A DNA stretch of 64,000 bases from Bradyrhizobium zhanjiangense (lineage in GTDB: Bacteria > Pseudomonadota > Alphaproteobacteria > Rhizobiales > Xanthobacteraceae), in contig NZ_CP022221.1 in the NCBI RefSeq assembly GCF_004114935.1, positions 186,001 through 250,000 on the forward strand, in the 5' to 3' direction. Position 1 is the first letter of the stretch; each line of letters begins with the position of its first letter. This document shows positions 1-64,000 of this stretch, piece by piece. Below the pieces are notes generated by a model. The model made no database searches and was not told the DNA's origin. It was given only the letters and a program-made list of their open reading frames with translations. The translations under genes were made by a program, and so were the position numbers.

Positions 1-549
1 GCCGCAATGGTGTTGCGCGTCGTATCGAGCGATGCAAACAACGATCTGGCCCTCTTACAGGCGCCGTCGACAGCGACGTTCAAGGAGTTTGCCCGGATTC
101 GCGACCGCTCGATCCGCTCCGGCGATTCCGTCGTCGCGATCGGCTTTCCCTATCACGGGCTGCTGAGCTCGGACTTCACCGTGACCACCGGTATCGTGAG
201 CTCGCTCAGTGGCATGCGCAACGATTCGCGTTTCCTGCAGATCAGCGCGCCCGTGCAGCCCGGCAATAGCGGAGGCCCGCTGTTCGACACCACCGGGCAG
301 GTTGTGGGTGTGGTCACCGGAAAGCTCGACAATCTGCGGATCGCGGTCGCAACCGGGAACATCCCCGAAAACATCAACTTCGCCATCAAGACCGGCGCGC
401 TGCGCGACTTCCTCGACAATTCCGTGGTGCCCTACCAGACCGCCGAGCCGAAGGGCGAGCTCAAGACCACCGACATCGCCGGCAACGCCCGGCCCTATAC
501 GATGCTGATCTCGTGCAACGCGACGGAGCAGGCCGACGCGAAGCGGTGA
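1..549 (+). CDS. Trypsin-like (S1C/DegP-type) serine protease, C-terminal part
   Basis: The reading frame is open from the first base, so the gene begins upstream of the window and only its C-terminal part is seen. The protein carries the Asp-region motif DANNDLALLQ near the edge and the serine loop QPGNSGGPLF, with the nucleophilic Ser codon at about 268-270. Both are hallmarks of chymotrypsin-fold proteases of the DegP/HtrA type. The His of the triad would lie upstream. No PDZ domain follows the protease domain; only a short tail of about 40 residues remains. Family knowledge suggests a periplasmic or membrane-linked protease. Substrate unknown. Confidence 0.8.
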   Translation, partial: AAMVLRVVSSDANNDLALLQAPSTATFKEFARIRDRSIRSGDSVVAIGFPYHGLLSSDFTVTTGIVSSLSGMRNDSRFLQISAPVQPGNSGGPLFDTTGQVVGVVTGKLDNLRIAVATGNIPENINFAIKTGALRDFLDNSVVPYQTAEPKGELKTTDIAGNARPYTMLISCNATEQADAKR

Positions 550-578
550 AGGCGGGCACCGACCGCGCCTAACCTCCG

Positions 579-709
579 ACGTCGTCCTGGCGAAAGCCAG
601 GACCCGTTACCCCAACCAGGGGTTTGGCGAAGATTGGTCGTTCGGTACGACAACCGAGCGCCATCGATAGATTCCGCGGTATGGGTCCTGGCCTTCGCCA
701 GGACGACAT
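579..709. repeat. Dispersed palindromic repeat, family A
   Basis: Long inverted repeat: the left end reads cgtcgtcctggcgaaagcca and the right end is its near-perfect reverse complement (tggccttcgccaggacgac). It separates the protease gene from the convergent DUF899 gene. A shorter copy lies at 6163-6191. Family labels A-G are mine. Confidence 0.8.
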
Positions 710-729
710 CGAGAAACGAACCGCTCCCT

Positions 730-1467
730 TCACCCGTGGCAGCACGCCTCCTTGGTCGCCTCCGGTTCGTACTGGTCGCGCAGGCGAACCCAGTCCATCG
801 GATAGGGCAAGCCCTCCTCGTGACGGCCTAGCGGCGTGAGGTCGAGGTATTGATAGGCGGCATTCATCATATCGAGGCCGCGGGCGAAGCATGAGTAGGT
901 GTGGAAGATCTCGCCGGCCTTGTTGCGAAAGAACACGCTGATGCCGGGCAACTCGGGCCCGTAGAACGGTGTGGTGCCGAAATTGTACTTCGGCACGCCC
1001 TTGTCGATCTGCTCGGGTGTGAATGAGACTTCGTAATCGTAGTTGAAGTCGTTGCTTCCCGAGGAGACCCAGTCGAAGGTCCAGCCCATCCGCTTCTTGA
1101 ATGCGTCGAGCTTGGCAACGGGCGCGAGCGAGATCGCAACCATGCTGGTGTCGCGCGCGGCCAGATGCGGCACCATGCGCTCGAAACCGTCGGCCCAGAA
1201 CGAGCAGCTCTTGCAGGCGGCATCCCAATCGGGTGCGAACATCACGTGCTGCACCACGAGCTGCGGCCGGCCCTTGAAGAGATCGCCGAGCGTCAGCTTG
1301 CCGTTCGGTCCGTCGAACAAATAGTCCTTGTCAACCTTGACCCACGGCAATGCACGGCGCTCCTCGGCCAGACGCTCGCGGGCCGCGGTGAGCTCCTTCT
1401 CATGGGCGAGATGAGCCTTGCGGGCGGCGATCCATTGCTCGCGCGAGACGATCTGATGTTGCTGCAT
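730..1467 (-). CDS. DUF899 family thioredoxin-fold protein
   Basis: A 245-residue protein with the start typical of the DUF899 family (IVSREQWIAAR) and a CKSC motif at about residues 85-88 (DWDAACKSCSFW). The family has a thioredoxin-like fold. Its biochemical role is not established; a redox or dithiol function is inferred from the CxxC. A strong Shine-Dalgarno (agaggaggac) precedes the ATG at 1467. It lies 21 bases downstream of the SRPBCC gene and on the same strand, so it is probably the last gene of an arsR-SRPBCC-DUF899 operon. The same association is frequent in soil bacteria. Confidence 0.85.
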   Translation of the reverse strand: MQQHQIVSREQWIAARKAHLAHEKELTAARERLAEERRALPWVKVDKDYLFDGPNGKLTLGDLFKGRPQLVVQHVMFAPDWDAACKSCSFWADGFERMVPHLAARDTSMVAISLAPVAKLDAFKKRMGWTFDWVSSGSNDFNYDYEVSFTPEQIDKGVPKYNFGTTPFYGPELPGISVFFRNKAGEIFHTYSCFARGLDMMNAAYQYLDLTPLGRHEEGLPYPMDWVRLRDQYEPEATKEACCHG

Positions 1468-1488
1468 GGTGTCCTCCTCTGATCGGGA

Positions 1489-1968
1489 TCAGGCGACGAA
1501 GGCATCGAGCTTGTCGAAGAACGAGCTCCAGCCGCGCAAATGGTTGTCGCGGGCGGTTTCGTCGAAGAACTGGGCGTGATGGAAGACCATCAAGGTGCCG
1601 GCGCTGTCCGGCTTCAGCGTGATCGTCACCAGCGATTCGCGCTCCGGCGTCGAATGCCAGGCCCAGGTGAAGACCAGCCGCTCGTTCGGCACGACGTCGC
1701 GATAGGTACCGCCGGCCTCGAAATATTCGCCGTCATCACGGGTGAAGCTGATGCGAAAGCTGCCGCCGGTGCGGACGTCGAGCTCGGCTCGAACCGTCGC
1801 AGGCTTCATGTTCGGCGGCCCGAACCATTGCGCTAGCTGCTCGGCTTGCGTCCAGGCCGCGTAGACCTTTTCCGGCCGCGCGCGGAGCCGGCGCGTGAGC
1901 GTGAGGCTTGGGCGTTCCGTTGGGCGCTCGGCGGCGCTGAGATCGGCGTTGACGGCTGCGTTGGCCAT
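1489..1968 (-). CDS. SRPBCC/AHSA1-type START-like domain protein
   Basis: A 159-residue protein with the AHSA1 (Aha1 C-terminal-like, SRPBCC fold) pattern: an RxxRARPEKVYAAW entry helix, WFGPP, a glycine-rich sheet region (GGSFRISF) and a C-terminal helix with GW. The fold forms a hydrophobic ligand cavity; the ligand is unknown. The ATG at 1968 is supported by ggaggaagagac just upstream. The first 136 bases lie inside the 3' end of the upstream arsR frame. Genes of this pair usually encode a repressor plus a ligand-binding protein under its control. Confidence 0.85.
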   Translation of the reverse strand: MANAAVNADLSAAERPTERPSLTLTRRLRARPEKVYAAWTQAEQLAQWFGPPNMKPATVRAELDVRTGGSFRISFTRDDGEYFEAGGTYRDVVPNERLVFTWAWHSTPERESLVTITLKPDSAGTLMVFHHAQFFDETARDNHLRGWSSFFDKLDAFVA

Positions 1969-2297
1969 GTCTCTTCCTCCACGAAGGCGGCAAGGCGATC
2001 GAGATTGTCGGACCAGAATTGCGCATAGCGATTGAGCCAGTTCATCGCCTGCTCCATCGGCTGCGCGGTGAGCCGGCAGGCGACCGTGCGCCCGGTCTTC
2101 TCCCGCAGGATCAGGCCCGCATCCGTGAGCACGTCGAGATGCTTCATGATCGCCGGCAGCGAGATCGGGAACGGTGCGGCCAGCTCGCTCACCGACAGGC
2201 TGTCCTGCTCGCCGAGCCGTGCCAGCAGGGCACGCCGCGTCGGGTCGGATAGCGCCGCAAAGGTCCGGTCCAGCGTCTCGTCCTGATACTTAACCAT
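1833..2297 (-). CDS. ArsR/SmtB-family winged-helix transcriptional regulator
   Basis: The start at 2297 gives 154 residues. Residues 1-110 are a classic ArsR winged helix: TFAALSDPTRRALLARL, then LSVSELAAPFPISLPAIMKH (recognition helix) and the wing around LILREKTGR. No metal-binding Cys motif is visible, so this is more likely a member of the SRPBCC-linked subgroup than an arsenic sensor. Upstream in-frame sequence to 2525 is rejected as coding because a strong promoter overlaps it. The last ~40 residues are Arg/Ser/Pro-rich and come from DNA that also codes, in another frame, for the N-terminus of the SRPBCC protein. Confidence 0.85.
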   Translation of the reverse strand: MVKYQDETLDRTFAALSDPTRRALLARLGEQDSLSVSELAAPFPISLPAIMKHLDVLTDAGLILREKTGRTVACRLTAQPMEQAMNWLNRYAQFWSDNLDRLAAFVEEETWPTQPSTPISAPPSAQRNAQASRSRAGSARGRKRSTRPGRKPSS

Positions 2298-2307
2298 AAG
2301 GTTTAGT
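2288..2307. promoter_or_regulatory. Candidate ArsR operator (8-bp inverted repeat)
   Basis: ACTTAACC - ATAA - GGTTTAGT is an 8-base inverted repeat with one mismatch. It overlaps the -10 hexamer and the arsR start codon, the position expected for an autorepressor site. Confidence 0.5.
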
Positions 2308-2333
2308 ATAGGCGCGAGCGCGGATCCGTCAAG
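2305..2333 (-). promoter_or_regulatory. Sigma-70-type promoter of the arsR operon
   Basis: On the minus strand, TTGACG (2333-2328) is followed after exactly 17 bases by TATACT (2310-2305). The predicted transcript start is near 2298, one base before the arsR ATG, which would make the mRNA leaderless. Confidence 0.65.
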
Positions 2334-2404
2334 CCCGAACCTCCGCACGCGGTTCTGCACGAGCGCGTGATCAGGCAGCGGGTCAGTGGGGAACGTGGGT
2401 TGCG

Positions 2405-2680
2405 CTAGTATGGCGCGACGGCGCGCGTGCGGCGGTGCACTCGCGGCTGAGGTTGCATCTGGCCGTAGCCAAAGCGAGGATTGCGACCGCAGTACAACAG
2501 CCGGCCGGAGATGCTGGCCTGGCACTGCTCATAGGTGCTGTAGGCGCATTCGCCGGGATAGTCGTACTCGCCGCCTTGCGCGCACCAGGGATAGTCGCGC
2601 GCGGCGGCTGGGAGAATGGTGGCGAAACCGGCAAGGACCGTCACGCCAAGCGTCAGCAGCGCCAATTGGGTGTTGCGCAT
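2405..2680 (-). CDS. Small secreted DUF3551-type protein
   Basis: A 91-residue protein with an N-terminal signal peptide (hydrophobic core LALLTLGVTVLAGFATILPA, cleavage near AAARDYPWCA). The mature part has four Cys (WCAQ, GECAY, QCQA, YCGR) in the pattern of DUF3551, a family of short exported proteins abundant in Bradyrhizobium. The Cys probably form two disulfides in the periplasm. The ATG at 2680 has gagaggag upstream. It stands alone between arsR and the solute-binding protein gene. Function unknown. Confidence 0.75.
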   Translation of the reverse strand: MRNTQLALLTLGVTVLAGFATILPAAARDYPWCAQGGEYDYPGECAYSTYEQCQASISGRLLYCGRNPRFGYGQMQPQPRVHRRTRAVAPY

Positions 2681-2774
2681 GATCCAACTCCTCTCTTGCT
2701 GGCGTCAGATACGCCACCATCCTCACGAGGTTTCGTCGCGCCGGTTTATTCCAGATCAAGTGTATCGCGCGCGC

Positions 2775-2804
2775 AAGAAAAAAGCCCTGCCGAACGGCAG
2801 GGCT
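2775..2804 (-). terminator. Rho-independent terminator of the Bug-protein gene
   Basis: On the minus strand a perfect 9-bp stem (AGCCCTGCC / GGCAGGGCT, loop gaac, 2783-2804) is followed by TTTTTTCTT (2782-2774). It lies 25-54 bases past the stop of the solute-binding protein gene. Confidence 0.85.
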
Positions 2805-2828
2805 CCAATCACGCTCATCACAAGATCG

Positions 2829-3803
2829 CTACTCGACCTTCAGGCCGGCGAACTCGACGACCTTCTTCCACTTCTCGGTCTCCGCCTTGATTTCCTCGCC
2901 GAACGCCTCGGGCGTCTGCACCCGCGGCTCGCCGCCGAGCTCGACCAGACGCTTGGCCATGTCAGGCTCCTTCATCAGCGTGTTGATCTCGCTGTTGAGC
3001 TTGGCGATGATCTCCTTCGGCGTGTTCTTCGGCGCGCCCATGCCGAACAGCGCGCTGGCCTCATAGCCCTTGACGGTGTCGGCAATCGGCTGCACGTCGG
3101 GCAATTGCGGCGAGCGTTCCGTGGTGGTGACGCCGATTGCGCGCAAGCTGCCGGAGCGGATGTGCTGGATGATCGAGGGCATGTTGTCGAAGATCACCTG
3201 CACCTGGCCGCCGAGCATGTCGGTGATCGCGGGCGCCGCGCCGCGATAGGGCACGTGCTGCATCTTGCAGCCGGTCATGGCCATGAACATCTCGCCGGAC
3301 AGATGCACCGAGGTGCCGTTGCCGGACGAGGCCATGTTCACCTTGCCGGGATTGGCCTTCACATATTCGATGAACTCGGCGACGTTCTTGGCCGGCACGT
3401 CCTTGTTCACGGTCATCACGTTCGGCACGCGCTGGAACGAGGCGACCGGCGCGATGTCGCGCACGAAGTTGAACTTCAGGTTGGCGTAGAGCGAGGCGTT
3501 GATGTAGTTGGCCGGGTTGACCAGCTGCAGCGTGTAGCCATCGGGCTCGGCGTTGATGACCGATTCGGTGGCGATATTGTTGCCGGCGCCCGGTTTGTTC
3601 TCGACCACGAATTGCTGGCCGAGCCGTTCCGACAGCCGCTGGCCGAGCAGCCGCGCCAGGATGTCGGTGGCACCGCCCGGCGGATAGCCGACCACCCATT
3701 TCACTGGACGGGCCGGATAATCGGCGGCAAGGGCCTTGGACAGCGGGGTGGCTGCAAGCGGACTGGCGGCAAGCAGGCCCAGCGCGGTACGGCGAGTGAT
3801 CAT
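2829..3803 (-). CDS. Tripartite tricarboxylate transporter (Bug/TctC) solute-binding protein
   Basis: A 324-residue periplasmic binding protein of the Bug family. A twin-arginine-like leader (TRRTALGLLAASPLA) ends near ALAADYP, followed by the Bug signatures YPPGGATDILAR and VENKPGAGNN. Family members bind carboxylates such as citrate, tartrate or nicotinate; the ligand here cannot be read from sequence. The ATG at 3803 was chosen over the upstream in-frame ATG because the signal peptide begins there and gggagaa precedes it. No TctA/TctB membrane genes are adjacent, so it is an orphan binding protein, which is common in this family. Confidence 0.9.
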   Translation of the reverse strand: MITRRTALGLLAASPLAATPLSKALAADYPARPVKWVVGYPPGGATDILARLLGQRLSERLGQQFVVENKPGAGNNIATESVINAEPDGYTLQLVNPANYINASLYANLKFNFVRDIAPVASFQRVPNVMTVNKDVPAKNVAEFIEYVKANPGKVNMASSGNGTSVHLSGEMFMAMTGCKMQHVPYRGAAPAITDMLGGQVQVIFDNMPSIIQHIRSGSLRAIGVTTTERSPQLPDVQPIADTVKGYEASALFGMGAPKNTPKEIIAKLNSEINTLMKEPDMAKRLVELGGEPRVQTPEAFGEEIKAETEKWKKVVEFAGLKVE

Positions 3804-3928
3804 CTCAAGGGTTCTCCCAGTGTTGTTCTTGAAGGCCGGATATCTTGAAAGTTTCGTCGGCGGGGGTTGTAACAAAGCTTGCCGCAGGCGGAAAGTGCAC
3901 GGGGCGCATCACGACGAAAGGATGAGAC

Positions 3929-4339
3929 ATGCCGGTCAAGGTCGAAGCTCTCGATCATCTCGTGATCAACGTCGCCGACGTTGCGGCCACCGCGGAGTGG
4001 TACCGCAAGATTCTCGGCATGGAAGTCAAGGTGTTCGACCCCGGCGGCGGCAAAGCGCCGCGGACTTCGCTACAATTCGGTAACCAGAAGATCAACGTGC
4101 GGCCGCGCGATGGCGACAAGGTGGAATGGTTCACCGCGGATCACCCAACCGCCGGCAGCGAGGATCTGTGCTTCCTCACCTCCGCCACTCCCGAAGAGGT
4201 AGTGGCGCATCTGCAGGCCCATGGCGTCGCGATCGAGGAAGGGCCGGGCCCGAGGCAAGGCGCCCGCGGCACGCTGCGCTCGGTCTATTGCCGGGATCCC
4301 GATGGCAGCCTGATCGAGATCTCGTCGTACGAGGGTTAG
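3929..4339 (+). CDS. VOC-family (glyoxalase/dioxygenase fold) protein
   Basis: A 136-residue vicinal-oxygen-chelate protein. It begins with VEALDHLVINVADV, giving the first metal His at residue 10, and has AEWYRKILGM and the C-terminal DPDGSLIEI with the metal Glu. Two beta-alpha-beta-beta-beta modules fit the length. VOC enzymes use a divalent metal for isomerase, dioxygenase or resistance reactions; the exact reaction is not predictable. gaaaggatgag lies before the ATG. It is divergent from the solute-binding protein and followed by a repeat, so it is probably monocistronic. Confidence 0.85.
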   Translation: MPVKVEALDHLVINVADVAATAEWYRKILGMEVKVFDPGGGKAPRTSLQFGNQKINVRPRDGDKVEWFTADHPTAGSEDLCFLTSATPEEVVAHLQAHGVAIEEGPGPRQGARGTLRSVYCRDPDGSLIEISSYEG

Positions 4340-4363
4340 GGCCTGACGGCCGGCCTCAAGCAC

Positions 4364-4452
4364 CGTCATTGCGAGCGAAAGCGAAGCAATCCAGAAATGC
4401 ATCCGCGGAGGGACTCTGGATTGCTTCGTCGCAAGGGCTCCTCGCAATGACG
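4364..4452. repeat. Dispersed palindromic repeat, family B
   Basis: Imperfect inverted repeat with ends cgtcattgcgag and ctcgcaatgacg and internal arms gcaatccag / ctggattgc. Other copies lie at 38697-38819 and 42477-42592. It resembles repetitive palindromes seen throughout Bradyrhizobium genomes. Confidence 0.85.
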
Positions 4453-4564
4453 GAGGAGAGAGCGAGCGCCCCCGCGCCATTTGCTTCCCGCGCCATCGGG
4501 TGGCAGGAAGACGCAATAATCCAAAGACAGCCACCATCAAGATGCAGGCTGCACGGGAGGACAC

Positions 4565-6145
4565 ATGCCCATTCAACAGACCGCCGCCGGAATCGTGGGC
4601 CCTTTCGACGGGCTCGACGTGCCATGGCTCCTGAAGCTGCGCGCCGAGGTGCGCGGCACACATCCGTTCCTGATCTGGGCGCCGTTCGATGCGCCGGCGC
4701 GGCGCTGGAGCTATGGCGAGTTTCACGAGCGGGTCGGCGCCCTCGCTGCAGGCCTCGCAAGGCGCGGCGTCAGGCCGGGCGAATATCTGCTCATCCATCT
4801 CGACAATTGCATCGAGGCGATGCTGGCGTGGTTTGCCTGTGTCGAGCTCGGGGCCGTCGCGGTGACCACCAACACCCGCTCGGCGCCGGCCGAGATCGCG
4901 TACTTCGCCGATCATTGCGGCGCGGTCGCCGCGATCACGCAGCCCGCCTATGCGGAAGTTGTCGCGCAGAACTGCCGCAACATACGCTGGATGGCGGTGA
5001 CCTCGCACGATGCGGGCACAGCGCCGGCGCAAGCGGTCGCGCGGGGCGACAGTTTCGAGTCCCTGTTCACTGAGAGCGCAGATCGCCCCAGGCGCGCCAC
5101 CGATCCACTCGCGCCGTGTAGCGTGCAGTACACATCAGGCACTACGTCGCGCCCAAAGGCGGTGCTGTGGACCCACGCCAACGCGCTGTGGGGCGCCAAG
5201 ATCAACGCCGCGCATGAAGACCTTCATGCCGGCGACGTGCACCAGACCTATCTGCCGCTATTCCACACCAATGCGCTGGCCTATTCCATGCTGGCGACGC
5301 TGTGGGTCGGCGCCACCTGCGTGATCCAGCCACGCTTCTCCGCCAGCCGGTTCTGGCGCGTCGCGCGCGAGCACGGTTCGACCTGGACCTCGACGATTCC
5401 GTTCTGCATGAAAGCGCTGCTCGAGCAGGAGATCCCTAACGACCACAAATTCCGCCTGTGGGGCAGTGCGATCAACGAGCCGCCGGCCTTCGCCGCGTTC
5501 GGCGTCAAGATCATCGGCTGGTGGGGCATGACGGAGACCATCACCCACGGCATCGTCGGCGAGGTCGACCAGCCCAACATCCCGATGTCGATCGGCCGCG
5601 CGGCGAGTGAGTATCAGATCCGCATCACCGACGACGACGGCCGGCCGACGGACGTCGGCGGCACCGGCAATCTCTCGATCAAAGGCATCCCCGGCCTGTC
5701 GCTGTTCGCCGAATATCTGCACAACGAGAAGGCGACGCGCGAGAGTTTTGACGAGCACGGTTTCTTCCTCACCGGCGACCGCGTCGAGCGGCTTCAGAAC
5801 GGCTACATCAAATTCGGCGACCGCGCCAAGGACATGCTGAAGGTCGGCGGCGAGAACGTCGCGGCCTCCGAGATCGAGCAGGTGATCGCGCTCGTTCCCG
5901 GCGTGCGCGAGGCGGCGGTGGTGGCGAAGACGCATCCGATGCTGGACGAGGTGCCGGTCGTCTTCATCATCCCGCAGGGCGGCGTCGCGGGTGCTGCGCC
6001 CGACCTGCATGATCGCGTGATGGCGGCCTGCCGCGCTGGCCTTGCCGACTTCAAAGTGCCGCGCGAGATCAGGCTCGTCGACGACATGCCGCGCTCGACG
6101 CTGGAGAAGGTGGCGAAGGCGGAGCTAAGGAAGATGGTGGGGTAG
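4565..6145 (+). CDS. AMP-dependent acyl-CoA synthetase/ligase
   Basis: A 526-residue ANL-superfamily enzyme. The P-loop-like motif YTSGTTSRPKAVLW lies near residue 190, the adenylate-binding GWWGMTET near 315-325, then FLTGDR and GDRAKDMLKVGGENV near 400-425. The catalytic Lys is in the C-terminal TLEKVAKAEL. It would activate a carboxylic acid as acyl-AMP and transfer it to CoA. Overall it resembles crotonobetaine/carnitine-CoA ligase-like enzymes, but the substrate is not certain. cgggaggacac precedes the ATG. It is a single gene, convergent with the HD-GYP gene. Confidence 0.88.
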   Translation: MPIQQTAAGIVGPFDGLDVPWLLKLRAEVRGTHPFLIWAPFDAPARRWSYGEFHERVGALAAGLARRGVRPGEYLLIHLDNCIEAMLAWFACVELGAVAVTTNTRSAPAEIAYFADHCGAVAAITQPAYAEVVAQNCRNIRWMAVTSHDAGTAPAQAVARGDSFESLFTESADRPRRATDPLAPCSVQYTSGTTSRPKAVLWTHANALWGAKINAAHEDLHAGDVHQTYLPLFHTNALAYSMLATLWVGATCVIQPRFSASRFWRVAREHGSTWTSTIPFCMKALLEQEIPNDHKFRLWGSAINEPPAFAAFGVKIIGWWGMTETITHGIVGEVDQPNIPMSIGRAASEYQIRITDDDGRPTDVGGTGNLSIKGIPGLSLFAEYLHNEKATRESFDEHGFFLTGDRVERLQNGYIKFGDRAKDMLKVGGENVAASEIEQVIALVPGVREAAVVAKTHPMLDEVPVVFIIPQGGVAGAAPDLHDRVMAACRAGLADFKVPREIRLVDDMPRSTLEKVAKAELRKMVG

Positions 6146-6162
6146 CGCGAGCTCTTGCAACA

Positions 6163-6191
6163 ACGTCGTCCTGGCGAAGGCCAGGACGACG
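6163..6191. repeat. Palindromic repeat family A, short copy between convergent genes
   Basis: cgtcgtcctggcgaaggcca folds back perfectly on itself (ccaggacgacg). It sits in the 52-base gap between two convergent stop codons and could act as a bidirectional terminator, though no T-tract follows. Confidence 0.7.
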
Positions 6192-6197
6192 ATGAAA

Positions 6198-7292
6198 TCA
6201 AAACGACCCCAGCGCCACCGGGCGGAACGCCTGCAACAGTTGCTGGTCGAGCTTGCCGCCCATGCCTTCCATCATCGTGAACGCACGCGAGTGGGTGAAG
6301 GGCATGCGGTAGGCACGCTTCTCCACCAGGGCGGCGTAGATGTCGACGATCGTCGTCAGCCGCACGATGTCGCTGATCTGGTTCGACGACAGGCCATTGG
6401 GATAGCCCGAGCCGTCGAGGAATTCGTGGTGATGCAGGATGACGTCGAGCATCTCCGGCGGGAAGCCGCCTTGCGCGGCGAGCGCATCATAGCCGCGGCG
6501 CGGATGCTGGCGGACCTCGGCCATCTCCTCGTCGGTGAGCTTGCCGGGCTTGTCGAGCAGCGCGGAGGGAACGAAGGCCTTGCCGACGTCGTGCAGCAGC
6601 GCGGCGCGGGTCAGGCGGCGCTGGTCGTCCTCGCGCATGCCGAGATGCTGGGCGAAGGCGACGGCGAAACCGGTGACGAACAGGCAGTGGCGATAGCTGC
6701 CGACATGATGGCAGCCGACCGTGGTGAGCCATTCGCGCAGCGAGGAGTGCTTGATCGCCTTCAGGATCTTGCTCTCGGCGGCAATGACGTCGTCGAAGGT
6801 CAGCGGCACGCCGAGCGGCAGCTTCTCGAACATCTTGGCGAGGACCGCATGCGCCGCCTCGACGCCGCGGTTGAGCGTCTTGCCGCGGTCGGTCGCGTCA
6901 TAGACGGCGGTGTCCGGGAAGGCGGAGCGGATGCGCTGAAGGATGGCGTCCGCCTGCAGCGGGCGCGAGATGGTGTCGGTGGCGCCCAGCGCCCAGGCCT
7001 GCATGGTGCCGTGATGCAGGGCGTCGGCGAGCACGAACAGTCGCGGCATCGACCGATAGGCATCGCCGCGCAGCTTGTTGCGTACCCGCTGCACGCTCTC
7101 GGGCGAGCGCAAATTGATGTCGACGACGAGGCCGGAGAGATCGCGCGACGGCTTCTCGGGAATGTCCTGGGTCGTGACCGTCGACACCTCACCGACCGCT
7201 TTCAAGATGCTGACGAGCTCGCTGCTCTCGTCGCTCCGGTCGGAAGCGAGCAGAAGCCGGCGTTTGGCGGCGGGTTTGGCTGAGGCGTTCAT
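6198..7292 (-). CDS. HD-GYP cyclic-di-GMP phosphodiesterase with degenerate receiver domain
   Basis: A 364-residue, two-domain protein. Residues ~1-120 have a receiver-like fold: the phospho-acceptor Asp is kept in LVVDINL, but the N-terminal acidic pair is missing (LLLASD) and the conserved Lys is Arg (SRPL). Residues ~150-360 form an HD-GYP domain with HDVGK, HHHEFLDGSGYP and the following DIVRLTTIVDIYAAL. HD-GYP domains hydrolyse cyclic-di-GMP; all key residues visible here are present, so activity is likely. The ATG at 7292 (ggggaag upstream) is preferred over the in-frame TTG at 7304. It probably links an unknown input to motility or biofilm state. Confidence 0.85.
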   Translation of the reverse strand: MNASAKPAAKRRLLLASDRSDESSELVSILKAVGEVSTVTTQDIPEKPSRDLSGLVVDINLRSPESVQRVRNKLRGDAYRSMPRLFVLADALHHGTMQAWALGATDTISRPLQADAILQRIRSAFPDTAVYDATDRGKTLNRGVEAAHAVLAKMFEKLPLGVPLTFDDVIAAESKILKAIKHSSLREWLTTVGCHHVGSYRHCLFVTGFAVAFAQHLGMREDDQRRLTRAALLHDVGKAFVPSALLDKPGKLTDEEMAEVRQHPRRGYDALAAQGGFPPEMLDVILHHHEFLDGSGYPNGLSSNQISDIVRLTTIVDIYAALVEKRAYRMPFTHSRAFTMMEGMGGKLDQQLLQAFRPVALGSF

Positions 7293-7516
7293 GAACTTCC
7301 CCAAAAGGAACCGAGAGCACGACTATTGGCCTTAAGCCTAAGCCGGATCAGGTTCTCTGGCTCTTAAGAGGCGTGCTCAATGGAACCCTGCGGAATTGAG
7401 CGCAATTTGAGGGATTTCCGCTATGGGCGGCTCCAAACAAAAAGTCGAAAAAACAACCCCATGCACAGTAGCCGGACCATTGATAACAAAGAGGGATTTT
7501 TAACCCTGACAGTCTC

Positions 7517-7601
7517 CGTCATGGCCGGCCTTGTCCCGGCCATCCACGTCTTGCCCGCGGCACGCAGAACGTGGATGCCCGGGACAAGCCCGGGCATGAC
7601 G
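7517..7601. repeat. Dispersed palindromic repeat, family C
   Basis: Inverted repeat whose halves read cgtcatggccggccttgtcc and gggacaagcccgggcatgac, joined by catccacgt / acgtggatg. Other copies lie at 12117-12201 and 59113-59202, with a half copy at 47892-47924. Confidence 0.85.
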
Positions 7602-7637
7602 GCGAGTTATGGAGATGCAGGGGACCCCAAAGGAAAT

Positions 7638-7661
7638 CCGCCGGAGGTTGCCCTCCGGCGG
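7638..7661 (-). terminator. Probable terminator of the molybdenum-hydroxylase operon
   Basis: A perfect 10-bp GC-rich stem (CCGCCGGAGG / CCTCCGGCGG, loop ttgc) lies 39 bases past the stop. On the minus strand it is followed by atttccttt, a weak T-tract. Confidence 0.55.
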
Positions 7662-7699
7662 ACCATCTCATGCAGCCTTGTCGAGCAGCCTGCCCCGCC

Positions 7700-9985
7700 T
7701 CACGCCTTCATGCTCGCCTTCACGGCTTCGGCCGTGATCGGCAGCGCCCGGACGCGGGCGCCGGAGGCGTTGAAGATGGCGTTGCCGATGGCGGGGGCCA
7801 CCACAGTCACCGCGGGCTCGCCGACGCCGGTGGCCTTCTCGCCATTGGCAATCACGGCGACGGCGACCTCGGGCGTCTGGCTCATGCGCAAGGGCGTATA
7901 GCTGTCGAAATTGGTCTGCTCGATGCCACCGTCCTTGAGTGTCGCTTTCTCATACATCGCCAGCGACAGGCCCCACAGCGCCGCACCCTCGACCTGGGCG
8001 CGGATGTTGTCGGGATGCACCTGGGTGCCGACGTCGGTTGCGACCGTGAGCTTCTTCACGGTCACCGCGCCCGACGGCGCCACCGCGACATGGGCAACGC
8101 ACGCCGTCCAGCTCGCAGTCGCCCGTTCCTGCGACGAGACGCAGGCCACGCCCATGCCTTCTCCCTTGGGGAGTTGCTTGGTGCCGTAGCCGGACAACCC
8201 CATCGCGGCGAGCAGCGTGTTGCGTAGCCGCTGCGCGCCGCCGTCGTTCTTGCCCGCGCCATCGAGCAGCGAGATGCGGAACTGCGCCGGATCCTTGCCC
8301 GCCGCCGCCGCGATCTCGTCGATCATGCTTTCGACCGCCCAGAAGGTCCAGCCCGGCGCCACCGAACGGAGCTGGCCCGACGGCGTGGCGTTGTGCGCGA
8401 GCTCGTTCTTGATCGCGCGCACATAATGGTTGGGCACGGTGTAGAAGAAGTCGGCCCCGTTCACCGTGAAGGAATCGAGCGGACCTTTCTTGTCGACCGA
8501 CGGCGTCAGGAAGTCGGGGATTCCCCAGCGCGCGGTCGGCCAGGCCGAGACCACGTCGTGGCTGATCGCAATGAGCTTGCCATCGCCGTCGACGCCGGCC
8601 TTGACCTTTTGATAGGTGAGCGGGCGCGAGAAATCCATCGTCATGTCGTTCTCGCGCGAGTAGATCACCTTCACCGGCTTGCCGACCGCCTTCGCCGCCT
8701 GCACCGCCGGAATCATCATGTCGGCATCGAGCCTGCGGCCGAAGCCGCCGCCGAGCCACATCTGGTGCATGACCACGAACTTCGGATCGATTCCGGCCGC
8801 GCCGGCTGCGATCGCGCCGGAGCGCGTCGCGAACTGGTTGCCGGAATAGATGTGCAGGATGTCGCCCTTGAACTCCGCAGTGGCGTTCATCGGCTCCAGC
8901 GGCGCGTGGATGTTGATGCTGGTGGTGTATTCCGCCTCCAGCACTTTTGCCGCCGAGCCGAACGCAGCGTTGGGATCGCCGTCCTTGACGAAGAACTGGC
9001 CGGAATCCTCCAGCTTCTGAAGCCGCATGGCTTCATCGAGCAACGACTGGCTCGACAGCTTGGCGTTGGGACCGCCGTCATAGGCGATCTTCAGCGCCTG
9101 CGCCGCCTTCTTGGCGTTGGCGTAGGTGCTGGCCACCGCGACGACCCAGCCCGACGTCGTTCCGGTCTTGTCGTCGAGCGTGACGGCCTTGATGAAGCCT
9201 GGCACCTTCTTGGCGCCGCTGTCGTCGACCGATTTCACCGTGGCGCCGAAGCGCACCGGCGGCGTGACCACCGCGCCATAGGCCATGCCCGGCAGCATCA
9301 CGTCGATGCCGTACTTGGCCGTGCCGTTGGTCTTGGAGGGGATGTCGAGCTGCGGCACCGAGACGCCGATCATGGTGTATTGATCCGGCGTCTTCAGCTT
9401 GATCGCCTTCAGCTCATCCGGCGTGAAGGTTTTCGTCGCTTTGCCGCTTTTCACGATTTCGGCGAACGACATCTGCTTCTTCGACTTCGGATGCACGATC
9501 ATGGAATCGCGCACCACGAGCTCGCTGGCCGGCACACCCATCGCGGCGGCCGCGCCTTCCGTCAGTGCCATGCGGCCCGCGGCGCCGGCGCGGCTCATGG
9601 CGTCAAAGTTCATCATGGTCGACCAGCTGCCGCCGGTGATCTGCGCGCCCAGCACGGGATCGTTGAACTTCGGATCGTTGGAGGCAAGTGCGACGCGCAT
9701 GTCGCTCCATTTCGCGCCCAACTCCTCGCAGACGATCTGCGCCATGGTGGAGGCGATGTGCTGGCCCATATCGGCCTTGCCGCAGGTCACGGTGACGAGA
9801 CCGTCGGGCGAGATCGCATACCAGACGCTCGGCTCGAAACTGGCCGGCGCCGCAGCCGCCGCAGAATCGATGCCGGGCACGCCGGCATAGCCGAGCACGA
9901 GGCCGGTCGCGGCGGTGCCGACCAGGAAGGAGCGGCGGCTGAGATCGGTCGTTTCAAGGGCGACGTTTTTCACATGCTCGTTCAT
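7700..9985 (-). CDS. Xanthine dehydrogenase-family molybdopterin-binding subunit (IorB-like)
   Basis: A 761-residue large subunit of the isoquinoline 1-oxidoreductase/aldehyde dehydrogenase type. The N-terminus carries a Tat signal ([20 protein letters not shown]), so the holoenzyme is exported folded. Internal motifs include GGGFGRRLD and [14 protein letters not shown] in molybdopterin-contact regions and the C-terminal [19 protein letters not shown], with the catalytic Glu expected there. The ATG at 9985 overlaps the small-subunit stop by four bases (ATGA). The frame stays open 184 codons upstream, but that part is the other frame of the small-subunit gene. Substrate likely an aldehyde or N-heterocycle; not resolvable. 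Confidence 0.9.
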
Positions 9986-10473
9986 GTGGGCCTCCGCTCG
10001 CTGGAGGTGGCGGACGCGGTGCGCATCTCGGATGCGGCGCGCATGATCGCCTTCTGGATCCGCGAATAGGTCATGCAACGGCAGAGATTGCCGTCCATAT
10101 GCGCCACGACCTCTTCCTTGGTCGGATTGGGATTCTTCGCAAGCAGCGAAGCCGCCTGCATGATCTGCCCGGACTGGCAGTAGCCGCATTGCGGCACCTG
10201 CTCGGCGATCCACGCCTTCTGCAAGGGATGATCGCCCTTGGCGGACAGGCCTTCGATGGTGGTGATCTTCTTGCCGGCGACGTCGCCGACCATGGTCTGG
10301 CACGAGCGCACGGCTTCGCCGTTGACGTGCACGGTGCAGGCCCCGCACAGCCCGGCACCGCAGCCGAACTTGGTGCCGGTCATCTGCAATTGCTCGCGGA
10401 TCGCCCAGAGGAGCGGCGTGTCGTTCGCCGCATCCACGGACAGACTCCGCCCGTTGATGGTGAGAGTTGGCAT
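9982..10473 (-). CDS. (2Fe-2S)-binding small subunit of the molybdenum hydroxylase (IorA-like)
   Basis: A 163-residue protein with two 2Fe-2S centres. The N-terminal plant-ferredoxin motif is [15 protein letters not shown]; the C-terminal helical-domain motifs are [10 protein letters not shown] and GNLCRCMTY. It passes electrons from the molybdenum site to an outside acceptor. It lacks its own signal peptide and presumably leaves the cytoplasm attached to the Tat-bearing large subunit. The ATG at 10473 has ggggaag at good spacing; the upstream in-frame start was rejected. First gene of the operon. No FAD subunit or XdhC-type maturation gene is next to it. Confidence 0.92.
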
Positions 10474-10963
10474 AGGCGTCTTCCCCTGCCGGTGCATGAA
10501 GCCGCTTACGGCGGCAACTTGTCTGGCGGACGCCCACCGGGCTGGCGTCCCGCCTTGGCGGCGAGCATGATCGCGTTCACGCGCGGAGGCAAATGCAATT
10601 TGAAAGCAGTCGAAAAGCTAGCTCTGCACTTGCTCGTTGTGCGCCGCGCCAACGGCGCGACGCAGCCACTGGACACAACAGCACGTGTATCTGACATGCA
10701 TGCCATCGCGTTCAGGCAGTTTCTTCCAGGTAACTTGGCGGACTAGACTGTGAGGAAGTGAGCTGAAGTCACAGCGGCGCCACGAACGTCCCTTCTCCCC
10801 TTGCGGGAGAAGCGCGAAGCGCCGGATGAGGGGTTCTCTCCACTCGCGAAACCATTCGTGAGGATAGAGACCCCTCACCCGGCTTCGCTTCGCGAAGCCA
10901 CCCTCTCCCGCAAGGGGAGAGGGTGCAGCGACGCCCGCGGCGAGAAACAGAAGGGTAGGAGAC
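10474..10963. other. Divergent intergenic region, mostly repeat
   Basis: 490 bases between the divergent hydroxylase operon and hydrolase gene. The first ~300 bases show no coding sequence I can support and should hold the hydroxylase promoter. The rest is a family F repeat ending 40 bases before the hydrolase start. Confidence 0.6.
10789..10923. repeat. Dispersed palindromic repeat, family F (complete copy)
   Basis: Outer arms cttctccccttgcgggaga and ctctcccgcaaggggagagg. Inner arms gatgaggggttctct and agacccctcaccc. A short unique loop joins them. It shares this layout with copies at 14655, 19241, 26041, 28196, 35258 and 49679. Confidence 0.85.
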
Positions 10964-11728
10964 ATGCCGAAGATCAATCGGGACGGCGTCGGGATCTATT
11001 ACGAAGTCCATGGCGAGGGGCCGCCATTGCTGCTCACTCACGGTTATTCCTCGACGTCGGCGATGTGGCACGGGCAGATCGATGCGCTCGCGAAGAACCA
11101 CAAGCTCGTGCTGTGGGACATGCGCGGCCACGGCCAGTCCGATTACCCCGACGATCCCAAAGCCTACAGTGAAGCGCTGACTGTCGGCGACATGGCGGCG
11201 ATCCTCGATGCGGTCGGCACTGAGCGCGCCATCATCGGTGGTCTCTCGCTCGGCGGCTACATGTCGCTCGCGTTCTATCGCGCGCATCCAGAGCGCGCCC
11301 GCGCGCTGCTGATCATCGACACCGGCCCCGGGTTCAAGAAGGACGACGCCCGCGAGGCCTGGAACGCGCGGGCGCTTGCCACCGCCGATCGGCTGGATCG
11401 CGAAGGCCTCGAAGTGCTGAAATCAGCAACGCGCGAGCGCGCCAGCGCCAGCCATCGCAACGCCAGGGGGCTGGCGCTCGCCGCGCGCGGCATGCTGACC
11501 CAGCGCGACGCGCGCGTGATCGAGCTGCTGCCCGAGATCAAGTTGCCCAGCCTGATCGTGGTCGGCGCCGACGACACGCCGTTCCTGGCGGCGTCCGATT
11601 ACATGGCGGCAAAGATCCCCGGCGCACAAAAGGTCGTGATCCCCGCCGCCGGACATGCCGTCAACATCGATCAGCCCAAGGCTTTTGTTGACGCGGTCGA
11701 GCCTTTCCTGAAGAACTTGCCGGGATAG
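10964..11728 (+). CDS. Alpha/beta hydrolase
   Basis: A 254-residue alpha/beta-hydrolase-fold enzyme. The oxyanion-hole motif is LLTHGYSS, the nucleophile elbow GGLSLGGYMS, the acid DDTPF and the catalytic His AGHAVNID, so the full triad is present. Closest in look to esterases and 3-oxoadipate enol-lactonase-like hydrolases; the substrate cannot be told. taggagac precedes the ATG. It is followed after 24 bases by a small secreted-protein gene on the same strand, possibly cotranscribed. Confidence 0.88.
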   Translation: MPKINRDGVGIYYEVHGEGPPLLLTHGYSSTSAMWHGQIDALAKNHKLVLWDMRGHGQSDYPDDPKAYSEALTVGDMAAILDAVGTERAIIGGLSLGGYMSLAFYRAHPERARALLIIDTGPGFKKDDAREAWNARALATADRLDREGLEVLKSATRERASASHRNARGLALAARGMLTQRDARVIELLPEIKLPSLIVVGADDTPFLAASDYMAAKIPGAQKVVIPAAGHAVNIDQPKAFVDAVEPFLKNLPG

Positions 11729-11752
11729 GCCGATCAAGCAAGGACGTGGGCG

Positions 11753-12088
11753 ATGAAGCTGATGATGCTGGCTGCTGGCATGATGTTGCTATCGATGTCT
11801 GCGCAGGCCGAGCCGTTCGGCACCATGCCGCCGCGCCGGCCCTTCGTCGCGAGCTTGTCGAACAATACGCCGCTCGCCTTCGGCATGGATGCCGAACAGA
11901 CCGCGCGCGCTCTCGGGCAGCCCCTGCAATATGTGCGAGGACGTCCCGGCAACGAGATCTACCTCGCTTTGCGCAACATCGGCGGTAGCGGCTTGATCCC
12001 CTATCGCCACCGCCTGTTCCTGCAATTCCGCCATGGACGCTTGGCAGGATGGAAGGAGGATTACGGCGAGAACTGGATGTGGGAGTGA
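11753..12088 (+). CDS. Small exported protein of unknown function
   Basis: A 111-residue protein with a clear signal peptide (MKLMMLAAGMMLLSMSAQA, cleavage after AQA). The mature part has no Cys and no motif I recognise. It contains LAFGMDAEQTARALGQPLQY and ends in aromatic residues, a layout similar to small SmpA/OmlA-like lipid-barrel helper folds, but that is only an impression. The ribosome-binding site is weak. It sits 24 bases after the hydrolase gene. Confidence 0.6.
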   Translation: MKLMMLAAGMMLLSMSAQAEPFGTMPPRRPFVASLSNNTPLAFGMDAEQTARALGQPLQYVRGRPGNEIYLALRNIGGSGLIPYRHRLFLQFRHGRLAGWKEDYGENWMWE

Positions 12089-12116
12089 GAGCGGCTGCGC
12101 GCCGACAATTCCGGAT

Positions 12117-12201
12117 CGTCATGGCCGGGCTTGTCCCGGCCATCCACGTTCTTCCGCGCTGAGACAAGACGTGGATGCCCGGGACAAGCCCGGGCATGAC
12201 G
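12117..12201. repeat. Dispersed palindromic repeat, family C
   Basis: Same halves as at 7517-7601, including catccacgtt / acgtggatgc and ggacaagcccgggcatgacg. It lies just upstream of the dienelactone hydrolase gene. Confidence 0.85.
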
Positions 12202-12257
12202 AGTTTGTGGAGCAATCCGAACTCTCAATCAATGATCAACCGAGAAGGGCAACCCGC

Positions 12258-12932
12258 GTGGGACAAGACATCAAGCTGACGGCTTCGGACAATTTCCAGC
12301 TGGGCGCCTATCGCGCCGATCCCTTGGGCACGCCGAAAGGCGCGGTGGTGGTGATCCAGGAGATATTTGGGGTCAATCACCACATCCGCTCGGTCTGCGA
12401 CCGTTTCGCAGGGGAAGGCTATGTCGCGATCGCGCCGTCGATCTTCGACCGGACCGCGCCCAATTTCCAGTCGGGCTATTCGCCCGACGAGATCGCGGAG
12501 GCGCGCAAATTCGTCGCCAATCCGGACTGGGCCGCGATGCTGCGCGACACCCAGGCGGCGATCGACGCGGCCAGAAGCGTCGGCCCCGTCGGCATCATCG
12601 GCTTTTGCCTTGGCGGCAGCGTGGCCTTCGTTGCGGCGACGCGACTGTCGGGCCTCAAGGCCGCGATCGGCTATTACGGCGGCGCGGTCGAGCGCTTTGC
12701 CGATGAGACGCCGAAGGTGCCGACGCAGCTGCATTTCGGCGAGAAGGATGCCGGCATTCCCCTGACCGACGTCGAGACCATCAGGACGAAGCGGCCCGAT
12801 GTGGAGGTCTTCGTCTATCCGGGCGCGCAGCACGGCTTCCATTGCGACGAGCGGGCGAGCTATGACAAGGCCAGCGCCGACATCGCCTGGCCGCGCAGCA
12901 TGGCATTTTTCGCGAAGCATTTGACGAAGTAG
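12258..12932 (+). CDS. Dienelactone hydrolase family protein
   Basis: A 224-residue dienelactone-hydrolase-fold enzyme. The catalytic Cys is in IGFCLGGSVAF, the acid in EKDAGIPL and the His in AQHGFHCDE, the Cys-Asp-His triad of the family. The N-terminal GAVVVIQEIFGVN is also typical. Classical members open dienelactones in chlorocatechol degradation, but most chromosomal homologues have unknown substrates. The GTG at 12258 was chosen because gagaagggc lies just before it; the in-frame extension upstream runs through a repeat. Confidence 0.9.
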   Translation: MGQDIKLTASDNFQLGAYRADPLGTPKGAVVVIQEIFGVNHHIRSVCDRFAGEGYVAIAPSIFDRTAPNFQSGYSPDEIAEARKFVANPDWAAMLRDTQAAIDAARSVGPVGIIGFCLGGSVAFVAATRLSGLKAAIGYYGGAVERFADETPKVPTQLHFGEKDAGIPLTDVETIRTKRPDVEVFVYPGAQHGFHCDERASYDKASADIAWPRSMAFFAKHLTK

Positions 12933-12937
12933 CGCGC

Positions 12938-13046
12938 CGTCATTCCGGGATGCGCCGCGAAGCGGTGCAGGCCCGGAATCCATTGGGCGTCAGAGCTAGC
13001 GGGTCGATGGATTCCGGGTTCGCGCTAAGGCGCGCCCCGGAATGAC
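12938..13046. repeat. Dispersed palindromic repeat, family D
   Basis: Ends cgtcattccggg and ccccggaatgac, with internal arms ggcccggaatccat / atggattccggg. Other copies lie at 13671-13794 and 50571-50666. Confidence 0.85.
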
Positions 13047-13149
13047 TGGGAGACAGTTGCGCTGCCCCGCTTCGCAGAAATCGGGTGGCTGCATCATGCC
13101 GCGCGGCGATAGAGCTGGCGGATCAAGCAACTCGCGCCGGAGCTTCGTC

Positions 13150-13632
13150 ATGCAGCAAGCCATCACGCACCTCGTCCTCCGCAATCCGTTTGGAACCATG
13201 GACGTTCCGTCGCCTGACGATTCCGAGGTGCGGGCCTATTCCGCGACAGCATCGCTGTCCGGCGATGCAGCCGACGTCAACGCAGCCGCATGGGCATCCG
13301 TGGCTGCGCCCTCTGATCCGCTCGAGGGCTGGTGGCAGAGCCGCTGGAACGGTGGCGCCGATCCGACCATTGCGGGCGATGCGCCGGACAGATGGAAACA
13401 GGGCCGCGCGGAAATCCGCGTCACGGGAAGCCGCATCTATCTGCGCTTCGATTGGGACAATGGCCGCCGGCACGGACTGATCGACGCGGCGCGCGAGGGC
13501 GCGGATCGCCTGGTCGGCAAGTACATCAACCTGACCACGCCGGCGATCACACGGCCATGGGTCGGGCGCGTGGTGGATGCCACACGGATCGACGGGTGTT
13601 TTCCGAACGGGCGGCTGGATTTTCGAAGGTAG
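13150..13632 (+). CDS. Hypothetical protein
   Basis: About 160 residues; no family recognised. It is rich in Trp (EGWWQSRWNG, RPWVGRVV) and has alternating beta-like stretches near the C-terminus (EIRVTGSRIYLRFDW, TRIDGCFPNGRLDFRR), suggesting a small beta-rich domain. No signal peptide. The ATG at 13150 has ggag seven bases upstream; the ATG at 13198 is an alternative. It is bracketed by two family D repeats. Confidence 0.5.
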   Translation: MQQAITHLVLRNPFGTMDVPSPDDSEVRAYSATASLSGDAADVNAAAWASVAAPSDPLEGWWQSRWNGGADPTIAGDAPDRWKQGRAEIRVTGSRIYLRFDWDNGRRHGLIDAAREGADRLVGKYINLTTPAITRPWVGRVVDATRIDGCFPNGRLDFRR

Positions 13633-13670
13633 GTCGCGGGCGGAGAAAAATCGTCGATACGACCTAAGCT

Positions 13671-13794
13671 GTCATTCCGGGACGCGCGTAGCGCGGGCCC
13701 GGAATCCATCGTGCGGCAGAGTTGGTGGAGGAATGGATTCTCTGATGCGCAATTGCGCATCATAGCTCCCGCTTACGCGCGCCCCGGAATGACA
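13671..13794. repeat. Dispersed palindromic repeat, family D
   Basis: Second family D copy, with the same ends (gtcattccggg / ccccggaatgac) but a different central loop. It separates two convergent genes. Confidence 0.8.
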
Positions 13795-13800
13795 GGAAGC

Positions 13801-14547
13801 CTAGAACCAGCGCTCGCCGACGAACACGGTGTCGCCCGGCGCAAGCGGCGTGCCGAGGGGGACGACCGCGCGCATCGCGCCGCCGGCTTCGGTGTGCGTG
13901 ACGGTGACCACGTCGCGCTTGGCGCGGGGCGAGAAGCCGCCGGCGATGGCGACCGCGCTTTCGACCGTCATGTTCGGCACGTAAGGATATTGGCCGGGCG
14001 CGAGGACCTCGCCGAGAATGAAGAACGGGCGATAGGCCTCAATCTCGACGGCGACCGAGGGCTCGCGGATATAGCCGTTGCGCAGGCGTGCGGCGATTTC
14101 GCCGGCGAGGCCCGCCGTGGTGCGGCCGCGCGCGGGCACCGCACCGATCAGCGGCATGGTGATGGAGCCGCCGGCGTCGATCGCATAGCTGTTGGTGAGA
14201 CCTTCCTGGCCGTAGACCACGACGCGAAGCCTGTCGCCGGCGTCGAGATGATAGGACGAGTCATAGCGCACCGGCGCCGCCATTGGCGCGGCGTAGCCGA
14301 CCGGCATGGGCGCGGGCGAAGAGGCAAAGGAATTGCGCAGCGCGCCGATGGCGCCGCCACCGTCGGCAACGACGACCGGCTGCGGCGCGCTGTAGGGCTG
14401 ACCATAGGCCATGGAGTCGAGATCGGCGCGCGGCTGCATCACCGCGACGGGGCCGGCGGTCTGCATGCAGCCGCCAAGGGCAAGCGCGGCGGACGCTGCC
14501 AGGGACGCTGCCAAGATCGACCATCGAAACGCGCGTGCAACCGGCAC
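13801..14547 (-). CDS. Polysaccharide biosynthesis/export (Wza/KpsD-type) lipoprotein
   Basis: A 248-residue protein. The leader ends in a lipobox (ALALGGC, Cys about residue 27), so it should be an outer-membrane lipoprotein. Residues ~115-190 form a Poly_export domain (YHLDAGDRLRVVVYG, then DAGGSITMPLIG) and residues ~190-248 an SLBB-like domain (EVLAPGQYPYVPNMTVE). Family members form the outer-membrane channel for capsule or exopolysaccharide. The GTG at 14547 has gaggga upstream; the long in-frame extension crosses a repeat and is not coding. No Wzc/ExoP or glycosyltransferase gene is nearby. Confidence 0.85.
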   Translation of the reverse strand: MPVARAFRWSILAASLAASAALALGGCMQTAGPVAVMQPRADLDSMAYGQPYSAPQPVVVADGGGAIGALRNSFASSPAPMPVGYAAPMAAPVRYDSSYHLDAGDRLRVVVYGQEGLTNSYAIDAGGSITMPLIGAVPARGRTTAGLAGEIAARLRNGYIREPSVAVEIEAYRPFFILGEVLAPGQYPYVPNMTVESAVAIAGGFSPRAKRDVVTVTHTEAGGAMRAVVPLGTPLAPGDTVFVGERWF

Positions 14548-14654
14548 CGGACTTATCCCTCGAAACGAGACGGCTCCAGTCTTGCACCGGTTATGGTTAA
14601 TAAAGCGTTGCGCGGGTTGTTCGACGCATGAGTGCGACAAGGACCCTGGTGCGC

Positions 14655-14782
14655 TCCCTCTCCCGCTTGCGGGAGAGGGCCGGGGTGAGGGTGTCCCCAC
14701 AGAGGGATTCCCGACGAGGAAAGAGCCCTCACCCGCATTGCATCTGCGATGCAATGCGACCTCTCCCGCAAGCGGGAGAGGT
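14655..14782. repeat. Dispersed palindromic repeat, family F
   Basis: Outer arms ccctctcccgcttgcgggag and ctctcccgcaagcgggagag, inner ggggtgagggtgt / gagccctcaccc. It sits between the export lipoprotein start and msrA. Confidence 0.85.
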
Positions 14783-14810
14783 GCAGCGAGCCTGTCGCAG
14801 CAGTGAACGC

Positions 14811-15467
14811 TTACGCGCTCACACCAACTCCGATCGGGCAGGCCACGCCGGTGCCGCCGAGGCCGCAATAGCCGGCGGGATTCTTCGCCAGATATTGCTG
14901 ATGGTAGTCTTCGGCGAAGTAGAATTCGCCGGCGGGCGCGATCTCGGTGGTGATGGCACCGATCCCCTTTGCGGCGAGCGCCTTCTGATAGAGCGCTTTC
15001 GATTCCTCTGCGGCCTTCTTCTGCGCGTCGCTGAAGGTGTAGATCGCGCTGCGGTACTGCGTGCCGACGTCGTTGCCCTGGCGCATGCCCTGCGTCGGGT
15101 TGTGGCTCTCCCAGAACGTCTTCAAGAGCCTCTCGTAGGAGATCTTGTTCGGATCGAACACGACCAGCACCACTTCGGTATGAGCGGTGCGGCCCGAACA
15201 GACCTCTTCATAGGTCGGGTTCGGCGTGTGACCGCCGGCATAACCGACCGCGGTGGCGTAGATGCCGTCGCCGAGCTCCCAAAACTTGCGCTCGGCGCCC
15301 CAGAAGCAGCCGAGACCGAACACCGCCTGCTCGAGACCGGCGGGATAAGGCGGCTGCAGCTTCGCGCCGTTGACGAAATGGGTGGTCGCGGTGGGGATGG
15401 CTTGCGCACGGCCGGGCAGCGCCTCAGTTGCGCTCGGCAACGCGGTGGTCTTGCGCATGAACAGCAT
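14811..15467 (-). CDS. msrA: Peptide-methionine (S)-S-oxide reductase MsrA
   Basis: A 218-residue MsrA that reduces methionine-S-sulfoxide in proteins and free methionine. The signature GLGCFWGAE places the catalytic Cys at residue 54. The substrate region [23 protein letters not shown] follows in two pieces ([21 protein letters not shown]), and resolving Cys are in the C-terminal GYCGLGG and ACPIG. About 45 residues precede the core, longer than minimal MsrA but usual for this family branch. ggag lies before the ATG at 15467. Monocistronic. Confidence 0.95.
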
Positions 15468-15625
15468 GATTGGTCTCCGAAACGAGCTGTCCGTCGCGTG
15501 AGCGAGCTCAAGAGGTCGAGCGCTCAGGCGGCGTGCTCGCGATCAGGTGGGAATATAGGCATCTACGCAACGACAGGCAGCTTTGTTACGCGGCCCGCGC
15601 GCGCTCAATCCCCGGAATTGAAAGC

Positions 15626-15943
15626 TCAATCCCGGGAATAGCCGATCAGCGGTTTGCGCGGGCGGAACAGGATCATCAGCAAAATGCCGAGAATGCCGAG
15701 GACCGCGAAGACCGGCTGATCCAGCACCAGGCGGATCACCGAAGTCCAGAGCCAGGGCGCCTTGGCCTCGACCCAGGTCCGGAACGCGGTCTGGCTGGCC
15801 TGATTGATGTCGTTCCAGAACTGGCCGAACCGGGTGAATTTGAGGGTCTGGTCGGCCACCCAGCGGGCGCCGTCATAGACCATGAAGATGAACCCGCCGG
15901 CGAGCAGCAACAGCCCAATCAGTCGGAAAAAGCCGCGGATCAT
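15626..15943 (-). CDS. Small two-helix membrane protein
   Basis: A 105-residue protein with two hydrophobic helices: residues ~4-24 (FFRLIGLLLLAGGFIFMV) and ~77-93 (VFAVLGILGILLMILF). They are separated by a polar, Trp-rich segment (ARWVADQTLKFTRFGQFWND) that would face the periplasm if both termini are inside. It ends in a basic tail. It looks like a conserved inner-membrane protein found beside rpsT in relatives. Function unknown. ggtgagg precedes the ATG at 15943. Confidence 0.7.
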   Translation of the reverse strand: MIRGFFRLIGLLLLAGGFIFMVYDGARWVADQTLKFTRFGQFWNDINQASQTAFRTWVEAKAPWLWTSVIRLVLDQPVFAVLGILGILLMILFRPRKPLIGYSRD

Positions 15944-16087
15944 GCCTCACCTGCCATGGTCGTGCGATCGGACGACCCTCCAGAATGTTGCCAGCCAATA
16001 GCCGGGCGACGGCAGAAATTCAACCTCTTCAGGGCGTTACGGCCCGCCTCCAGCCCGTTCAGGCCGGTTTTCCAGCTCCCGAAAGCG

Positions 16088-16116
16088 TTGACGGTGCGAA
16101 AGACCCTCTCTATAAG
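16088..16116 (+). promoter_or_regulatory. Sigma-70-type promoter of rpsT
   Basis: TTGACG (16088-16093), a 17-base spacer, then TATAAG (16111-16116). It would give an rpsT leader of about 180 bases, long enough for translational control of S20. Confidence 0.6.
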
Positions 16117-16304
16117 GGCGCCAACTGGCGGTGGGCGCAATCCTGCCGCCGCTGTTCTTTGAGCAGGTGCAGGCTCTTTGAGGCCTCATGTTCCCGGGAC
16201 AGCCCAGCAACCGAACACCCTAAATCCGAGCGTCGATTCAGCGGTCAAGCAGCCGGCGCTACCCCGACCAAGACGCGACCGGTACCGCAAAGGACATTGA
16301 GACC

Positions 16305-16571
16305 ATGGCCAATACCACTTCCGCCAAGAAAGCGACGCGCAAGATCGCCCGCCGCACCGCCGTCAACAAGTCGCGCCGCACCCAGATGCGCGGCGCCGTG
16401 CGCACCGTCGAGGAAGCCATCAAGACCGGCGATCGCGCCGCTGCCGTCAAGGCGCTGGCGAATGCCGAGCCGGCCTTGATGCGCGCCGCCCAGCGCAACA
16501 TCATTCACAAGAACAACGCCAGCCGCAAAGTCTCGCGCCTCACCGCGCAGATCGCCAAGCTCGCGAAGTAA
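16305..16571 (+). CDS. rpsT: 30S ribosomal protein S20
   Basis: An 88-residue, Lys/Arg/Ala-rich helical protein with the S20 pattern: [27 protein letters not shown], and the C-terminal [20 protein letters not shown]20 binds 16S rRNA early in 30S assembly. Length is normal for the family. It is followed by a strong intrinsic terminator. Its place directly before dnaA is conserved in Rhizobiales. Confidence 0.97.
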
Positions 16572-16616
16572 TCTCGCACCATCATCCGATCGGTCGATCC
16601 GATCGGCGCGCCAAAC

Positions 16617-16642
16617 AGCCCGGCATCGCGCCGGGCTTTTTT
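16617..16642 (+). terminator. Rho-independent terminator of rpsT
   Basis: An 8-bp perfect stem (AGCCCGGC / GCCGGGCT, loop atcgc) followed by six T residues, 46 bases past the rpsT stop. Confidence 0.9.
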
Positions 16643-17816
16643 GTTGGCTGTCATATTCACGCAAGCAGCCACGGCACGTTCGATCTTTGGTTTGGAAGAT
16701 CTGCAACGTCTGCGCTATTCTTCGTTCCGTAGTTTTACTGCCGAAATTTTGCAACAGCGGAAACTTTCACCGCGTTGCAAAAGCCCTTGTGCTGCGGGCT
16801 CGAATTGAATCCGCGGGCGACGAAACTTCTGCACACCGTAGATTCACAGGAACGCGTCTCGGCGTGGAGTTACCCTGCAAAACGAGTCTCGAAAAGCGAT
16901 GACTCAATAATCACTTATCAACATAGCAACGACAAGCATTTGGAAAATTCGCTCGCGCGTCGGGTGCGTGACGAATTTTTTAAAGTTTTTTGGCGTAGGC
17001 GGAGAATTGTCACACGAGGCGCGGCATTTTCGATTCTGCGCACGAATCCAAAAACTTGCTTCGGAGCCTGTGAACAACTCGCGCGCGGCGTTAACGCAGA
17101 TCAAGTTTTTTGGTGCCTCAAGTGTGAATCAATTTCGTTGCGAGTCTTTCCGCTTAGTGTATTCCTTAAGTCGTTCGCGGCGCCCACGATCTTGAGACCA
17201 GCGCGGTTTTGGAAACGGGGCGAGCGTGCAAATCGGCGGCGGTGTGCACGTAGGCGACGCTTCAACAAGCGATTGTCGGTTCGAAACCCATAGCAATGTG
17301 GGAATGGTAGCTCTTTGTCTGAATGTCTCCAAGCGGGATCTCAACTGTCCCGCTCGCGCCAGGCGCAAATGAGAGACGTCGTAAAGCTACCCCGATAGAC
17401 GCGAGGCGAAGCCGAACGAACGGCGAGTACAGACGGGCAGGGCATTCGCGACTGGGGCTTTCAGGGGCGGCTGTCTTTTCACACGCAGGACCTTGTCGTG
17501 AGCAATCACGGCGGGACGGGGAGGTATCATGTCCTACGGATTCAACGCGGTATTGACACAGTTTCGTTCTTTCGACGATGCCGTCTCCGATCCGTCAAGC
17601 GACCAGCCTCCGACGTGTGAGGGCGCGCAGAGTACGCGCTGACCTCGCGACCCCTCCATCTCCGACATCGCTGATCTGACCCGCGGCATTTCCGCCGAAC
17701 GGTCGAGCCATGTCTGATGATGGACTCGCTTGAGGTCGCGCCACCCAGGGATTTCGGCAGGAACCCTGCATGGCGCTCACAACGCAACCTTATCTCTCAA
17801 GAGAAGTTTTCTGACG
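16643..17816. other. 1.2-kb non-coding region upstream of dnaA (possible origin-like region)
   Basis: It is visibly richer in A/T than its neighbours and has no ORF with credible coding character. It holds an AT-rich tract at 16973-16992, a near-consensus DnaA box TTATCAACA at 16915-16923 (one mismatch to TTATCCACA), and a weaker reverse one, TGTGAACAA, at 17069-17077. The motif aagttttttgg occurs at about 16983 and 17104, with a near-inverse (ccaaaaactt) at 17048. These fit a dnaA control region or an origin. In many alphaproteobacteria oriC lies near hemE instead, so the origin call is tentative. Confidence 0.4.
17529..17642 (+). CDS. Possible 37-residue small ORF upstream of dnaA
   Basis: ATG at 17529 directly after ggggaggtatc, a near-ideal Shine-Dalgarno at slightly short spacing. 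The peptide begins MSYGFNAVLTQFRSFDDAV and stops at 17640-17642, 174 bases before dnaA. No signal peptide or known family. It could be a leader peptide or chance. Confidence 0.25.
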   Translation: MSYGFNAVLTQFRSFDDAVSDPSSDQPPTCEGAQSTR

Positions 17817-19226
17817 ATGACAATGGAACAGGATCGCTGGTCACGCGTGAAGGGTCGGCTGCGCTCGAGCGTCGGCGAAGACGTTTACACGAGCTGGTTT
17901 GCGCGCATGGATCTGGAAGGCGTGCAGGACGAGAGCGTGCGACTCTCGGTGCCGACGCGCTTCCTGAAGAGCTGGATTCAGGCCCATTATGCCGAGCGCG
18001 TGCTGTCGTGCTGGCAAGCCGAGATGCCGGAAGTGCATCGTATCGATCTTACGGTCCGCTCGGCGGTGCGCCCGGTCGCGCAGCCGAAGGAAGCGCCCGC
18101 CCCGGTCGAGGCGCGCCGCGCGCCGACCCCGGAGCTGCGCTCGACCGCAACCGCACCGGTCTCGGCCAATCACGACGCGCTCGGCGGCTCGCCGCTCGAT
18201 CCACGCCTGACCTTCGCGAGCTTCGTCGTCGGCCGCTCCAACACGCTGGCGCATGCGGCCGCGCGCCAGGTCGCCGAAGGACGCCGCGGTGATCCCGTGA
18301 TGTTCAACCCGCTCTACATCCATGCCGGCGTTGGCCTCGGCAAGACGCATCTCTTGCAGGCGGTGACCTGGGCCGGCAATTCCGGCAACGAGCGCAAGGT
18401 GCTGTATCTCACTGCGGAAAAATTCATGTACGGCTTCGTCGCCGCGCTGAAGACGCAGACGGCGCTGGCCTTCAAGGAAGCGCTGCGCGGCATCGACGTG
18501 CTCGTCATCGACGATCTCCAATTCCTGCAGGGCAAGTCGACCCAGGCCGAGTTCTGTCACACCCTGAACGCGCTGATCGACGCCGGCCGTCAGGTCGTGA
18601 TCGCGGCCGACCGTCCGCCGTCCGATCTCGAGAGCCTGGACGATCGCGTCCGCTCGCGGCTCGCCGGCGGCCTCGTGGTCGAGATGGGCTCGCTCGGCGA
18701 GGAGCTGCGGCACGGCATCCTCAAGTCGCGCGTTGCCGCGGCCCGCGCCCACCATGCGACGTTCGAGGTGCCCGAGGAGGTGCTGCATTATCTGGCGCGC
18801 ACCATCACCCATAACGGCCGCGACCTCGAAGGCGCGATCAATCGTCTGCTCGCGCACTCGAAACTCAACAACCGGCCGGTGACGCTGGAGATGGCCGAGC
18901 ACGAGGTGCGCGACCTGGTCCGGCCACAGGAGCCCAAGCGGATCAAGATCGAGGACATCCAGCGCGTGGTGGCGCGACAGTACAACGTCAGCCGCTCCGA
19001 TCTGTTGTCCTCGCGCCGCACCGCCAACGTGGTGCGCCCGCGTCAGGTGGCGATGTATCTCGCCAAGACGCTGACCCTGCGCTCGCTGCCCGAGATCGGC
19101 CGCCGCTTCGGCGGACGCGACCACACCACCGTGCTGCACGCCGTGCGCAAGATCGAGGCCCTGGTCTCCAAGGACACCGCGCTGTCCGAGGAAGTGGAGT
19201 CGCTGAAGCGCCAGCTTCAGGAATAA
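17817..19226 (+). CDS. dnaA: Chromosomal replication initiator protein DnaA
   Basis: A 469-residue initiator. Domain I is at ~1-75 ([20 protein letters not shown]) and a variable Pro/Ala-rich linker spans ~80-120. The AAA+ domain has Walker [11 protein letters not shown], Walker [14 protein letters not shown] and the sensor region [11 protein letters not shown]. Domain IV ends with the DnaA signature [16 protein letters not shown]. It binds DnaA boxes and opens the origin in an ATP-dependent way. The ATG at 17817 (aagagaag upstream) is chosen; the ATG at 17823 is an alternative. The upstream frame extension has no coding support. Confidence 0.97.
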
Positions 19227-19240
19227 ACGCCTATTTCTTT

Positions 19241-19387
19241 CACCTCTCCCCCGCTTGCGGGGAGAGGTCGGAATGCGCGCGCAGCGCGGATTCCGGGTGA
19301 GGGGGGACACTCGGCGTGTCCAACTCTCACCTCCCCTGTGGAGACTCCCCCTCACCCCAACCCTCTCTCCGCAAGCGGGGCGAGGGA
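19241..19387. repeat. Dispersed palindromic repeat, family F, between dnaA and dnaN
   Basis: Outer arms cacctctcccccgcttgcgg and ccgcaagcggggcgaggga, inner gggtgaggggg / ccccctcacccc. It makes up much of the 389-base dnaA-dnaN gap; the remaining ~230 bases before dnaN probably hold its own promoter. Confidence 0.85.
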
Positions 19388-19615
19388 GCAGATCTATGCC
19401 TGGGCGGCGGCCTTCGTTTGGGCGGTAAATCGTGGGGAACTGCCTTCGATCCCTTGAATCCGGGGGCCATCCGCGCCACCTTGCGCGACCCTGACAGCTT
19501 TGATCATATCGGCAGGAATGATCCGGCTTTTCGGGGTCTTCGGTGCCGTGGCGCGCGTCCCGCTGCCCGGCCTTCTCAACGCTGTGTTTTCCTTGGGGAT
19601 CGGGCGAGTAGTGCA

Positions 19616-20734
19616 ATGAAGGTTACGGTCGAACGCGCGCAACTGCTGAAGTCGCTGGGCCATGTCCATCGCGTGGTCGAGCGCCGCAACACGATTCCGA
19701 TCCTCGGCAACGTGCTGGTCCGCGCCGAGAACGCGAAATTGTCGCTGAAGGCGACCGACCTCGACCTCGAGGTCACGGAGACGCTGCCCGCGGAAACCGC
19801 GACCGCGGGCTCCACCACCGTGCCGGCGCACATGTTCTACGACATCGTCCGCAAGCTGCCGGACGGCTCGCAGATCGTGCTCGAGGCCGACGGCGACCGC
19901 GCGGTGCTGGCGATCCGCGCAGGCCGCTCGCGCTTCACGCTGCAGACCCTGCCGGAGAATGATTTCCCGGATCTGGCCGCCGGCGACATGTCGCACTCGT
20001 TCTCGCTCGCCGCCAAGGACGTCAAGCGGCTGATCGACCGCACCCAGTTCGCGATCTCGACCGAGGAGACGCGCTATTACCTCAACGGCATCTATCTGCA
20101 CGCCGCCGGCACCGCCAAGGCGGCGACCCTGCGCGGCGTCGCCACCGACGGCCACCGCCTCGCCCAGCTCGACCTGGTCCAGCCCAAGGGCGCCGAGGGC
20201 ATGCCCGGCGTCATCGTGCCGCGCAAGACTGTCGGCGAGGTGCAGCGCCTGATCGAGGACACCGAGGCCGAGATGACGATCGAGCTGTCGCAGGCCAAGA
20301 TCCGCTTCACCATCGGCAATGTGGTGCTGACCTCGAAGCTGATCGACGGCACTTTCCCCGACTACGGCCGCGTCATCCCGCAAGGCAACGACAAGGAGCT
20401 CGTCGTCGACAAGAAGGATTTTGAGAACGCGGTCGACCGTGTCTCCACCATCTCCAGCGAGCGCGGGCGGGCGGTGAAACTGTCGCTATCGGCGGGCAAG
20501 CTGGTGCTGTCGGTGACCAATCCGGATTCCGGCAGCGCGACCGAAGAGCTGGAGGTCGAATACGCCTCCGACGCCCTCGATATCGGCTTCAACTCCCGCT
20601 ACCTGCTCGACATCGCCGCCCAGATCGAAGGCGACGTCGCAACCTTGAGGCTGGCCGACCCCGGCTCGCCCACCCTGGTGCAAGACCGCGACGACAAGAG
20701 CGCACTGTACGTGCTGATGCCGATGCGGGTGTGA
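19616..20734 (+). CDS. dnaN: DNA polymerase III beta subunit (sliding clamp)
   Basis: A 372-residue clamp of three similar domains. It starts MKVTVERAQLLKSLGHVHRV, with RRNTIPILGNVLV early and TDLDLEV in domain 1, and ends with SALYVLMPMRV, the usual C-terminal strand. It forms the ring that tethers Pol III and other partners to DNA. The ATG at 19616 matches family N-termini; the longer in-frame start lies in the repeat. Third gene of the rpsT-dnaA-dnaN-recF-gyrB order. Confidence 0.97.
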   Translation: MKVTVERAQLLKSLGHVHRVVERRNTIPILGNVLVRAENAKLSLKATDLDLEVTETLPAETATAGSTTVPAHMFYDIVRKLPDGSQIVLEADGDRAVLAIRAGRSRFTLQTLPENDFPDLAAGDMSHSFSLAAKDVKRLIDRTQFAISTEETRYYLNGIYLHAAGTAKAATLRGVATDGHRLAQLDLVQPKGAEGMPGVIVPRKTVGEVQRLIEDTEAEMTIELSQAKIRFTIGNVVLTSKLIDGTFPDYGRVIPQGNDKELVVDKKDFENAVDRVSTISSERGRAVKLSLSAGKLVLSVTNPDSGSATEELEVEYASDALDIGFNSRYLLDIAAQIEGDVATLRLADPGSPTLVQDRDDKSALYVLMPMRV

Positions 20735-20796
20735 GGGAGGTGCTCCCTCGCCAACGCAGACTGCCTTTAGAGCCGAACGCGATGCGCATTGCGATG

Positions 20797-20860
20797 CCCC
20801 CTCCCCTTGTGGGAGAGGGCAGCTCCGCTGGAGGAGACACAGTCGGTCGGGTGAGGGGTT
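20797..20860. repeat. Family F repeat, left half flanking the DUF559 gene
   Basis: Stem-loop ccctccccttgtgggagagg followed by cgggtgaggggtt. The right half at 21231-21289 is the inverted counterpart. Together they form one family F element with a gene in place of the usual short loop. Confidence 0.85.
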
Positions 20861-20861
20861 A

Positions 20862-21227
20862 GTGCCGCAAGATCCGTCCCATCGGCCAGTCCCCAAACGT
20901 CTCCGCCAATTTGCGAAGAATATGCGGCACGAACCGACGGACGCGGAAGCGGCCATGTGGCGCTTGCTCAGGGATCGTCGGCTCTCCAGCTACAAGTTTC
21001 GCCGGCAAGTTCCATTCAAGAACTACGTTCTCGATTTCGTCTGTTTCGACAAGCGCCTCGTGATCGAGATTGACGGAAGTCAGCATGCGGGATCGCAGCG
21101 TGATGCAGTTCGCGAAGCCGCACTTTTCGCAGAAGGTTTCTCGGTCGCGCGCTATTGGAACAACGACGTTTTGCAGCAATCCGTGTCCGTATTGGAGGAT
21201 ATTCTTGCAAAGCTTGCCGGGCGGTAA
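20862..21227 (+). CDS. DUF559 (Vsr/restriction-endonuclease-like fold) protein
   Basis: A 121-residue protein of the DUF559 family, related to very-short-patch-repair and other PD-(D/E)xK nucleases. The core runs RHEPTDAEAAMWRLLR, YKFRRQVPF, YVLDFVCFDKRLVIEIDGSQH, read here as D-x-V-C then E-I-D-G, and the C-terminal ARYWNNDVL. The GTG at 20862 lies right after the repeat inner arm, with gaggggtta as possible ribosome-binding site; an ATG at 20921 is possible. The gene sits exactly between inverted halves of a family F repeat. Enzymatic activity is inferred from the fold only. Confidence 0.85.
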   Translation: MPQDPSHRPVPKRLRQFAKNMRHEPTDAEAAMWRLLRDRRLSSYKFRRQVPFKNYVLDFVCFDKRLVIEIDGSQHAGSQRDAVREAALFAEGFSVARYWNNDVLQQSVSVLEDILAKLAGR

Positions 21228-21230
21228 GAT

Positions 21231-21289
21231 ACCCCTCACCCGTCGCCTCACTGCGTGAGGCGCCACCCTCCCCCACAAGGGGGGAGGGA
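21231..21289. repeat. Family F repeat, right half flanking the DUF559 gene
   Basis: acccctcaccc (inverse of the left inner arm), a small hairpin cgcctcactgcgtgaggcg, then ccctcccccacaagggggga (inverse of the left outer stem-loop). Confidence 0.85.
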
Positions 21290-21317
21290 AAGCAAAGCCC
21301 GGCAATGACGAGCTGAT

Positions 21318-22454
21318 ATGACCCCCTCCCGCATTCATCGTCTGACGCTGACGCAGTTTCGCAATTATCGGGCGGCGGGGCTCGAGACGGCGGCTGACAT
21401 GGTGGCGCTGGTCGGGCCGAATGGGGCGGGCAAGACCAATTGCATCGAGGCGATCTCGTTCCTGTCGCCGGGGCGGGGCTTGCGGCGCGCGACGCTGGAA
21501 GACGTCGCCGACAACCAGGGCGACGGCTCCTGGGCGGTGTCGGCGCAGGTCGAGGGCGCACTGGGGCTGGCGACGCTCGGCACCGGCATCGATGCGCCGC
21601 GCACTGACGCCGCCGTCAGCCGGCGCTGCCGCATCGACCGCGAGCCGGTCAATTCCGCCGCCGCCTTCGGCGACCACATCCGCATGGTGTGGCTGACGCC
21701 GGCGATGGACGGGCTGTTCATGGGCGCGGCCTCGGAGCGGCGGCGCTTCTTCGACCGCCTGGTGCTCGCCATCGACAGCGACCATTCCAGCCGGATCAAC
21801 GCACTGGAACGCTCGCTTCGCTCGCGCAACCGCCTGCTCGAGACGCGCAATTACGACGATCATTGGTGTGACGCGATCGAGCGCGAGACCGCCGAGCTTG
21901 CGGTCGCGGTCGCCGCAACGCGCGGCCAGACCGCGGCGCGGCTGACCGGCATGCTCAATACGCGCGCGCAAGCCTCGGCGTTTCCGTCGGCACAAATCGC
22001 GCTCGACGGCTGGATGGAGAACGCGCTGCTTCAGGAGACCGCGACGTCGGTCGAGGACCGCTACCGCCAGATCCTGCGCGACAACCGTCCGCGCGATGCC
22101 ATCGCCGGCCGCACCACCGACGGCCCGCATCTCACCGACCTCCAGGTCGTCTATGCGCCCAAGAGCATGCCGGCGCGCGATGCCTCCACCGGCGAGCAGA
22201 AGGCGCTCTTGATCGGCTTGGTGCTGGCGCATGCGACGCTGGTGGCCGAAATGACCGGCATCGTGCCGCTGCTGCTGCTCGACGAGGTGGTCGCCCATCT
22301 CGATCCGAACCGGCGCGCGGCGCTGTTCGAGGAGCTGAAGAAGCTCGGCGCGCAAGTGTGGTTGACCGGCGCGGACCCCGCTGCCTTCGCCGAGATCGGC
22401 GCGGGAGGCGAGATCTTTGACGTCGAGAGCGGACGCGTCTCCGCCCGAAGGTAG
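21318..22454 (+). CDS. recF: DNA replication/repair protein RecF
   Basis: A 378-residue ABC-ATPase-like protein. Its N-terminal motif is RIHRLTLTQFRNYRAAGLE, Walker A is LVGPNGAGKTNCIEA, the ABC signature region is STGEQKALLIGLVLAH and Walker B is PLLLLDEVVAHLD. RecF loads RecA at gaps with RecO and RecR and helps restart forks. Length is typical. It follows dnaN, with the DUF559-repeat unit inserted between them. Confidence 0.96.
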   Translation: MTPSRIHRLTLTQFRNYRAAGLETAADMVALVGPNGAGKTNCIEAISFLSPGRGLRRATLEDVADNQGDGSWAVSAQVEGALGLATLGTGIDAPRTDAAVSRRCRIDREPVNSAAAFGDHIRMVWLTPAMDGLFMGAASERRRFFDRLVLAIDSDHSSRINALERSLRSRNRLLETRNYDDHWCDAIERETAELAVAVAATRGQTAARLTGMLNTRAQASAFPSAQIALDGWMENALLQETATSVEDRYRQILRDNRPRDAIAGRTTDGPHLTDLQVVYAPKSMPARDASTGEQKALLIGLVLAHATLVAEMTGIVPLLLLDEVVAHLDPNRRAALFEELKKLGAQVWLTGADPAAFAEIGAGGEIFDVESGRVSARR

Positions 22455-22563
22455 GCCGCCACATTGAACCCGCCCGGTTCCGTCAGCGACTAGCTGCCTG
22501 AGGCCGCGAGAAGCGGCCGTCGCGCAAGATTTCCAACTCGCGCGATATCCTTGGAGCGTGAGC

Positions 22564-23304
22564 ATGACGACGGTGAGGCCTGGGGTGCGAGCTCCGGCAC
22601 GATGGCAAGTTTTTGCGTGCTGCCTTGCTCTCTTCGCGAGCTGCCTGCTCGCGGCAAGCGCCGGCGCCTTTGTGTCGAATCTGCCGCCGCTATTTTCTGC
22701 CGCGCTCACGCTGGATCCGGATGCCAAGCTGCCTGCGCCGACCCGCTACAGCTATCGAGGGATCCACACCACCGTGATGCCGGGCATCGAAGCCCCGCTC
22801 CGGACCAGGCTCGAAGCCACCGTGCCCGCACGGCTCAGCGACGTCCTCGTGTTCTATCGCACCGAGCTCGGAAAGCTCGGCTGGCAGGAACAGGATGGCA
22901 CGGTGGTCACCGCCGACCACGTGCGCCTCGACTTCGTCTCCCCAATCGGGCCGGCAGCGCTGGAGCTCGACCGCAAGGCCGGCAGCACCTCGGTCCACCT
23001 CGTGCAGAAGAATTCGGATGCGGCGACCCGGGCAAACGTCCTGCCCGCACCCGGCCAGGCGAAGCTCGTGTTCAGCAATATCGGCGAGCAGGAAGCCGTG
23101 CTCACGATCAACGAGCGGACCATCCCGCGCCCCGCCGGCGCGAACGCGGTCGCGCTGGATCTCGGGCCCGGCAAATACTCTTACAGCCTGAGCGTGCCGG
23201 GCCATCCAGCCACAGCGAACAGTCTCACCATCGCCGCCGGCGATACCTGGGAGCTCACGGTCGGGCGCGACGGTGAGGCGTGGCCGCCGCTCCAGCTGTA
23301 TTGA
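22564..23304 (+). CDS. Exported protein of unknown function between recF and gyrB
   Basis: A 246-residue protein with a signal peptide or N-terminal anchor (VFACCLALFASCLLAASAGA). Residues ~60-150 look like a small alpha/beta domain (LSDVLVFYRTELGKLGWQEQ). Residues ~160-246 look like an Ig-like beta sandwich (KLVFSNIGEQEAVLTI, GPGKYSYSLSVPG). It is probably periplasmic or outer-membrane associated. No family recognised. The ATG at 22564 has ggag seven bases before; the GTG at 22558 is less well spaced. Confidence 0.7.
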   Translation: MTTVRPGVRAPARWQVFACCLALFASCLLAASAGAFVSNLPPLFSAALTLDPDAKLPAPTRYSYRGIHTTVMPGIEAPLRTRLEATVPARLSDVLVFYRTELGKLGWQEQDGTVVTADHVRLDFVSPIGPAALELDRKAGSTSVHLVQKNSDAATRANVLPAPGQAKLVFSNIGEQEAVLTINERTIPRPAGANAVALDLGPGKYSYSLSVPGHPATANSLTIAAGDTWELTVGRDGEAWPPLQLY

Positions 23305-23320
23305 AGGGCCCTGGAACTGA

Positions 23321-25996
<2,676 letters not shown>

Positions 25997-26040
25997 TCGC
26001 CGGTGGTTTTGGGTTTGATCTGCTAGCCACGCACTCGCTG

Positions 26041-26177
26041 CACCTCTCCCGCTTGCGGGAGAGGTCGACGTGCTCGCAGAGCACGGCGGGTGAAGGCTCT
26101 CTCCTCTCATCTCAGGGACTGTCTCGATCGTGGAGACACCCTCTCCCCAACCCTCCCCCGCAAGCGGGGGAGGGAGG
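26041..26177. repeat. Dispersed palindromic repeat, family F
   Basis: Outer arms cacctctcccgcttgcggga and cccgcaagcgggggagggag. It is located 45 bases after gyrB and may limit read-through into the next gene. Confidence 0.8.
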
Positions 26178-26294
26178 GCACCCGACTCGTGGCAAGAGGA
26201 CCTGTTCCCATTGCCTCCCCTGAACCTTACCTCCCGCCATCGCGACGAAGTGGCATGAACCCGCGGGCCATTCCGGCCGGGAAGCGCTCACGCC

Positions 26295-26762
26295 ATGACC
26301 AGCTCCGCAATGACCAGTTCCACCGCGCCATCCCGCCGGCTCGGCATCATCGGCAGCATCGTCGGCGTGCTGGCGCTGATGGCCGCCGTGCTGCCGCGTT
26401 GGGTCGTGCCGATCGTGTTTCCGCCGCCGCCAGCGGAGCAGGTCATCGTCGACACCGGACATCGCATCAAGGACCGCGTGATGGCGCGGGTGAAGGGTGT
26501 CGAGTATCAGGCTCCCAGGATCGAAAGATCCGCGGCGCGAAGCTGGAGTGAAACCGCATCAGTCACCGCGATTTCGCTCGGCCTGCTTGCCATCCTGCTC
26601 TCGGTGCTCGCGCTCATCTTCCGTGAAGAGCGGCTCCTCGCCGCCGTGGCTGCCACGCTCGGCACCGGGGCCATCGCGATCGAAATTTCCTTCGTCATGA
26701 TCGGCGCGCTGATCCTGATTGCCATCCTTTACGTGGTCGGAAATATCGTCGGGTTGTTCTAA
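26295..26762 (+). CDS. Small membrane protein of unknown function
   Basis: A 155-residue protein with three predicted membrane helices: ~16-40 (LGIIGSIVGVLALMAAVLP), ~92-112 (AISLGLLAILLSVLALIF) and ~118-153. A polar loop of ~50 residues with a short basic stretch (HRIKDRVMARVKG) joins the first two. No family recognised. An internal ATG at 26310 is also possible. It sits between gyrB and the MurA-type gene on the same strand. Confidence 0.65.
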   Translation: MTSSAMTSSTAPSRRLGIIGSIVGVLALMAAVLPRWVVPIVFPPPPAEQVIVDTGHRIKDRVMARVKGVEYQAPRIERSAARSWSETASVTAISLGLLAILLSVLALIFREERLLAAVAATLGTGAIAIEISFVMIGALILIAILYVVGNIVGLF

Positions 26763-26886
26763 GGGCCGCCTGTCACAAGCTCCCGAGGGACGGGCTCGAG
26801 CCACGGCCATCACAATTGCTCCCGCGCTCAATTCTCTGTAGTTTCCGCCTCCGAAACAGCTCCACCAACAGGACAGCGAGAACCCC

Positions 26887-28182
26887 GTGGCGCCCATCCA
26901 ATACATCGTCGAGGGCGGTCACCGGCTCTCGGGCTCGATCGAGCCGTCCGGCAACAAGAACTCGGCGCTGCCGATCATCGCGGCGGCCCTGCTCACCGAG
27001 CATCCGGTGACGCTTCAGAACGTGCCGCGGATCCGCGACACCGAGACGCTGGTCGAGCTGATCCGCTCGGTCGGCGCCGCGGCGGAGTGGACCGCGCGCA
27101 ATACGCTGCGCATTCATGCCAAGAGCATCCGCGCCGCCGATCTCGACCCCGAGCTGTGCGTGCGCATCCGCGCCTCGATTCTGCTCGCGGGCCCCCTGCT
27201 CGCCCGCTGCGGCGAAGTGATGCTGCCGCCACCCGGCGGCGACGTCATCGGCCGCCGACGGCTCGACACCCATGTGCTGGCGCTGGAGCAGCTGGGCGCA
27301 AAGGTCACCGCGACCGACCGGCTCGAATTCCGTGCGCCGAAGCTCGCCGGTGCGGACGTGTTCCTGGACGAGCCGAGCGTCACCGCGACCGAGAATGCGC
27401 TGGTTGCAGCGGTCGCCGCCGACGGTGTCACTTACCTGCGCAATGCTGCGTCCGAGCCGCATGTGCAGGATCTCGCCAATTTCCTGGTCGCGCTCGGCGC
27501 GAAGATCGAGGGCATCGGCACCAACACCATGATCGTGCACGGCTCGGCGACGCTGGGGGAAGCGACCTACTCCATTCAGCCCGACCATATCGAGGTCGGC
27601 TCGCTGATCGGCCTTGCCGCCGTGACGCGCTCGCCGTTACGCATCGTGCGCGCCGGTGTCGAGCACCTGCGCTCGATCCGCATGGGATTCGAGCGGCTCG
27701 GCATCGTCTGCCGCGTCGAGGGCGACGATCTCATCGTGCCCTCGAACCAGACGCTGAAGATCCAGGACGATTTCGGCGGCCACGTGCCGAAGCTGGAGGA
27801 CCAGCCCTGGCCGGCCTTCCCGGCCGATTTGATGTCGATCGCGATCGTCACCGCCACGCAATGCGAGGGCGTGATCCTGATGTTCGAGAAGATGTTCGAA
27901 TCGCGGATGTTCTTCGTCGACAAGCTGATCGCGATGGGCGCGCGCATCGTGCTGTGCGATCCGCACCGCGCCATCATCGCCGGCCCCAGCCGTCTGCGCG
28001 GCGCACCGATGACCTCGCCCGACATCCGCGCCGGCATGGCGATGCTGCTCGCCGCGGTCTGCGCCGAGGGCACCTCGACCATCAACAACGCCGACCAGAT
28101 CGAGCGCGGCTACGAGCGCATCGAGGAACGGCTGAACGCACTGGGTGCGAAGATCAAGCGCGTGCCGGAACGGAAGGGCTGA
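26887..28182 (+). CDS. murA: UDP-N-acetylglucosamine 1-carboxyvinyltransferase (MurA-type), Cys-to-Asp active-site loop
   Basis: A 431-residue EPT-fold enzyme that would transfer enolpyruvate from PEP to UDP-GlcNAc, the first committed step of peptidoglycan synthesis. Key residues are present: Lys-Asn in PSGNKNSALP, the loop Arg in IGRRRLDTH, Asp in AFPADLMS and Arg in SPDIRAGMAM. The loop position that holds Cys115 in E. coli MurA is Asp119 here (PPGGDVIG, codon 27241-27243), as in naturally fosfomycin-insensitive MurA enzymes. The GTG start gives the expected N-terminus. Bradyrhizobium usually has a second, Cys-type murA elsewhere, so this may be a paralogue. Confidence 0.88.
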   Translation: MAPIQYIVEGGHRLSGSIEPSGNKNSALPIIAAALLTEHPVTLQNVPRIRDTETLVELIRSVGAAAEWTARNTLRIHAKSIRAADLDPELCVRIRASILLAGPLLARCGEVMLPPPGGDVIGRRRLDTHVLALEQLGAKVTATDRLEFRAPKLAGADVFLDEPSVTATENALVAAVAADGVTYLRNAASEPHVQDLANFLVALGAKIEGIGTNTMIVHGSATLGEATYSIQPDHIEVGSLIGLAAVTRSPLRIVRAGVEHLRSIRMGFERLGIVCRVEGDDLIVPSNQTLKIQDDFGGHVPKLEDQPWPAFPADLMSIAIVTATQCEGVILMFEKMFESRMFFVDKLIAMGARIVLCDPHRAIIAGPSRLRGAPMTSPDIRAGMAMLLAAVCAEGTSTINNADQIERGYERIEERLNALGAKIKRVPERKG

Positions 28183-28195
28183 GGGCTCTTTCTTC

Positions 28196-28389
28196 CTTCT
28201 GCCCTTGTGGGAGAAGGTGGCATAGGCGGCCTTCGGCCGCCGTTCTTAAGAACGCCGAAGCAAAGCTTCGGCTATGGCGCCGGATGAGGGGTTCTATCCA
28301 CTTGCAAGATCGCTCGTGAGGATAGAGACCCCTCACCCGTCTCGCCGCTACGCGGCGGCGAGCCACCCTCTCCCGCAAGGGGAGAGGGT
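28196..28389. repeat. Dispersed palindromic repeat, family F (long copy)
   Basis: Outer arms ttctgcccttgtgggagaag and ctctcccgcaaggggagagg; inner gatgaggggttctat / agacccctcaccc. The left arm carries an extra small palindrome (ggcggccttcggccgcc). Confidence 0.8.
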
Positions 28390-28448
28390 GAAGAGGCATC
28401 TCGCTCGCGGGCCATGTTTTCGACGTGCGGCTGTGCTAAGGACCGGCC

Positions 28449-29843
28449 ATGCTCGACACCGTCCAACGTCATTCGCAGCCGCAAGCCGGCGTGCCGCAAA
28501 ATCATCTCGCCGATGAATTCGCCGAGACGCTGCGGCTGGCCGTGCCGATGATGCTGACGCAGCTCGGGCAGATCGCGATGATCACGACCGATCTCGCGAT
28601 GATCGGCCGGCTCGGCGAGGACGCAGTGGCCGCGGCTGCGCTGGCGCATACGGTCTATTTCGTCAGCTTCACCTTCGGGCTCGGATTGATGTCGGCGGTG
28701 TCGCCGCTCGCTGCGCAGGCCTTCGGCGCCGGCGACATCAGGCTGATCCGCCGTTCCTTGCGCGTCGGGTTGTGGGTCGCGCTGCTGATCTCGCTGCCGA
28801 TGATGGCCTCGCCGCTCTATGGCGAGCAGATCCTGCTCGCGCTCGGACAGGCGCCGGATTCCGCCGCGCTGGCCCAGCGCTACCTCCACGGACTGGCCTG
28901 GGGCATTGCGCCGGCGCTCGGCTTCATCGCGCTGCGCAGCATGATGAGCGCGGTGAACCGGCCGCAGGCGCCGCTGTGGATCACGCTCGCCGCGATCCCC
29001 GCCAATGCCGCGCTGGTCTATGTCCTGATCCACGGCCTGTTCGGCGTGCCGAAGCTCGGCCTGTTCGGCGCGGGGCTTGCGACCACGCTGGTCAATCTCG
29101 GCACCTTCCTCGCCGCGCTCACTATTGCCGCATGGCGAAAGCCGTTCGCGGACTATCACCCGCTCGCCCATTTCTGGCGGATCGACTGGCCCCTGATGCG
29201 CCAGCTCATCGCGATCGGCGCGCCGATCTCGTTCTCGCTGCTGATGGAATACGGCCTGTTCTCCTCGGCGGCGCTGCTGATGGGGCTGATCTCGACCACC
29301 GCGCTCGCCGCACATCAGATCGCGCTCCAGGTCACCGCCGTGCTGTTCATGGTGCCGCTCGGCATCGGCATGGCCGCCACCGTGCGCGTTGGCCACGCCT
29401 TCGGCCGCAACGAGCCGGCCGGCGTCCGGCGCGCGGGGCTCGTTGCCGCCGTGCTCGGCATTGCGTTCGTCGCGGCTCTGACTGTCGCGATCATCCTCGG
29501 CCGCTATGAGCTGGGACGGCTGTTCTTCGGCAGCAGCGAGGCCAGCGCGCCGACCGTCGCGCTGACCGCGACACTTTTGCTGGTCGGCGCGACTTTCTTC
29601 ATCGCCGATGCGCTCCAGACCATCATGGGCGGCGCCCTGCGCGGCATCAATGACACCCAGATGACGCTTGTGTTCGCAGCAACAGGCTATTGGTGCGTCG
29701 GCTTCCCGATCGCCTGGGTCCTCGCCTTCCACGCCAGCCTCGGCGCGGTCGGCGTCTGGATCGGGCTGTCGATCGGATCGTTCGTTTATGCCGGCCTGTT
29801 GATCTTGCGCTTTGGCATGCTGACGCGCAAACTGGCGGGATGA
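28449..29843 (+). CDS. MATE-family multidrug efflux transporter (NorM-like)
   Basis: A 464-residue inner-membrane protein with about 12 hydrophobic helices. The MATE N-terminal pattern is LRLAVPMMLTQLGQIAMITTD, then MIGRLGEDAVAAAALA and PLAAQAFGAGD, with the second repeat half starting near ISFSLLMEYGLF. Such proteins export cationic drugs by Na+ or H+ antiport. The stop overlaps the DUF2867 ATG by four bases, so it leads a three-gene coupled operon with the DUF2867 and isomerase genes. Confidence 0.9.
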   Translation: MLDTVQRHSQPQAGVPQNHLADEFAETLRLAVPMMLTQLGQIAMITTDLAMIGRLGEDAVAAAALAHTVYFVSFTFGLGLMSAVSPLAAQAFGAGDIRLIRRSLRVGLWVALLISLPMMASPLYGEQILLALGQAPDSAALAQRYLHGLAWGIAPALGFIALRSMMSAVNRPQAPLWITLAAIPANAALVYVLIHGLFGVPKLGLFGAGLATTLVNLGTFLAALTIAAWRKPFADYHPLAHFWRIDWPLMRQLIAIGAPISFSLLMEYGLFSSAALLMGLISTTALAAHQIALQVTAVLFMVPLGIGMAATVRVGHAFGRNEPAGVRRAGLVAAVLGIAFVAALTVAIILGRYELGRLFFGSSEASAPTVALTATLLLVGATFFIADALQTIMGGALRGINDTQMTLVFAATGYWCVGFPIAWVLAFHASLGAVGVWIGLSIGSFVYAGLLILRFGMLTRKLAG

Positions 29844-30328
29844 CAGGCTCGGTTCGCGAAGTCACACCCGATGTCGATGCCGGCGCTGTGCTATCAGGCG
29901 CGCAGTTCATCGATGCCTTTCGTGTAGAGGTCGGCGCGACGCAATTGAGCGCCCGCGAGGCCTGCACCCGAATGGTGCTGCACGGGCCGCGCTGGATCGA
30001 TGCGCTGACGCGCTTGCGCAACATCCTGGTGAAACCCTTCGGACTGAAGACGTCAGGCGAAGGTGCTCCGGCTCCGTACGGGATGATCGGCCTGTTTCCA
30101 GTGCTGAGCGAAACGCCGGAGCAGCTCATCGCCGGGTTTGACGACTACCATCTCGATTTCCGCGTCGTGGTTGACGTCGCCGGCGACGGGGCGGACCAGC
30201 AGGTGACATTGACCACGTTGGTGCGGACCAACAATCTGCTCGGGCGTACCTACCTCACGCTGATCGTACCGTTCCACAAGCTCGTGGCCCGCAGCATGAT
30301 GGGAGACATCGTGGAGCCGGCCCGATGA
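29840..30328 (+). CDS. DUF2867 domain protein
   Basis: A 162-residue soluble protein of the DUF2867 family. It has RWIDALTRLRNILVKPFGL near the middle, then a beta-rich part (DDYHLDFRVVVDVAG, QQVTLTTLVRTNNLLGRTYL) and the ending VPFHKLVARSMM. Members look like SRPBCC-related small-molecule-binding proteins; their function is not known. It overlaps the MATE stop and the next start by four bases each (ATGA), giving strong translational coupling. Confidence 0.8.
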   Translation: MTGSVREVTPDVDAGAVLSGAQFIDAFRVEVGATQLSAREACTRMVLHGPRWIDALTRLRNILVKPFGLKTSGEGAPAPYGMIGLFPVLSETPEQLIAGFDDYHLDFRVVVDVAGDGADQQVTLTTLVRTNNLLGRTYLTLIVPFHKLVARSMMGDIVEPAR

Positions 30329-30975
30329 CGCTGTCCGTCGATCTCTTCTGCTCCTACCGAAGTCCCTTCAGCTATCTGGCCCTGCCCAAGACACTGAAGC
30401 TCGTCGCCGAGTATGACCTCGCGGTCAACCTGCGGCCGGTCTACCCGCTCGCGGTCCGCGTGCCCGGATTCTTCAAGAAGGCCAGCCCGAACTTCATTCG
30501 CTATGTGGTGCTCGACAGCACGCGCGTGGCGCAGCACGAGGGCATTCCGTTCCGCTTCCCGAGGCCCGATCCGATCGTGCAGGACAAGACAACGCTCGAC
30601 GTTGCGGTGGAGCAGCCTTACATCCACCGCCTGACCCGGCTGGGCGCGATGGCGCAGCTCGAAGGACGCTCGCTCGAATTTACAGACGCGATCGCGCGCG
30701 TGCTATGGGACGGTTCGGTGGCGGGATGGAACGAGGGCGATCATCTCGCGCGCGCGGCCGAGAAGGCCGGCTTCGATCTTGCCGCCATGGACGCCGCGAT
30801 CACTGCCGATCCGGATCGCTATGAGCACGTGATCGCGGAGAACGAAAAGGACCACGCCGCCTCCGGCCATTGGGGCGTGCCGACCTTCGTGTTCGAGAAC
30901 GAGCCGTTCTTCGGCCAGGACCGCATCGACCTCCTGCTCTGGCGCATGCAGGGCAAGGGACTGAAGCGGCGCTAG
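30325..30975 (+). CDS. 2-hydroxychromene-2-carboxylate isomerase-like (DsbA-fold, kappa-GST) protein
   Basis: A 216-residue thioredoxin-fold enzyme. The N-terminal VDLFCSYRSPFSYLAL is the HCCA isomerase active-site entry with the GSH-contacting Ser. A helical insert follows, then GHWGVPTFVFENEPFFGQDRIDLL, the cis-Pro region (quoted here in pieces: GVPTFVFE, FFGQDR). Family members isomerise hydroxychromene carboxylates with glutathione during naphthalene breakdown; many genomic copies have other, unknown roles. Last gene of the MATE-DUF2867 operon. Confidence 0.85.
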   Translation: MTLSVDLFCSYRSPFSYLALPKTLKLVAEYDLAVNLRPVYPLAVRVPGFFKKASPNFIRYVVLDSTRVAQHEGIPFRFPRPDPIVQDKTTLDVAVEQPYIHRLTRLGAMAQLEGRSLEFTDAIARVLWDGSVAGWNEGDHLARAAEKAGFDLAAMDAAITADPDRYEHVIAENEKDHAASGHWGVPTFVFENEPFFGQDRIDLLLWRMQGKGLKRR

Positions 30976-30976
30976 C

Positions 30977-32092
30977 TCACTCCGCCACCCGCGCGGGCTT
31001 GTCGGCCGCTGCCTCCGACCATTCGCCGACGACGCGATCGAGATCGCAGAGGTTCTGGTGCATCTGCTCCAGCGAGAAGCCCAGCGCGAAGAAGCGCTCG
31101 GCGGTGTCGCTGGGCTGGCCGCGGATCAGACCGTCGTGACGGACGGCGGCGACCGCCTCGGCGTAATGCTGGAGCGCAACGTGGACCGGATGGAGCGGCG
31201 GCGCGCCGGCGCCCTCCCGCAAGGCTGCGGCGGCCGAACGCAGGAAGCGCGCGATCACCATCGAGACCTCCGTCAGCGGACCTGCGAGCCGCGTCTGCAC
31301 CTCGGCCGGCAGCGGCACCACGGTGGCGCGGCCGATCATCACGACGTCATGCCGCAACCGCAGGATGGTTCGCAGCAAGGGACCGGTATCCGGCCCGCTC
31401 GACAGGCGTGCGGCGCGCTCGCGCTCGGCTTCTGAGCCAATCGCGTTGAGGCTGACCATGGCAGTGCCGATGCCGTCCTGGATCCGGTGCAGCGCGTCGT
31501 TGTCGCGGCCGCGCGTGAGGCCCGCGAGCAGTTCGGTGAAGGCATCGGCGATCAGTTCGAGCAGTCTTGCTGCGCTGGCGCGGATCTGCCGCACCGCGCG
31601 CGAGGGCAGCACCAGGAAGGAGACGAGCAGGCCCGTGATGGCACCGACCGCGACCTCGCTGACGCGATCGATCGCCGAGGTCATGGGATCGGAGTGATGC
31701 ATGGTCGGAACCAGGAGCACGATCACGGCGGTGACCGTCGCGGCACTGAGGCTCGGATTGATCGCGGCGATGAAGGCGAGCGGGGCGACCGAGAGCACCA
31801 GAAGCCCCAACAGGCCCGCTTCACCGGAGTACGGGATCAGGATCGCGATGGCGCCGCCATAGATGGCGCCGCCGATAGTGCCGAGCATGTAGTCGCGCGT
31901 CGCCTTCAGCGAGCGGCCGACGCTCATCTGGGTCACGATCAGCGAGGTCAGCACCGCCCAGAGCGGCAAGAGCAGATGCAGCGCGGTGGCGATGGCATAG
32001 GCTGCGACCGCCGCCACGGTGACCCTGATCGCCAGCCCCAATTGCGTCCGTCGCGCCCGGATCCGGTCGAGCAGCTCTCTTGTGCGTGTCAT
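30977..32092 (-). CDS. FUSC-family inner-membrane protein (aromatic-acid exporter-like)
   Basis: A 371-residue protein. The N-terminal ~180 residues form six hydrophobic helices (LAIRVTVAAVAAYAIATAL, LWAVLTSLIVTQMSVGRSL, LGTIGGAIYGGAIAILI), the FUSC/YccS pattern. The remaining ~190 residues are a cytoplasmic helical domain. Relatives such as AaeB export aromatic carboxylic acids. The ATG at 32092 opens MTRTRELLDRIRARR, the usual amphipathic lead-in; the longer frame upstream has no support. It is convergent with the isomerase gene (one base between stop codons). Confidence 0.85.
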   Translation of the reverse strand: MTRTRELLDRIRARRTQLGLAIRVTVAAVAAYAIATALHLLLPLWAVLTSLIVTQMSVGRSLKATRDYMLGTIGGAIYGGAIAILIPYSGEAGLLGLLVLSVAPLAFIAAINPSLSAATVTAVIVLLVPTMHHSDPMTSAIDRVSEVAVGAITGLLVSFLVLPSRAVRQIRASAARLLELIADAFTELLAGLTRGRDNDALHRIQDGIGTAMVSLNAIGSEAERERAARLSSGPDTGPLLRTILRLRHDVVMIGRATVVPLPAEVQTRLAGPLTEVSMVIARFLRSAAAALREGAGAPPLHPVHVALQHYAEAVAAVRHDGLIRGQPSDTAERFFALGFSLEQMHQNLCDLDRVVGEWSEAAADKPARVAE

Positions 32093-32214
32093 CGTCAACG
32101 TCCCGGTCCGATCTTCTTGAGCCAGGCAAAAGCATGGCTGATGCCCGCCCCCGCAAGGCCGCTTGAAAGGCGCAATCAGCCCGCCTAACTTGCCGGCCAA
32201 AACGAGGAAACACG

Positions 32215-33585
32215 ATGGCCCACGAAACCGCAACGCTCGCCGCCTATGTCTTCAATCTGAAGTACCAAGATATTCCGGCGGAGGTGCTGGATCGCGCCAA
32301 AGTGCTGACGCTGGACTTCCTCGGCAGCGCCATCCGCGCCCGCAGCGAGGCGGAATCGACCCCGTCGATGCTGAAGACGCTGGAAACGCTTGCGCTCGAT
32401 GCCAAGGGCGAATCCACCGTGTTCGGCGATGCCAAGACCTGGACGCCGGCGGTGGCGGCCCTGCTCAACGGCGCGCTGGGACATTCGCTCGACTTCGACG
32501 ACACGCACGCCGATTCCTCGCTGCATCCGAGCGCGCCGGTGGTGCCGGCCGCCTTCGCGGTCGGCGAGATGGTCGGCGCGTCGGGCCGCGACGTGCTGAC
32601 CGCGATCGTTGCGGGCTATGAAGTCTGCTGCCGGCTCGGCAATGCGCTCGACCCGACCTCGCACTACGCGCGCGGCTTCCATCCGACCGCGACCGCCGGC
32701 ACCTATGGCGCGGCCGCGGCCGCCGCAAAACTGTTCGGCCTCTCCGAGCAGCAGATCATCGCCGCCTTCGGCGTCTCCGGCAGCCAGGCTGCCGGATCGC
32801 TGCAATTTCTGGTCAACGGCGCCTGGAACAAGCGCTACCAGGTCGGCGCCGCCGCGATGAACGGCGTGATCGCCGCGACACTGGCGCGCAACGATTTCGT
32901 CGGCGCGACGGAATCGGTCGAGGGCAAGCACGGCCTGCTCGCCGGCTACACCGACGATGCGCATCCGGGCAAAGCGGTGGCCGAGCTCGGCAAGAGCTAC
33001 GAGACGATGAAGATCGGCGTCAAACCCTATCCGAGCTGCCGCTACACCCATGCGGCGATCGACGCGCTGATCGCCATGCGGCGCGAGCACAATCTGACGC
33101 CGGACCAGGTTAAGCGCGTCGAGATCGGCCTGCATCGTAACGGCATCACGCTCACCGGCGATGCCGCGACCAAGCGGCATCCGACCTCGATCGTCGGCGG
33201 CCAGTTCTCGATGTTCTTCACCGGCGCGCTCGCGCTCGACCAGGGCTCATTCGGCTGGGACGATTACAACCGCCTTGGCGATGCCGCCATCGACGCCCTC
33301 GCCGACAAGTTCGACGTGGTGCAGGACGACCGCCTCGAAATCGGCCGCACCCATCCGTTCGGCGCCCGCGTCAGCATCACGACGGACGATGGCGTGCATG
33401 AGCGGCTGTATGCCGATCCCTCGGGCGAGCCGAATTCGTTTCCTGACACGAAGGCGATGCAGCAGAAGTTTTTGACGCTGGCGCGGCCCGTGCTGAACGC
33501 ACGCGCGGAGAAGTTTGCGGATGCGATCATGACGCTGGAGCGGTTCGACCGCGTGGCGAAGGCGACGGAGCTAGGGAGGCAATAG
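32215..33585 (+). CDS. MmgE/PrpD family protein
   Basis: A 456-residue protein of the 2-methylcitrate dehydratase / cis-aconitate decarboxylase superfamily. It has GHSLDFDDTHADSSLHPSAP in the active-site region, RGFHPTATAGTYGAAAAAAK and KPYPSCRYTHAAIDAL. PrpD dehydrates 2-methylcitrate in propionate use, but no other prp genes are near, so the substrate is open. acgaggaaacacg precedes the ATG. It is divergent from the FUSC gene with a 122-base gap. Confidence 0.88.
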   Translation: MAHETATLAAYVFNLKYQDIPAEVLDRAKVLTLDFLGSAIRARSEAESTPSMLKTLETLALDAKGESTVFGDAKTWTPAVAALLNGALGHSLDFDDTHADSSLHPSAPVVPAAFAVGEMVGASGRDVLTAIVAGYEVCCRLGNALDPTSHYARGFHPTATAGTYGAAAAAAKLFGLSEQQIIAAFGVSGSQAAGSLQFLVNGAWNKRYQVGAAAMNGVIAATLARNDFVGATESVEGKHGLLAGYTDDAHPGKAVAELGKSYETMKIGVKPYPSCRYTHAAIDALIAMRREHNLTPDQVKRVEIGLHRNGITLTGDAATKRHPTSIVGGQFSMFFTGALALDQGSFGWDDYNRLGDAAIDALADKFDVVQDDRLEIGRTHPFGARVSITTDDGVHERLYADPSGEPNSFPDTKAMQQKFLTLARPVLNARAEKFADAIMTLERFDRVAKATELGRQ

Positions 33586-33598
33586 CTCGAGCGCGCAT

Positions 33599-33634
33599 GC
33601 TCACCCTCCCCTGGAGGGCCCCTCCAGGGGAGGG
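33599..33634. repeat. Short family F-like palindrome
   Basis: caccctcccctggagggccc / cctccaggggagggt forms one stem-loop in the 70-base gap between two convergent genes. It may act as a terminator-like hairpin. Confidence 0.6.
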
Positions 33635-33655
33635 TAAGAAGAGCCGCCGCTGCTC

Positions 33656-35080
33656 TCAATCCGCCCCGGCTATCTTCCCCTTCTCGCGCGTTGCGGCCAC
33701 CACGTCGCGCACGAGGTCGAACACGCCATCTGCTTCCGGCGGCCAGTTCGGCGAGCGTCCCATGCGCACGATCACCAGCCGCTCCGAGGGGATCACGATC
33801 GTGTACTGCCCGATCGTGCCCTTCGCGAAGAAGGCATCGCGCGGCCAGCCGTGCGCGATGCGAAACTTCGCGCCAAAGCTGTCGCCCTGGTTGGTCCAGA
33901 AGCCGGCACCGATGCCGACCCAGGCATTCGGCGTGGGCGAGGACGAATAGCTCACCCACCCCTCGGGCAGGATGCGCTTGCCGCCCGCGACGCCGTCATT
34001 GAGATAGAGCTGGCCGAAGCGCGCCCAGTCCCGCGCCGATGCCAGCATCTCGCTCGAGCCCTCGATCGTGCCTGAAGCGTCGAGCTGGAGCGTGACATGG
34101 CGCATGCCGAGTGGAACGAACAATTCGCGGCGCGCGAAGTGCAGTGCAGCTGCGGGATGTCCACCGGCCGCATTGCGGATCAGATGCGAGAGCAGGATGG
34201 TGTTGCCGTCATGATAATTCCACGCCGTGCCCGGCGCGGTCGCAAGCGGCATGCTCGCGGCATAGGTGGCCATGTCGGCTTCCACGAACTTCATGCGGTT
34301 GACCGGCTCGAAGGCGGAGCCGAGCGAGGCCTGCAACGAGCTGCCGAGCGCCAGCCCTGCGGTGTGGCGTAGCAATTGATCGACGCTGATGGCATGGCGC
34401 GGGTCATCCGGATGCTTCCAGGCGGCGACCGGCGCGGGCCCGTCGAGCTTGAGCTTGCCCTGACGCACCAGCACGCCTGTCAGCGCCGAGATCACCGATT
34501 TGGTCATGGAGAAGCCGAGCAGCAGCGTCTCCGGTCCGATGCCGTAGGCGTAGCGCTCGGCGATGACGCGGCCCGCCTTCATCACGACGATCGCGCGGGT
34601 GCGGCGATAAGGCGGCTGTGCCGGCTCGTCAAAGGCGCGGTCGAGCGCGGTAGCAAGCTCGGGACTTTGCGGCGGCACGATCGCCGGACCGGCGATCTCG
34701 GGCAGCAGCGCGGGCTGCCTGTCGTCCGGCGGCGGCATGACTTCGGCGAGCGGCTCGCCATGCGCGAGCGTGCAGCCGAGCCCCTCGCGATAGACGGCAT
34801 GGCTGCGGCCGAGGCCAAACAGTGTCACCGTAACGTCCTTGCGCACGCGATCGACGCGATACTCCATCGCCCAGCTGATCAGGCCGGTGCCGGGCATCGC
34901 ATCGTTGGTCTCAGTGAACGTGCGCCGCGGATCGAGGCCGGAGACGAAGGTCTCGGAGCACAGGATGCCGGCGACAAAGCCAGTGGCGACCTTCGGCACG
35001 TCGCCGGCGCGGGCTGCGCCGAGCGCGAGACCGGCACAGGCGATGGTGGTGAGGAGGACGATCTTGCGGCGGCGGGTCAC
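33656..35080 (-). CDS. Exported serine hydrolase, class C beta-lactamase fold
   Basis: A 474-residue protein with a signal peptide (IVLLTTIACAGLALGAARA). The SxxK nucleophile motif is GFSMTKSVISAL, the second motif region is WNYHDGN and the C-terminal part contains RIAHGWPRD. Relatives are class C beta-lactamases, DD-peptidases and esterases such as EstB or 6-aminohexanoate-dimer hydrolase. Without the usual KTG box clearly visible, an esterase or amidase role seems more likely than antibiotic resistance. The start is GTG at 35080 with ggaga upstream. Confidence 0.82.
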   Translation of the reverse strand: MTRRRKIVLLTTIACAGLALGAARAGDVPKVATGFVAGILCSETFVSGLDPRRTFTETNDAMPGTGLISWAMEYRVDRVRKDVTVTLFGLGRSHAVYREGLGCTLAHGEPLAEVMPPPDDRQPALLPEIAGPAIVPPQSPELATALDRAFDEPAQPPYRRTRAIVVMKAGRVIAERYAYGIGPETLLLGFSMTKSVISALTGVLVRQGKLKLDGPAPVAAWKHPDDPRHAISVDQLLRHTAGLALGSSLQASLGSAFEPVNRMKFVEADMATYAASMPLATAPGTAWNYHDGNTILLSHLIRNAAGGHPAAALHFARRELFVPLGMRHVTLQLDASGTIEGSSEMLASARDWARFGQLYLNDGVAGGKRILPEGWVSYSSSPTPNAWVGIGAGFWTNQGDSFGAKFRIAHGWPRDAFFAKGTIGQYTIVIPSERLVIVRMGRSPNWPPEADGVFDLVRDVVAATREKGKIAGAD

Positions 35081-35398
35081 GGGTTGTCTCCGGCTTGGGG
35101 GCGTGAGCCCAAGACGAAGCAGGAGGCGTGGGATATGTGCTCGCCGGATCTGGAAAATGGCGTGGCTGGATTTGGCCGGGACTGATCGATTCTGAAATAA
35201 CGCAACAGATCCAACAGCTTGAAAATTGGGCTGGTCTGTCGCGCCGGGGACGGTGGACCCCCTCGCCCCGCTTGCGGGGAGAGTGAGGGGAGTCTCCGCA
35301 GGGACGGTGACAGACGGGCTCGCGGAAGCTCCCCCTCACCCGAAATTTGCTCCGCAAATTCCGGCCTCTCCCCGCAGGCGGGAGAGGCGAAGAGCCCA
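35081..35398. other. Intergenic region with family F repeat
   Basis: About 320 bases between two minus-strand genes. The part next to the hydrolase start (35081-35250) should hold its promoter; I see no gene. The rest is the repeat at 35258-35388. Confidence 0.6.
35258..35388. repeat. Dispersed palindromic repeat, family F
   Basis: Outer arms ccctcgccccgcttgcgggg and ctccccgcaggcgggagagg; inner gtgaggggagtct / agctccccctcaccc. It lies just past the stop of the AraC-type gene. Confidence 0.8.
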
Positions 35399-36463
35399 TC
35401 ACGCCGTGCTCGCTTTAAGCCGCCGATATTCCGTCGGGGTCACGCCGGTCACCGCCTTGAAGGCGCGGTTGAAGGGGCCGAGGGACTGGAAGCCGGCATC
35501 CATGGCGATGGTGATGACGGGGACTTCGGCCTGGGCGGGATCGGCGAGCGCGGCCTTGGCTTCCTCGATCCGGTGATTGTTCAGGAACACATTGAAGTTG
35601 CGATAGCCGAGGCGCTGGTTGATCAGCCGGCGCAGCCGGTATTCGGGAATTTTCAGCCGGTTCGCCAGCACGCCGATGGTGATGTTCTCCTGGCGATAGA
35701 TCCGCTCGTCCGCCATCAGCCGCATCAGGGCATCGATGAGCTTCTGGTCGGCGGCGTCCTCTGACGCCGGGACTTGGCTCAAAACCAGCGGCGGCGCGGC
35801 CTCCGCGGCCACCGGAAACAGCTCGGCGCCATCGACGCGCATCATCGCATAGGCGATGGCCGCAACGATGCAGACGAGCACGCCCGCATTGATCGTGTCG
35901 GCGATATCGCCAACCTCAATTCCGGTCACGACAATCTGGAGCAGCGCGTTCGCCCCGCCATAGAGCGCGGCCGTGCAGACGATGAAGACGCGAACGCGGC
36001 GGCGGCGCTCGACCAGATCGGCCGACCACGAATTGATCGTCTGCACCACCGCAAGCGCAATGAAACCGAGCACGATCAGATTGACGATGGTGACGGCAAG
36101 CCGAACGTTTCCGCCCGGTGCGATCCAGAGACAGTTGACGAAGCTGAACGCGGTCACCAGTCCCCAGATCAATCCGTGCCACCAGCGCAGACGAAACTCG
36201 TCGTCGAACAGCGCGCGCGTGAACAGCCAGAACACCACGATGTTGCCCGTCGACAACGCAATCAGCGGCGCATGCCAGGCCGGCACCAGCGACGACACGC
36301 CGACCGAATAGCTCGCCGCATGCGCGGCCGAGCCGATCGCGAAGCCAGCACCGAGCCGGGCTGCCAGCACGTGTCCGAAATCAGAGACGAGCGACGCGCC
36401 TAGCACAAGCAGCAGCGCCACGGACGCGGCGCGAAATGCCAGTTCTGTTGCAGCAAATGTCAT
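35399..36463 (-). CDS. AraC-family regulator with N-terminal membrane domain
   Basis: A 354-residue protein. The first ~220 residues contain about six to seven hydrophobic helices (SVALLLVLGASLVSDFG, LWWH-less segments such as FSFVNCLWIAPGG, LIVLGFIALAVVQTI, AGVLVCIVAAIAYAMM). The last ~100 residues are a double helix-turn-helix of the AraC type (ENITIGVLANRLKIPEYRLR, then MDAGFQSLGPFNRAFKAVTG and TPTEYR). It probably senses a membrane or periplasmic cue and acts on DNA while anchored. It is divergent from the pirin gene, a likely target. Confidence 0.85.
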   Translation of the reverse strand: MTFAATELAFRAASVALLLVLGASLVSDFGHVLAARLGAGFAIGSAAHAASYSVGVSSLVPAWHAPLIALSTGNIVVFWLFTRALFDDEFRLRWWHGLIWGLVTAFSFVNCLWIAPGGNVRLAVTIVNLIVLGFIALAVVQTINSWSADLVERRRRVRVFIVCTAALYGGANALLQIVVTGIEVGDIADTINAGVLVCIVAAIAYAMMRVDGAELFPVAAEAAPPLVLSQVPASEDAADQKLIDALMRLMADERIYRQENITIGVLANRLKIPEYRLRRLINQRLGYRNFNVFLNNHRIEEAKAALADPAQAEVPVITIAMDAGFQSLGPFNRAFKAVTGVTPTEYRRLKASTA

Positions 36464-36780
36464 CGGGCGATGCGACGGTCGCGATTGAAATCAGCCGAAC
36501 ATCCTTCGTCAGGCGTATTTTTTCAAGGACCATCCGCACCACAACTGTCATCGCCCGGTTTGACCGGGCGATCCAGTACTCCGAGACGACAGTGATTAAA
36601 CCGATGGGCCGCAGCGTACTGGATTCCCCGCTTTCGCGCGGAATGACAGCGGTGGGTGAGGCGATGATAGTTCTGCACATGGCGCTATTGCGGTCCGCGA
36701 CGTTGAGCCCCGGCTTTGTCGCGACGGCGCTGCAAATTCCTGCTAGTCTCGCATCCAACAAAGCCAAAAGGAGCCTACCC
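36464..36780. other. Divergent region between the AraC-type gene and pirin
   Basis: 317 bases. It includes a family E repeat; the AT-richer first ~80 bases probably hold the AraC-gene promoter, and the last ~130 bases the pirin promoter. Confidence 0.6.
36545..36649. repeat. Dispersed palindromic repeat, family E
   Basis: Ends tgtcatcgcccgg and gcgcggaatgaca, with inner gatccagtactccgagac / gtactggattcc. A second copy in inverted orientation lies at 42343-42445. Confidence 0.8.
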
Positions 36781-37698
36781 ATGAGCTGGCAACCCTCCAA
36801 CGATCCCGTGCTCGGCGATCCCATGTCCTGCGATGCGCTCGATCTCGTCATCGTGCCTCGCACGCGCGATCTCGGCGACGGATTTGAGGTGCGGCGCGCA
36901 TTGCCGCACGGCAAGCGGCAGATGGTCGGGCCGTTCATCTTCTTCGATCATTTCGGACCGGTGCAGTTCGTCTCCGGCAAGGGCATGGACGTGCGGCCGC
37001 ATCCACATATCGGGCTTGCCACCGTCACCTACCTGTTCGACGGCGCGATCATGCATCGCGACAGCGAAGGCAACGTCCAGGAGATCGCGCCCGGCGCGAT
37101 GAACCTCATGACCGCCGGGCGCGGCATCGCCCATTCCGAGCGCACGCCCGACGCGCAGCGCGCCTCCGGCCAGAAGATGCTGGGTTTGCAAAGCTGGATC
37201 GCGTTGCCGTCGGGATCCGAGGAGATTGCGCCGTCGTTCCAGCACTATGCGGCGGGCGATTTGCCGATGATCTCCGAGCGCGATTTTACCGCGCGGGTGA
37301 TCGCGGGCTCTTCGTTCGGCATCGCCTCGCCTGTCGCGATGGTCTCGCCCTGGTTCTACACCGAGGTCACGGCGGCGGAAGGCGCGAGCGTGCCGCTCGA
37401 TCCCGATCAGGAGGAACGTGCGATCTACCTGGTCGACGGCGAGGTCGAGATCGCGAACGAGCGCTACGAAGGCCCGCGGCTGCTGATCTTCCGTCCGGGC
37501 GACCGCATCACCGTGAAGGCACTGAAGGCCACCCGGATGATGTTTCTCGGCGGCGATGCACTGGAGGGCCCGCGCCACATCTGGTGGAATTTCGTCTCCT
37601 CCAGCAAGGAGCGGATCGAGCAGGCCAAGCAGGACTGGAAAACCGGCCGCTTCGCGGCAGTTCCGCAGGAACATGAGTTCATTCCGCTGCCGGAATAG
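36781..37698 (+). CDS. Pirin family protein
   Basis: A 305-residue bicupin. The N-terminal cupin has the pirin metal set: HPH in [16 protein letters not shown], and His/Glu in [17 protein letters not shown] in the first strand is also typical. Bacterial pirins bind Fe or other metals; some act as quercetinases and others modulate enzymes. aaaaggagcctaccc is an excellent ribosome-binding site for this ATG; the frame upstream runs through a repeat. The divergent membrane AraC regulator may control it. Confidence 0.9.
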
Positions 37699-37759
37699 GC
37701 TAATCGGGTTTCCGGCCGCTGTCAGCCGCGGCCGGATTCCTTGCGTGAAGGCTTTGCCG

Positions 37760-38674
37760 ATGACCACCATGCTCTCCAGCGACCTGCCCCTCCCCAAGAT
37801 CGGACGCGGCAAGGTGCGCGATATCTACGCCGTCGACGACGACCGCCTGCTGCTCGTCACCACCGACCGCATCAGCGCCTTCGACGTCGTGATGGGCGAG
37901 ACCATCCCGATGAAGGGCGCGGTGCTGACGCAAGTGAGTGCGTTCTGGTTCAACGAGCTCGAAGGCGTGGTGCCGCATCACATGATCAGCGCCGACACCG
38001 ACGCGATCATTGCGGCCGTGCCGGCCTTGACGCCCCACCGCGCCGAGATCCTCGGCCGCGCCATGCTGTGCAAGCGCACCACCGTATTTCCGATCGAATG
38101 CGTGATCCGCGGCTACCTCTCGGGCTCGGCCTGGAAGGAATATGCCGCGAGCGGCACGCTGGCCGGCGAGAAGCTCAAGGCCGGCCTCGTCGAGAGCGAG
38201 AAGCTCGAGCCTGTCATCTTCAGCCCGGCAACCAAGGCCGAGAGCGGCCATGACGAGAACATCACCATCGCGAAGATGCGCGCGGTGGTCGGCGACGAGG
38301 TCGCCTATACGCTGGAGAGCATGACGCGCGCGATCTATACACTTGGCGAGGAGCTGGCGCGCGAGCAGGGCATCATCATCGCCGACACCAAGTTCGAGTT
38401 CGGCCGCGACAAGGACGGCCGCATCATCCTGATAGACGAAGTCATGACCCCGGATTCCTCGCGCTTCTGGGCGGTCGATGCCTACAAGCCCGGCCAGCCG
38501 CAGGCGAGCTTCGACAAGCAACCCTTACGCGATTATCTCGACGTCGAGCGCCGCGCCGGCCGCTGGAACGGCGATGCCCCACCGCCGCCACTGCCCGCCA
38601 GCGTTGTGGATGCAACCAGCAAGCGCTATCTCGAAGCTTACAGGCGCGTGACGGGGAAAGAGCTGAAGATTTAG
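37760..38674 (+). CDS. purC: Phosphoribosylaminoimidazole-succinocarboxamide synthase
   Basis: A 304-residue SAICAR synthetase of the longer type, step 8 of purine synthesis (CAIR + Asp + ATP to SAICAR). Motifs are [11 protein letters not shown] in the ATP loop, [30 protein letters not shown] and [14 protein letters not shown]. It is located 61 bases after pirin on the same strand. The ATG at 37760 with aagg upstream gives the family-standard N-terminus. Many rhizobia have a second, shorter purC next to purS; not seen here. Confidence 0.93.
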
Positions 38675-38696
38675 CTCCAGCTGTTGCACCTCACTT

Positions 38697-38819
38697 CGTC
38701 ATTGCGAGGAGCCCTTGCGACGAAGCAATCCAGACTGCCTCTGCGGAAAGATTCTGGATTGCTTCGCGGAGCCTGTCATCGGGCCGCGCTTTGCGCGGAC
38801 CCGGTGGCTCGCAATGACG
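38697..38819. repeat. Dispersed palindromic repeat, family B
   Basis: Ends cgtcattgcgagg and ctcgcaatgacg, arms gcaatccaga / tctggattgc. It carries an additional tail (cgcggagcctgtcatcgggc) shared, in inverted orientation, with the copy at 42477-42592. Confidence 0.85.
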
Positions 38820-38838
38820 CGGAGAGACTGATGCGCCC

Positions 38839-40329
38839 TCACACCCCTGCCATCATCACGTATTTGATCTCGACATACTCTTCCATGCCATGATGCGAGC
38901 CTTCACGCCCGAGGCCGCTCTCCTTGACGCCGCCGAAGGGGGCGACTTCCGTGGTGATGAGGCCGGTGTTGACGCCGACCATGCCTGATTCCAGCGCCTC
39001 GGCGACGCGCCAGACGCGGCCGAGATCGCGGGAGTAGAAGTAGGAGGCAAGGCCGAACGGCGAGGCGTTGCACATCGCGATGACGTCGGCTTCGTCCTTG
39101 AAGCGGATGACGGGCGCGAGCGGGCCAAAGGTCTCCTCCTGCGACACCAGCGAGTCCGGCTTGACGTCGGCCAGCACGGTCGGCTCGAAGAATGAGCGCC
39201 CGAGCTCGCTGCGCTTGCCGCCGGTGACGATTTTGGCGCCGCGCTTGATGGCGTCGGCGATGTGGCGCTCGACCTTGTCGATCGCCTTCATGTTGATCAG
39301 CGGGCCCTGCGTGACGCCGCTCTCGGTGCCGTCACCGATCTTCATCGCCGCGACCTTCTTCGACAGCTTCTGCACGAACTCGTCGTAGATGCCATCCTGG
39401 GCGTAGAGGCGGTTGGCGCAAACGCAGGTCTGGCCCATGTTGCGGTATTTCGAGACGATAGCGCCTTCGACCGCGGCGTCGATGTCGGCGTCGTCGAACA
39501 CCACGAACGGCGCGTTGCCGCCAAGCTCGAGGCCGAGCCGCTTCACGCCGACGGAAGCCTGCTGGTAGAGGATCTTGCCGACGGCGGTCGAGCCGGTGAA
39601 GCCGACGAAGCGAACCGCCGGATGCTCGCACAGCACTTTGCCGATCGGCGGTGCGTCACCGGTGATGATGTTGAATACGCCCTTGGGCACACCGGCCTTC
39701 TCGGCAAGAGCCGCGAGCGCGAGCGCCGACAGCGGCGTCTCATTGGCGGGCTTCAGCACCACGGTGCAGCCGGCCGCCAGCGCCGGCGAGACTTTTCGCG
39801 TGATCATCGAGTTCGGGAAATTCCACGGCGTGATCGCGCCGCAGACGCCGATCGGCTGCTTGATCGCGAGCAAGCGCGCATCGCTCCGCTGCGTCGGGAT
39901 GGTCTCGCCATAGACGCGCCTCGCCTCCTCGGCGAAGAACTCGACGTAGGCGCCGCCGATATCGACCTCGCCGAGCGCCTCGGTGAGCGGCTTGCCCTGC
40001 TCGGAGGTGAGGATCAGCGCGAGATCCTCGCGATTGGCGACGATCAGCTCGAACCATTTGCGCAAGATGTTGGAGCGCTGCTTGGCGGTGAGCTTGGCCC
40101 AGGCCGGGAACGCGCGCTCGGCGGCTTCGACCGCTTTGGTGGTATCGTCCGCGCCGAGCTGCGGAACCTTGGCGAGCTCGACGCCGGTCGCGGGATTATT
40201 CACGGCGAAGACCGGCGAGCCGACCCAGGCGCCGTCGATGTAACAGGCTTCCCTCAGCAGCGACGGGTCCTTCAACCGGTCGCGCAGATTGGACGAGGCT
40301 TGCGGGGCGCGGGCGGCAGTCGGGGTCAT
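38839..40329 (-). CDS. NAD(P)-dependent succinate-semialdehyde dehydrogenase-like aldehyde dehydrogenase
   Basis: A 496-residue aldehyde dehydrogenase. The cofactor region has PWNFPNSMITRK and GFTGSTAVGK, the general base Glu is in LELGGNAPF and the catalytic Cys in GQTCVCANR. The overall pattern (CYIDGAW start, GVKESGLGREGSHHG end) matches the GabD subgroup, which oxidises succinate semialdehyde to succinate in GABA use. ctgaggag precedes the ATG at 40329; the in-frame region upstream belongs to another reading frame. No gabT is nearby, so assignment stays at subgroup level. Confidence 0.88.
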   Translation of the reverse strand: MTPTAARAPQASSNLRDRLKDPSLLREACYIDGAWVGSPVFAVNNPATGVELAKVPQLGADDTTKAVEAAERAFPAWAKLTAKQRSNILRKWFELIVANREDLALILTSEQGKPLTEALGEVDIGGAYVEFFAEEARRVYGETIPTQRSDARLLAIKQPIGVCGAITPWNFPNSMITRKVSPALAAGCTVVLKPANETPLSALALAALAEKAGVPKGVFNIITGDAPPIGKVLCEHPAVRFVGFTGSTAVGKILYQQASVGVKRLGLELGGNAPFVVFDDADIDAAVEGAIVSKYRNMGQTCVCANRLYAQDGIYDEFVQKLSKKVAAMKIGDGTESGVTQGPLINMKAIDKVERHIADAIKRGAKIVTGGKRSELGRSFFEPTVLADVKPDSLVSQEETFGPLAPVIRFKDEADVIAMCNASPFGLASYFYSRDLGRVWRVAEALESGMVGVNTGLITTEVAPFGGVKESGLGREGSHHGMEEYVEIKYVMMAGV

Positions 40330-40439
40330 GGCGTTACTCCTCAGGGCGCGATCGGATCGGCCCGGAATATAGGGATAGACGGCGCGCAATGCACCGCCCC
40401 GCAACGCACATCTGCCTTCAGCTAAACGGGAGCGCGACC

Positions 40440-40760
40440 TCAGGCCGCGCCGCTCAGATAGGTCTCGCGGCGGCCGATCATGCGCTCGGCGGCGGCCTTG
40501 GCGTCGGCCTTCGAGGAGGTCGCGCAGGTGCGGTATTCGAGATCGGGCACATCCGAGGTGTCGCGGCGGCCGAACCATGACTTCGAACCGACCGGCAGCA
40601 ATGCCAGCGCCTGCGCCAGATTGTCGACCGCGCCGAAGGAGTACAGCGCGCCGGTGCCGGCGATGCGAACCTCGTAAATGCCGGGCGAGATCGGCGCCTC
40701 CAAATTGTCGCCCCGTCCGGGACGGGGATAGCGCTTCCATTCACTCCAGGTCGAAATCAT
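40440..40760 (-). CDS. Conserved small hypothetical protein
   Basis: A 106-residue soluble protein starting MISTWSEWKRYPRPGRG. A central APISPGIYEVRIAGTG segment followed by ALYSFGAVDNLAQALALLP slightly resembles a GIY-YIG-like strand pattern, but the second YIG element is not present, so I do not assign that family. gaggggacc lies before the ATG. It is divergent from the serine hydrolase gene. Confidence 0.65.
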   Translation of the reverse strand: MISTWSEWKRYPRPGRGDNLEAPISPGIYEVRIAGTGALYSFGAVDNLAQALALLPVGSKSWFGRRDTSDVPDLEYRTCATSSKADAKAAAERMIGRRETYLSGAA

Positions 40761-41106
40761 TTGAGGTCCCCTCGCGGCCGATCAGCAGCCGCCAATTTGC
40801 ATTAAGTCTTAACGTCACCGGCCAATTGGCCGCGTGCTGAAGCGCCGCAACGCACAAAATGCTTCAGGTGAGTCAAACACGCGAAACATACCGCCAGCGC
40901 CCATTCACGGCCACGGCGAGATGCAGCCATCCACCGCAGGTTGTGAAAGAGTGTTGCAGTTCAGCTCCGTTGTCGTCCTGCGTGGAACGCCGACCGTCAA
41001 GTCACGACATCGCGACCGGCACAGGTACATGGATGCGCTTGCCGCGCCGAGCATGCGGGAGGACAATCAATCACTTCCAACAATAATCAAACCGGAGGAA
41101 ACACGC
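40761..41106. other. Divergent intergenic region with 12-bp palindrome
   Basis: 346 bases without a supportable gene. It holds a perfect palindrome ggccaattggcc at 40820-40831 and, just before it, the half-palindrome ttaagtcttaac (40802-40813). These could be regulator sites serving either flanking gene. Confidence 0.5.
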
Positions 41107-42303
41107 ATGCAAAGCCGAGCCCAGATCGACGAACTTCTGCGCCAGAAGAGCGACGCAAAGGAAATTCCCGGAGTCGTCGCCATCGCCGCCAGCGGTAAAG
41201 AAGTGCTGTATCAAGGTGCGTTCGGCAAGCGCGACCTGTCCAAGCCCGATGCGATGACCGCGGACAGCGTGTTCTGGATCGCCTCGATGACGAAGGCGGT
41301 GACATCAGCCGGCGCGATGCAGCTCGTCGAACAGGGCAAGCTGTCGCTGGATGCGCCGATCGGTGAAGTGCTGCCCGATCTCGCCACCCCGCAGGTGCTC
41401 GAAGGCTTCGATGCCAAGGGCGAGCCGAAGCTGCGGCCTGCGAAGGGGCCGATCACGCTGCGCCACCTCATGACCCACACGGCGGGCTTCTGCTACAACA
41501 TGTGGAACGGCGATCTCGCGATGTATCTGGAGAAGACGGGGATCCCCGCCATCACCACCTGCCAGAATGCGGCGCTGAAGACGCCAATCATGACCGATCC
41601 CGGCACGCGCTGGGAATACGGCACCAACATCGACTTCGTCGGCAAGGCGGTGGAGGCCGTCAGCGGCAAGCGGCTCGATGCGTATTTGCGCGACAATATG
41701 TTCGCGCCGCTCGGCATGAGCGACACCGCTTTCAAGATCACCGATAGCATGCGCAAGCGTCTGGTCGGCATGCATGCGCGCGGCGAGGACGGCCAGCTCG
41801 CATCGATCCCGTTCGAGCTCGAGCAGGAGCCGGAATTCCACATGGGCGGCGGTGGCCTTTACTCGACCGCGGGCGACTACATCAAGTTCACCCAAATGAT
41901 TCTCAACAAGGGCCGCGGCAACGGCAACCAAGTGCTGAAGGCGGAGACGGTTGCGACGATGGGACAGAACCACATCGGCGATCTCGCCATGGGCAAGATG
42001 ACGACGGCGGCGCCGATGTACACCAACGACGTCGATCTCTATCCGGAGCAGGTGAAGAAGTGGGGGCTGAGCTTCCTCATCAACACCGCCAAGACCGCGG
42101 AAGGGCGCAGCCCGAACAGTCTCGCCTGGGCGGGCCTCGCCAACACCTATTACTGGATCGACCCGTCGCGCGACGTCACCGGCGTGATCCTGATGCAGCT
42201 GTTGCCGTTCGCCGATGGAAAGTGCCTGGAGGCGTTCGCGGGATTCGAACGCGGGATCTATGCTGGGCTCGATGCTGCTGGAAGCGGGCAGAAGGCAGCG
42301 TAA
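41107..42303 (+). CDS. Serine hydrolase, class C beta-lactamase fold
   Basis: A 398-residue protein without a signal peptide. SxxK is in WIASMTKAVTSAG and the Tyr-x-Asn motif in WEYGTNIDFVG; GGGGLYSTAGDYIKF matches the family (in pieces GGGGLYST, GDYIKF). It starts with the cytosolic-type MQSRAQIDELL. Close in look to 1,4-butanediol diacrylate esterase/EstB-like carboxylesterases. The ribosome-binding site ggaggaaacacgc is very strong. The longer in-frame start upstream lacks support. Confidence 0.87.
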   Translation: MQSRAQIDELLRQKSDAKEIPGVVAIAASGKEVLYQGAFGKRDLSKPDAMTADSVFWIASMTKAVTSAGAMQLVEQGKLSLDAPIGEVLPDLATPQVLEGFDAKGEPKLRPAKGPITLRHLMTHTAGFCYNMWNGDLAMYLEKTGIPAITTCQNAALKTPIMTDPGTRWEYGTNIDFVGKAVEAVSGKRLDAYLRDNMFAPLGMSDTAFKITDSMRKRLVGMHARGEDGQLASIPFELEQEPEFHMGGGGLYSTAGDYIKFTQMILNKGRGNGNQVLKAETVATMGQNHIGDLAMGKMTTAAPMYTNDVDLYPEQVKKWGLSFLINTAKTAEGRSPNSLAWAGLANTYYWIDPSRDVTGVILMQLLPFADGKCLEAFAGFERGIYAGLDAAGSGQKAA

Positions 42304-42342
42304 GGGGCGCGCACGGCCGCGCAGCTCTCACCACACGACGAC

Positions 42343-42445
42343 TGTCATCCTCCGCGAAGGCGGGGGATCCAGTACGCCGCGGCCTCTCGGTTCAATCACT
42401 GCCGTCTCGGAGTACTGGATCGCCCGCCTTCGCGGGCGATGACAG
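42343..42445. repeat. Dispersed palindromic repeat, family E
   Basis: Ends tgtcatcctccgcgaaggcg and cgccttcgcgggcgatgaca, with gatccagtac / gtactggatc inside. Inverted relative to 36545-36649. Confidence 0.8.
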
Positions 42446-42476
42446 CTGAGAGTTTGGCGCGCACCTGAATCCACAT

Positions 42477-42592
42477 CGTCATTGCGAGCCACCGGGTCCG
42501 CGCGAAGCGCGGCCCGATGACAGGCTCCGCGAAGCAATCAAGTCTGCCGCCGCGGAAAGATACTGGATTGCTTCGCTTCGCTCGCAATGACG
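42477..42592. repeat. Dispersed palindromic repeat, family B
   Basis: Ends cgtcattgcgag and ctcgcaatgacg, with gcaatcaagtctg / atactggattgc inside. It directly follows the family E copy. Confidence 0.85.
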
Positions 42593-42607
42593 GGGAGTGA
42601 GCGAAGC

Positions 42608-43609
42608 CTACCCCGTCAGCCCGCGCTGCTCGGCGAGCTCCTTCAGCGACACCTGGGGCCGCGCCCCGATGTGCTGGATCACTTCGGCCGCCGCAAGCGC
42701 GCCGAGCTCGCCGCACTGCTTGTACGCGAAGTTGCGCGCGAGGCCATACAGGAAGCCGGCGGCGAAGAGGTCGCCGGCACCGGTGGTGTCGATGACCTTG
42801 TCGACCGGGAATGCCGGCGCGGCGACGGCGTCTTCCACTGAGACCACCATGCAGCCCTTCTCGCTGCGGGTGACGACGCCGAGATTGACGTCGTTGCGCA
42901 GCTGCTTCAGCGCGGTGTCGAAGTCCGAGGTCATGTAGAGCGAATGCAGCTCGGCCTCGTTGGCGAACACGATGTCGACAGTGCCGTTGCGCATCAAGGA
43001 CAGGAACTCGTCGCGATAGCGGTCGACGCAAAAGGAATCCGACAACGTCAGCGCCACCTTGCGCTTGGCATCGTGGGCGATCTTGGCCGCCTTGACGAAG
43101 GCGTCCTTGGCGTTCTTGGGGTCCCAGAGATAGCCTTCGAGGTAGACGATGCCGGCGCCGGCGACCTCGGCCGGATCGATGTCGGCCGGCGACAGATCCT
43201 GCGCCGCGCCGAGATAGGTGTTCATGGTGCGCTCGCCATCGCCTGTGACCAGGATATAGGAGCAGCCGGTGGCAGGGCCGTCCGTTGCGGCCGGCGTGTT
43301 GAAAGCGACGCCGGCGGCGCGGATGTCGTGGACATAGAGCTTGCCGATCTGGTCGTCCTTGACCTTGCCGACATAGGCGGCGCGTGCCCCTAAGCTGCCG
43401 ATGCCGACGATGGTGTTGGCGGCAGAGCCGCCCGAGACTTCCGTCGCCGGGCCCATGTCCTTGTAGATGGCGGCCGCCCGTGCCTCGTCGATCAGGGACA
43501 TGCTGCCCTTGGTCATGCCATGCTTGGCCAAAAAGGCCTCGTCGGTCCTGACCAACACGTCGAACAGCGCGTTGCCGATGCCGAGAACGTCATATTTCAC
43601 GTCAGCCAT
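42608..43609 (-). CDS. PfkB-family carbohydrate kinase (adenosine kinase-like)
   Basis: A 333-residue ribokinase-fold enzyme. The substrate loop has GIGNALFDVLV and VSGGSAANTIVG, and the catalytic/anion-hole motif is DTTGAGDLFAAGF. The closest known pattern is adenosine kinase and related nucleoside or sugar kinases, which are often annotated so in Bradyrhizobium; the sugar partner is not proven. aaggtga precedes the ATG at 43609. It is divergent from murJ. Confidence 0.87.
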   Translation of the reverse strand: MADVKYDVLGIGNALFDVLVRTDEAFLAKHGMTKGSMSLIDEARAAAIYKDMGPATEVSGGSAANTIVGIGSLGARAAYVGKVKDDQIGKLYVHDIRAAGVAFNTPAATDGPATGCSYILVTGDGERTMNTYLGAAQDLSPADIDPAEVAGAGIVYLEGYLWDPKNAKDAFVKAAKIAHDAKRKVALTLSDSFCVDRYRDEFLSLMRNGTVDIVFANEAELHSLYMTSDFDTALKQLRNDVNLGVVTRSEKGCMVVSVEDAVAAPAFPVDKVIDTTGAGDLFAAGFLYGLARNFAYKQCGELGALAAAEVIQHIGARPQVSLKELAEQRGLTG

Positions 43610-43732
43610 TCACCTTGATCCTGTTGCCGGATTGCGATCCCTGCGGAAATCCGCTTCCTGTAGTCCTGAAATCTGGCTCGCGGCCTATCACGACCAGCCC
43701 TTCGCGGGCAAGCAACGGTATTATTGCGCCCG

Positions 43733-45268
43733 ATGATCCGCTCCTTCCTGACCGTCTCGACGGGAACGCTGGCCTCGCGGCTGCTGGGCTTTGCCCGCGA
43801 TTCCCTGATCGCGGCGCTGCTCGGCACCGGCGCCGTGGCGGATGCGTTCCTGGCGGCATTTCAGCTCGTCAACGTCGTGCGCCGGCTGCTCAGCGAGGGG
43901 GCACTGAATGCAGCACTGATCCCGGCATGGCTGCGTATCCGCGACCGTGATGGCGAGGCCGCTGCGGCGGCGTTCGCCGGACGGGTGCTCGGCACGGTCA
44001 GCGCAGCTCTGGTCGCGATCTCGATCGGCATTGCGCTTCTGATGCCGCTGATCATCACGGTGATCGCCCCGGGCTTTCTCGGTAGCCGCACGCTCGATCT
44101 CGCCGTGCAGAACGCGCGGCTGATGCTGCCTTATCTCGCCTTCGCCGGCCCCGTCACCGTGCTGATGGGACTGCTCAACGCGCAAGGGCGCTTTGCGCTG
44201 ACGGCGTTCTCGCCGCTGCTGTTCAACATCGCGCTGATCGCCGCGATCGCGGCGCTGCTCGCCTGGCATGCCGATGCGGACCTCGCTGCGTGGATGCTGG
44301 CCGCCGCCGTCGGCGTCGCCGGTCTGCTGCAATTGCTGATGCTGCTGTCGCAGCGAAGCGCGCGCCTTGCGACGCCGTTGCGCGTGAGTTCTGACAAGGA
44401 GATGCGGGCCTTTTTTGCCAAGGCCATTCCCGGCATGATCGCAAGCTCGGGCCCGCAATGGTTGATGGTCGCCGGCGCGATCATCGCCTCGGCGACGCCC
44501 TCCGCTGTGTCCTGGCTCTATTTTGCCAACCGCCTGATCGAGCTGCCGCTCGGCATCGTCGGCGTCGCCATGGGCACGGTGCTGGTGCCGGAGCTGACGC
44601 GTGCGGTCGGTAGCGGCGACCGTGTCGCGGTGGCGCATGCCGAATCGCGCGCGCTGGAGCTGGCGACCGGGCTGGCGCTGCCGGCCACGCTCGGCCTGAT
44701 CGTGCTGGCCGAGCCGATCGTACGGCTGCTATTTGAGCATGGTGCGTTCAGCGTCGAGGACAGCACGGCCACGGCGCGCGCATTGATGTGGCTGGCGCTG
44801 GGCCTGCCGGCGCACGTGCTGATCAAGGCGCTGTCGCCGGCCTTCTACGCCCGCAGCGACACGATGACGCCGCTACTCGCGACGGCCAAAGGCTTTGTGG
44901 TGACGGTCGGGCTCGCGGTTGTGCTCGGTCATGTCTTTGGCGCCAGCGGGATCGCGGCGAGCATCGCGGCCGGCGCCTGGAGCAGCGCGCTCTCGCTGCT
45001 TCGGAAAGGCACAACCGAATTCGGCTTCTCGGTCGACGCCTCGGCCCGCAAGCGGCTGCCGCGGATCGTGCTGGCCGCGATCGCCATGGGCGCCCTGCTC
45101 TGGCTGACCGCCGGTCTCGTGCCTGCCGAGACCCATGGCTTGATCAAATTCGTCGCACTGGGTGTGCAGATCGCGGCGGGGATCGCCGTCTACGGCCTGC
45201 TCCTGCAAATCCTCGGCGCAACCTCCTGGCGCGAGGCGATTAACGCGTTGAAACGGCCGGGTCGTTAG
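43733..45268 (+). CDS. murJ: Lipid II flippase MurJ
   Basis: A 511-residue MOP-superfamily protein with about 14 hydrophobic helices. The N-terminus [22 protein letters not shown], read as [12 protein letters not shown], plus [19 protein letters not shown] is the MviN/MurJ signature. It moves lipid II across the inner membrane for peptidoglycan synthesis. The ATG at 43733 is chosen over the TTG nine bases upstream. trpS follows after 110 bases on the same strand, an order kept in many Rhizobiales. Confidence 0.94.
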
Positions 45269-45289
45269 AGCGCTCGGCGCCCGGCTTTC

Positions 45290-45313
45290 CACCTCTCCTA
45301 TCGGGAGAGGTGG
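45290..45313. repeat. Short family F-like stem-loop between murJ and trpS
   Basis: cacctctcctatcgggagag followed by gtgg forms a single hairpin, the outer arm only of family F. Confidence 0.6.
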
Positions 45314-45378
45314 AAATGCCCTTGACGGGGCTGCGCCGCTGTTGGAAACGACGGCCGTATCTTCCAGGAAAGCTGACC

Positions 45379-46431
45379 ATGCCATTCGTTGAACGAGTCT
45401 TTTCGGGCGTCCAGCCGACGGGCAATCTGCATCTCGGCAATTACCTCGGCGCGATCGTCAACTTCGTGAAGATGCAGGAAACCCACAACTGCATCTATTG
45501 CGTCGTCGACATGCACGCGATTACGCAAGGCGTCGATGTCTGGGGCGGACCGGCCGAGCTCACGCGCAACACCCGCGAGGTCACCGCGGCGTTCATCGCT
45601 GCCGGCATCGATCCGAAGAAGCACATCGTGTTCAACCAGAGCCAGGTCTCCGGCCATGCCGAACTCGCCTGGATCTTCAACTGCGTCGCGCGCATGGGCT
45701 GGCTCGGCCGCATGACCCAGTTCAAGGAGAAGGCCGGCAAGGACCGCGAGAACGCCTCGGTCGGGCTGTTCGACTATCCCGTGCTGATGGCGGCGGACAT
45801 CCTGCTGTACCGCGCCACCCACGTGCCGGTCGGCGAGGACCAGAAGCAGCATCTCGAGCTCTCGCGCGATATCGCGCAGAAGTTCAACAACGATTTCGGC
45901 GATTCCATTCGCGCCCAGGGACACAATGACGGCTTGTTCTTCCCGCTGCCGGAGCCGCTAATCACCGGTCCGGCGACGCGCGTGATGAGCTTGCGTGACG
46001 GCACCAAGAAAATGTCGAAGTCGGACGCTTCCGACAATTCGCGCATCAATCTCACCGACGATGCCGACACCATCGCGCAGAAGATCCGCAAGGCGAAGAC
46101 CGATCCGGAGCCGCTGCCGAGCGAGGAGAAGGGCCTGGAAACGCGTCCCGAAGCCGACAATCTCGTCGGCATCTTCGCCGCGCTCTCCGGTCGCTCCAAG
46201 GCCGACGTGCTCAGGGATTTCGGCGGCGGCCAGTTCTCCAGCTTCAAGAACGCGCTGGCCGAGTTGTGCGTCACCAAGCTCGCGCCGATCGCCGGCGAGA
46301 TGAAGCGCCTCGTCGCCGACCCCGGCCATATCGACGCGATCCTGAACGAGGGCTCCGACCGGGCCCGCACTATCGCCGACGAGACCATGAAGCTCTCGAA
46401 GGACATCGTCGGCTTCATCCACCGGCGCTGA
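45379..46431 (+). CDS. trpS: Tryptophanyl-tRNA synthetase
   Basis: A 350-residue class I aminoacyl-tRNA synthetase. The HIGH-type motif is TGNLHLGNY at about residues 13-21; then [21 protein letters not shown], and the KMSKS loop in [10 protein letters not shown]. It charges tRNA-Trp. The ATG at 45379 has aggaaag upstream; earlier in-frame codons overlap the hairpin after murJ. Length is normal for the bacterial enzyme. Confidence 0.96.
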
Positions 46432-46539
46432 AGATCGCATCTGAGAAACCGGCCTGCGCCACGGCGCTGGCCGATGTCCCCTCTCCCAAACGTTCCGGGA
46501 GTGTGGCAGCATGCTGGCCGTGCACACGCCGGGACATGC

Positions 46540-47034
46540 ATGACCAGCAAGCGACTTTGCTTCGAGCCGGGTCACAAGCCCAAATGCCTCGTCATCGTCG
46601 ACGACACCGCCGAATGGGATCGCGCGGTGTATTACGCCAGCCGCTGGGCAATCCGCGCCGGCGGCGGCGTGGTGATGCTGCGCATCATCGAGCCCGAACA
46701 GCAGAGCCAGGAATGGCTTGGTGTCGCCGACATCATGCGCGCCGAGGCACAGGAAGCGGCGGAGGCCGCGCTCGACCGCGCCGCCGGTCGCGCCAACGGC
46801 ATCGCCGCGATCACGCCGGAGCGCGTGATTCGGGAAGGCGCCGCGATGGAACAACTGCTCGCGGTGATCGACGAGGATCCTGATATCGCCATGCTGGTGC
46901 TGGCCGCGAGCCCCGGTGCGGAGGGACCGGGGCCTTTGGTCTCGCTGCTCGCCCATTCGCTCGGCACGTTTCCGGTTCCGGTGACGATTATCTCCGGCGC
47001 GCTGAGCGACCGAAGCGTGGATTCGCTGTCTTAG
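46540..47034 (+). CDS. Universal stress protein (UspA-like)
   Basis: A 164-residue protein with one Usp domain: KCLVIVDDTAEWDRAVYYAS at the start, DIAMLVLAASPGAEGPGPLVSLLA near the ATP loop (quoted in part: LVLAASPGAEG) and VPVTIISG as the last strand. Usp proteins are stress-induced and many bind ATP. The ATG at 46540 gives a compact N-terminus; an in-frame ATG at 46474 exists. It lies after trpS on the same strand. Confidence 0.83.
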   Translation: MTSKRLCFEPGHKPKCLVIVDDTAEWDRAVYYASRWAIRAGGGVVMLRIIEPEQQSQEWLGVADIMRAEAQEAAEAALDRAAGRANGIAAITPERVIREGAAMEQLLAVIDEDPDIAMLVLAASPGAEGPGPLVSLLAHSLGTFPVPVTIISGALSDRSVDSLS

Positions 47035-47199
47035 CTCTTCCCCTCTCTCCGCAGGCGGGGAAAGGGAGACGCAAGCACCCTAACTTGCTGATATAACAGC
47101 GAAACGCCCTTCTCACCCCTTGATCGTGCGTTCCCCGTCGCCATCTGCTACTGGATAGAGCACGCGCCGGCCTTGAACCGGCGACGTCTGGAGAAAACC

Positions 47200-47769
47200 A
47201 TGTTCATTCAAACCGAAGCCACCCCCAATCCCGCTACGTTGAAGTTCATTCCCGGCCGCGTCGTGGTCGACGGCAGCCCGGTGGAGTTTTCGAGCCGCGA
47301 AGCCGCAGGCCGCTCGCCGCTTGCCGAAAAGCTGTTCGACGTGCCCGGCGTCACCGGCGTGTTCTACGGATCGGACTTCATCACCGTGACCAAGGCGAGC
47401 GGTGAGTGGCAGCAGCTCAAGCCCGCGATTCTCGGCGCGATCATGGAGCACTATATGTCCGGCGTGCCGCTGCTCGCCGACGGCACAGTGCAAAGCGATA
47501 CCGAACTCGACGACCACGGTGAATTCTTCGACGAGGCCGATGCCGAGACGGTCGACATGATCAAGGACCTGATCGAGACTCGGGTGCGGCCGGCGGTCGC
47601 CAATGACGGCGGCGACATCACCTTCCGCGGCTTCAAGGACGGCGTCGTCTATCTCAACATGAAGGGCGCCTGCTCGGGCTGCCCGTCATCGACTGCGACG
47701 CTCCAGCACGGCATCCAGAACCTCTTGAAGCACTTCGTGCCCGACGTGGTCGAAGTCCGGCCGATGTAA
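47200..47769 (+). CDS. NifU-like iron-sulfur cluster carrier (Nfu type)
   Basis: A 189-residue two-domain protein. Residues ~1-90 are the Nfu N-terminal domain (MFIQTEATPNPATLKFIPG). Residues ~110-189 are the NifU C-terminal domain with the cluster-binding pair in GACSGCPSSTATL. Such proteins carry assembled 4Fe-4S clusters to targets. The target MiaB, a 4Fe-4S enzyme, is coded a few genes away. ggagaaaacc precedes the ATG. Confidence 0.92.
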   Translation: MFIQTEATPNPATLKFIPGRVVVDGSPVEFSSREAAGRSPLAEKLFDVPGVTGVFYGSDFITVTKASGEWQQLKPAILGAIMEHYMSGVPLLADGTVQSDTELDDHGEFFDEADAETVDMIKDLIETRVRPAVANDGGDITFRGFKDGVVYLNMKGACSGCPSSTATLQHGIQNLLKHFVPDVVEVRPM

Positions 47770-47779
47770 GCAAGCTGCC

Positions 47780-47871
47780 GTAGGGTGGGCAAAGCGAAGC
47801 GTGCCCACCAAGATCCCGTCATTTGCGGAACGATGGTGGGCACGGCGCAGGTGCGCCTTTGCCCATCCTAC
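47780..47871. repeat. Dispersed inverted repeat, family G
   Basis: Ends gtagggtgggcaaagcg and cgcctttgcccatcctac, arms gtgcccacca / tggtgggcac. A repeat of this look is common between Bradyrhizobium genes. Confidence 0.75.
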
Positions 47872-47891
47872 CGAGATATGGAGCTGCAAAG

Positions 47892-47924
47892 GCGTGGATG
47901 GCCGGGACAAGCCCGGCCATGACG
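47892..47924. repeat. Half copy of family C repeat
   Basis: gcgtggatggccgggacaag followed by cccggccatgacg: only the right half of family C, adjacent to the family G copy and 46 bases before tsaB. Confidence 0.7.
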
Positions 47925-47970
47925 ATGGGAACGACGAGCATTCCCTGACGGATGATGCTACGATCGTTCC

Positions 47971-48666
47971 ATGCTGATCCTCGCCATCGATACTGCGCTC
48001 GACGCTTGCTCCGCGGCCGTGCTCGACACCGAAACGGCCGAGCTGCGCGCGCAGGAATCGCTGCCGATGAAGCGTGGGCATGCCGAAGCCTTGATGCCGC
48101 TGATCGCGCGGGTGATGCAATCGGCCAATCTCGCCTTCACCGCGCTCGACCGCATCGCGGTCACCGTCGGTCCTGGAAGCTTCACCGGCCTGCGCGTCGG
48201 TATTTCGGCGGCGCGCGGCCTTGCGCTCGCGGCGAGGCGGCCGGCGGTCGGCCTGACCACCTTGTCGGCCTATGCCGCCGCCATCGTCGGCCAGAGCCGA
48301 TCGGTGCCCGTGATGTCCGCGATCGATGCGCGGCACGACCACGTCTATTTCCAGATCGTCGCCGGCGACGGCAGCCAGCTGGTGCGACCGCAGGTCGCCA
48401 GCATCGACGAGGCGATCGCGGCTTCGCAATTCGGCGCGCCGCACCTGGTCGGCAATGCCGCGAACATCCTTGCCGGGCGCTGGCCGAAGGATGCGCCGCA
48501 ACCCATTGCGGTCGACGCGCAGCCCGCGCCCGACATCGGCTGGGTCGCCTGGCTTGGCGCCGCGGCCAATCCCGACACGACCCCGGCGCGGCCGTTCTAT
48601 CTGCGCGCGCCCGACGCCAAGCCGGCCGCGCAGCTACAGCTCGCAGCACAAGCTGCAAGCTCATGA
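47971..48666 (+). CDS. tsaB: tRNA threonylcarbamoyladenosine biosynthesis protein TsaB
   Basis: A 231-residue ASKHA-fold protein. The N-terminus LILAIDTALDACSAAVLD, the central TVGPGSFTGLRVGISAARGL and SAIDARHDHVYFQI are TsaB hallmarks. With TsaD and TsaE it makes t6A at position 37 of ANN-decoding tRNAs. The stop overlaps the next gene start (ATGA), coupling it to rimI. Confidence 0.94.
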   Translation: MLILAIDTALDACSAAVLDTETAELRAQESLPMKRGHAEALMPLIARVMQSANLAFTALDRIAVTVGPGSFTGLRVGISAARGLALAARRPAVGLTTLSAYAAAIVGQSRSVPVMSAIDARHDHVYFQIVAGDGSQLVRPQVASIDEAIAASQFGAPHLVGNAANILAGRWPKDAPQPIAVDAQPAPDIGWVAWLGAAANPDTTPARPFYLRAPDAKPAAQLQLAAQAASS

Positions 48667-49148
48667 TGGGATGGTTCTCGCAATGGTGGCGCGGCGGCAC
48701 TGCCGCCGTCGAGCCCGCGTCCGCGCGCGATGCCGCGCGGCTGGCGCAGCTTCATGGCGCCTCCTTCGCACGCGGCTGGGGCGAAGGCGAGTTCGAGAGC
48801 ATGCTCGGTGAGCGCAACACGCTGGTGCATCGCTTGCGCCTCGGCGGCAAGACGATCGGCTTTGCGGTGTCGCGGATCGGCGCGGACGAAGCGGAAATCC
48901 TCTCGATCGCAGTCGATCAGGCCCATCGCGGCCGCGGCCTCTCCCGCACGCTGCTGATGACCCATCTCGGCCACCTCGCCGGGCGCGGGGTGCGCACAAT
49001 ATTTCTCGAAGTCGAGGAAAATAACCAGCCGGCGCGCCGCCTCTACGATCGGGCCGGATTCATGGTGGTCGGGCGCCGCGAACGCTACTATAAGCAGCCG
49101 AACGGGGAACAATTGAACGCCCTTCTGATGCGACGTGACTTGTCGTAA
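48663..49148 (+). CDS. rimI: Ribosomal-protein-alanine N-acetyltransferase RimI-like
   Basis: A 161-residue GNAT-fold acetyltransferase. The acetyl-CoA loop is DQAHRGRGLSRTLL, followed by TIFLEVEENNQPARRLYDRAGF and GRRERYY, the RimI pattern (FLEVEENN, ARRLYDRAGF). RimI acetylates the N-terminus of S18. The tsaB-rimI pairing is widespread. The ATG at 48663 overlaps tsaB by four bases; an ATG one codon later is also possible. Confidence 0.9.
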   Translation: MMGWFSQWWRGGTAAVEPASARDAARLAQLHGASFARGWGEGEFESMLGERNTLVHRLRLGGKTIGFAVSRIGADEAEILSIAVDQAHRGRGLSRTLLMTHLGHLAGRGVRTIFLEVEENNQPARRLYDRAGFMVVGRRERYYKQPNGEQLNALLMRRDLS

Positions 49149-49188
49149 CATTGGTGGCAGAAAGCGCCTCCGCCAGGCAGACAATCAT

Positions 49189-49644
49189 ATGACCGCACTG
49201 AAACCTTCTTCCGCATCCAAGGCATCCGGCATCGAGGCGCGCTGTGCCGCCACCGGCATGCGCATGACCGAGCAGCGCCGCGTCATCGCCCGCGTGCTCG
49301 CGGAGGCGGTCGATCATCCCGATGTCGAGGAACTGTACCGGCGCTGCGTCGCCGTCGACGACAAGATCTCGATCTCGACGGTCTACCGAACGGTGAAGCT
49401 GTTCGAGGATGCCGGCATCATCGAACGCCACGATTTCCGCGAGGGCCGCGCGCGCTACGAGCAGATGCGCGACAGCCATCACGACCACCTCATCAATCTG
49501 CGCGACGGCAAGGTGATCGAGTTCACCTCCGAAGAGATCGAGAAGCTCCAGGCCGAGATCGCCCGTAAGCTCGGCTACAAGCTGGTCGATCACCGCCTCG
49601 AGCTCTATTGCGTTCCGCTCGACGACGACAAGCCGACGAGTTAG
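49189..49644 (+). CDS. fur: Fur-family metalloregulator (Fur/Mur)
   Basis: A 151-residue Fur protein. The winged helix is at ~20-90 (MRMTEQRRVIARVLAE, ISISTVYRTVKLFEDAGII). The metal region has SHHDHLINLRDGKVIEF and the C-terminal DHRLELYCVPL. It lacks the paired Cys (CxxC) of structural-zinc Fur proteins, as in rhizobial Fur/Mur proteins that respond to manganese or iron. It is clearly not Irr. It lies 40 bases after rimI, and the tsaB-rimI-fur-miaB order is conserved in alphaproteobacteria. Confidence 0.92.
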   Translation: MTALKPSSASKASGIEARCAATGMRMTEQRRVIARVLAEAVDHPDVEELYRRCVAVDDKISISTVYRTVKLFEDAGIIERHDFREGRARYEQMRDSHHDHLINLRDGKVIEFTSEEIEKLQAEIARKLGYKLVDHRLELYCVPLDDDKPTS

Positions 49645-49678
49645 TCGCGAATTTGAGCAGATCTCTCCGCGAGCTCAC

Positions 49679-49826
49679 TTCACCTCTCCCCGACGGGGAG
49701 AGGTCGATTTGCTCCTGGCGATGCGTAGCATCGTCCAGCGCAAATCGGGTGAGGGGGCTCAGGTCCCACGAGAGTCCACAACCCCTCACCCGGCGCTTCG
49801 CGCCCACCTCTCCCTATGGGAGAGGT
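49679..49826. repeat. Dispersed palindromic repeat, family F
   Basis: Outer arms cacctctccccgacggggag and cacctctccctatgggagag; inner gggtgagggggctc / aacccctcaccc. It separates fur from the HAD hydrolase gene. Confidence 0.85.
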
Positions 49827-49874
49827 AGCACCACCCGCGCGGCACCAGAGTGCCTCCACCAAGTCAGGCGCTGA

Positions 49875-50555
49875 ATGCCCATCGACCTCATCATCTTCGA
49901 CTGCGACGGCGTGCTCGTGGACAGCGAGGTGATCTCCTGTCGCGCGCATGCCGATGTGCTGACGAGGCACGGCTATCCGATCACGTCGGATCAGGTGTTC
50001 GCGCGCTTCCTCGGCCGCTCGACGCGGCAGGCGAATCTCGAGATCGAGACCGAGCTCGGCCGCAAGCTGCCCGAGGCCTATCACGGCGATCTGCAGGACG
50101 AGCTGTTCCGCTCGTTCGAGGCCGACCTCGAAGCGATCCGCGGCATCCATGATGTGCTCGATGTCGTCACCCAACGCGTCTGCGTGGCCTCGAGCGGCTC
50201 GCATCAGCGCATGCGCGTGAGCTTGGGGAGCACGGGCCTCTACGAGCGCCTCGCGCCAAATATCTTCTCGGCCTCGCAGGTGAAGAACGGCAAGCCGGCG
50301 CCGGAGCTGTTCCTGTTCGCGGCAAACGAAATGGGCGTGCCGCCCGAGCGCTGCGTCGTGATCGAGGACAGCCTGGCCGGCATTGCCGGCGCGCGAGCTG
50401 CCGGGATGCCCGTGTTCGGCTTTTACGGGGGCAGCCATTGCCGCGATGGCTATGCCGAAACCCTGCGCCTGGCCGGCGCCGACCTGCTCTTTGCCGACAT
50501 GCATCAGCTGCCGGAGCTGGTCCGGCGGGTCGAGGCGGACGCCCTGGCGGGCTGA
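49875..50555 (+). CDS. HAD-superfamily hydrolase (beta-phosphoglucomutase/phosphatase-like)
   Basis: A 226-residue subclass-I HAD protein. Motif I is IIFDCDGVLVDSE, motif II Ser is in VASSGSHQRM, the Lys is in VKNGKPAPELF and motif III is CVVIEDSLAGIAGA. It is a probable small-metabolite phosphatase or phosphomutase of the YieH/CbbY type; the substrate is unknown. The ribosome-binding site is weak. It is inserted between fur and miaB, with repeats on both sides. Confidence 0.88.
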   Translation: MPIDLIIFDCDGVLVDSEVISCRAHADVLTRHGYPITSDQVFARFLGRSTRQANLEIETELGRKLPEAYHGDLQDELFRSFEADLEAIRGIHDVLDVVTQRVCVASSGSHQRMRVSLGSTGLYERLAPNIFSASQVKNGKPAPELFLFAANEMGVPPERCVVIEDSLAGIAGARAAGMPVFGFYGGSHCRDGYAETLRLAGADLLFADMHQLPELVRRVEADALAG

Positions 50556-50570
50556 TTTCGCCCTCTCACC

Positions 50571-50666
50571 GTCATTCCGGGGCGCGCGCGACGCGCGTGA
50601 ACCGGGAATCTCGCACCAGAACCTCTGGATTCCGGGTTCGCGACTGCGTCACGCCCCGGAATGACG
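50571..50666. repeat. Dispersed palindromic repeat, family D
   Basis: Ends gtcattccggggcgcgcg and acgccccggaatgacg, arms gggaatctcg / ctggattccggg. It lies 82 bases before the miaB start. Confidence 0.8.
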
Positions 50667-50747
50667 ACCCAAATGGCCCCCTTCGCTGGATTTTCGCGCC
50701 TCCAGCCTATATCTGAGGGCTGTCCTCCAGCTCCATTTTCGGGTTCC

Positions 50748-52142
50748 ATGACGCCGCCGCGCAAGCTGCACATCAAATCATATGGCTGCCAGATGAACGT
50801 CTACGATGCCCAGCGCATGGTGGACACGCTGGCTCCGGAAGGATTCGTGGAGACGGCCAGCGCTGAGGACGCCGACCTCGTCATCCTCAACACCTGCCAT
50901 ATCCGCGAGAAGGCCTCGGAAAAGGTCTATTCCGAGCTCGGCCGCCTGCGCGTTGCCAAGGACGAGGCCGCGCGCGCGGGCCGCGCGATGCAGATCGCGG
51001 TCGCGGGCTGCGTGGCACAGGCCGAGGGCGAGGAGATCGTGCGCCGCGCGCCTGTCGTCGATGTCGTGGTGGGACCGCAGAGCTACCATCATCTGCCCGG
51101 GCTGTTGAAGCGCGCTGGCGACGAGGGCCGCGCGATCGAGACCGAATTCCCTGCGCAAGACAAGTTCGGCTTCCTGGCCCAGCCCAAACCCGATGCGATC
51201 CGCGCGCGCGGCATTTCCGCTTTCGTCACGGTGCAGGAAGGCTGCGACAAGTTCTGCACCTTCTGCGTCGTGCCGTATACCCGCGGCGCCGAGGTGTCGC
51301 GTCCCGTGGCAAAGATCGTGGACGACGTGAAGCGGCTCACTGAGAACGGCGTGCGCGAGCTCACGCTGATCGGCCAGAACGTCAACGCCTATCACGGCGA
51401 GGGGCCGGACGGAAAAAGCTGGCCGCTCGGCCGGTTGCTCGAGCATCTGGCGCAAATCCCGGGCATCGCCCGGCTGCGCTATTCCACCAGCCATCCCCGC
51501 GACGTCGATGACAGTTTGATTGCGGCCCATCGCGATCTCGATGCCCTGATGCCGTTCGTGCACCTGCCGGTGCAGTCGGGCTCGGACCGGATTCTGGCCG
51601 CCATGAACCGCAAACATACCGCCGATGATTACCGGCGGGTCATCGAGCGTTTCCGTACCGCACGCCAAGACATTGCTTTTTCATCGGATTTTATCATCGG
51701 CTTCCCCGGCGAGAGCGAGCAAGATTTTCTCGCCACCCTCGCGCTTGTCACGCAAATCGGCTACGCTGCGGCTTATTCGTTCAAATATTCCGCCCGGCCG
51801 GGAACGCCGGCCGCGGACATGCAGGAGACGGTGTCCCCCGCCGAGATGGACCAGCGATTGGAGCGGCTCCAGGAACTGATCGACAGCCAGCAATCGGCCT
51901 TCAACAAGGCTGCGATTGGCTCAACGATCGACGTGCTGTTCGAGCGTCCGGCTCGCAAGGAAGGCCAGATCGTCGGCCGCACCGCTTACCTCCAGCCCGC
52001 GCATGTGATGGCCTCGCCCGACATCATCGGCCAAATCCTGCCGGTCCGGATCGACAGCCTCGAGCGCTACAGCTTTCTCGGCGAGCTCGTGACGCCGCGC
52101 AACGCGCGCGAGCCCGCTTTATCGCAAGCCACTGGAGCCTGA
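50748..52142 (+). CDS. miaB: tRNA-2-methylthio-N6-dimethylallyladenosine synthase MiaB
   Basis: A 464-residue methylthiotransferase. The N-terminal MTTase domain has [15 protein letters not shown] and [10 protein letters not shown], each with a cluster Cys. The radical-SAM motif is [17 protein letters not shown]. The C-terminal TRAM domain ends near YSFLGELV. It adds the methylthio group at A37 of tRNAs reading U-starting codons. The ATG at 50748 fits family N-termini. phoH follows after four bases, so they are cotranscribed. Confidence 0.96.
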
Positions 52143-52146
52143 ACCC

Positions 52147-53202
52147 TTGCCAAAAAGCGCATCGGATTCGTCTTCGTTCGCTCCCAGCCGCAAATTTGAC
52201 CGCGACATGCAAGTACCGCCCGAGACCCAGGTCGTCATCGATTTCGACGACAACCGTGCCGCTTCCGCGCTGGTCGGCCCGTACGGCCAGCATCTCGCGC
52301 AGATCGAGCGGCGGCTCGGCGTGATCGTCGACTCCAAGGGTAACCACATCACCATCGGCGGCACGCGCGACGGCTGCGACGCCGCACGCCGCGTGCTGGA
52401 GATGCTCTACGCGCAAGCCGTGAAGGGACAGGATCTCGACCAGGGCGAGGTCGAGGGCGCGATCCGCGCCGTGATCGCCCAGGGCTCGCTGTTCGAGTTC
52501 GACGCCAAATCGGCCAAATCGACCTTCGACAGCATCAATTTGCGCAAGCGCCCGGTGCGCGCGCGCACGGCCGCGCAAGATTCCTACATCCGCGCGCTGA
52601 AGCGCCACGAGCTGGTGTTCGGCATCGGTCCCGCCGGCACCGGCAAGACCTGGCTCGCGGTCGCGTATGCCGCGCAGCTGTTCGAGCGCAAGGAGGTCGA
52701 CAAGATCATCCTATCCCGTCCGGCGGTGGAAGCCGGCGAGCGGCTCGGCTTTTTGCCCGGCGATCTCCGCGAGAAGGTCGATCCCTATCTGCGCCCGATC
52801 TACGACGCGCTCTACGATCTCATGGACGCGCGCATCGTCGAGCGGGCGCTCCAGACCGGCGAGATCGAGATCGCGCCGCTCGCCTTCATGCGCGGCCGCA
52901 CGCTCACCAACGCCGCCATCATCCTGGACGAGGCGCAGAACACCACGTCGATGCAGATGAAGATGTTCCTGACCCGCCTCGGCGAGAACAGTCGCATGAT
53001 CGTCACAGGCGATCCCTCGCAGATCGACCTGCCGAACGGCCAGACCTCGGGTCTGGCGGAAGCAACCCGGCTCCTGAACGGCGTCGAGGGGATTGCGCAA
53101 GTGCATTTCAAAGCCGAGGACGTGATCCGCCACGAGCTCGTGGCGCGGATCGTCGCCGCTTACGAAGGGTCGCCGCAGCGGCCGGCCACCGGTCAATCCT
53201 GA
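52147..53202 (+). CDS. phoH: PhoH family ATPase
   Basis: A 351-residue protein. A small N-terminal RNA-binding-like domain (~30-110) precedes the ATPase: Walker A GIGPAGTGKTWLAVAYA, LSRPAVEAGERLGFLPGD, Walker B AAIILDEAQNTT and VTGDPSQIDLP. PhoH/YbeZ works with YbeY in RNA processing or ribosome maturation. The start is taken as TTG at 52147, four bases after miaB; the first ATG (52207) would cut the N-terminus. ybeY follows 60 bases later. Confidence 0.93.
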   Translation: MPKSASDSSSFAPSRKFDRDMQVPPETQVVIDFDDNRAASALVGPYGQHLAQIERRLGVIVDSKGNHITIGGTRDGCDAARRVLEMLYAQAVKGQDLDQGEVEGAIRAVIAQGSLFEFDAKSAKSTFDSINLRKRPVRARTAAQDSYIRALKRHELVFGIGPAGTGKTWLAVAYAAQLFERKEVDKIILSRPAVEAGERLGFLPGDLREKVDPYLRPIYDALYDLMDARIVERALQTGEIEIAPLAFMRGRTLTNAAIILDEAQNTTSMQMKMFLTRLGENSRMIVTGDPSQIDLPNGQTSGLAEATRLLNGVEGIAQVHFKAEDVIRHELVARIVAAYEGSPQRPATGQS

Positions 53203-53262
53203 CGAGGCAACAGCCGGACCAAGCGGGCGCGGACAGCGCGCCTTTTCGTCCCAGACAGCACA

Positions 53263-53772
53263 ATGTCCCATTCCAACCTACCCATCACCGAGGTCCTCGT
53301 CGTCGCCGATTGCTGGCAGCGCGAGCCCGATTCCGAAACCGTGATCCAGCGCGCGGTTGCGGCCGCCGCCGAGAATGTCGACGAAGACGTCGCCGACGCC
53401 GAAGTGGCTGTGATGCTGACCGATGACGCCGGCATCCGCACCCTCAACGGCAACTGGCGCGGCATCGACAAGCCGACCAATGTGCTGTCGTTCCCTGCGC
53501 TTCAGCCCGAGGGCGAGTGGAAGCCGGGCGATGCGCCGCGCATGCTCGGCGACATCGCGATCGCCTACGAGACCATGCGGCGCGAGGCGGACGAGGAACA
53601 CAAGCCGTTCGATCATCATTTGAGTCATCTCGCCGTGCACGGTTTCCTGCATCTGATCGGCTACGACCACGAGAACGACGACGACGCCGAGGAGATGGAA
53701 GCGCTGGAGACGCAGATCCTGGCGCATCTCGGCATTCCCGATCCCTATGCAGACCGCCCGGGGACGAATTGA
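53263..53772 (+). CDS. ybeY: Endoribonuclease YbeY (rRNA maturation factor)
   Basis: A 169-residue metalloprotein. The zinc motif HGFLHLIGYDHENDDD contains the three His of the family; NVLSFPA and LGDIAIA are upstream signature strands. YbeY helps 16S rRNA 3'-end maturation and 70S quality control. It lies between phoH and the corC-like gene, which is the standard order; the next ATG is one base after the stop. Confidence 0.95.
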   Translation: MSHSNLPITEVLVVADCWQREPDSETVIQRAVAAAAENVDEDVADAEVAVMLTDDAGIRTLNGNWRGIDKPTNVLSFPALQPEGEWKPGDAPRMLGDIAIAYETMRREADEEHKPFDHHLSHLAVHGFLHLIGYDHENDDDAEEMEALETQILAHLGIPDPYADRPGTN

Positions 53773-53773
53773 G

Positions 53774-54892
53774 ATGCCGGATTCCGATCCAATCCAGGAC
53801 AACCCGCGCAACACGCGCAATCTGCCCGCCGTCGTGACCCAAGGCGAGGTGATGCGCCCGACCGCGGAAGGCTGGCTCTTGCGCGCCATCCGGACGCTGT
53901 TCGGCTGGAAGGCGGGATCGGTGCGTGACGACCTCCAGGTCGTGCTCGACGCGTCGACGCCTGACGACACCGGTTTCTCCGCGGTCGAGCGCACCATGCT
54001 GCGCAACATCCTCGGCCTGCATGAGCGCCGCATCGCCGACGTCATGGTCCATCGCGCCGACATCGTCGCGGTGAAGCGCGACATCCCGCTCGGCGAATTG
54101 ATGGACCGCTTCGAGAGCGCCGGCCATTCGCGGCTCGTCGTCTACAACGAGACGCTGGACGATCCCGTCGGCATCGTCCACATCCGCGACCTGCTCGCCT
54201 TCATGACCGCGCGTGCGCGCGTGTCGGAGGCCACCAAGACCAAGCGCAAGAAGCCGCTGCCGGCCGGGCTCGATTTGCGCGCCGTCGATCTCGCGCTGCC
54301 GCTTCACGAGGCGCGCATCATCCGCAAGCTGCTCTACGTGCCGCCGTCGATGCGGGCGATCGACCTGCTCGCGCAGATGCAGGCCACGCGCATCCACCTC
54401 GCGCTGGTTGTCGACGAATATGGCGGCAGCGACGGGCTGGTCTCGCTCGAGGACATCGTCGAGCAGATCGTCGGCGAGATCGACGACGAGCACGACAGCG
54501 ACGAGCCGCCCTCGATCGTGCGCCTGCCCGACAACGCCTTCATCGCCGACGCCCGTGCCAGCCTCGACGACGTCCGCTCGGTGATCGGCGAGGATTTCGT
54601 CACCGGCGAGGCCGGCGAGGAGGTGGAGACGCTGGGCGGCTATCTCGTCAGCTTCGTCGGGCGCCTGCCGGTGCGCGGCGAGGTGATCTCGGGCCCCGGC
54701 ACTTACGAGGTCGAGGTGCTCGACGCTGATCCGCGTCGCGTCAAGCGGCTGCGCATCTCCACGCGGAAGGAGCGTCCCGCGCCTCGCACCCAGCGCGAGA
54801 GCCGCCGCCGCGAAGCTGCGCCGGAGAGCGGTCAACCGCCGGCCAGTGACACGCCGACCCCGCCGCCGAGCGACGGGGCCGGTCCGCAGTGA
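53774..54892 (+). CDS. Hemolysin C/CorC-type CBS-domain protein
   Basis: A 372-residue soluble protein without the DUF21 membrane domain. A CBS pair spans ~90-230 (RIADVMVHRADIVAV, GHSRLVVYNETLDDPVGIVH, LALVVDEYGGSDGLVSLEDI; the second in pieces). The transporter-associated CorC_HlyC domain spans ~260-345. The tail is Arg/Pro-rich. CorC-like proteins are linked to Mg2+/Co2+ efflux. Its stop overlaps the lnt start by four bases (GTGA). Confidence 0.92.
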   Translation: MPDSDPIQDNPRNTRNLPAVVTQGEVMRPTAEGWLLRAIRTLFGWKAGSVRDDLQVVLDASTPDDTGFSAVERTMLRNILGLHERRIADVMVHRADIVAVKRDIPLGELMDRFESAGHSRLVVYNETLDDPVGIVHIRDLLAFMTARARVSEATKTKRKKPLPAGLDLRAVDLALPLHEARIIRKLLYVPPSMRAIDLLAQMQATRIHLALVVDEYGGSDGLVSLEDIVEQIVGEIDDEHDSDEPPSIVRLPDNAFIADARASLDDVRSVIGEDFVTGEAGEEVETLGGYLVSFVGRLPVRGEVISGPGTYEVEVLDADPRRVKRLRISTRKERPAPRTQRESRRREAAPESGQPPASDTPTPPPSDGAGPQ

Positions 54893-56502
54893 GCCCGCTC
54901 CAGCGACTTCGGCAGATTGCGCTTGCCATTATCCTCAGCTGGGGATGGAAGCGCGCCGTCATCGCCATGGCGGCCGGGGCGCTGTCGGTGCTGGCGCTGG
55001 CGCCGTTCAATCTCTTCCCGGTGCTGTTCGTCACCTTCCCGGTGCTGGTCTGGCTGATCGACGGCGCCGGCGGCGGACGATATGGCGGCGTGCCTGCCGC
55101 GGCGCTGACCGGCTACTGGTTCGGGCTCGGCTATTTCGTGCCCGGCCTCTACTGGATCGGCTACGCGTTCTTCGTCGAGGCCGACGTGTTCGCCTGGCTG
55201 ACACCGTTCGCCGTGCTGGGCTTGCCGGCCTATCTCTCGATCTTCACGGCAATCGGCTTTGCGCTGGCGCGCCTGCTCTGGACCAAGAACGCCACGCGCG
55301 TGCTGGCGCTCGCAGCAAGCCTCACCATCAGCGAATGGCTGCGCGGCCACGCGCTGACCGGCTTTCCCTGGAACGCGTTCGGCTACGCGCTGTCCGAGCC
55401 GCTGCCGCTGGCGCAGACGGCATCGCTGATCGGCCTGTGGGGCATGACGTTCCTGACGGTCGCGATCTTCGCGAGCCCCGCGACGCTATTCGATCGCGCG
55501 CCCGATCGCCGCCTGCAATGGCGCGCGCCGGCCGCCGCAATTGCGCTTCTGATCGTCATGGGCATCTTCGGCGCGATCCGCCTGTCGCTGCATCCGACCA
55601 CGATGGTCGCGGGCGCCAAGCTGCGCCTGATGCAGCCGAACCTCCAGCAGGACGCGAAATTCAACTACGCCGCCAAAGCGGAGGTGATGAAGAAATATTT
55701 GGCGCTGTCCGACCGCGCCTCCGGCCCGCAATCGACCGGCGTGCGCGATGCCACCATCCTGATCTGGCCGGAATCCGCCTTCCCGTTCTTCCTGACTCGC
55801 GAAGCCGACGCGATGGCTGAGATCGCCGACCTTCTGCCGAAGGGCACGGTGCTGATCACGGGTTCGGTCCGCGCGCCCGACCTGCCGCGGGGCACGCCGA
55901 TCACGCGTGCCTATAACTCGATCTACGTGATCGACCACGACGGCAGCGTGCTCGCTGTGTACGACAAGCTGCATTTGGTGCCGTTCGGCGAATTTCTTCC
56001 CTACCAGGGGCTGATGGAGAAGCTCGGTTTCGAGCAGCTGACGCGCGTGCGCGGCGGCTTCATTCCCGGCACCGTGCGCCATGCGCTGCCGGTCGCCAGC
56101 GCGCCGCCCGCGCTGCCGCTGATCTGTTACGAAGCCATCTTTCCCGGCGAGGTGGGCGGACGCAGCGAACGTCCGGGCTGGATCGTGAACCTCACCAATG
56201 ACGGCTGGTTCGGCATCTCGACCGGTCCCTATCAGCATCTGGAGCAGGCGCGGATGCGCGCGATCGAGCTCGGCTTGCCGCTGGTCCGCTCCGCCAATAC
56301 AGGCATCTCCGCAGTGATCGATCCGGTGGGGCGCACCATCGTCAGTCTCGGCCTCGGAATCGAGGGCATTTTGGATGCAGGTCTGCCCGCCGCGATCCCG
56401 GCGACGATCTATGCGCGGGTGGGCGACGTGCCCGCAGCCATGCTCGTCGCGCTCGCCGTGATTGTGGCGGTCCGCCGACGTGTCGCCAAACGGCACCTCT
56501 GA
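54889..56502 (+). CDS. lnt: Apolipoprotein N-acyltransferase
   Basis: A 537-residue inner-membrane enzyme. About six membrane helices occupy ~20-220. The periplasmic nitrilase-like domain has the triad Glu in IWPESAFPFF, Lys in YDKLHLVPFGEFLPY and Cys in LICYEAIFPGE. It N-acylates lipoproteins, the last step of lipoprotein maturation. The GTG start at 54889 overlaps the corC-like stop. Last gene of the miaB-phoH-ybeY-corC-lnt run. Confidence 0.95.
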   Translation: MSPLQRLRQIALAIILSWGWKRAVIAMAAGALSVLALAPFNLFPVLFVTFPVLVWLIDGAGGGRYGGVPAAALTGYWFGLGYFVPGLYWIGYAFFVEADVFAWLTPFAVLGLPAYLSIFTAIGFALARLLWTKNATRVLALAASLTISEWLRGHALTGFPWNAFGYALSEPLPLAQTASLIGLWGMTFLTVAIFASPATLFDRAPDRRLQWRAPAAAIALLIVMGIFGAIRLSLHPTTMVAGAKLRLMQPNLQQDAKFNYAAKAEVMKKYLALSDRASGPQSTGVRDATILIWPESAFPFFLTREADAMAEIADLLPKGTVLITGSVRAPDLPRGTPITRAYNSIYVIDHDGSVLAVYDKLHLVPFGEFLPYQGLMEKLGFEQLTRVRGGFIPGTVRHALPVASAPPALPLICYEAIFPGEVGGRSERPGWIVNLTNDGWFGISTGPYQHLEQARMRAIELGLPLVRSANTGISAVIDPVGRTIVSLGLGIEGILDAGLPAAIPATIYARVGDVPAAMLVALAVIVAVRRRVAKRHL

Positions 56503-56721
56503 TTGCCTCGCTGCGGACTTAGCCGGAATCCTTTGACAACCGTAGTCCCACGGTTGACAGACTGCACGCGGGCTCCCCATTCTGCACCAGCTGCAAAAGA
56601 CAGCGGTGCGTTGCTAAATTTCTCCGCAATGTTTCCCAATAAGAGGGGCTGATTTGACGGTGCTGACACCCGAGGCACGCTTGATGATTGCGCCGAGGGT
56701 GATGTTTGGAGGGCTGAGGAA

Positions 56722-57135
56722 ATGTCGAAAGCGCCCAACCCTGTTGACAAATATGTCGGCAGTCGCGTGCGTATGCGCCGCATCATGTTGGGCATGAGCC
56801 AGGAAAAGCTCGGTGAAGCTTTGGGCCTGACTTTCCAGCAGATCCAGAAATACGAGAAGGGCACCAACCGGGTCGGCGCGAGCCGCATCCAGCAGATCGC
56901 CGAGATTCTCCAGGTGCCGGTGTCGTTCCTGTTCGAGGGCGGGCCGAGCGGTGTGCCGGGCCCGGAAGGCTTCAGCGAAGGCGCCTCGCCCTCTTACGTC
57001 TCGGATTTCCTCGCGACATCGGAGGGACTCGCCTTGACCAAGGCGTTCACCCGAATCACCGATTCCAAGATGCGCCGCTCCATCGTCGATCTCGTCGAGC
57101 AGATCGCCGCCCGCGAAGGCCCCGACAAGCGCTGA
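56722..57135 (+). CDS. XRE-family helix-turn-helix regulator
   Basis: A 137-residue protein. The XRE HTH is at ~10-70 (RVRMRRIMLGMSQEKLGEAL, TFQQIQKYEKGTNRVGASRI). A Gly/Pro-rich linker follows, then a C-terminal helix pair (AFTRITDSKMRRSIVDLVEQ). This architecture is very common in rhizobia downstream of lnt, where it often precedes metK. The role is not established. gaggaa precedes the ATG. The 219-base gap after lnt suggests its own promoter. Confidence 0.9.
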   Translation: MSKAPNPVDKYVGSRVRMRRIMLGMSQEKLGEALGLTFQQIQKYEKGTNRVGASRIQQIAEILQVPVSFLFEGGPSGVPGPEGFSEGASPSYVSDFLATSEGLALTKAFTRITDSKMRRSIVDLVEQIAAREGPDKR

Positions 57136-57252
57136 CGCGTCCTCGCAATGGCGATTTGAGACTGCGCCAAATCTGGCCTATGTCGTCATTTGCGACCGCG
57201 CCCTCGATGCGCGTCCTTCCCGATGATGCGATTCAAAGGCATAGATGCGTTC

Positions 57253-58380
57253 ATGGCCAGCTCCAATTGGTTCGATTCCCAAACCATTCTCGATGGCATC
57301 CGGCGCTGGGTTGAGATCGAGACGCCGACGGAAGCACCTGAACAGGTCAACAAGCTGATCTCCGTGGTCGCGGAGCAATACCGCGATCTGCCCGTGACGC
57401 TCGAGCGCGTCGCCGGCGTCGGCGGCTGCGGCGACCATCTCGTGGCGCGTTCGACCTGGGGCCAGGACGAGCCGGGCATCCTGGTGCTGAGCCACCTCGA
57501 TACCGTTCATCCCATGGGCTTCATCAACCGCCTGCCGTTCAAGGTCGAAGGCGACAGTGCGTTCGGTCCGGGCATCTACGACATGAAAGGCGGCGCCTAC
57601 ATCGCCCATCACGCCTTTGGTGCGCTCTGCGCCGTCGGCGATCGTTCGCCGCTCGGCATCACCCACATGTTCACCTCCGACGAGGAGATCGGCAGCCCGA
57701 CCTCGCGTGCGCTGATCGAGCAGGAAGGGCGCAAGGCCAAATACGTGCTGGTGACGGAGCCGGCGCGCGACGGCGGCAGGATCGTCACGGGGCGCAAGGG
57801 CGTCGGACGCTTCCGAGTCTTCATCAAGGGCGTCCCCGCTCATGCCGGCACGCGACCCGGGGACGGCCGAAGTGCCGTCCGCGAGCTCGCCAACGTGATC
57901 CTGGCGCTGGAGGGAATGAACGACCTGAAGCGCGGCGTCACCGTCAATGTCGGCGTGGTGCGCGGCGGCACGCGCCCCAACGTGACGCCGGAAGAGGCCT
58001 ATGCCGAAGTCGATCTGCGCGTGTTGAGCCTCAACGACGCGGACGAATTCGTCGGCAAGATCCTCGCGCTCACGTCGAAGACCGACGGCGTCACCGTTGA
58101 GATCACCGGCGAACTCAATCGTCCGCCTTACGAGAAGAGCAATGCAGGCGCCGCACTCTACGAGCATGCGAAGACACTCGCCGCCGAGATCGGCTTCGAG
58201 CTGATCGACACCCACACCGGCGGCGGCTCGGACGGCAATTTCACCGCCGCGCACACTGCGACGCTCGACGGGCTCGGCGTCGACGGCAAGGGCGCGCACA
58301 CCCATTATGAGCAGCTCTATATCTCGTCGCTCGCGCCGCGCGCGCGGCTGCTCCATCGCCTGTATCAGACGCTGCGATGA
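57253..58380 (+). CDS. M20-family metallopeptidase (glutamate carboxypeptidase-like)
   Basis: A 375-residue di-zinc peptidase. Metal and catalytic residues sit in VLSHLDTVHP, GIYDMKGGAYIA, TSDEEIGSPTS and VTEPARDGG; GGGSDGNFTAAH near the C-terminus completes the site. The dimerisation domain is inserted at ~185-290. CPG2-type relatives remove C-terminal Glu from folates or peptides. The ATG at 57253 is preferred (MASSNWFDSQ); longer starts at 57223 and 57190 lack ribosome-binding sites. It overlaps trmB by four bases. Confidence 0.9.
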   Translation: MASSNWFDSQTILDGIRRWVEIETPTEAPEQVNKLISVVAEQYRDLPVTLERVAGVGGCGDHLVARSTWGQDEPGILVLSHLDTVHPMGFINRLPFKVEGDSAFGPGIYDMKGGAYIAHHAFGALCAVGDRSPLGITHMFTSDEEIGSPTSRALIEQEGRKAKYVLVTEPARDGGRIVTGRKGVGRFRVFIKGVPAHAGTRPGDGRSAVRELANVILALEGMNDLKRGVTVNVGVVRGGTRPNVTPEEAYAEVDLRVLSLNDADEFVGKILALTSKTDGVTVEITGELNRPPYEKSNAGAALYEHAKTLAAEIGFELIDTHTGGGSDGNFTAAHTATLDGLGVDGKGAHTHYEQLYISSLAPRARLLHRLYQTLR

Positions 58381-59087
58381 GCGAACGCAAATCAGTTTCC
58401 GAGCGCGATGACAGCGAGCGCGCCTTCTTCGGGCGCCGCAAGGGCCACAAGCTCAGGCAGCACCAGGCCGGGCTGATCGATCATCTGCTGCCGCATCTTG
58501 CGCTCGACATCGCGAGCGAAGCGCCGGCGAATGCCGGCGAGATATTCGACCCCGCGGCGAGCGAGGTGCGGCTCGAGATCGGCTTCGGCGGCGGCGAGCA
58601 TCTCGCGGCCGAGGCGCAAAACTTTCCCGCCACCGGCTTCATCGGCTGCGAGCCCTATGTCAACGGCATGGCAAAAATCCTCGCGCAGATCGAGGCGGCC
58701 AATATCGGCAACATCCGCCTGTTCGCGGGCGATGCCGCCGAGCTCTTGGCCTGGCTTCCGCAAGCCTCATTGTCGCGGATCGACCTGATCCATCCCGATC
58801 CCTGGCCGAAACGGCGGCACTGGAAGCGGCGCTTCGTGCAGGACAGGACCATTGCCGCAATGGCGCGCGTGCTGAAGCCTGGCGGCGAATTCCGCTTCGT
58901 CTGCGACATCGACGATTACTGCGCCTGGACGCTGTCGCATCTTGCGCGCTCTCCGGACTTCGAATGGCTTGCCGAACGCGCCGACGATTTCCGGCAGCCC
59001 TGGGCGGGCTACACCATGACGCGCTACGGCCGGAAAGCCGCGCGCGAAGGGCGCAAGGCGGCTTATCTGCGGTTTCAGCGAGTGTAG
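58377..59087 (+). CDS. trmB: tRNA (guanine-N7-)-methyltransferase TrmB
   Basis: A 236-residue SAM-dependent methyltransferase. The SAM motif is LEIGFGGGEHL, acidic loop GCEPYVNGM, and the TrmB signature LIHPDPWPKRRHWKRRFVQ (in pieces HPDPWPKRRH, KRRFVQ). It makes m7G46 in tRNAs. It begins inside the M20 gene stop (ATGA), so the two are translated together. Confidence 0.95.
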   Translation: MSERKSVSERDDSERAFFGRRKGHKLRQHQAGLIDHLLPHLALDIASEAPANAGEIFDPAASEVRLEIGFGGGEHLAAEAQNFPATGFIGCEPYVNGMAKILAQIEAANIGNIRLFAGDAAELLAWLPQASLSRIDLIHPDPWPKRRHWKRRFVQDRTIAAMARVLKPGGEFRFVCDIDDYCAWTLSHLARSPDFEWLAERADDFRQPWAGYTMTRYGRKAAREGRKAAYLRFQRV

Positions 59088-59112
59088 ATACTTCGCGCGG
59101 CTCGTCCGCAGT

Positions 59113-59202
59113 CGTCATGCCCGGGCGTGTCCCGGGCATCCACGGACTTCCTTTCTTCGGTCGCGAAGAACGTGGATGGCCGGGACAAGCCTGGCCATGA
59201 CG
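59113..59202. repeat. Dispersed palindromic repeat, family C
   Basis: Halves cgtcatgcccgggcgtgtcc and gggacaagcctggccatgac, joined by catccacgg / cgtggatgg. It fills the gap between convergent trmB and the DUF2336 gene. Confidence 0.85.
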
Positions 59203-59223
59203 GCAAAGCTGGATGCCTTGATT

Positions 59224-60306
59224 TCAGATCGTCTGCCGGTTGCGCCAGAAATTCACGACGCGTTCGGCGGTCGTCGGCATCAGGCGCGTGAAATTCATGC
59301 GCGCGGTCTCGACGTCGGCATCGGCCGGGGTGCGGTGCGGCCCGTACCAGAGCAGGATGAGCGCGCGCACCGTGGGCCAGCCGAGATTGAGCACGCGCCC
59401 CAGGATCAAAATCGGATCGTAGCGATCACCGGCGATCAGGCGGTCGAGCATCGAAAGGCGGACACCGGACATCGCCGAGAGCGAGGCGATCGATTCCTCG
59501 TATTTGTGCGCCTTGGCGAAACCGAGCAGCGCGCTCTCGCCGAGATGGCCATCACGATGCAGGGCCAGCACCGTGCGCTGTGCCGCCGAGAAGTCGCGGC
59601 GCGGCCCCGGCGGCAGCGCCGCCTCCTCGATGGCCGCCATCGCGCGCTTGATCTCGATCTGGCGCGCGGGATTGACCACGCTGGAGAGGCGACGGCGGAT
59701 GACGTCGAGCGTACCGTCGAGAAGCTCCTTCAGGTGCTCGCCCGAGAGATCGTTGCGCTGACCGATCTTGAGCGTCAGCACGCCGTCCTGCGCGGCGCGC
59801 TTGATCAGCTCGGAATAGCTGCCGGGCGAGAACACCGCACCGGCATTGCCAGCGGCGCGACGCACCACGTCGCGATCACCGCGCTCGACCAGCACGTCGG
59901 TAACGACAGCCGGCAAGGTGGGGCGATCCGTCATCGCCAGCAAATGACTCTGACTCTTCAACCGCGCGATCTCGACCAGGGCGGCCTCGTCGAGGACGGG
60001 CGAGCGGCGCAGCACAGGGCCCGCCACCATAATCTCGTTTTCGCGCGCGAGCTGGTTCACCAGATGCGGCGGCGCGTTGCCGAGGCGCGAGAAGCGCTCG
60101 GCGAGATCGATGCGCGAGGCGAGCTCGGCATGCGGGACGAGATCAATCAGGAGATTGTCGAACAGATCGATCAGTTCGGGGCCGAGTTTTTCGGCATCCC
60201 GGAAAAACAATGCAGAGATGGCCCGCGCGATCTCGCCGCGACGCCGCGGATCGCCGCGTTTGACGATATCGTCCAGTCCAGGGATCAGCGACGTGGCAAC
60301 GGTCAT
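59224..60306 (-). CDS. DUF2336 domain protein
   Basis: A 360-residue, almost fully helical protein. The N-terminus MTVATSLIPGLDDIVKRGDP and the repeated short helices with RxxLAERFS-type spacing fit DUF2336, a family of HEAT-like alphaproteobacterial proteins of unknown function. No membrane segment or signal peptide. The ATG at 60306 begins the family-like N-terminus. It is divergent from the rimP operon with a 356-base gap. Confidence 0.82.
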   Translation of the reverse strand: MTVATSLIPGLDDIVKRGDPRRRGEIARAISALFFRDAEKLGPELIDLFDNLLIDLVPHAELASRIDLAERFSRLGNAPPHLVNQLARENEIMVAGPVLRRSPVLDEAALVEIARLKSQSHLLAMTDRPTLPAVVTDVLVERGDRDVVRRAAGNAGAVFSPGSYSELIKRAAQDGVLTLKIGQRNDLSGEHLKELLDGTLDVIRRRLSSVVNPARQIEIKRAMAAIEEAALPPGPRRDFSAAQRTVLALHRDGHLGESALLGFAKAHKYEESIASLSAMSGVRLSMLDRLIAGDRYDPILILGRVLNLGWPTVRALILLWYGPHRTPADADVETARMNFTRLMPTTAERVVNFWRNRQTI

Positions 60307-60455
60307 GAAACGCAACTCGGGATCTGGCACGCCGTGGGCGCGCCGTAGCTCAAGCCGCCCCACAATCGGAGAATCTAGGCCTGCTTGATGAAGGAAGCGT
60401 TGCGCGGCGGACCGTCCGAAGGGCGCAAAAAGCCTCGTCCTTCCTGCAATGGGCC

Positions 60456-60484
60456 TTGTCCGGGAGGGTGGAAAAGGCTATATC
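60456..60484 (+). promoter_or_regulatory. Sigma-70-type promoter of the rimP operon
   Basis: TTGTCC (60456-60461), an exact 17-base spacer, then TATATC (60479-60484). Transcript start near 60491, about 170 bases before the rimP ATG. Confidence 0.6.
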
Positions 60485-60520
60485 AGCGCCAATTCATCTT
60501 CTCATACGATCCGCGTAGTG

Positions 60521-60551
60521 AGAGTGGGCCCGAAAGGACCCGCTCTTTTTT
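60521..60551 (+). terminator. Intrinsic terminator inside the rimP leader (candidate attenuator)
   Basis: An 11-position stem with one mismatch and one G-U pair (agagtgggccc / ggacccgctct, loop gaaa) runs into TTTTTTATT. It lies between promoter and rimP, so it would end most transcripts after ~60 bases unless read through. Confidence 0.75.
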
Positions 60552-60560
60552 ATTACCTGA

Positions 60561-61418
<858 letters not shown>

Positions 61419-61420
61419 CC

Positions 61421-63028
<1,608 letters not shown>

Positions 63029-63105
63029 GGCGTGTTCAGCAAAAGTGGAGACCGGTTTTGCGTAAAGAACACGCGACTTAGAAGGCGAAGGAGGATGTCG
63101 ACCGG

Positions 63106-63789
63106 ATGCTCGCCAGCACTGACAGCGAACTCGACCATGGGCCGCGGACCGAAAAGTCCGCGACCATGCGGATGTGCGCGGTCAGCCGCGAGGTCCGGCC
63201 GATCGACGAGCTGATCCGCTTCGTCGTATCGCCCCAAGGCGACATAGTTCCCGATCTCAAGCGCAAGCTGCCCGGACGTGGCATGTGGATCACCGCCTCA
63301 CGGCAGGTGGTTGCGGAAGCCGTGCGGCGTCACCAATTTAGCAAGGCCTTCAAGCGCGACCTGCGCACCCCCCAGACGCTTCCCGCCGACATCGAGACGC
63401 TTCTGGTTCGGAGCGTGACGGAAGCCCTTGGGATCGCCGCCAAGGCGGGCCAGGTCGTGGCTGGCTTCGGCAAGGTCGAGAACGCCCTTCGGGAAGGCAC
63501 GGTCGAGGTCCTGATCCATGCCAGCGACGGGGCCGCGGACGGAATCCGCAAATTGGACATGCTGGCGCGTCAAAATGCCGGAAATCGCGGCGCCACGCCG
63601 CCGATTCCCGTCATCACCGCGCTGAAATCGATAGAATTGGATTTGGCACTGACCCGGTCAAATGTGATACATGCTGCGCTGCTCGCGGGCCCGGCGAGCA
63701 GGTCATTCCTGTCACGTAGCCAGATGCTGGTCCGATACCGGATGGCGGACGATGACAAGACGGCCGAAAAGCACGGCCAGGATTTCTGA
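63106..63789 (+). CDS. RNA-binding protein: YlxR (DUF448) fused to L7Ae-like domain
   Basis: A 227-residue, two-domain protein. Residues ~15-90 are a YlxR/DUF448 domain (RMCAVSREVRPIDELIRFV, KLPGRGMWITAS). Residues ~105-200 are an L7Ae/L30e-like RNA-binding domain (EALGIAAKAGQVVAGFGKVE). This fusion is typical of alphaproteobacteria at this locus; in Firmicutes the two are separate genes (ylxR, ylxQ). The ATG at 63106 has ggagg 11 bases upstream, slightly far. infB follows 70 bases later. Confidence 0.92.
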   Translation: MLASTDSELDHGPRTEKSATMRMCAVSREVRPIDELIRFVVSPQGDIVPDLKRKLPGRGMWITASRQVVAEAVRRHQFSKAFKRDLRTPQTLPADIETLLVRSVTEALGIAAKAGQVVAGFGKVENALREGTVEVLIHASDGAADGIRKLDMLARQNAGNRGATPPIPVITALKSIELDLALTRSNVIHAALLAGPASRSFLSRSQMLVRYRMADDDKTAEKHGQDF

Positions 63790-63859
63790 GAGACAACGAC
63801 GAACCGATACGACGGTGCGGCAACGCACAACGACAACAGATCAGGATTAGGACTGCTGA

Positions 63860-64000
63860 ATGGTTGATACCAAGACCCCTGGCGACAAGAAGCTGAGCGT
63901 TCCGAGCAAGACGCTATCGCTCAAGCCGCGCGTCGAAACGGGCACCGTGCGCCAGAGCTTCAGCCATGGCCGCAGCAAGCAGGTCGTGGTCGAGAAGCGC
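63860..64000 (+). CDS. infB: Translation initiation factor IF-2, N-terminal fragment
   Basis: Only 47 codons are in the window; the gene continues past the right edge. The peptide begins [14 protein letters not shown] and contains [20 protein letters not shown] and VVVEKR, the conserved N-terminal segment of alphaproteobacterial IF-2. Its place after rimP-nusA-ylxR supports this. taggactgctga lies before the ATG. Confidence 0.93.

Follow-up and report, generated by a model that had tools for sequence, protein, structure and literature searches.

The DUF559 nuclease gene between dnaN and recF of Bradyrhizobium zhanjiangense and the two inverted repeat arms that enclose it form one element. This conclusion, already put forward in the original prediction, is well supported by the anatomy of the arms, by flank controls, by the co-occurrence of repeat and gene across genomes, and by arms that track the lineage of the enzyme. 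Our preferred reading, to which we give slightly better than even credence, is that gene and arms make up a selfish mobile element that spreads in a homing-like manner, with gene-less inverted pairs as its short forms. Hereafter, the window is the whole stretch of DNA analysed (64,000 nucleotides).

Anatomy of the element

Pfam matches place the element between dnaN (ending at 20734) and recF (starting at 21318). The nuclease gene starts 2 bases past the left inner arm and its stop codon ends 3 bases ahead of the right one, confirming the coordinates (20797-21289) and arm distances reported originally. The inner arms (20848-20859 and 21231-21242; 12 nt) are inverted and complementary at 12 of 12 positions (100%), and the inverted outer arms (20797-20826 and 21259-21288; 30 nt) at 80%. 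On both sides of the gene, an outer hairpin is combined with the inner tail GGGTGAGGGG, the right side being inverted, and the spacer between stem and tail measures 29 nt on the left and 24 nt on the right (Table 1). When folded as DNA, the left arm (20797-20860) has its outer hairpin paired, yet folds no better than shuffles (z -0.05), and the right arm (21231-21289) folds far more stably than shuffles (z -4.4 and -4.8 for the two strands).

Table 1. Coordinates of the element and of gene-less pairs in the window.
Feature	Position	Strand	Evidence
Left outer hairpin, CCCCCTCCCC-TTGT-GGGAGAGGG	20797..20819	+	inverted repeat
Left tail GGGTGAGGGG, putative third strand, 29 nt from stem	20849..20858	+	inverted repeat
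DUF559 nuclease gene, 121 aa, GTG start	20862..21227	+	PF04480 E 1e-36; alignment; fold match 3hrl, I-Bth0305I
Right tail, CCCCTCACCC on +	21232..21241	-	inverted repeat
Hairpin-forming spacer, right tail to stem	21242..21265	-	DNA fold
Right outer hairpin, CCCTCCCCC-acaa-GGGGGGAGGG	21266..21288	-	inverted repeat, DNA fold
Gene-less inverted pair, tail-loop-tail core	10824..10880	.	pattern, G000:196824-196880
Gene-less inverted pair, core	19295..19357	.	pattern, G000:205295-205357
Gene-less inverted pair, core; presence varies in relatives read	28282..28338	.	pattern, G000:214282-214338
Gene-less pair, degenerate left tail GAGTGAGGGG, left stem to right tail	35258..35341	.	
Gene-less inverted pair, core	49747..49791	.	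pattern, G000:235747-235791

Inverted arms around DUF559 genes

The named relatives of its proteins place the genome in Bradyrhizobium. It has four DUF559 matches, three of which have repeat arms of different classes. With 250-bp flanks, the window element (L002; inverted-flank score 15.5) and a second locus (L001) reach 15, and the other two score 11.0 (L003) and 9.5 (L004); with 350-bp flanks the arms of L003 become visible (score 55.5), and L004 has no arms. The second DUF559 element (L001, G000:C1:338180-338503) has its own repeat class and lies between genes read as pheS and pheT, and its reading frame extends into the right arm.

DUF559 is present in 194 of 195 genomes of the genus. Inverted flanks (score of at least 15) were found in all 25 unclipped loci among the 30 best of the genus, in 15 of the 28 best-scoring loci of the phylum, and in 14 of 20 further phylum loci hand-picked from the list; the genus and phylum loci being the best-scoring ones, armless low-scoring lineages such as the L004 type are under-represented in these fractions. 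A separate set of named genomes, ranked by protein similarity (the best 80 of at least 573 loci), gave scores of at least 15 at 58 of 77 loci and of at least 20 at 54 of 77. That DUF559 genes of relatives carry such arms was thus borne out in over half of the loci in every set. Clipped loci were left out (5 of 30 in the genus, 1 of 29 in the phylum, 3 of 80 in the named set, and 3 of 30 and 2 of 30 for the GIY-YIG and RidA genes discussed below); with 350-bp flanks, the clipped genus loci scored 16.5 (L006), 14 (L027 and L033), 9.5 (L020) and 8 (L005). Scores below 15 occurred at 19 of 77 named loci, 13 of 28 phylum loci and 6 of 20 further phylum loci, and several low-scoring phylum loci carry one-sided arrays of the same repeat (L042, L044, L049, L051 and L228). 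Armed DUF559 loci also occur in records titled Desulfobacterales and in one metagenome bin each with the titles Chloroflexi (L288), Planctomycetota (L281) and Gastranaerophilales (L279). At three loci (L047, L297 and L257), the inverted flanks of the DUF559 gene match closely over a great length (about 100-150 nt), which may point to another architecture.

One might suppose that a small gene was simply caught between two intergenic repeat copies, the genome being rich in repeats (48 gene-less pairs). Random placement of a 330-bp block in the window, however, reached a score of 15 in only 0.7% of 2913 trials, displaced placements at the named loci did so in 5 of 500 cases (0 of 500 at a score of 20), and RidA control genes of the same genus had inverted flanks in 1 of 28 cases. 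Chance pairing and intergenic bias are ruled out by these controls at the level of the family, and such an origin is hardly credible for the window element.

The repeat core is a triplex motif

In its core, the repeat has the letters of the G/C-rich intrastrand triplex motif described in the available text of Holder 2015 (PMC4666352). According to that text, its authors at no time came across remnants of transposases or integrases near the triplex-motif sites of E. coli, and the words DUF559, endonuclease and nuclease are absent from the main text of PMC4666352. In each arm the purine strand of the hairpin is followed by a mirror-image tail, so that one strand by itself could in principle adopt a three-stranded structure.

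We examined the covariation of stem and tail in 145 purine-rich, tail-bearing hairpins (of 367, both strands counted) from 56 DUF559 loci, with tails picked by composition only (G-rich) and T allowed opposite A. The tail was a perfect mirror of the purine strand of its stem in 74% of cases, compared with 6% when tails were swapped between different stems. The class mean mirror score over 31 stem sequences was 0.912, versus 0.788 on average and 0.836 at most in 2000 permutations, these hairpins being non-independent in that many come from related loci. Pairs of stem and tail include GGGGGAAGG with GGATGGGGG, GGGAGGGG with GGGGAGGG, and AAGAGGGG with GGGGAGAT. Mirroring of this kind would be needless for a plain hairpin and would be needed for a three-stranded fold. 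The ITxF search rule, as worded in the available text of PMC4666352, takes triplex-motif loops of 1-6 nt, so that the window copy, with its spacers of 24-29 nt, falls outside the published rule.

In E. coli MG1655, triplex motif TM-ECO number 9 (1351204-1351239) lies 167 bp from the DUF559 gene ycjD (1351407-1351760). With 23 motifs spread over 4.64 Mb, the number expected to fall within 400 bp of the gene is about 0.006. The flanks of ycjD (L064) hold no inverted arm pair, the motif standing on one side only (score 9). A 39-nt piece resembling the 3' end of ycjD is found between ycjD and motif number 9 (within MG1655 1351204-1351760).

Family, fold and selection of the nuclease

The reading frame matches PF04480 (DUF559) with 125.5 bits, against a curated cut-off of 20.6. 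A profile search returned only PF04480 and a sub-cut-off match to PF18741, with no HUH tyrosine transposase. Residues D58, E69, D71, G72 and H75 are invariant in an alignment of 21 diverse DUF559 members. An AlphaFold2 model (mean pLDDT 80.8), compared with the PDB by Foldseek, matched best the Neisseria DUF559 protein 3hrl (TM 0.70/0.89, E 7e-9), followed by 3r3p, the catalytic domain of the homing endonuclease I-Bth0305I (TM 0.62/0.75, E 7e-5, 18% identity), which we take to be of the EDxHD type; these two were the only matches with E of 0.001 or less. Ranks 3-10 were occupied by mitochondrial ribosome proteins of Toxoplasma and Tetrahymena. The Vsr structures 1cw0 and 1vsr came at ranks 11 and 14 (E 0.017 and 0.029), and DUF559 relatives are named 'very-short-patch-repair endonuclease' in the sources. 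Among the DUF559 copies of the dnaN-recF gap, the median dN/dS was 0.093 (26 copies; 159 of 325 pairs, those with dS of 0.05-1.5; a motif filter left out L081, which is full length by tblastn), indicating that the protein is under purifying selection while it is present.

Gene-less pairs as probable short forms

All four gene-less copies named in the original prediction (near 10789, 28196, 35258 and 49679) are present in the window, together with one more near 19295. Across the genome, we counted 48 gene-less inverted pairs (pattern with loops of 15-45 nt) and 72 stem-plus-tail matches. A TCTCCGC-like motif, a pattern chosen after viewing the letters, stands at 47 of the 96 inner boundaries of the gene-less pairs, with 0.8 expected after shuffling. 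The motif is also found just inside the tails of L001, and the window element has different letters there. The earlier claim that the gene-less copies are miniature derivatives therefore stands in part: the shared arms and the boundary motif in common with L001 speak for it, and the letters of the window element itself do not.

At the 28.2-kb site (30 loci read, 97 genomes matched), relatives have the pair, lack it, carry a pair of another class, or keep a bare hairpin (L369), and no target duplication (read by eye) or clean empty site was seen in these 30 loci. At five loci of relatives without the triplex repeat (L363, L365, L368, L374 and L377), the site is taken up by a different intergenic repeat (CGGACGCAGCGCAGCACG...GAGCCGGGGCCCAT or similar letters).

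This variable presence, together with an enzyme gene between inverted repeats and a repeat number tied to the gene as in RAYT/REPIN systems, would also fit a nuclease that takes part in transposition in trans. It would nick arms in the single-stranded DNA of forks and leave the joining of ends to host enzymes, the element would move as a unit, and the short forms would be true miniature transposons. The profile search found no transposase match, however, no target duplication or clean insertion was seen, and rejoining of DNA is not known for nucleases of the DUF559-type fold. We consider such a transposition route unlikely.

Turnover of the dnaN-recF gap in relatives

A RecF search matched 116 of 117 genomes of the genus, of which 90 loci from 89 genomes were read (2 without dnaN), and the gap set comprises 88 dnaN-recF gaps from 87 genomes (L099 and L100 belong to one genome). 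DUF559 was found in 32 gaps, and a GIY-YIG gene between inverted CGTC-type repeats in 24 (e.g., L066, L076 and L134; mostly deleted in L103). Gene-free CGTC-type repeats or their remnants occupy 20 gaps, and the rest hold a GTAG-type repeat (7), a triplex-repeat piece (3) or none of these (2). Triplex-repeat pieces stand on both sides of the gene in 31 of the 32 DUF559-bearing gaps, an outcome that does not refute the original prediction. Of the DUF559-free gaps, none of the 56 has two tails and 6 have at least one piece (e.g., L102, L145, L146, L147 and L150). A clean empty arm pair, which simple homing predicts, was not found among these 56, nor did reading by eye reveal a target-site duplication or a clean empty site.

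The state of the gap changes at least 41 times on the dnaN tree, a minimum obtained on one short and poorly resolved tree (600 columns; 12 of 84 branches starred). Well-supported sister strains differ in gap content (L087/L092 and L131/L137). As the whole gap often differs, strain-to-strain recombination may move gap alleles, and insertion and loss cannot be separated in these data from whole-gap recombination between strains. Two derivatives were noticed among the gaps. In L149 (G012:C104:293560-294900), the ends of DUF559 and the repeat arms are kept and a DUF7660 gene replaces the middle, a cargo-bearing derivative. In L103 (G002:C1:1650-3020), a GIY-YIG element has suffered an internal deletion that left about 15 codons and both arms; it is a short form caught in the making.

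A gene that comes and goes at one gap is difficult to reconcile with a plain host function, in which DUF559 would be a Vsr-like mismatch-repair nuclease and the arms terminators or neutral neighbours. Such a function draws on the Vsr structures in the fold search and on VsrA of Caulobacter, a DUF559 protein for which there are cell data and a proposed role in mismatch repair. In the available text of PMC12907096, VsrA is SOS-induced and drives damage responses in the absence of a cytosine methyltransferase. A plain host function leaves the stem-tail covariation unexplained, RidA controls lack such flanks, and the neighbours are dnaN and recF with no methyltransferase, VsrA being likewise unlinked according to the same text. 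As the whole explanation it is highly unlikely, although a host role in repair, as proposed for VsrA, may coexist with the element that we prefer.

Co-occurrence of repeat and gene, and arms by lineage

We searched 398 Pseudomonadota genomes for the pattern GGGAGAGGGN{2,30}GGGTGAGGG, which was present in 110 of them with 3000 matches in total, versus 5 matches for the reversed pattern. Strong DUF559 (E of 1e-10 or less, a definition that also counts the armless L004 type, e.g., in G571 and G284) occurred in 70 of the 83 genomes with at least 3 repeats, as opposed to 40 of the 315 others (odds ratio 37). Within the 16 families holding both states, at least 3 repeats were found in 41 of 69 genomes with DUF559 and in 6 of 130 without (Mantel-Haenszel odds ratio 33; 0 of 5000 permutations reach the observed rank statistic), this test including f20, f24 and f68, two of which go against the link. 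Strong DUF559 without the patterned repeat was seen in 27 genomes, some of which lack the exact pattern because their repeat has other letters (G205/G578, loci L035/L224). Conversely, 13 genomes hold at least 5 repeats without strong DUF559, four of them with 70-143 copies. PF18741 was considered as a substitute nuclease in these 13 genomes and rejected, as it turned up in just 2 of the 13 and there exclusively as part of open frames 1863 and 2404 aa long.

Protein distance and arm distance were correlated within the genus (Mantel r 0.54, 0 of 2000 permutations; 25 loci) and over 107 loci (r 0.40, 0 of 500 permutations), the Mantel set including L019, whose domain was mis-read. The arm distance to the nearest protein neighbour was 0.09, compared with 0.32 over all pairs. 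Sequence-specific recognition would predict such a correlation, to which shared descent at fixed sites also contributes.

These data bear on the reading that the repeats spread by other means and are a mere landing site for DUF559, a homing parasite without effect on repeat number. The 13 repeat-rich genomes without strong DUF559 are in its favour, as are G390 and G226, which keep 70 and 42 copies, and GIY-YIG genes that sit similarly in other repeats. Yet within families repeat number goes with the gene (41 of 69 against 6 of 130), and arms differ by DUF559 lineage within one genus. We regard a passive landing site as decidedly unlikely.

A parallel in GIY-YIG genes

Inverted flanks with a score of at least 15 were present at 9 of 27 unclipped GIY-YIG loci, taken from the best-scoring ones in the phylum. 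GTCAT-type hairpins are present at L165, L166, L169, L170 and L172, and other inverted repeats at L155, L158, L176 and L179. In the window, CGTC-type palindromic repeats (GTCATGGCCGGGCTTG...) occur at 7518-7600, 12118-12200, 47895-47923 and 59114-59142, the type that encloses GIY-YIG genes in relatives. CGTC-tagged REPs are palindromic like the window repeat and apparently have no dedicated transposase, according to the available text of Di Nocera 2013 (PMC3733652); the repeats of relatives that enclose GIY-YIG genes were called CGTC-type by their GTCAT... ends alone. PMC6083498, in its available part, counts both GIY-YIG and EDxHD among the homing families. Within the open-licence literature in PMC, no link between GIY-YIG and repetitive extragenic palindromic repeats was found.

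Proposed mechanism and comparison with known systems

Spread by arm cutting and repair is probably the mechanism that best fits the fold, the position of the gene, the covariation and the GIY-YIG parallel. Under this mechanism, the DUF559 nuclease most likely recognises its own arm class, possibly acting in trans, and would cut or nick an arm copy without the gene. The gene would then be copied in as the break is repaired on the template of the copy that bears it, the arms providing the homology, and repair between gene-less copies would spread and homogenise the short forms. Such a scheme would amount to a homing endonuclease with a dispersed repeat as its target. Against homing of one element stand the 13 repeat-rich genomes without strong DUF559 and the lack of a clean empty site or target-site duplication among the sites read. 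So do the 27 genomes with strong DUF559 but no patterned repeat, the loci scoring below 15, the one-sided motif at ycjD, the long spacer of the window copy and the mismatch-repair role proposed for VsrA. More tentatively, and with a probability that we place somewhat short of even, there may be a class of transposase-free 'homing repeats', that is, hairpin or triplex repeats spread by nuclease-induced repair, each with a small nuclease gene inside one copy. DUF559 would drive the triplex (GGGTGAGGG) repeats and GIY-YIG the CGTC-type, with the three-stranded fold of the arm as the recognition signal.

In RAYT/REPIN systems (REPtrons), an enzyme gene lies between inverted repeats and repeat number is tied to that gene. 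The window element resembles them in these respects, as well as in having gene-less inverted pairs elsewhere and an arm sequence that follows the enzyme lineage. It differs in that RAYTs combine an HUH tyrosine transposase with a GTAG tag, whereas here a DUF559 nuclease is combined with the tail GGGTGAGGGG, the mirror of its stem (GGGTGAGGG type). The comparison with RAYT transposases in the original prediction consequently holds as an analogy and fails for the enzyme, which is no HUH transposase, and for the tail, which is not GTAG.

The triplex motif (TM, or PIT) of Holder 2015 shares with the window arms the blocks CCCTCTCCC, GGGAGAGGG and GGGTGAGGG, the inverted pairs, and, through TM-ECO number 9, a position near ycjD; it differs in that no mobility gene is reported in the available text of PMC4666352 and in that the window arms have a longer spacer from the stem to the third block. 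I-Bth0305I shares the catalytic fold of the window protein, whereas the window gene is free-standing in a repeat and not in an intron or intein. The Vsr very-short-patch repair endonuclease gives a weaker fold match, although relatives carry its name, and the window gene is flanked by repeats and has no cytosine methyltransferase among its adjacent genes. Within the open-licence literature in PMC, we found no link between DUF559 and palindromic, REP or inverted repeats (the available text of PMC12907096 makes none) and, judged by title, no relevant link between repetitive extragenic palindromic repeats and homing endonucleases.

Implications

Beyond the original prediction, the analysis identifies the repeat core as a triplex motif already in print, and a second nuclease family with a comparable arrangement in a different repeat. 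A triplex repeat family without a known enzyme gains a likely partner nuclease, which is small, conserved and present in E. coli K-12 as ycjD, so that a single deletion strain would suffice to test how triplex repeats spread. Should the parallel with GIY-YIG hold, two repeat families that lack a known enzyme would each gain one, and the known kinds of mobile DNA would be extended by a transposase-free way of spreading repeats.
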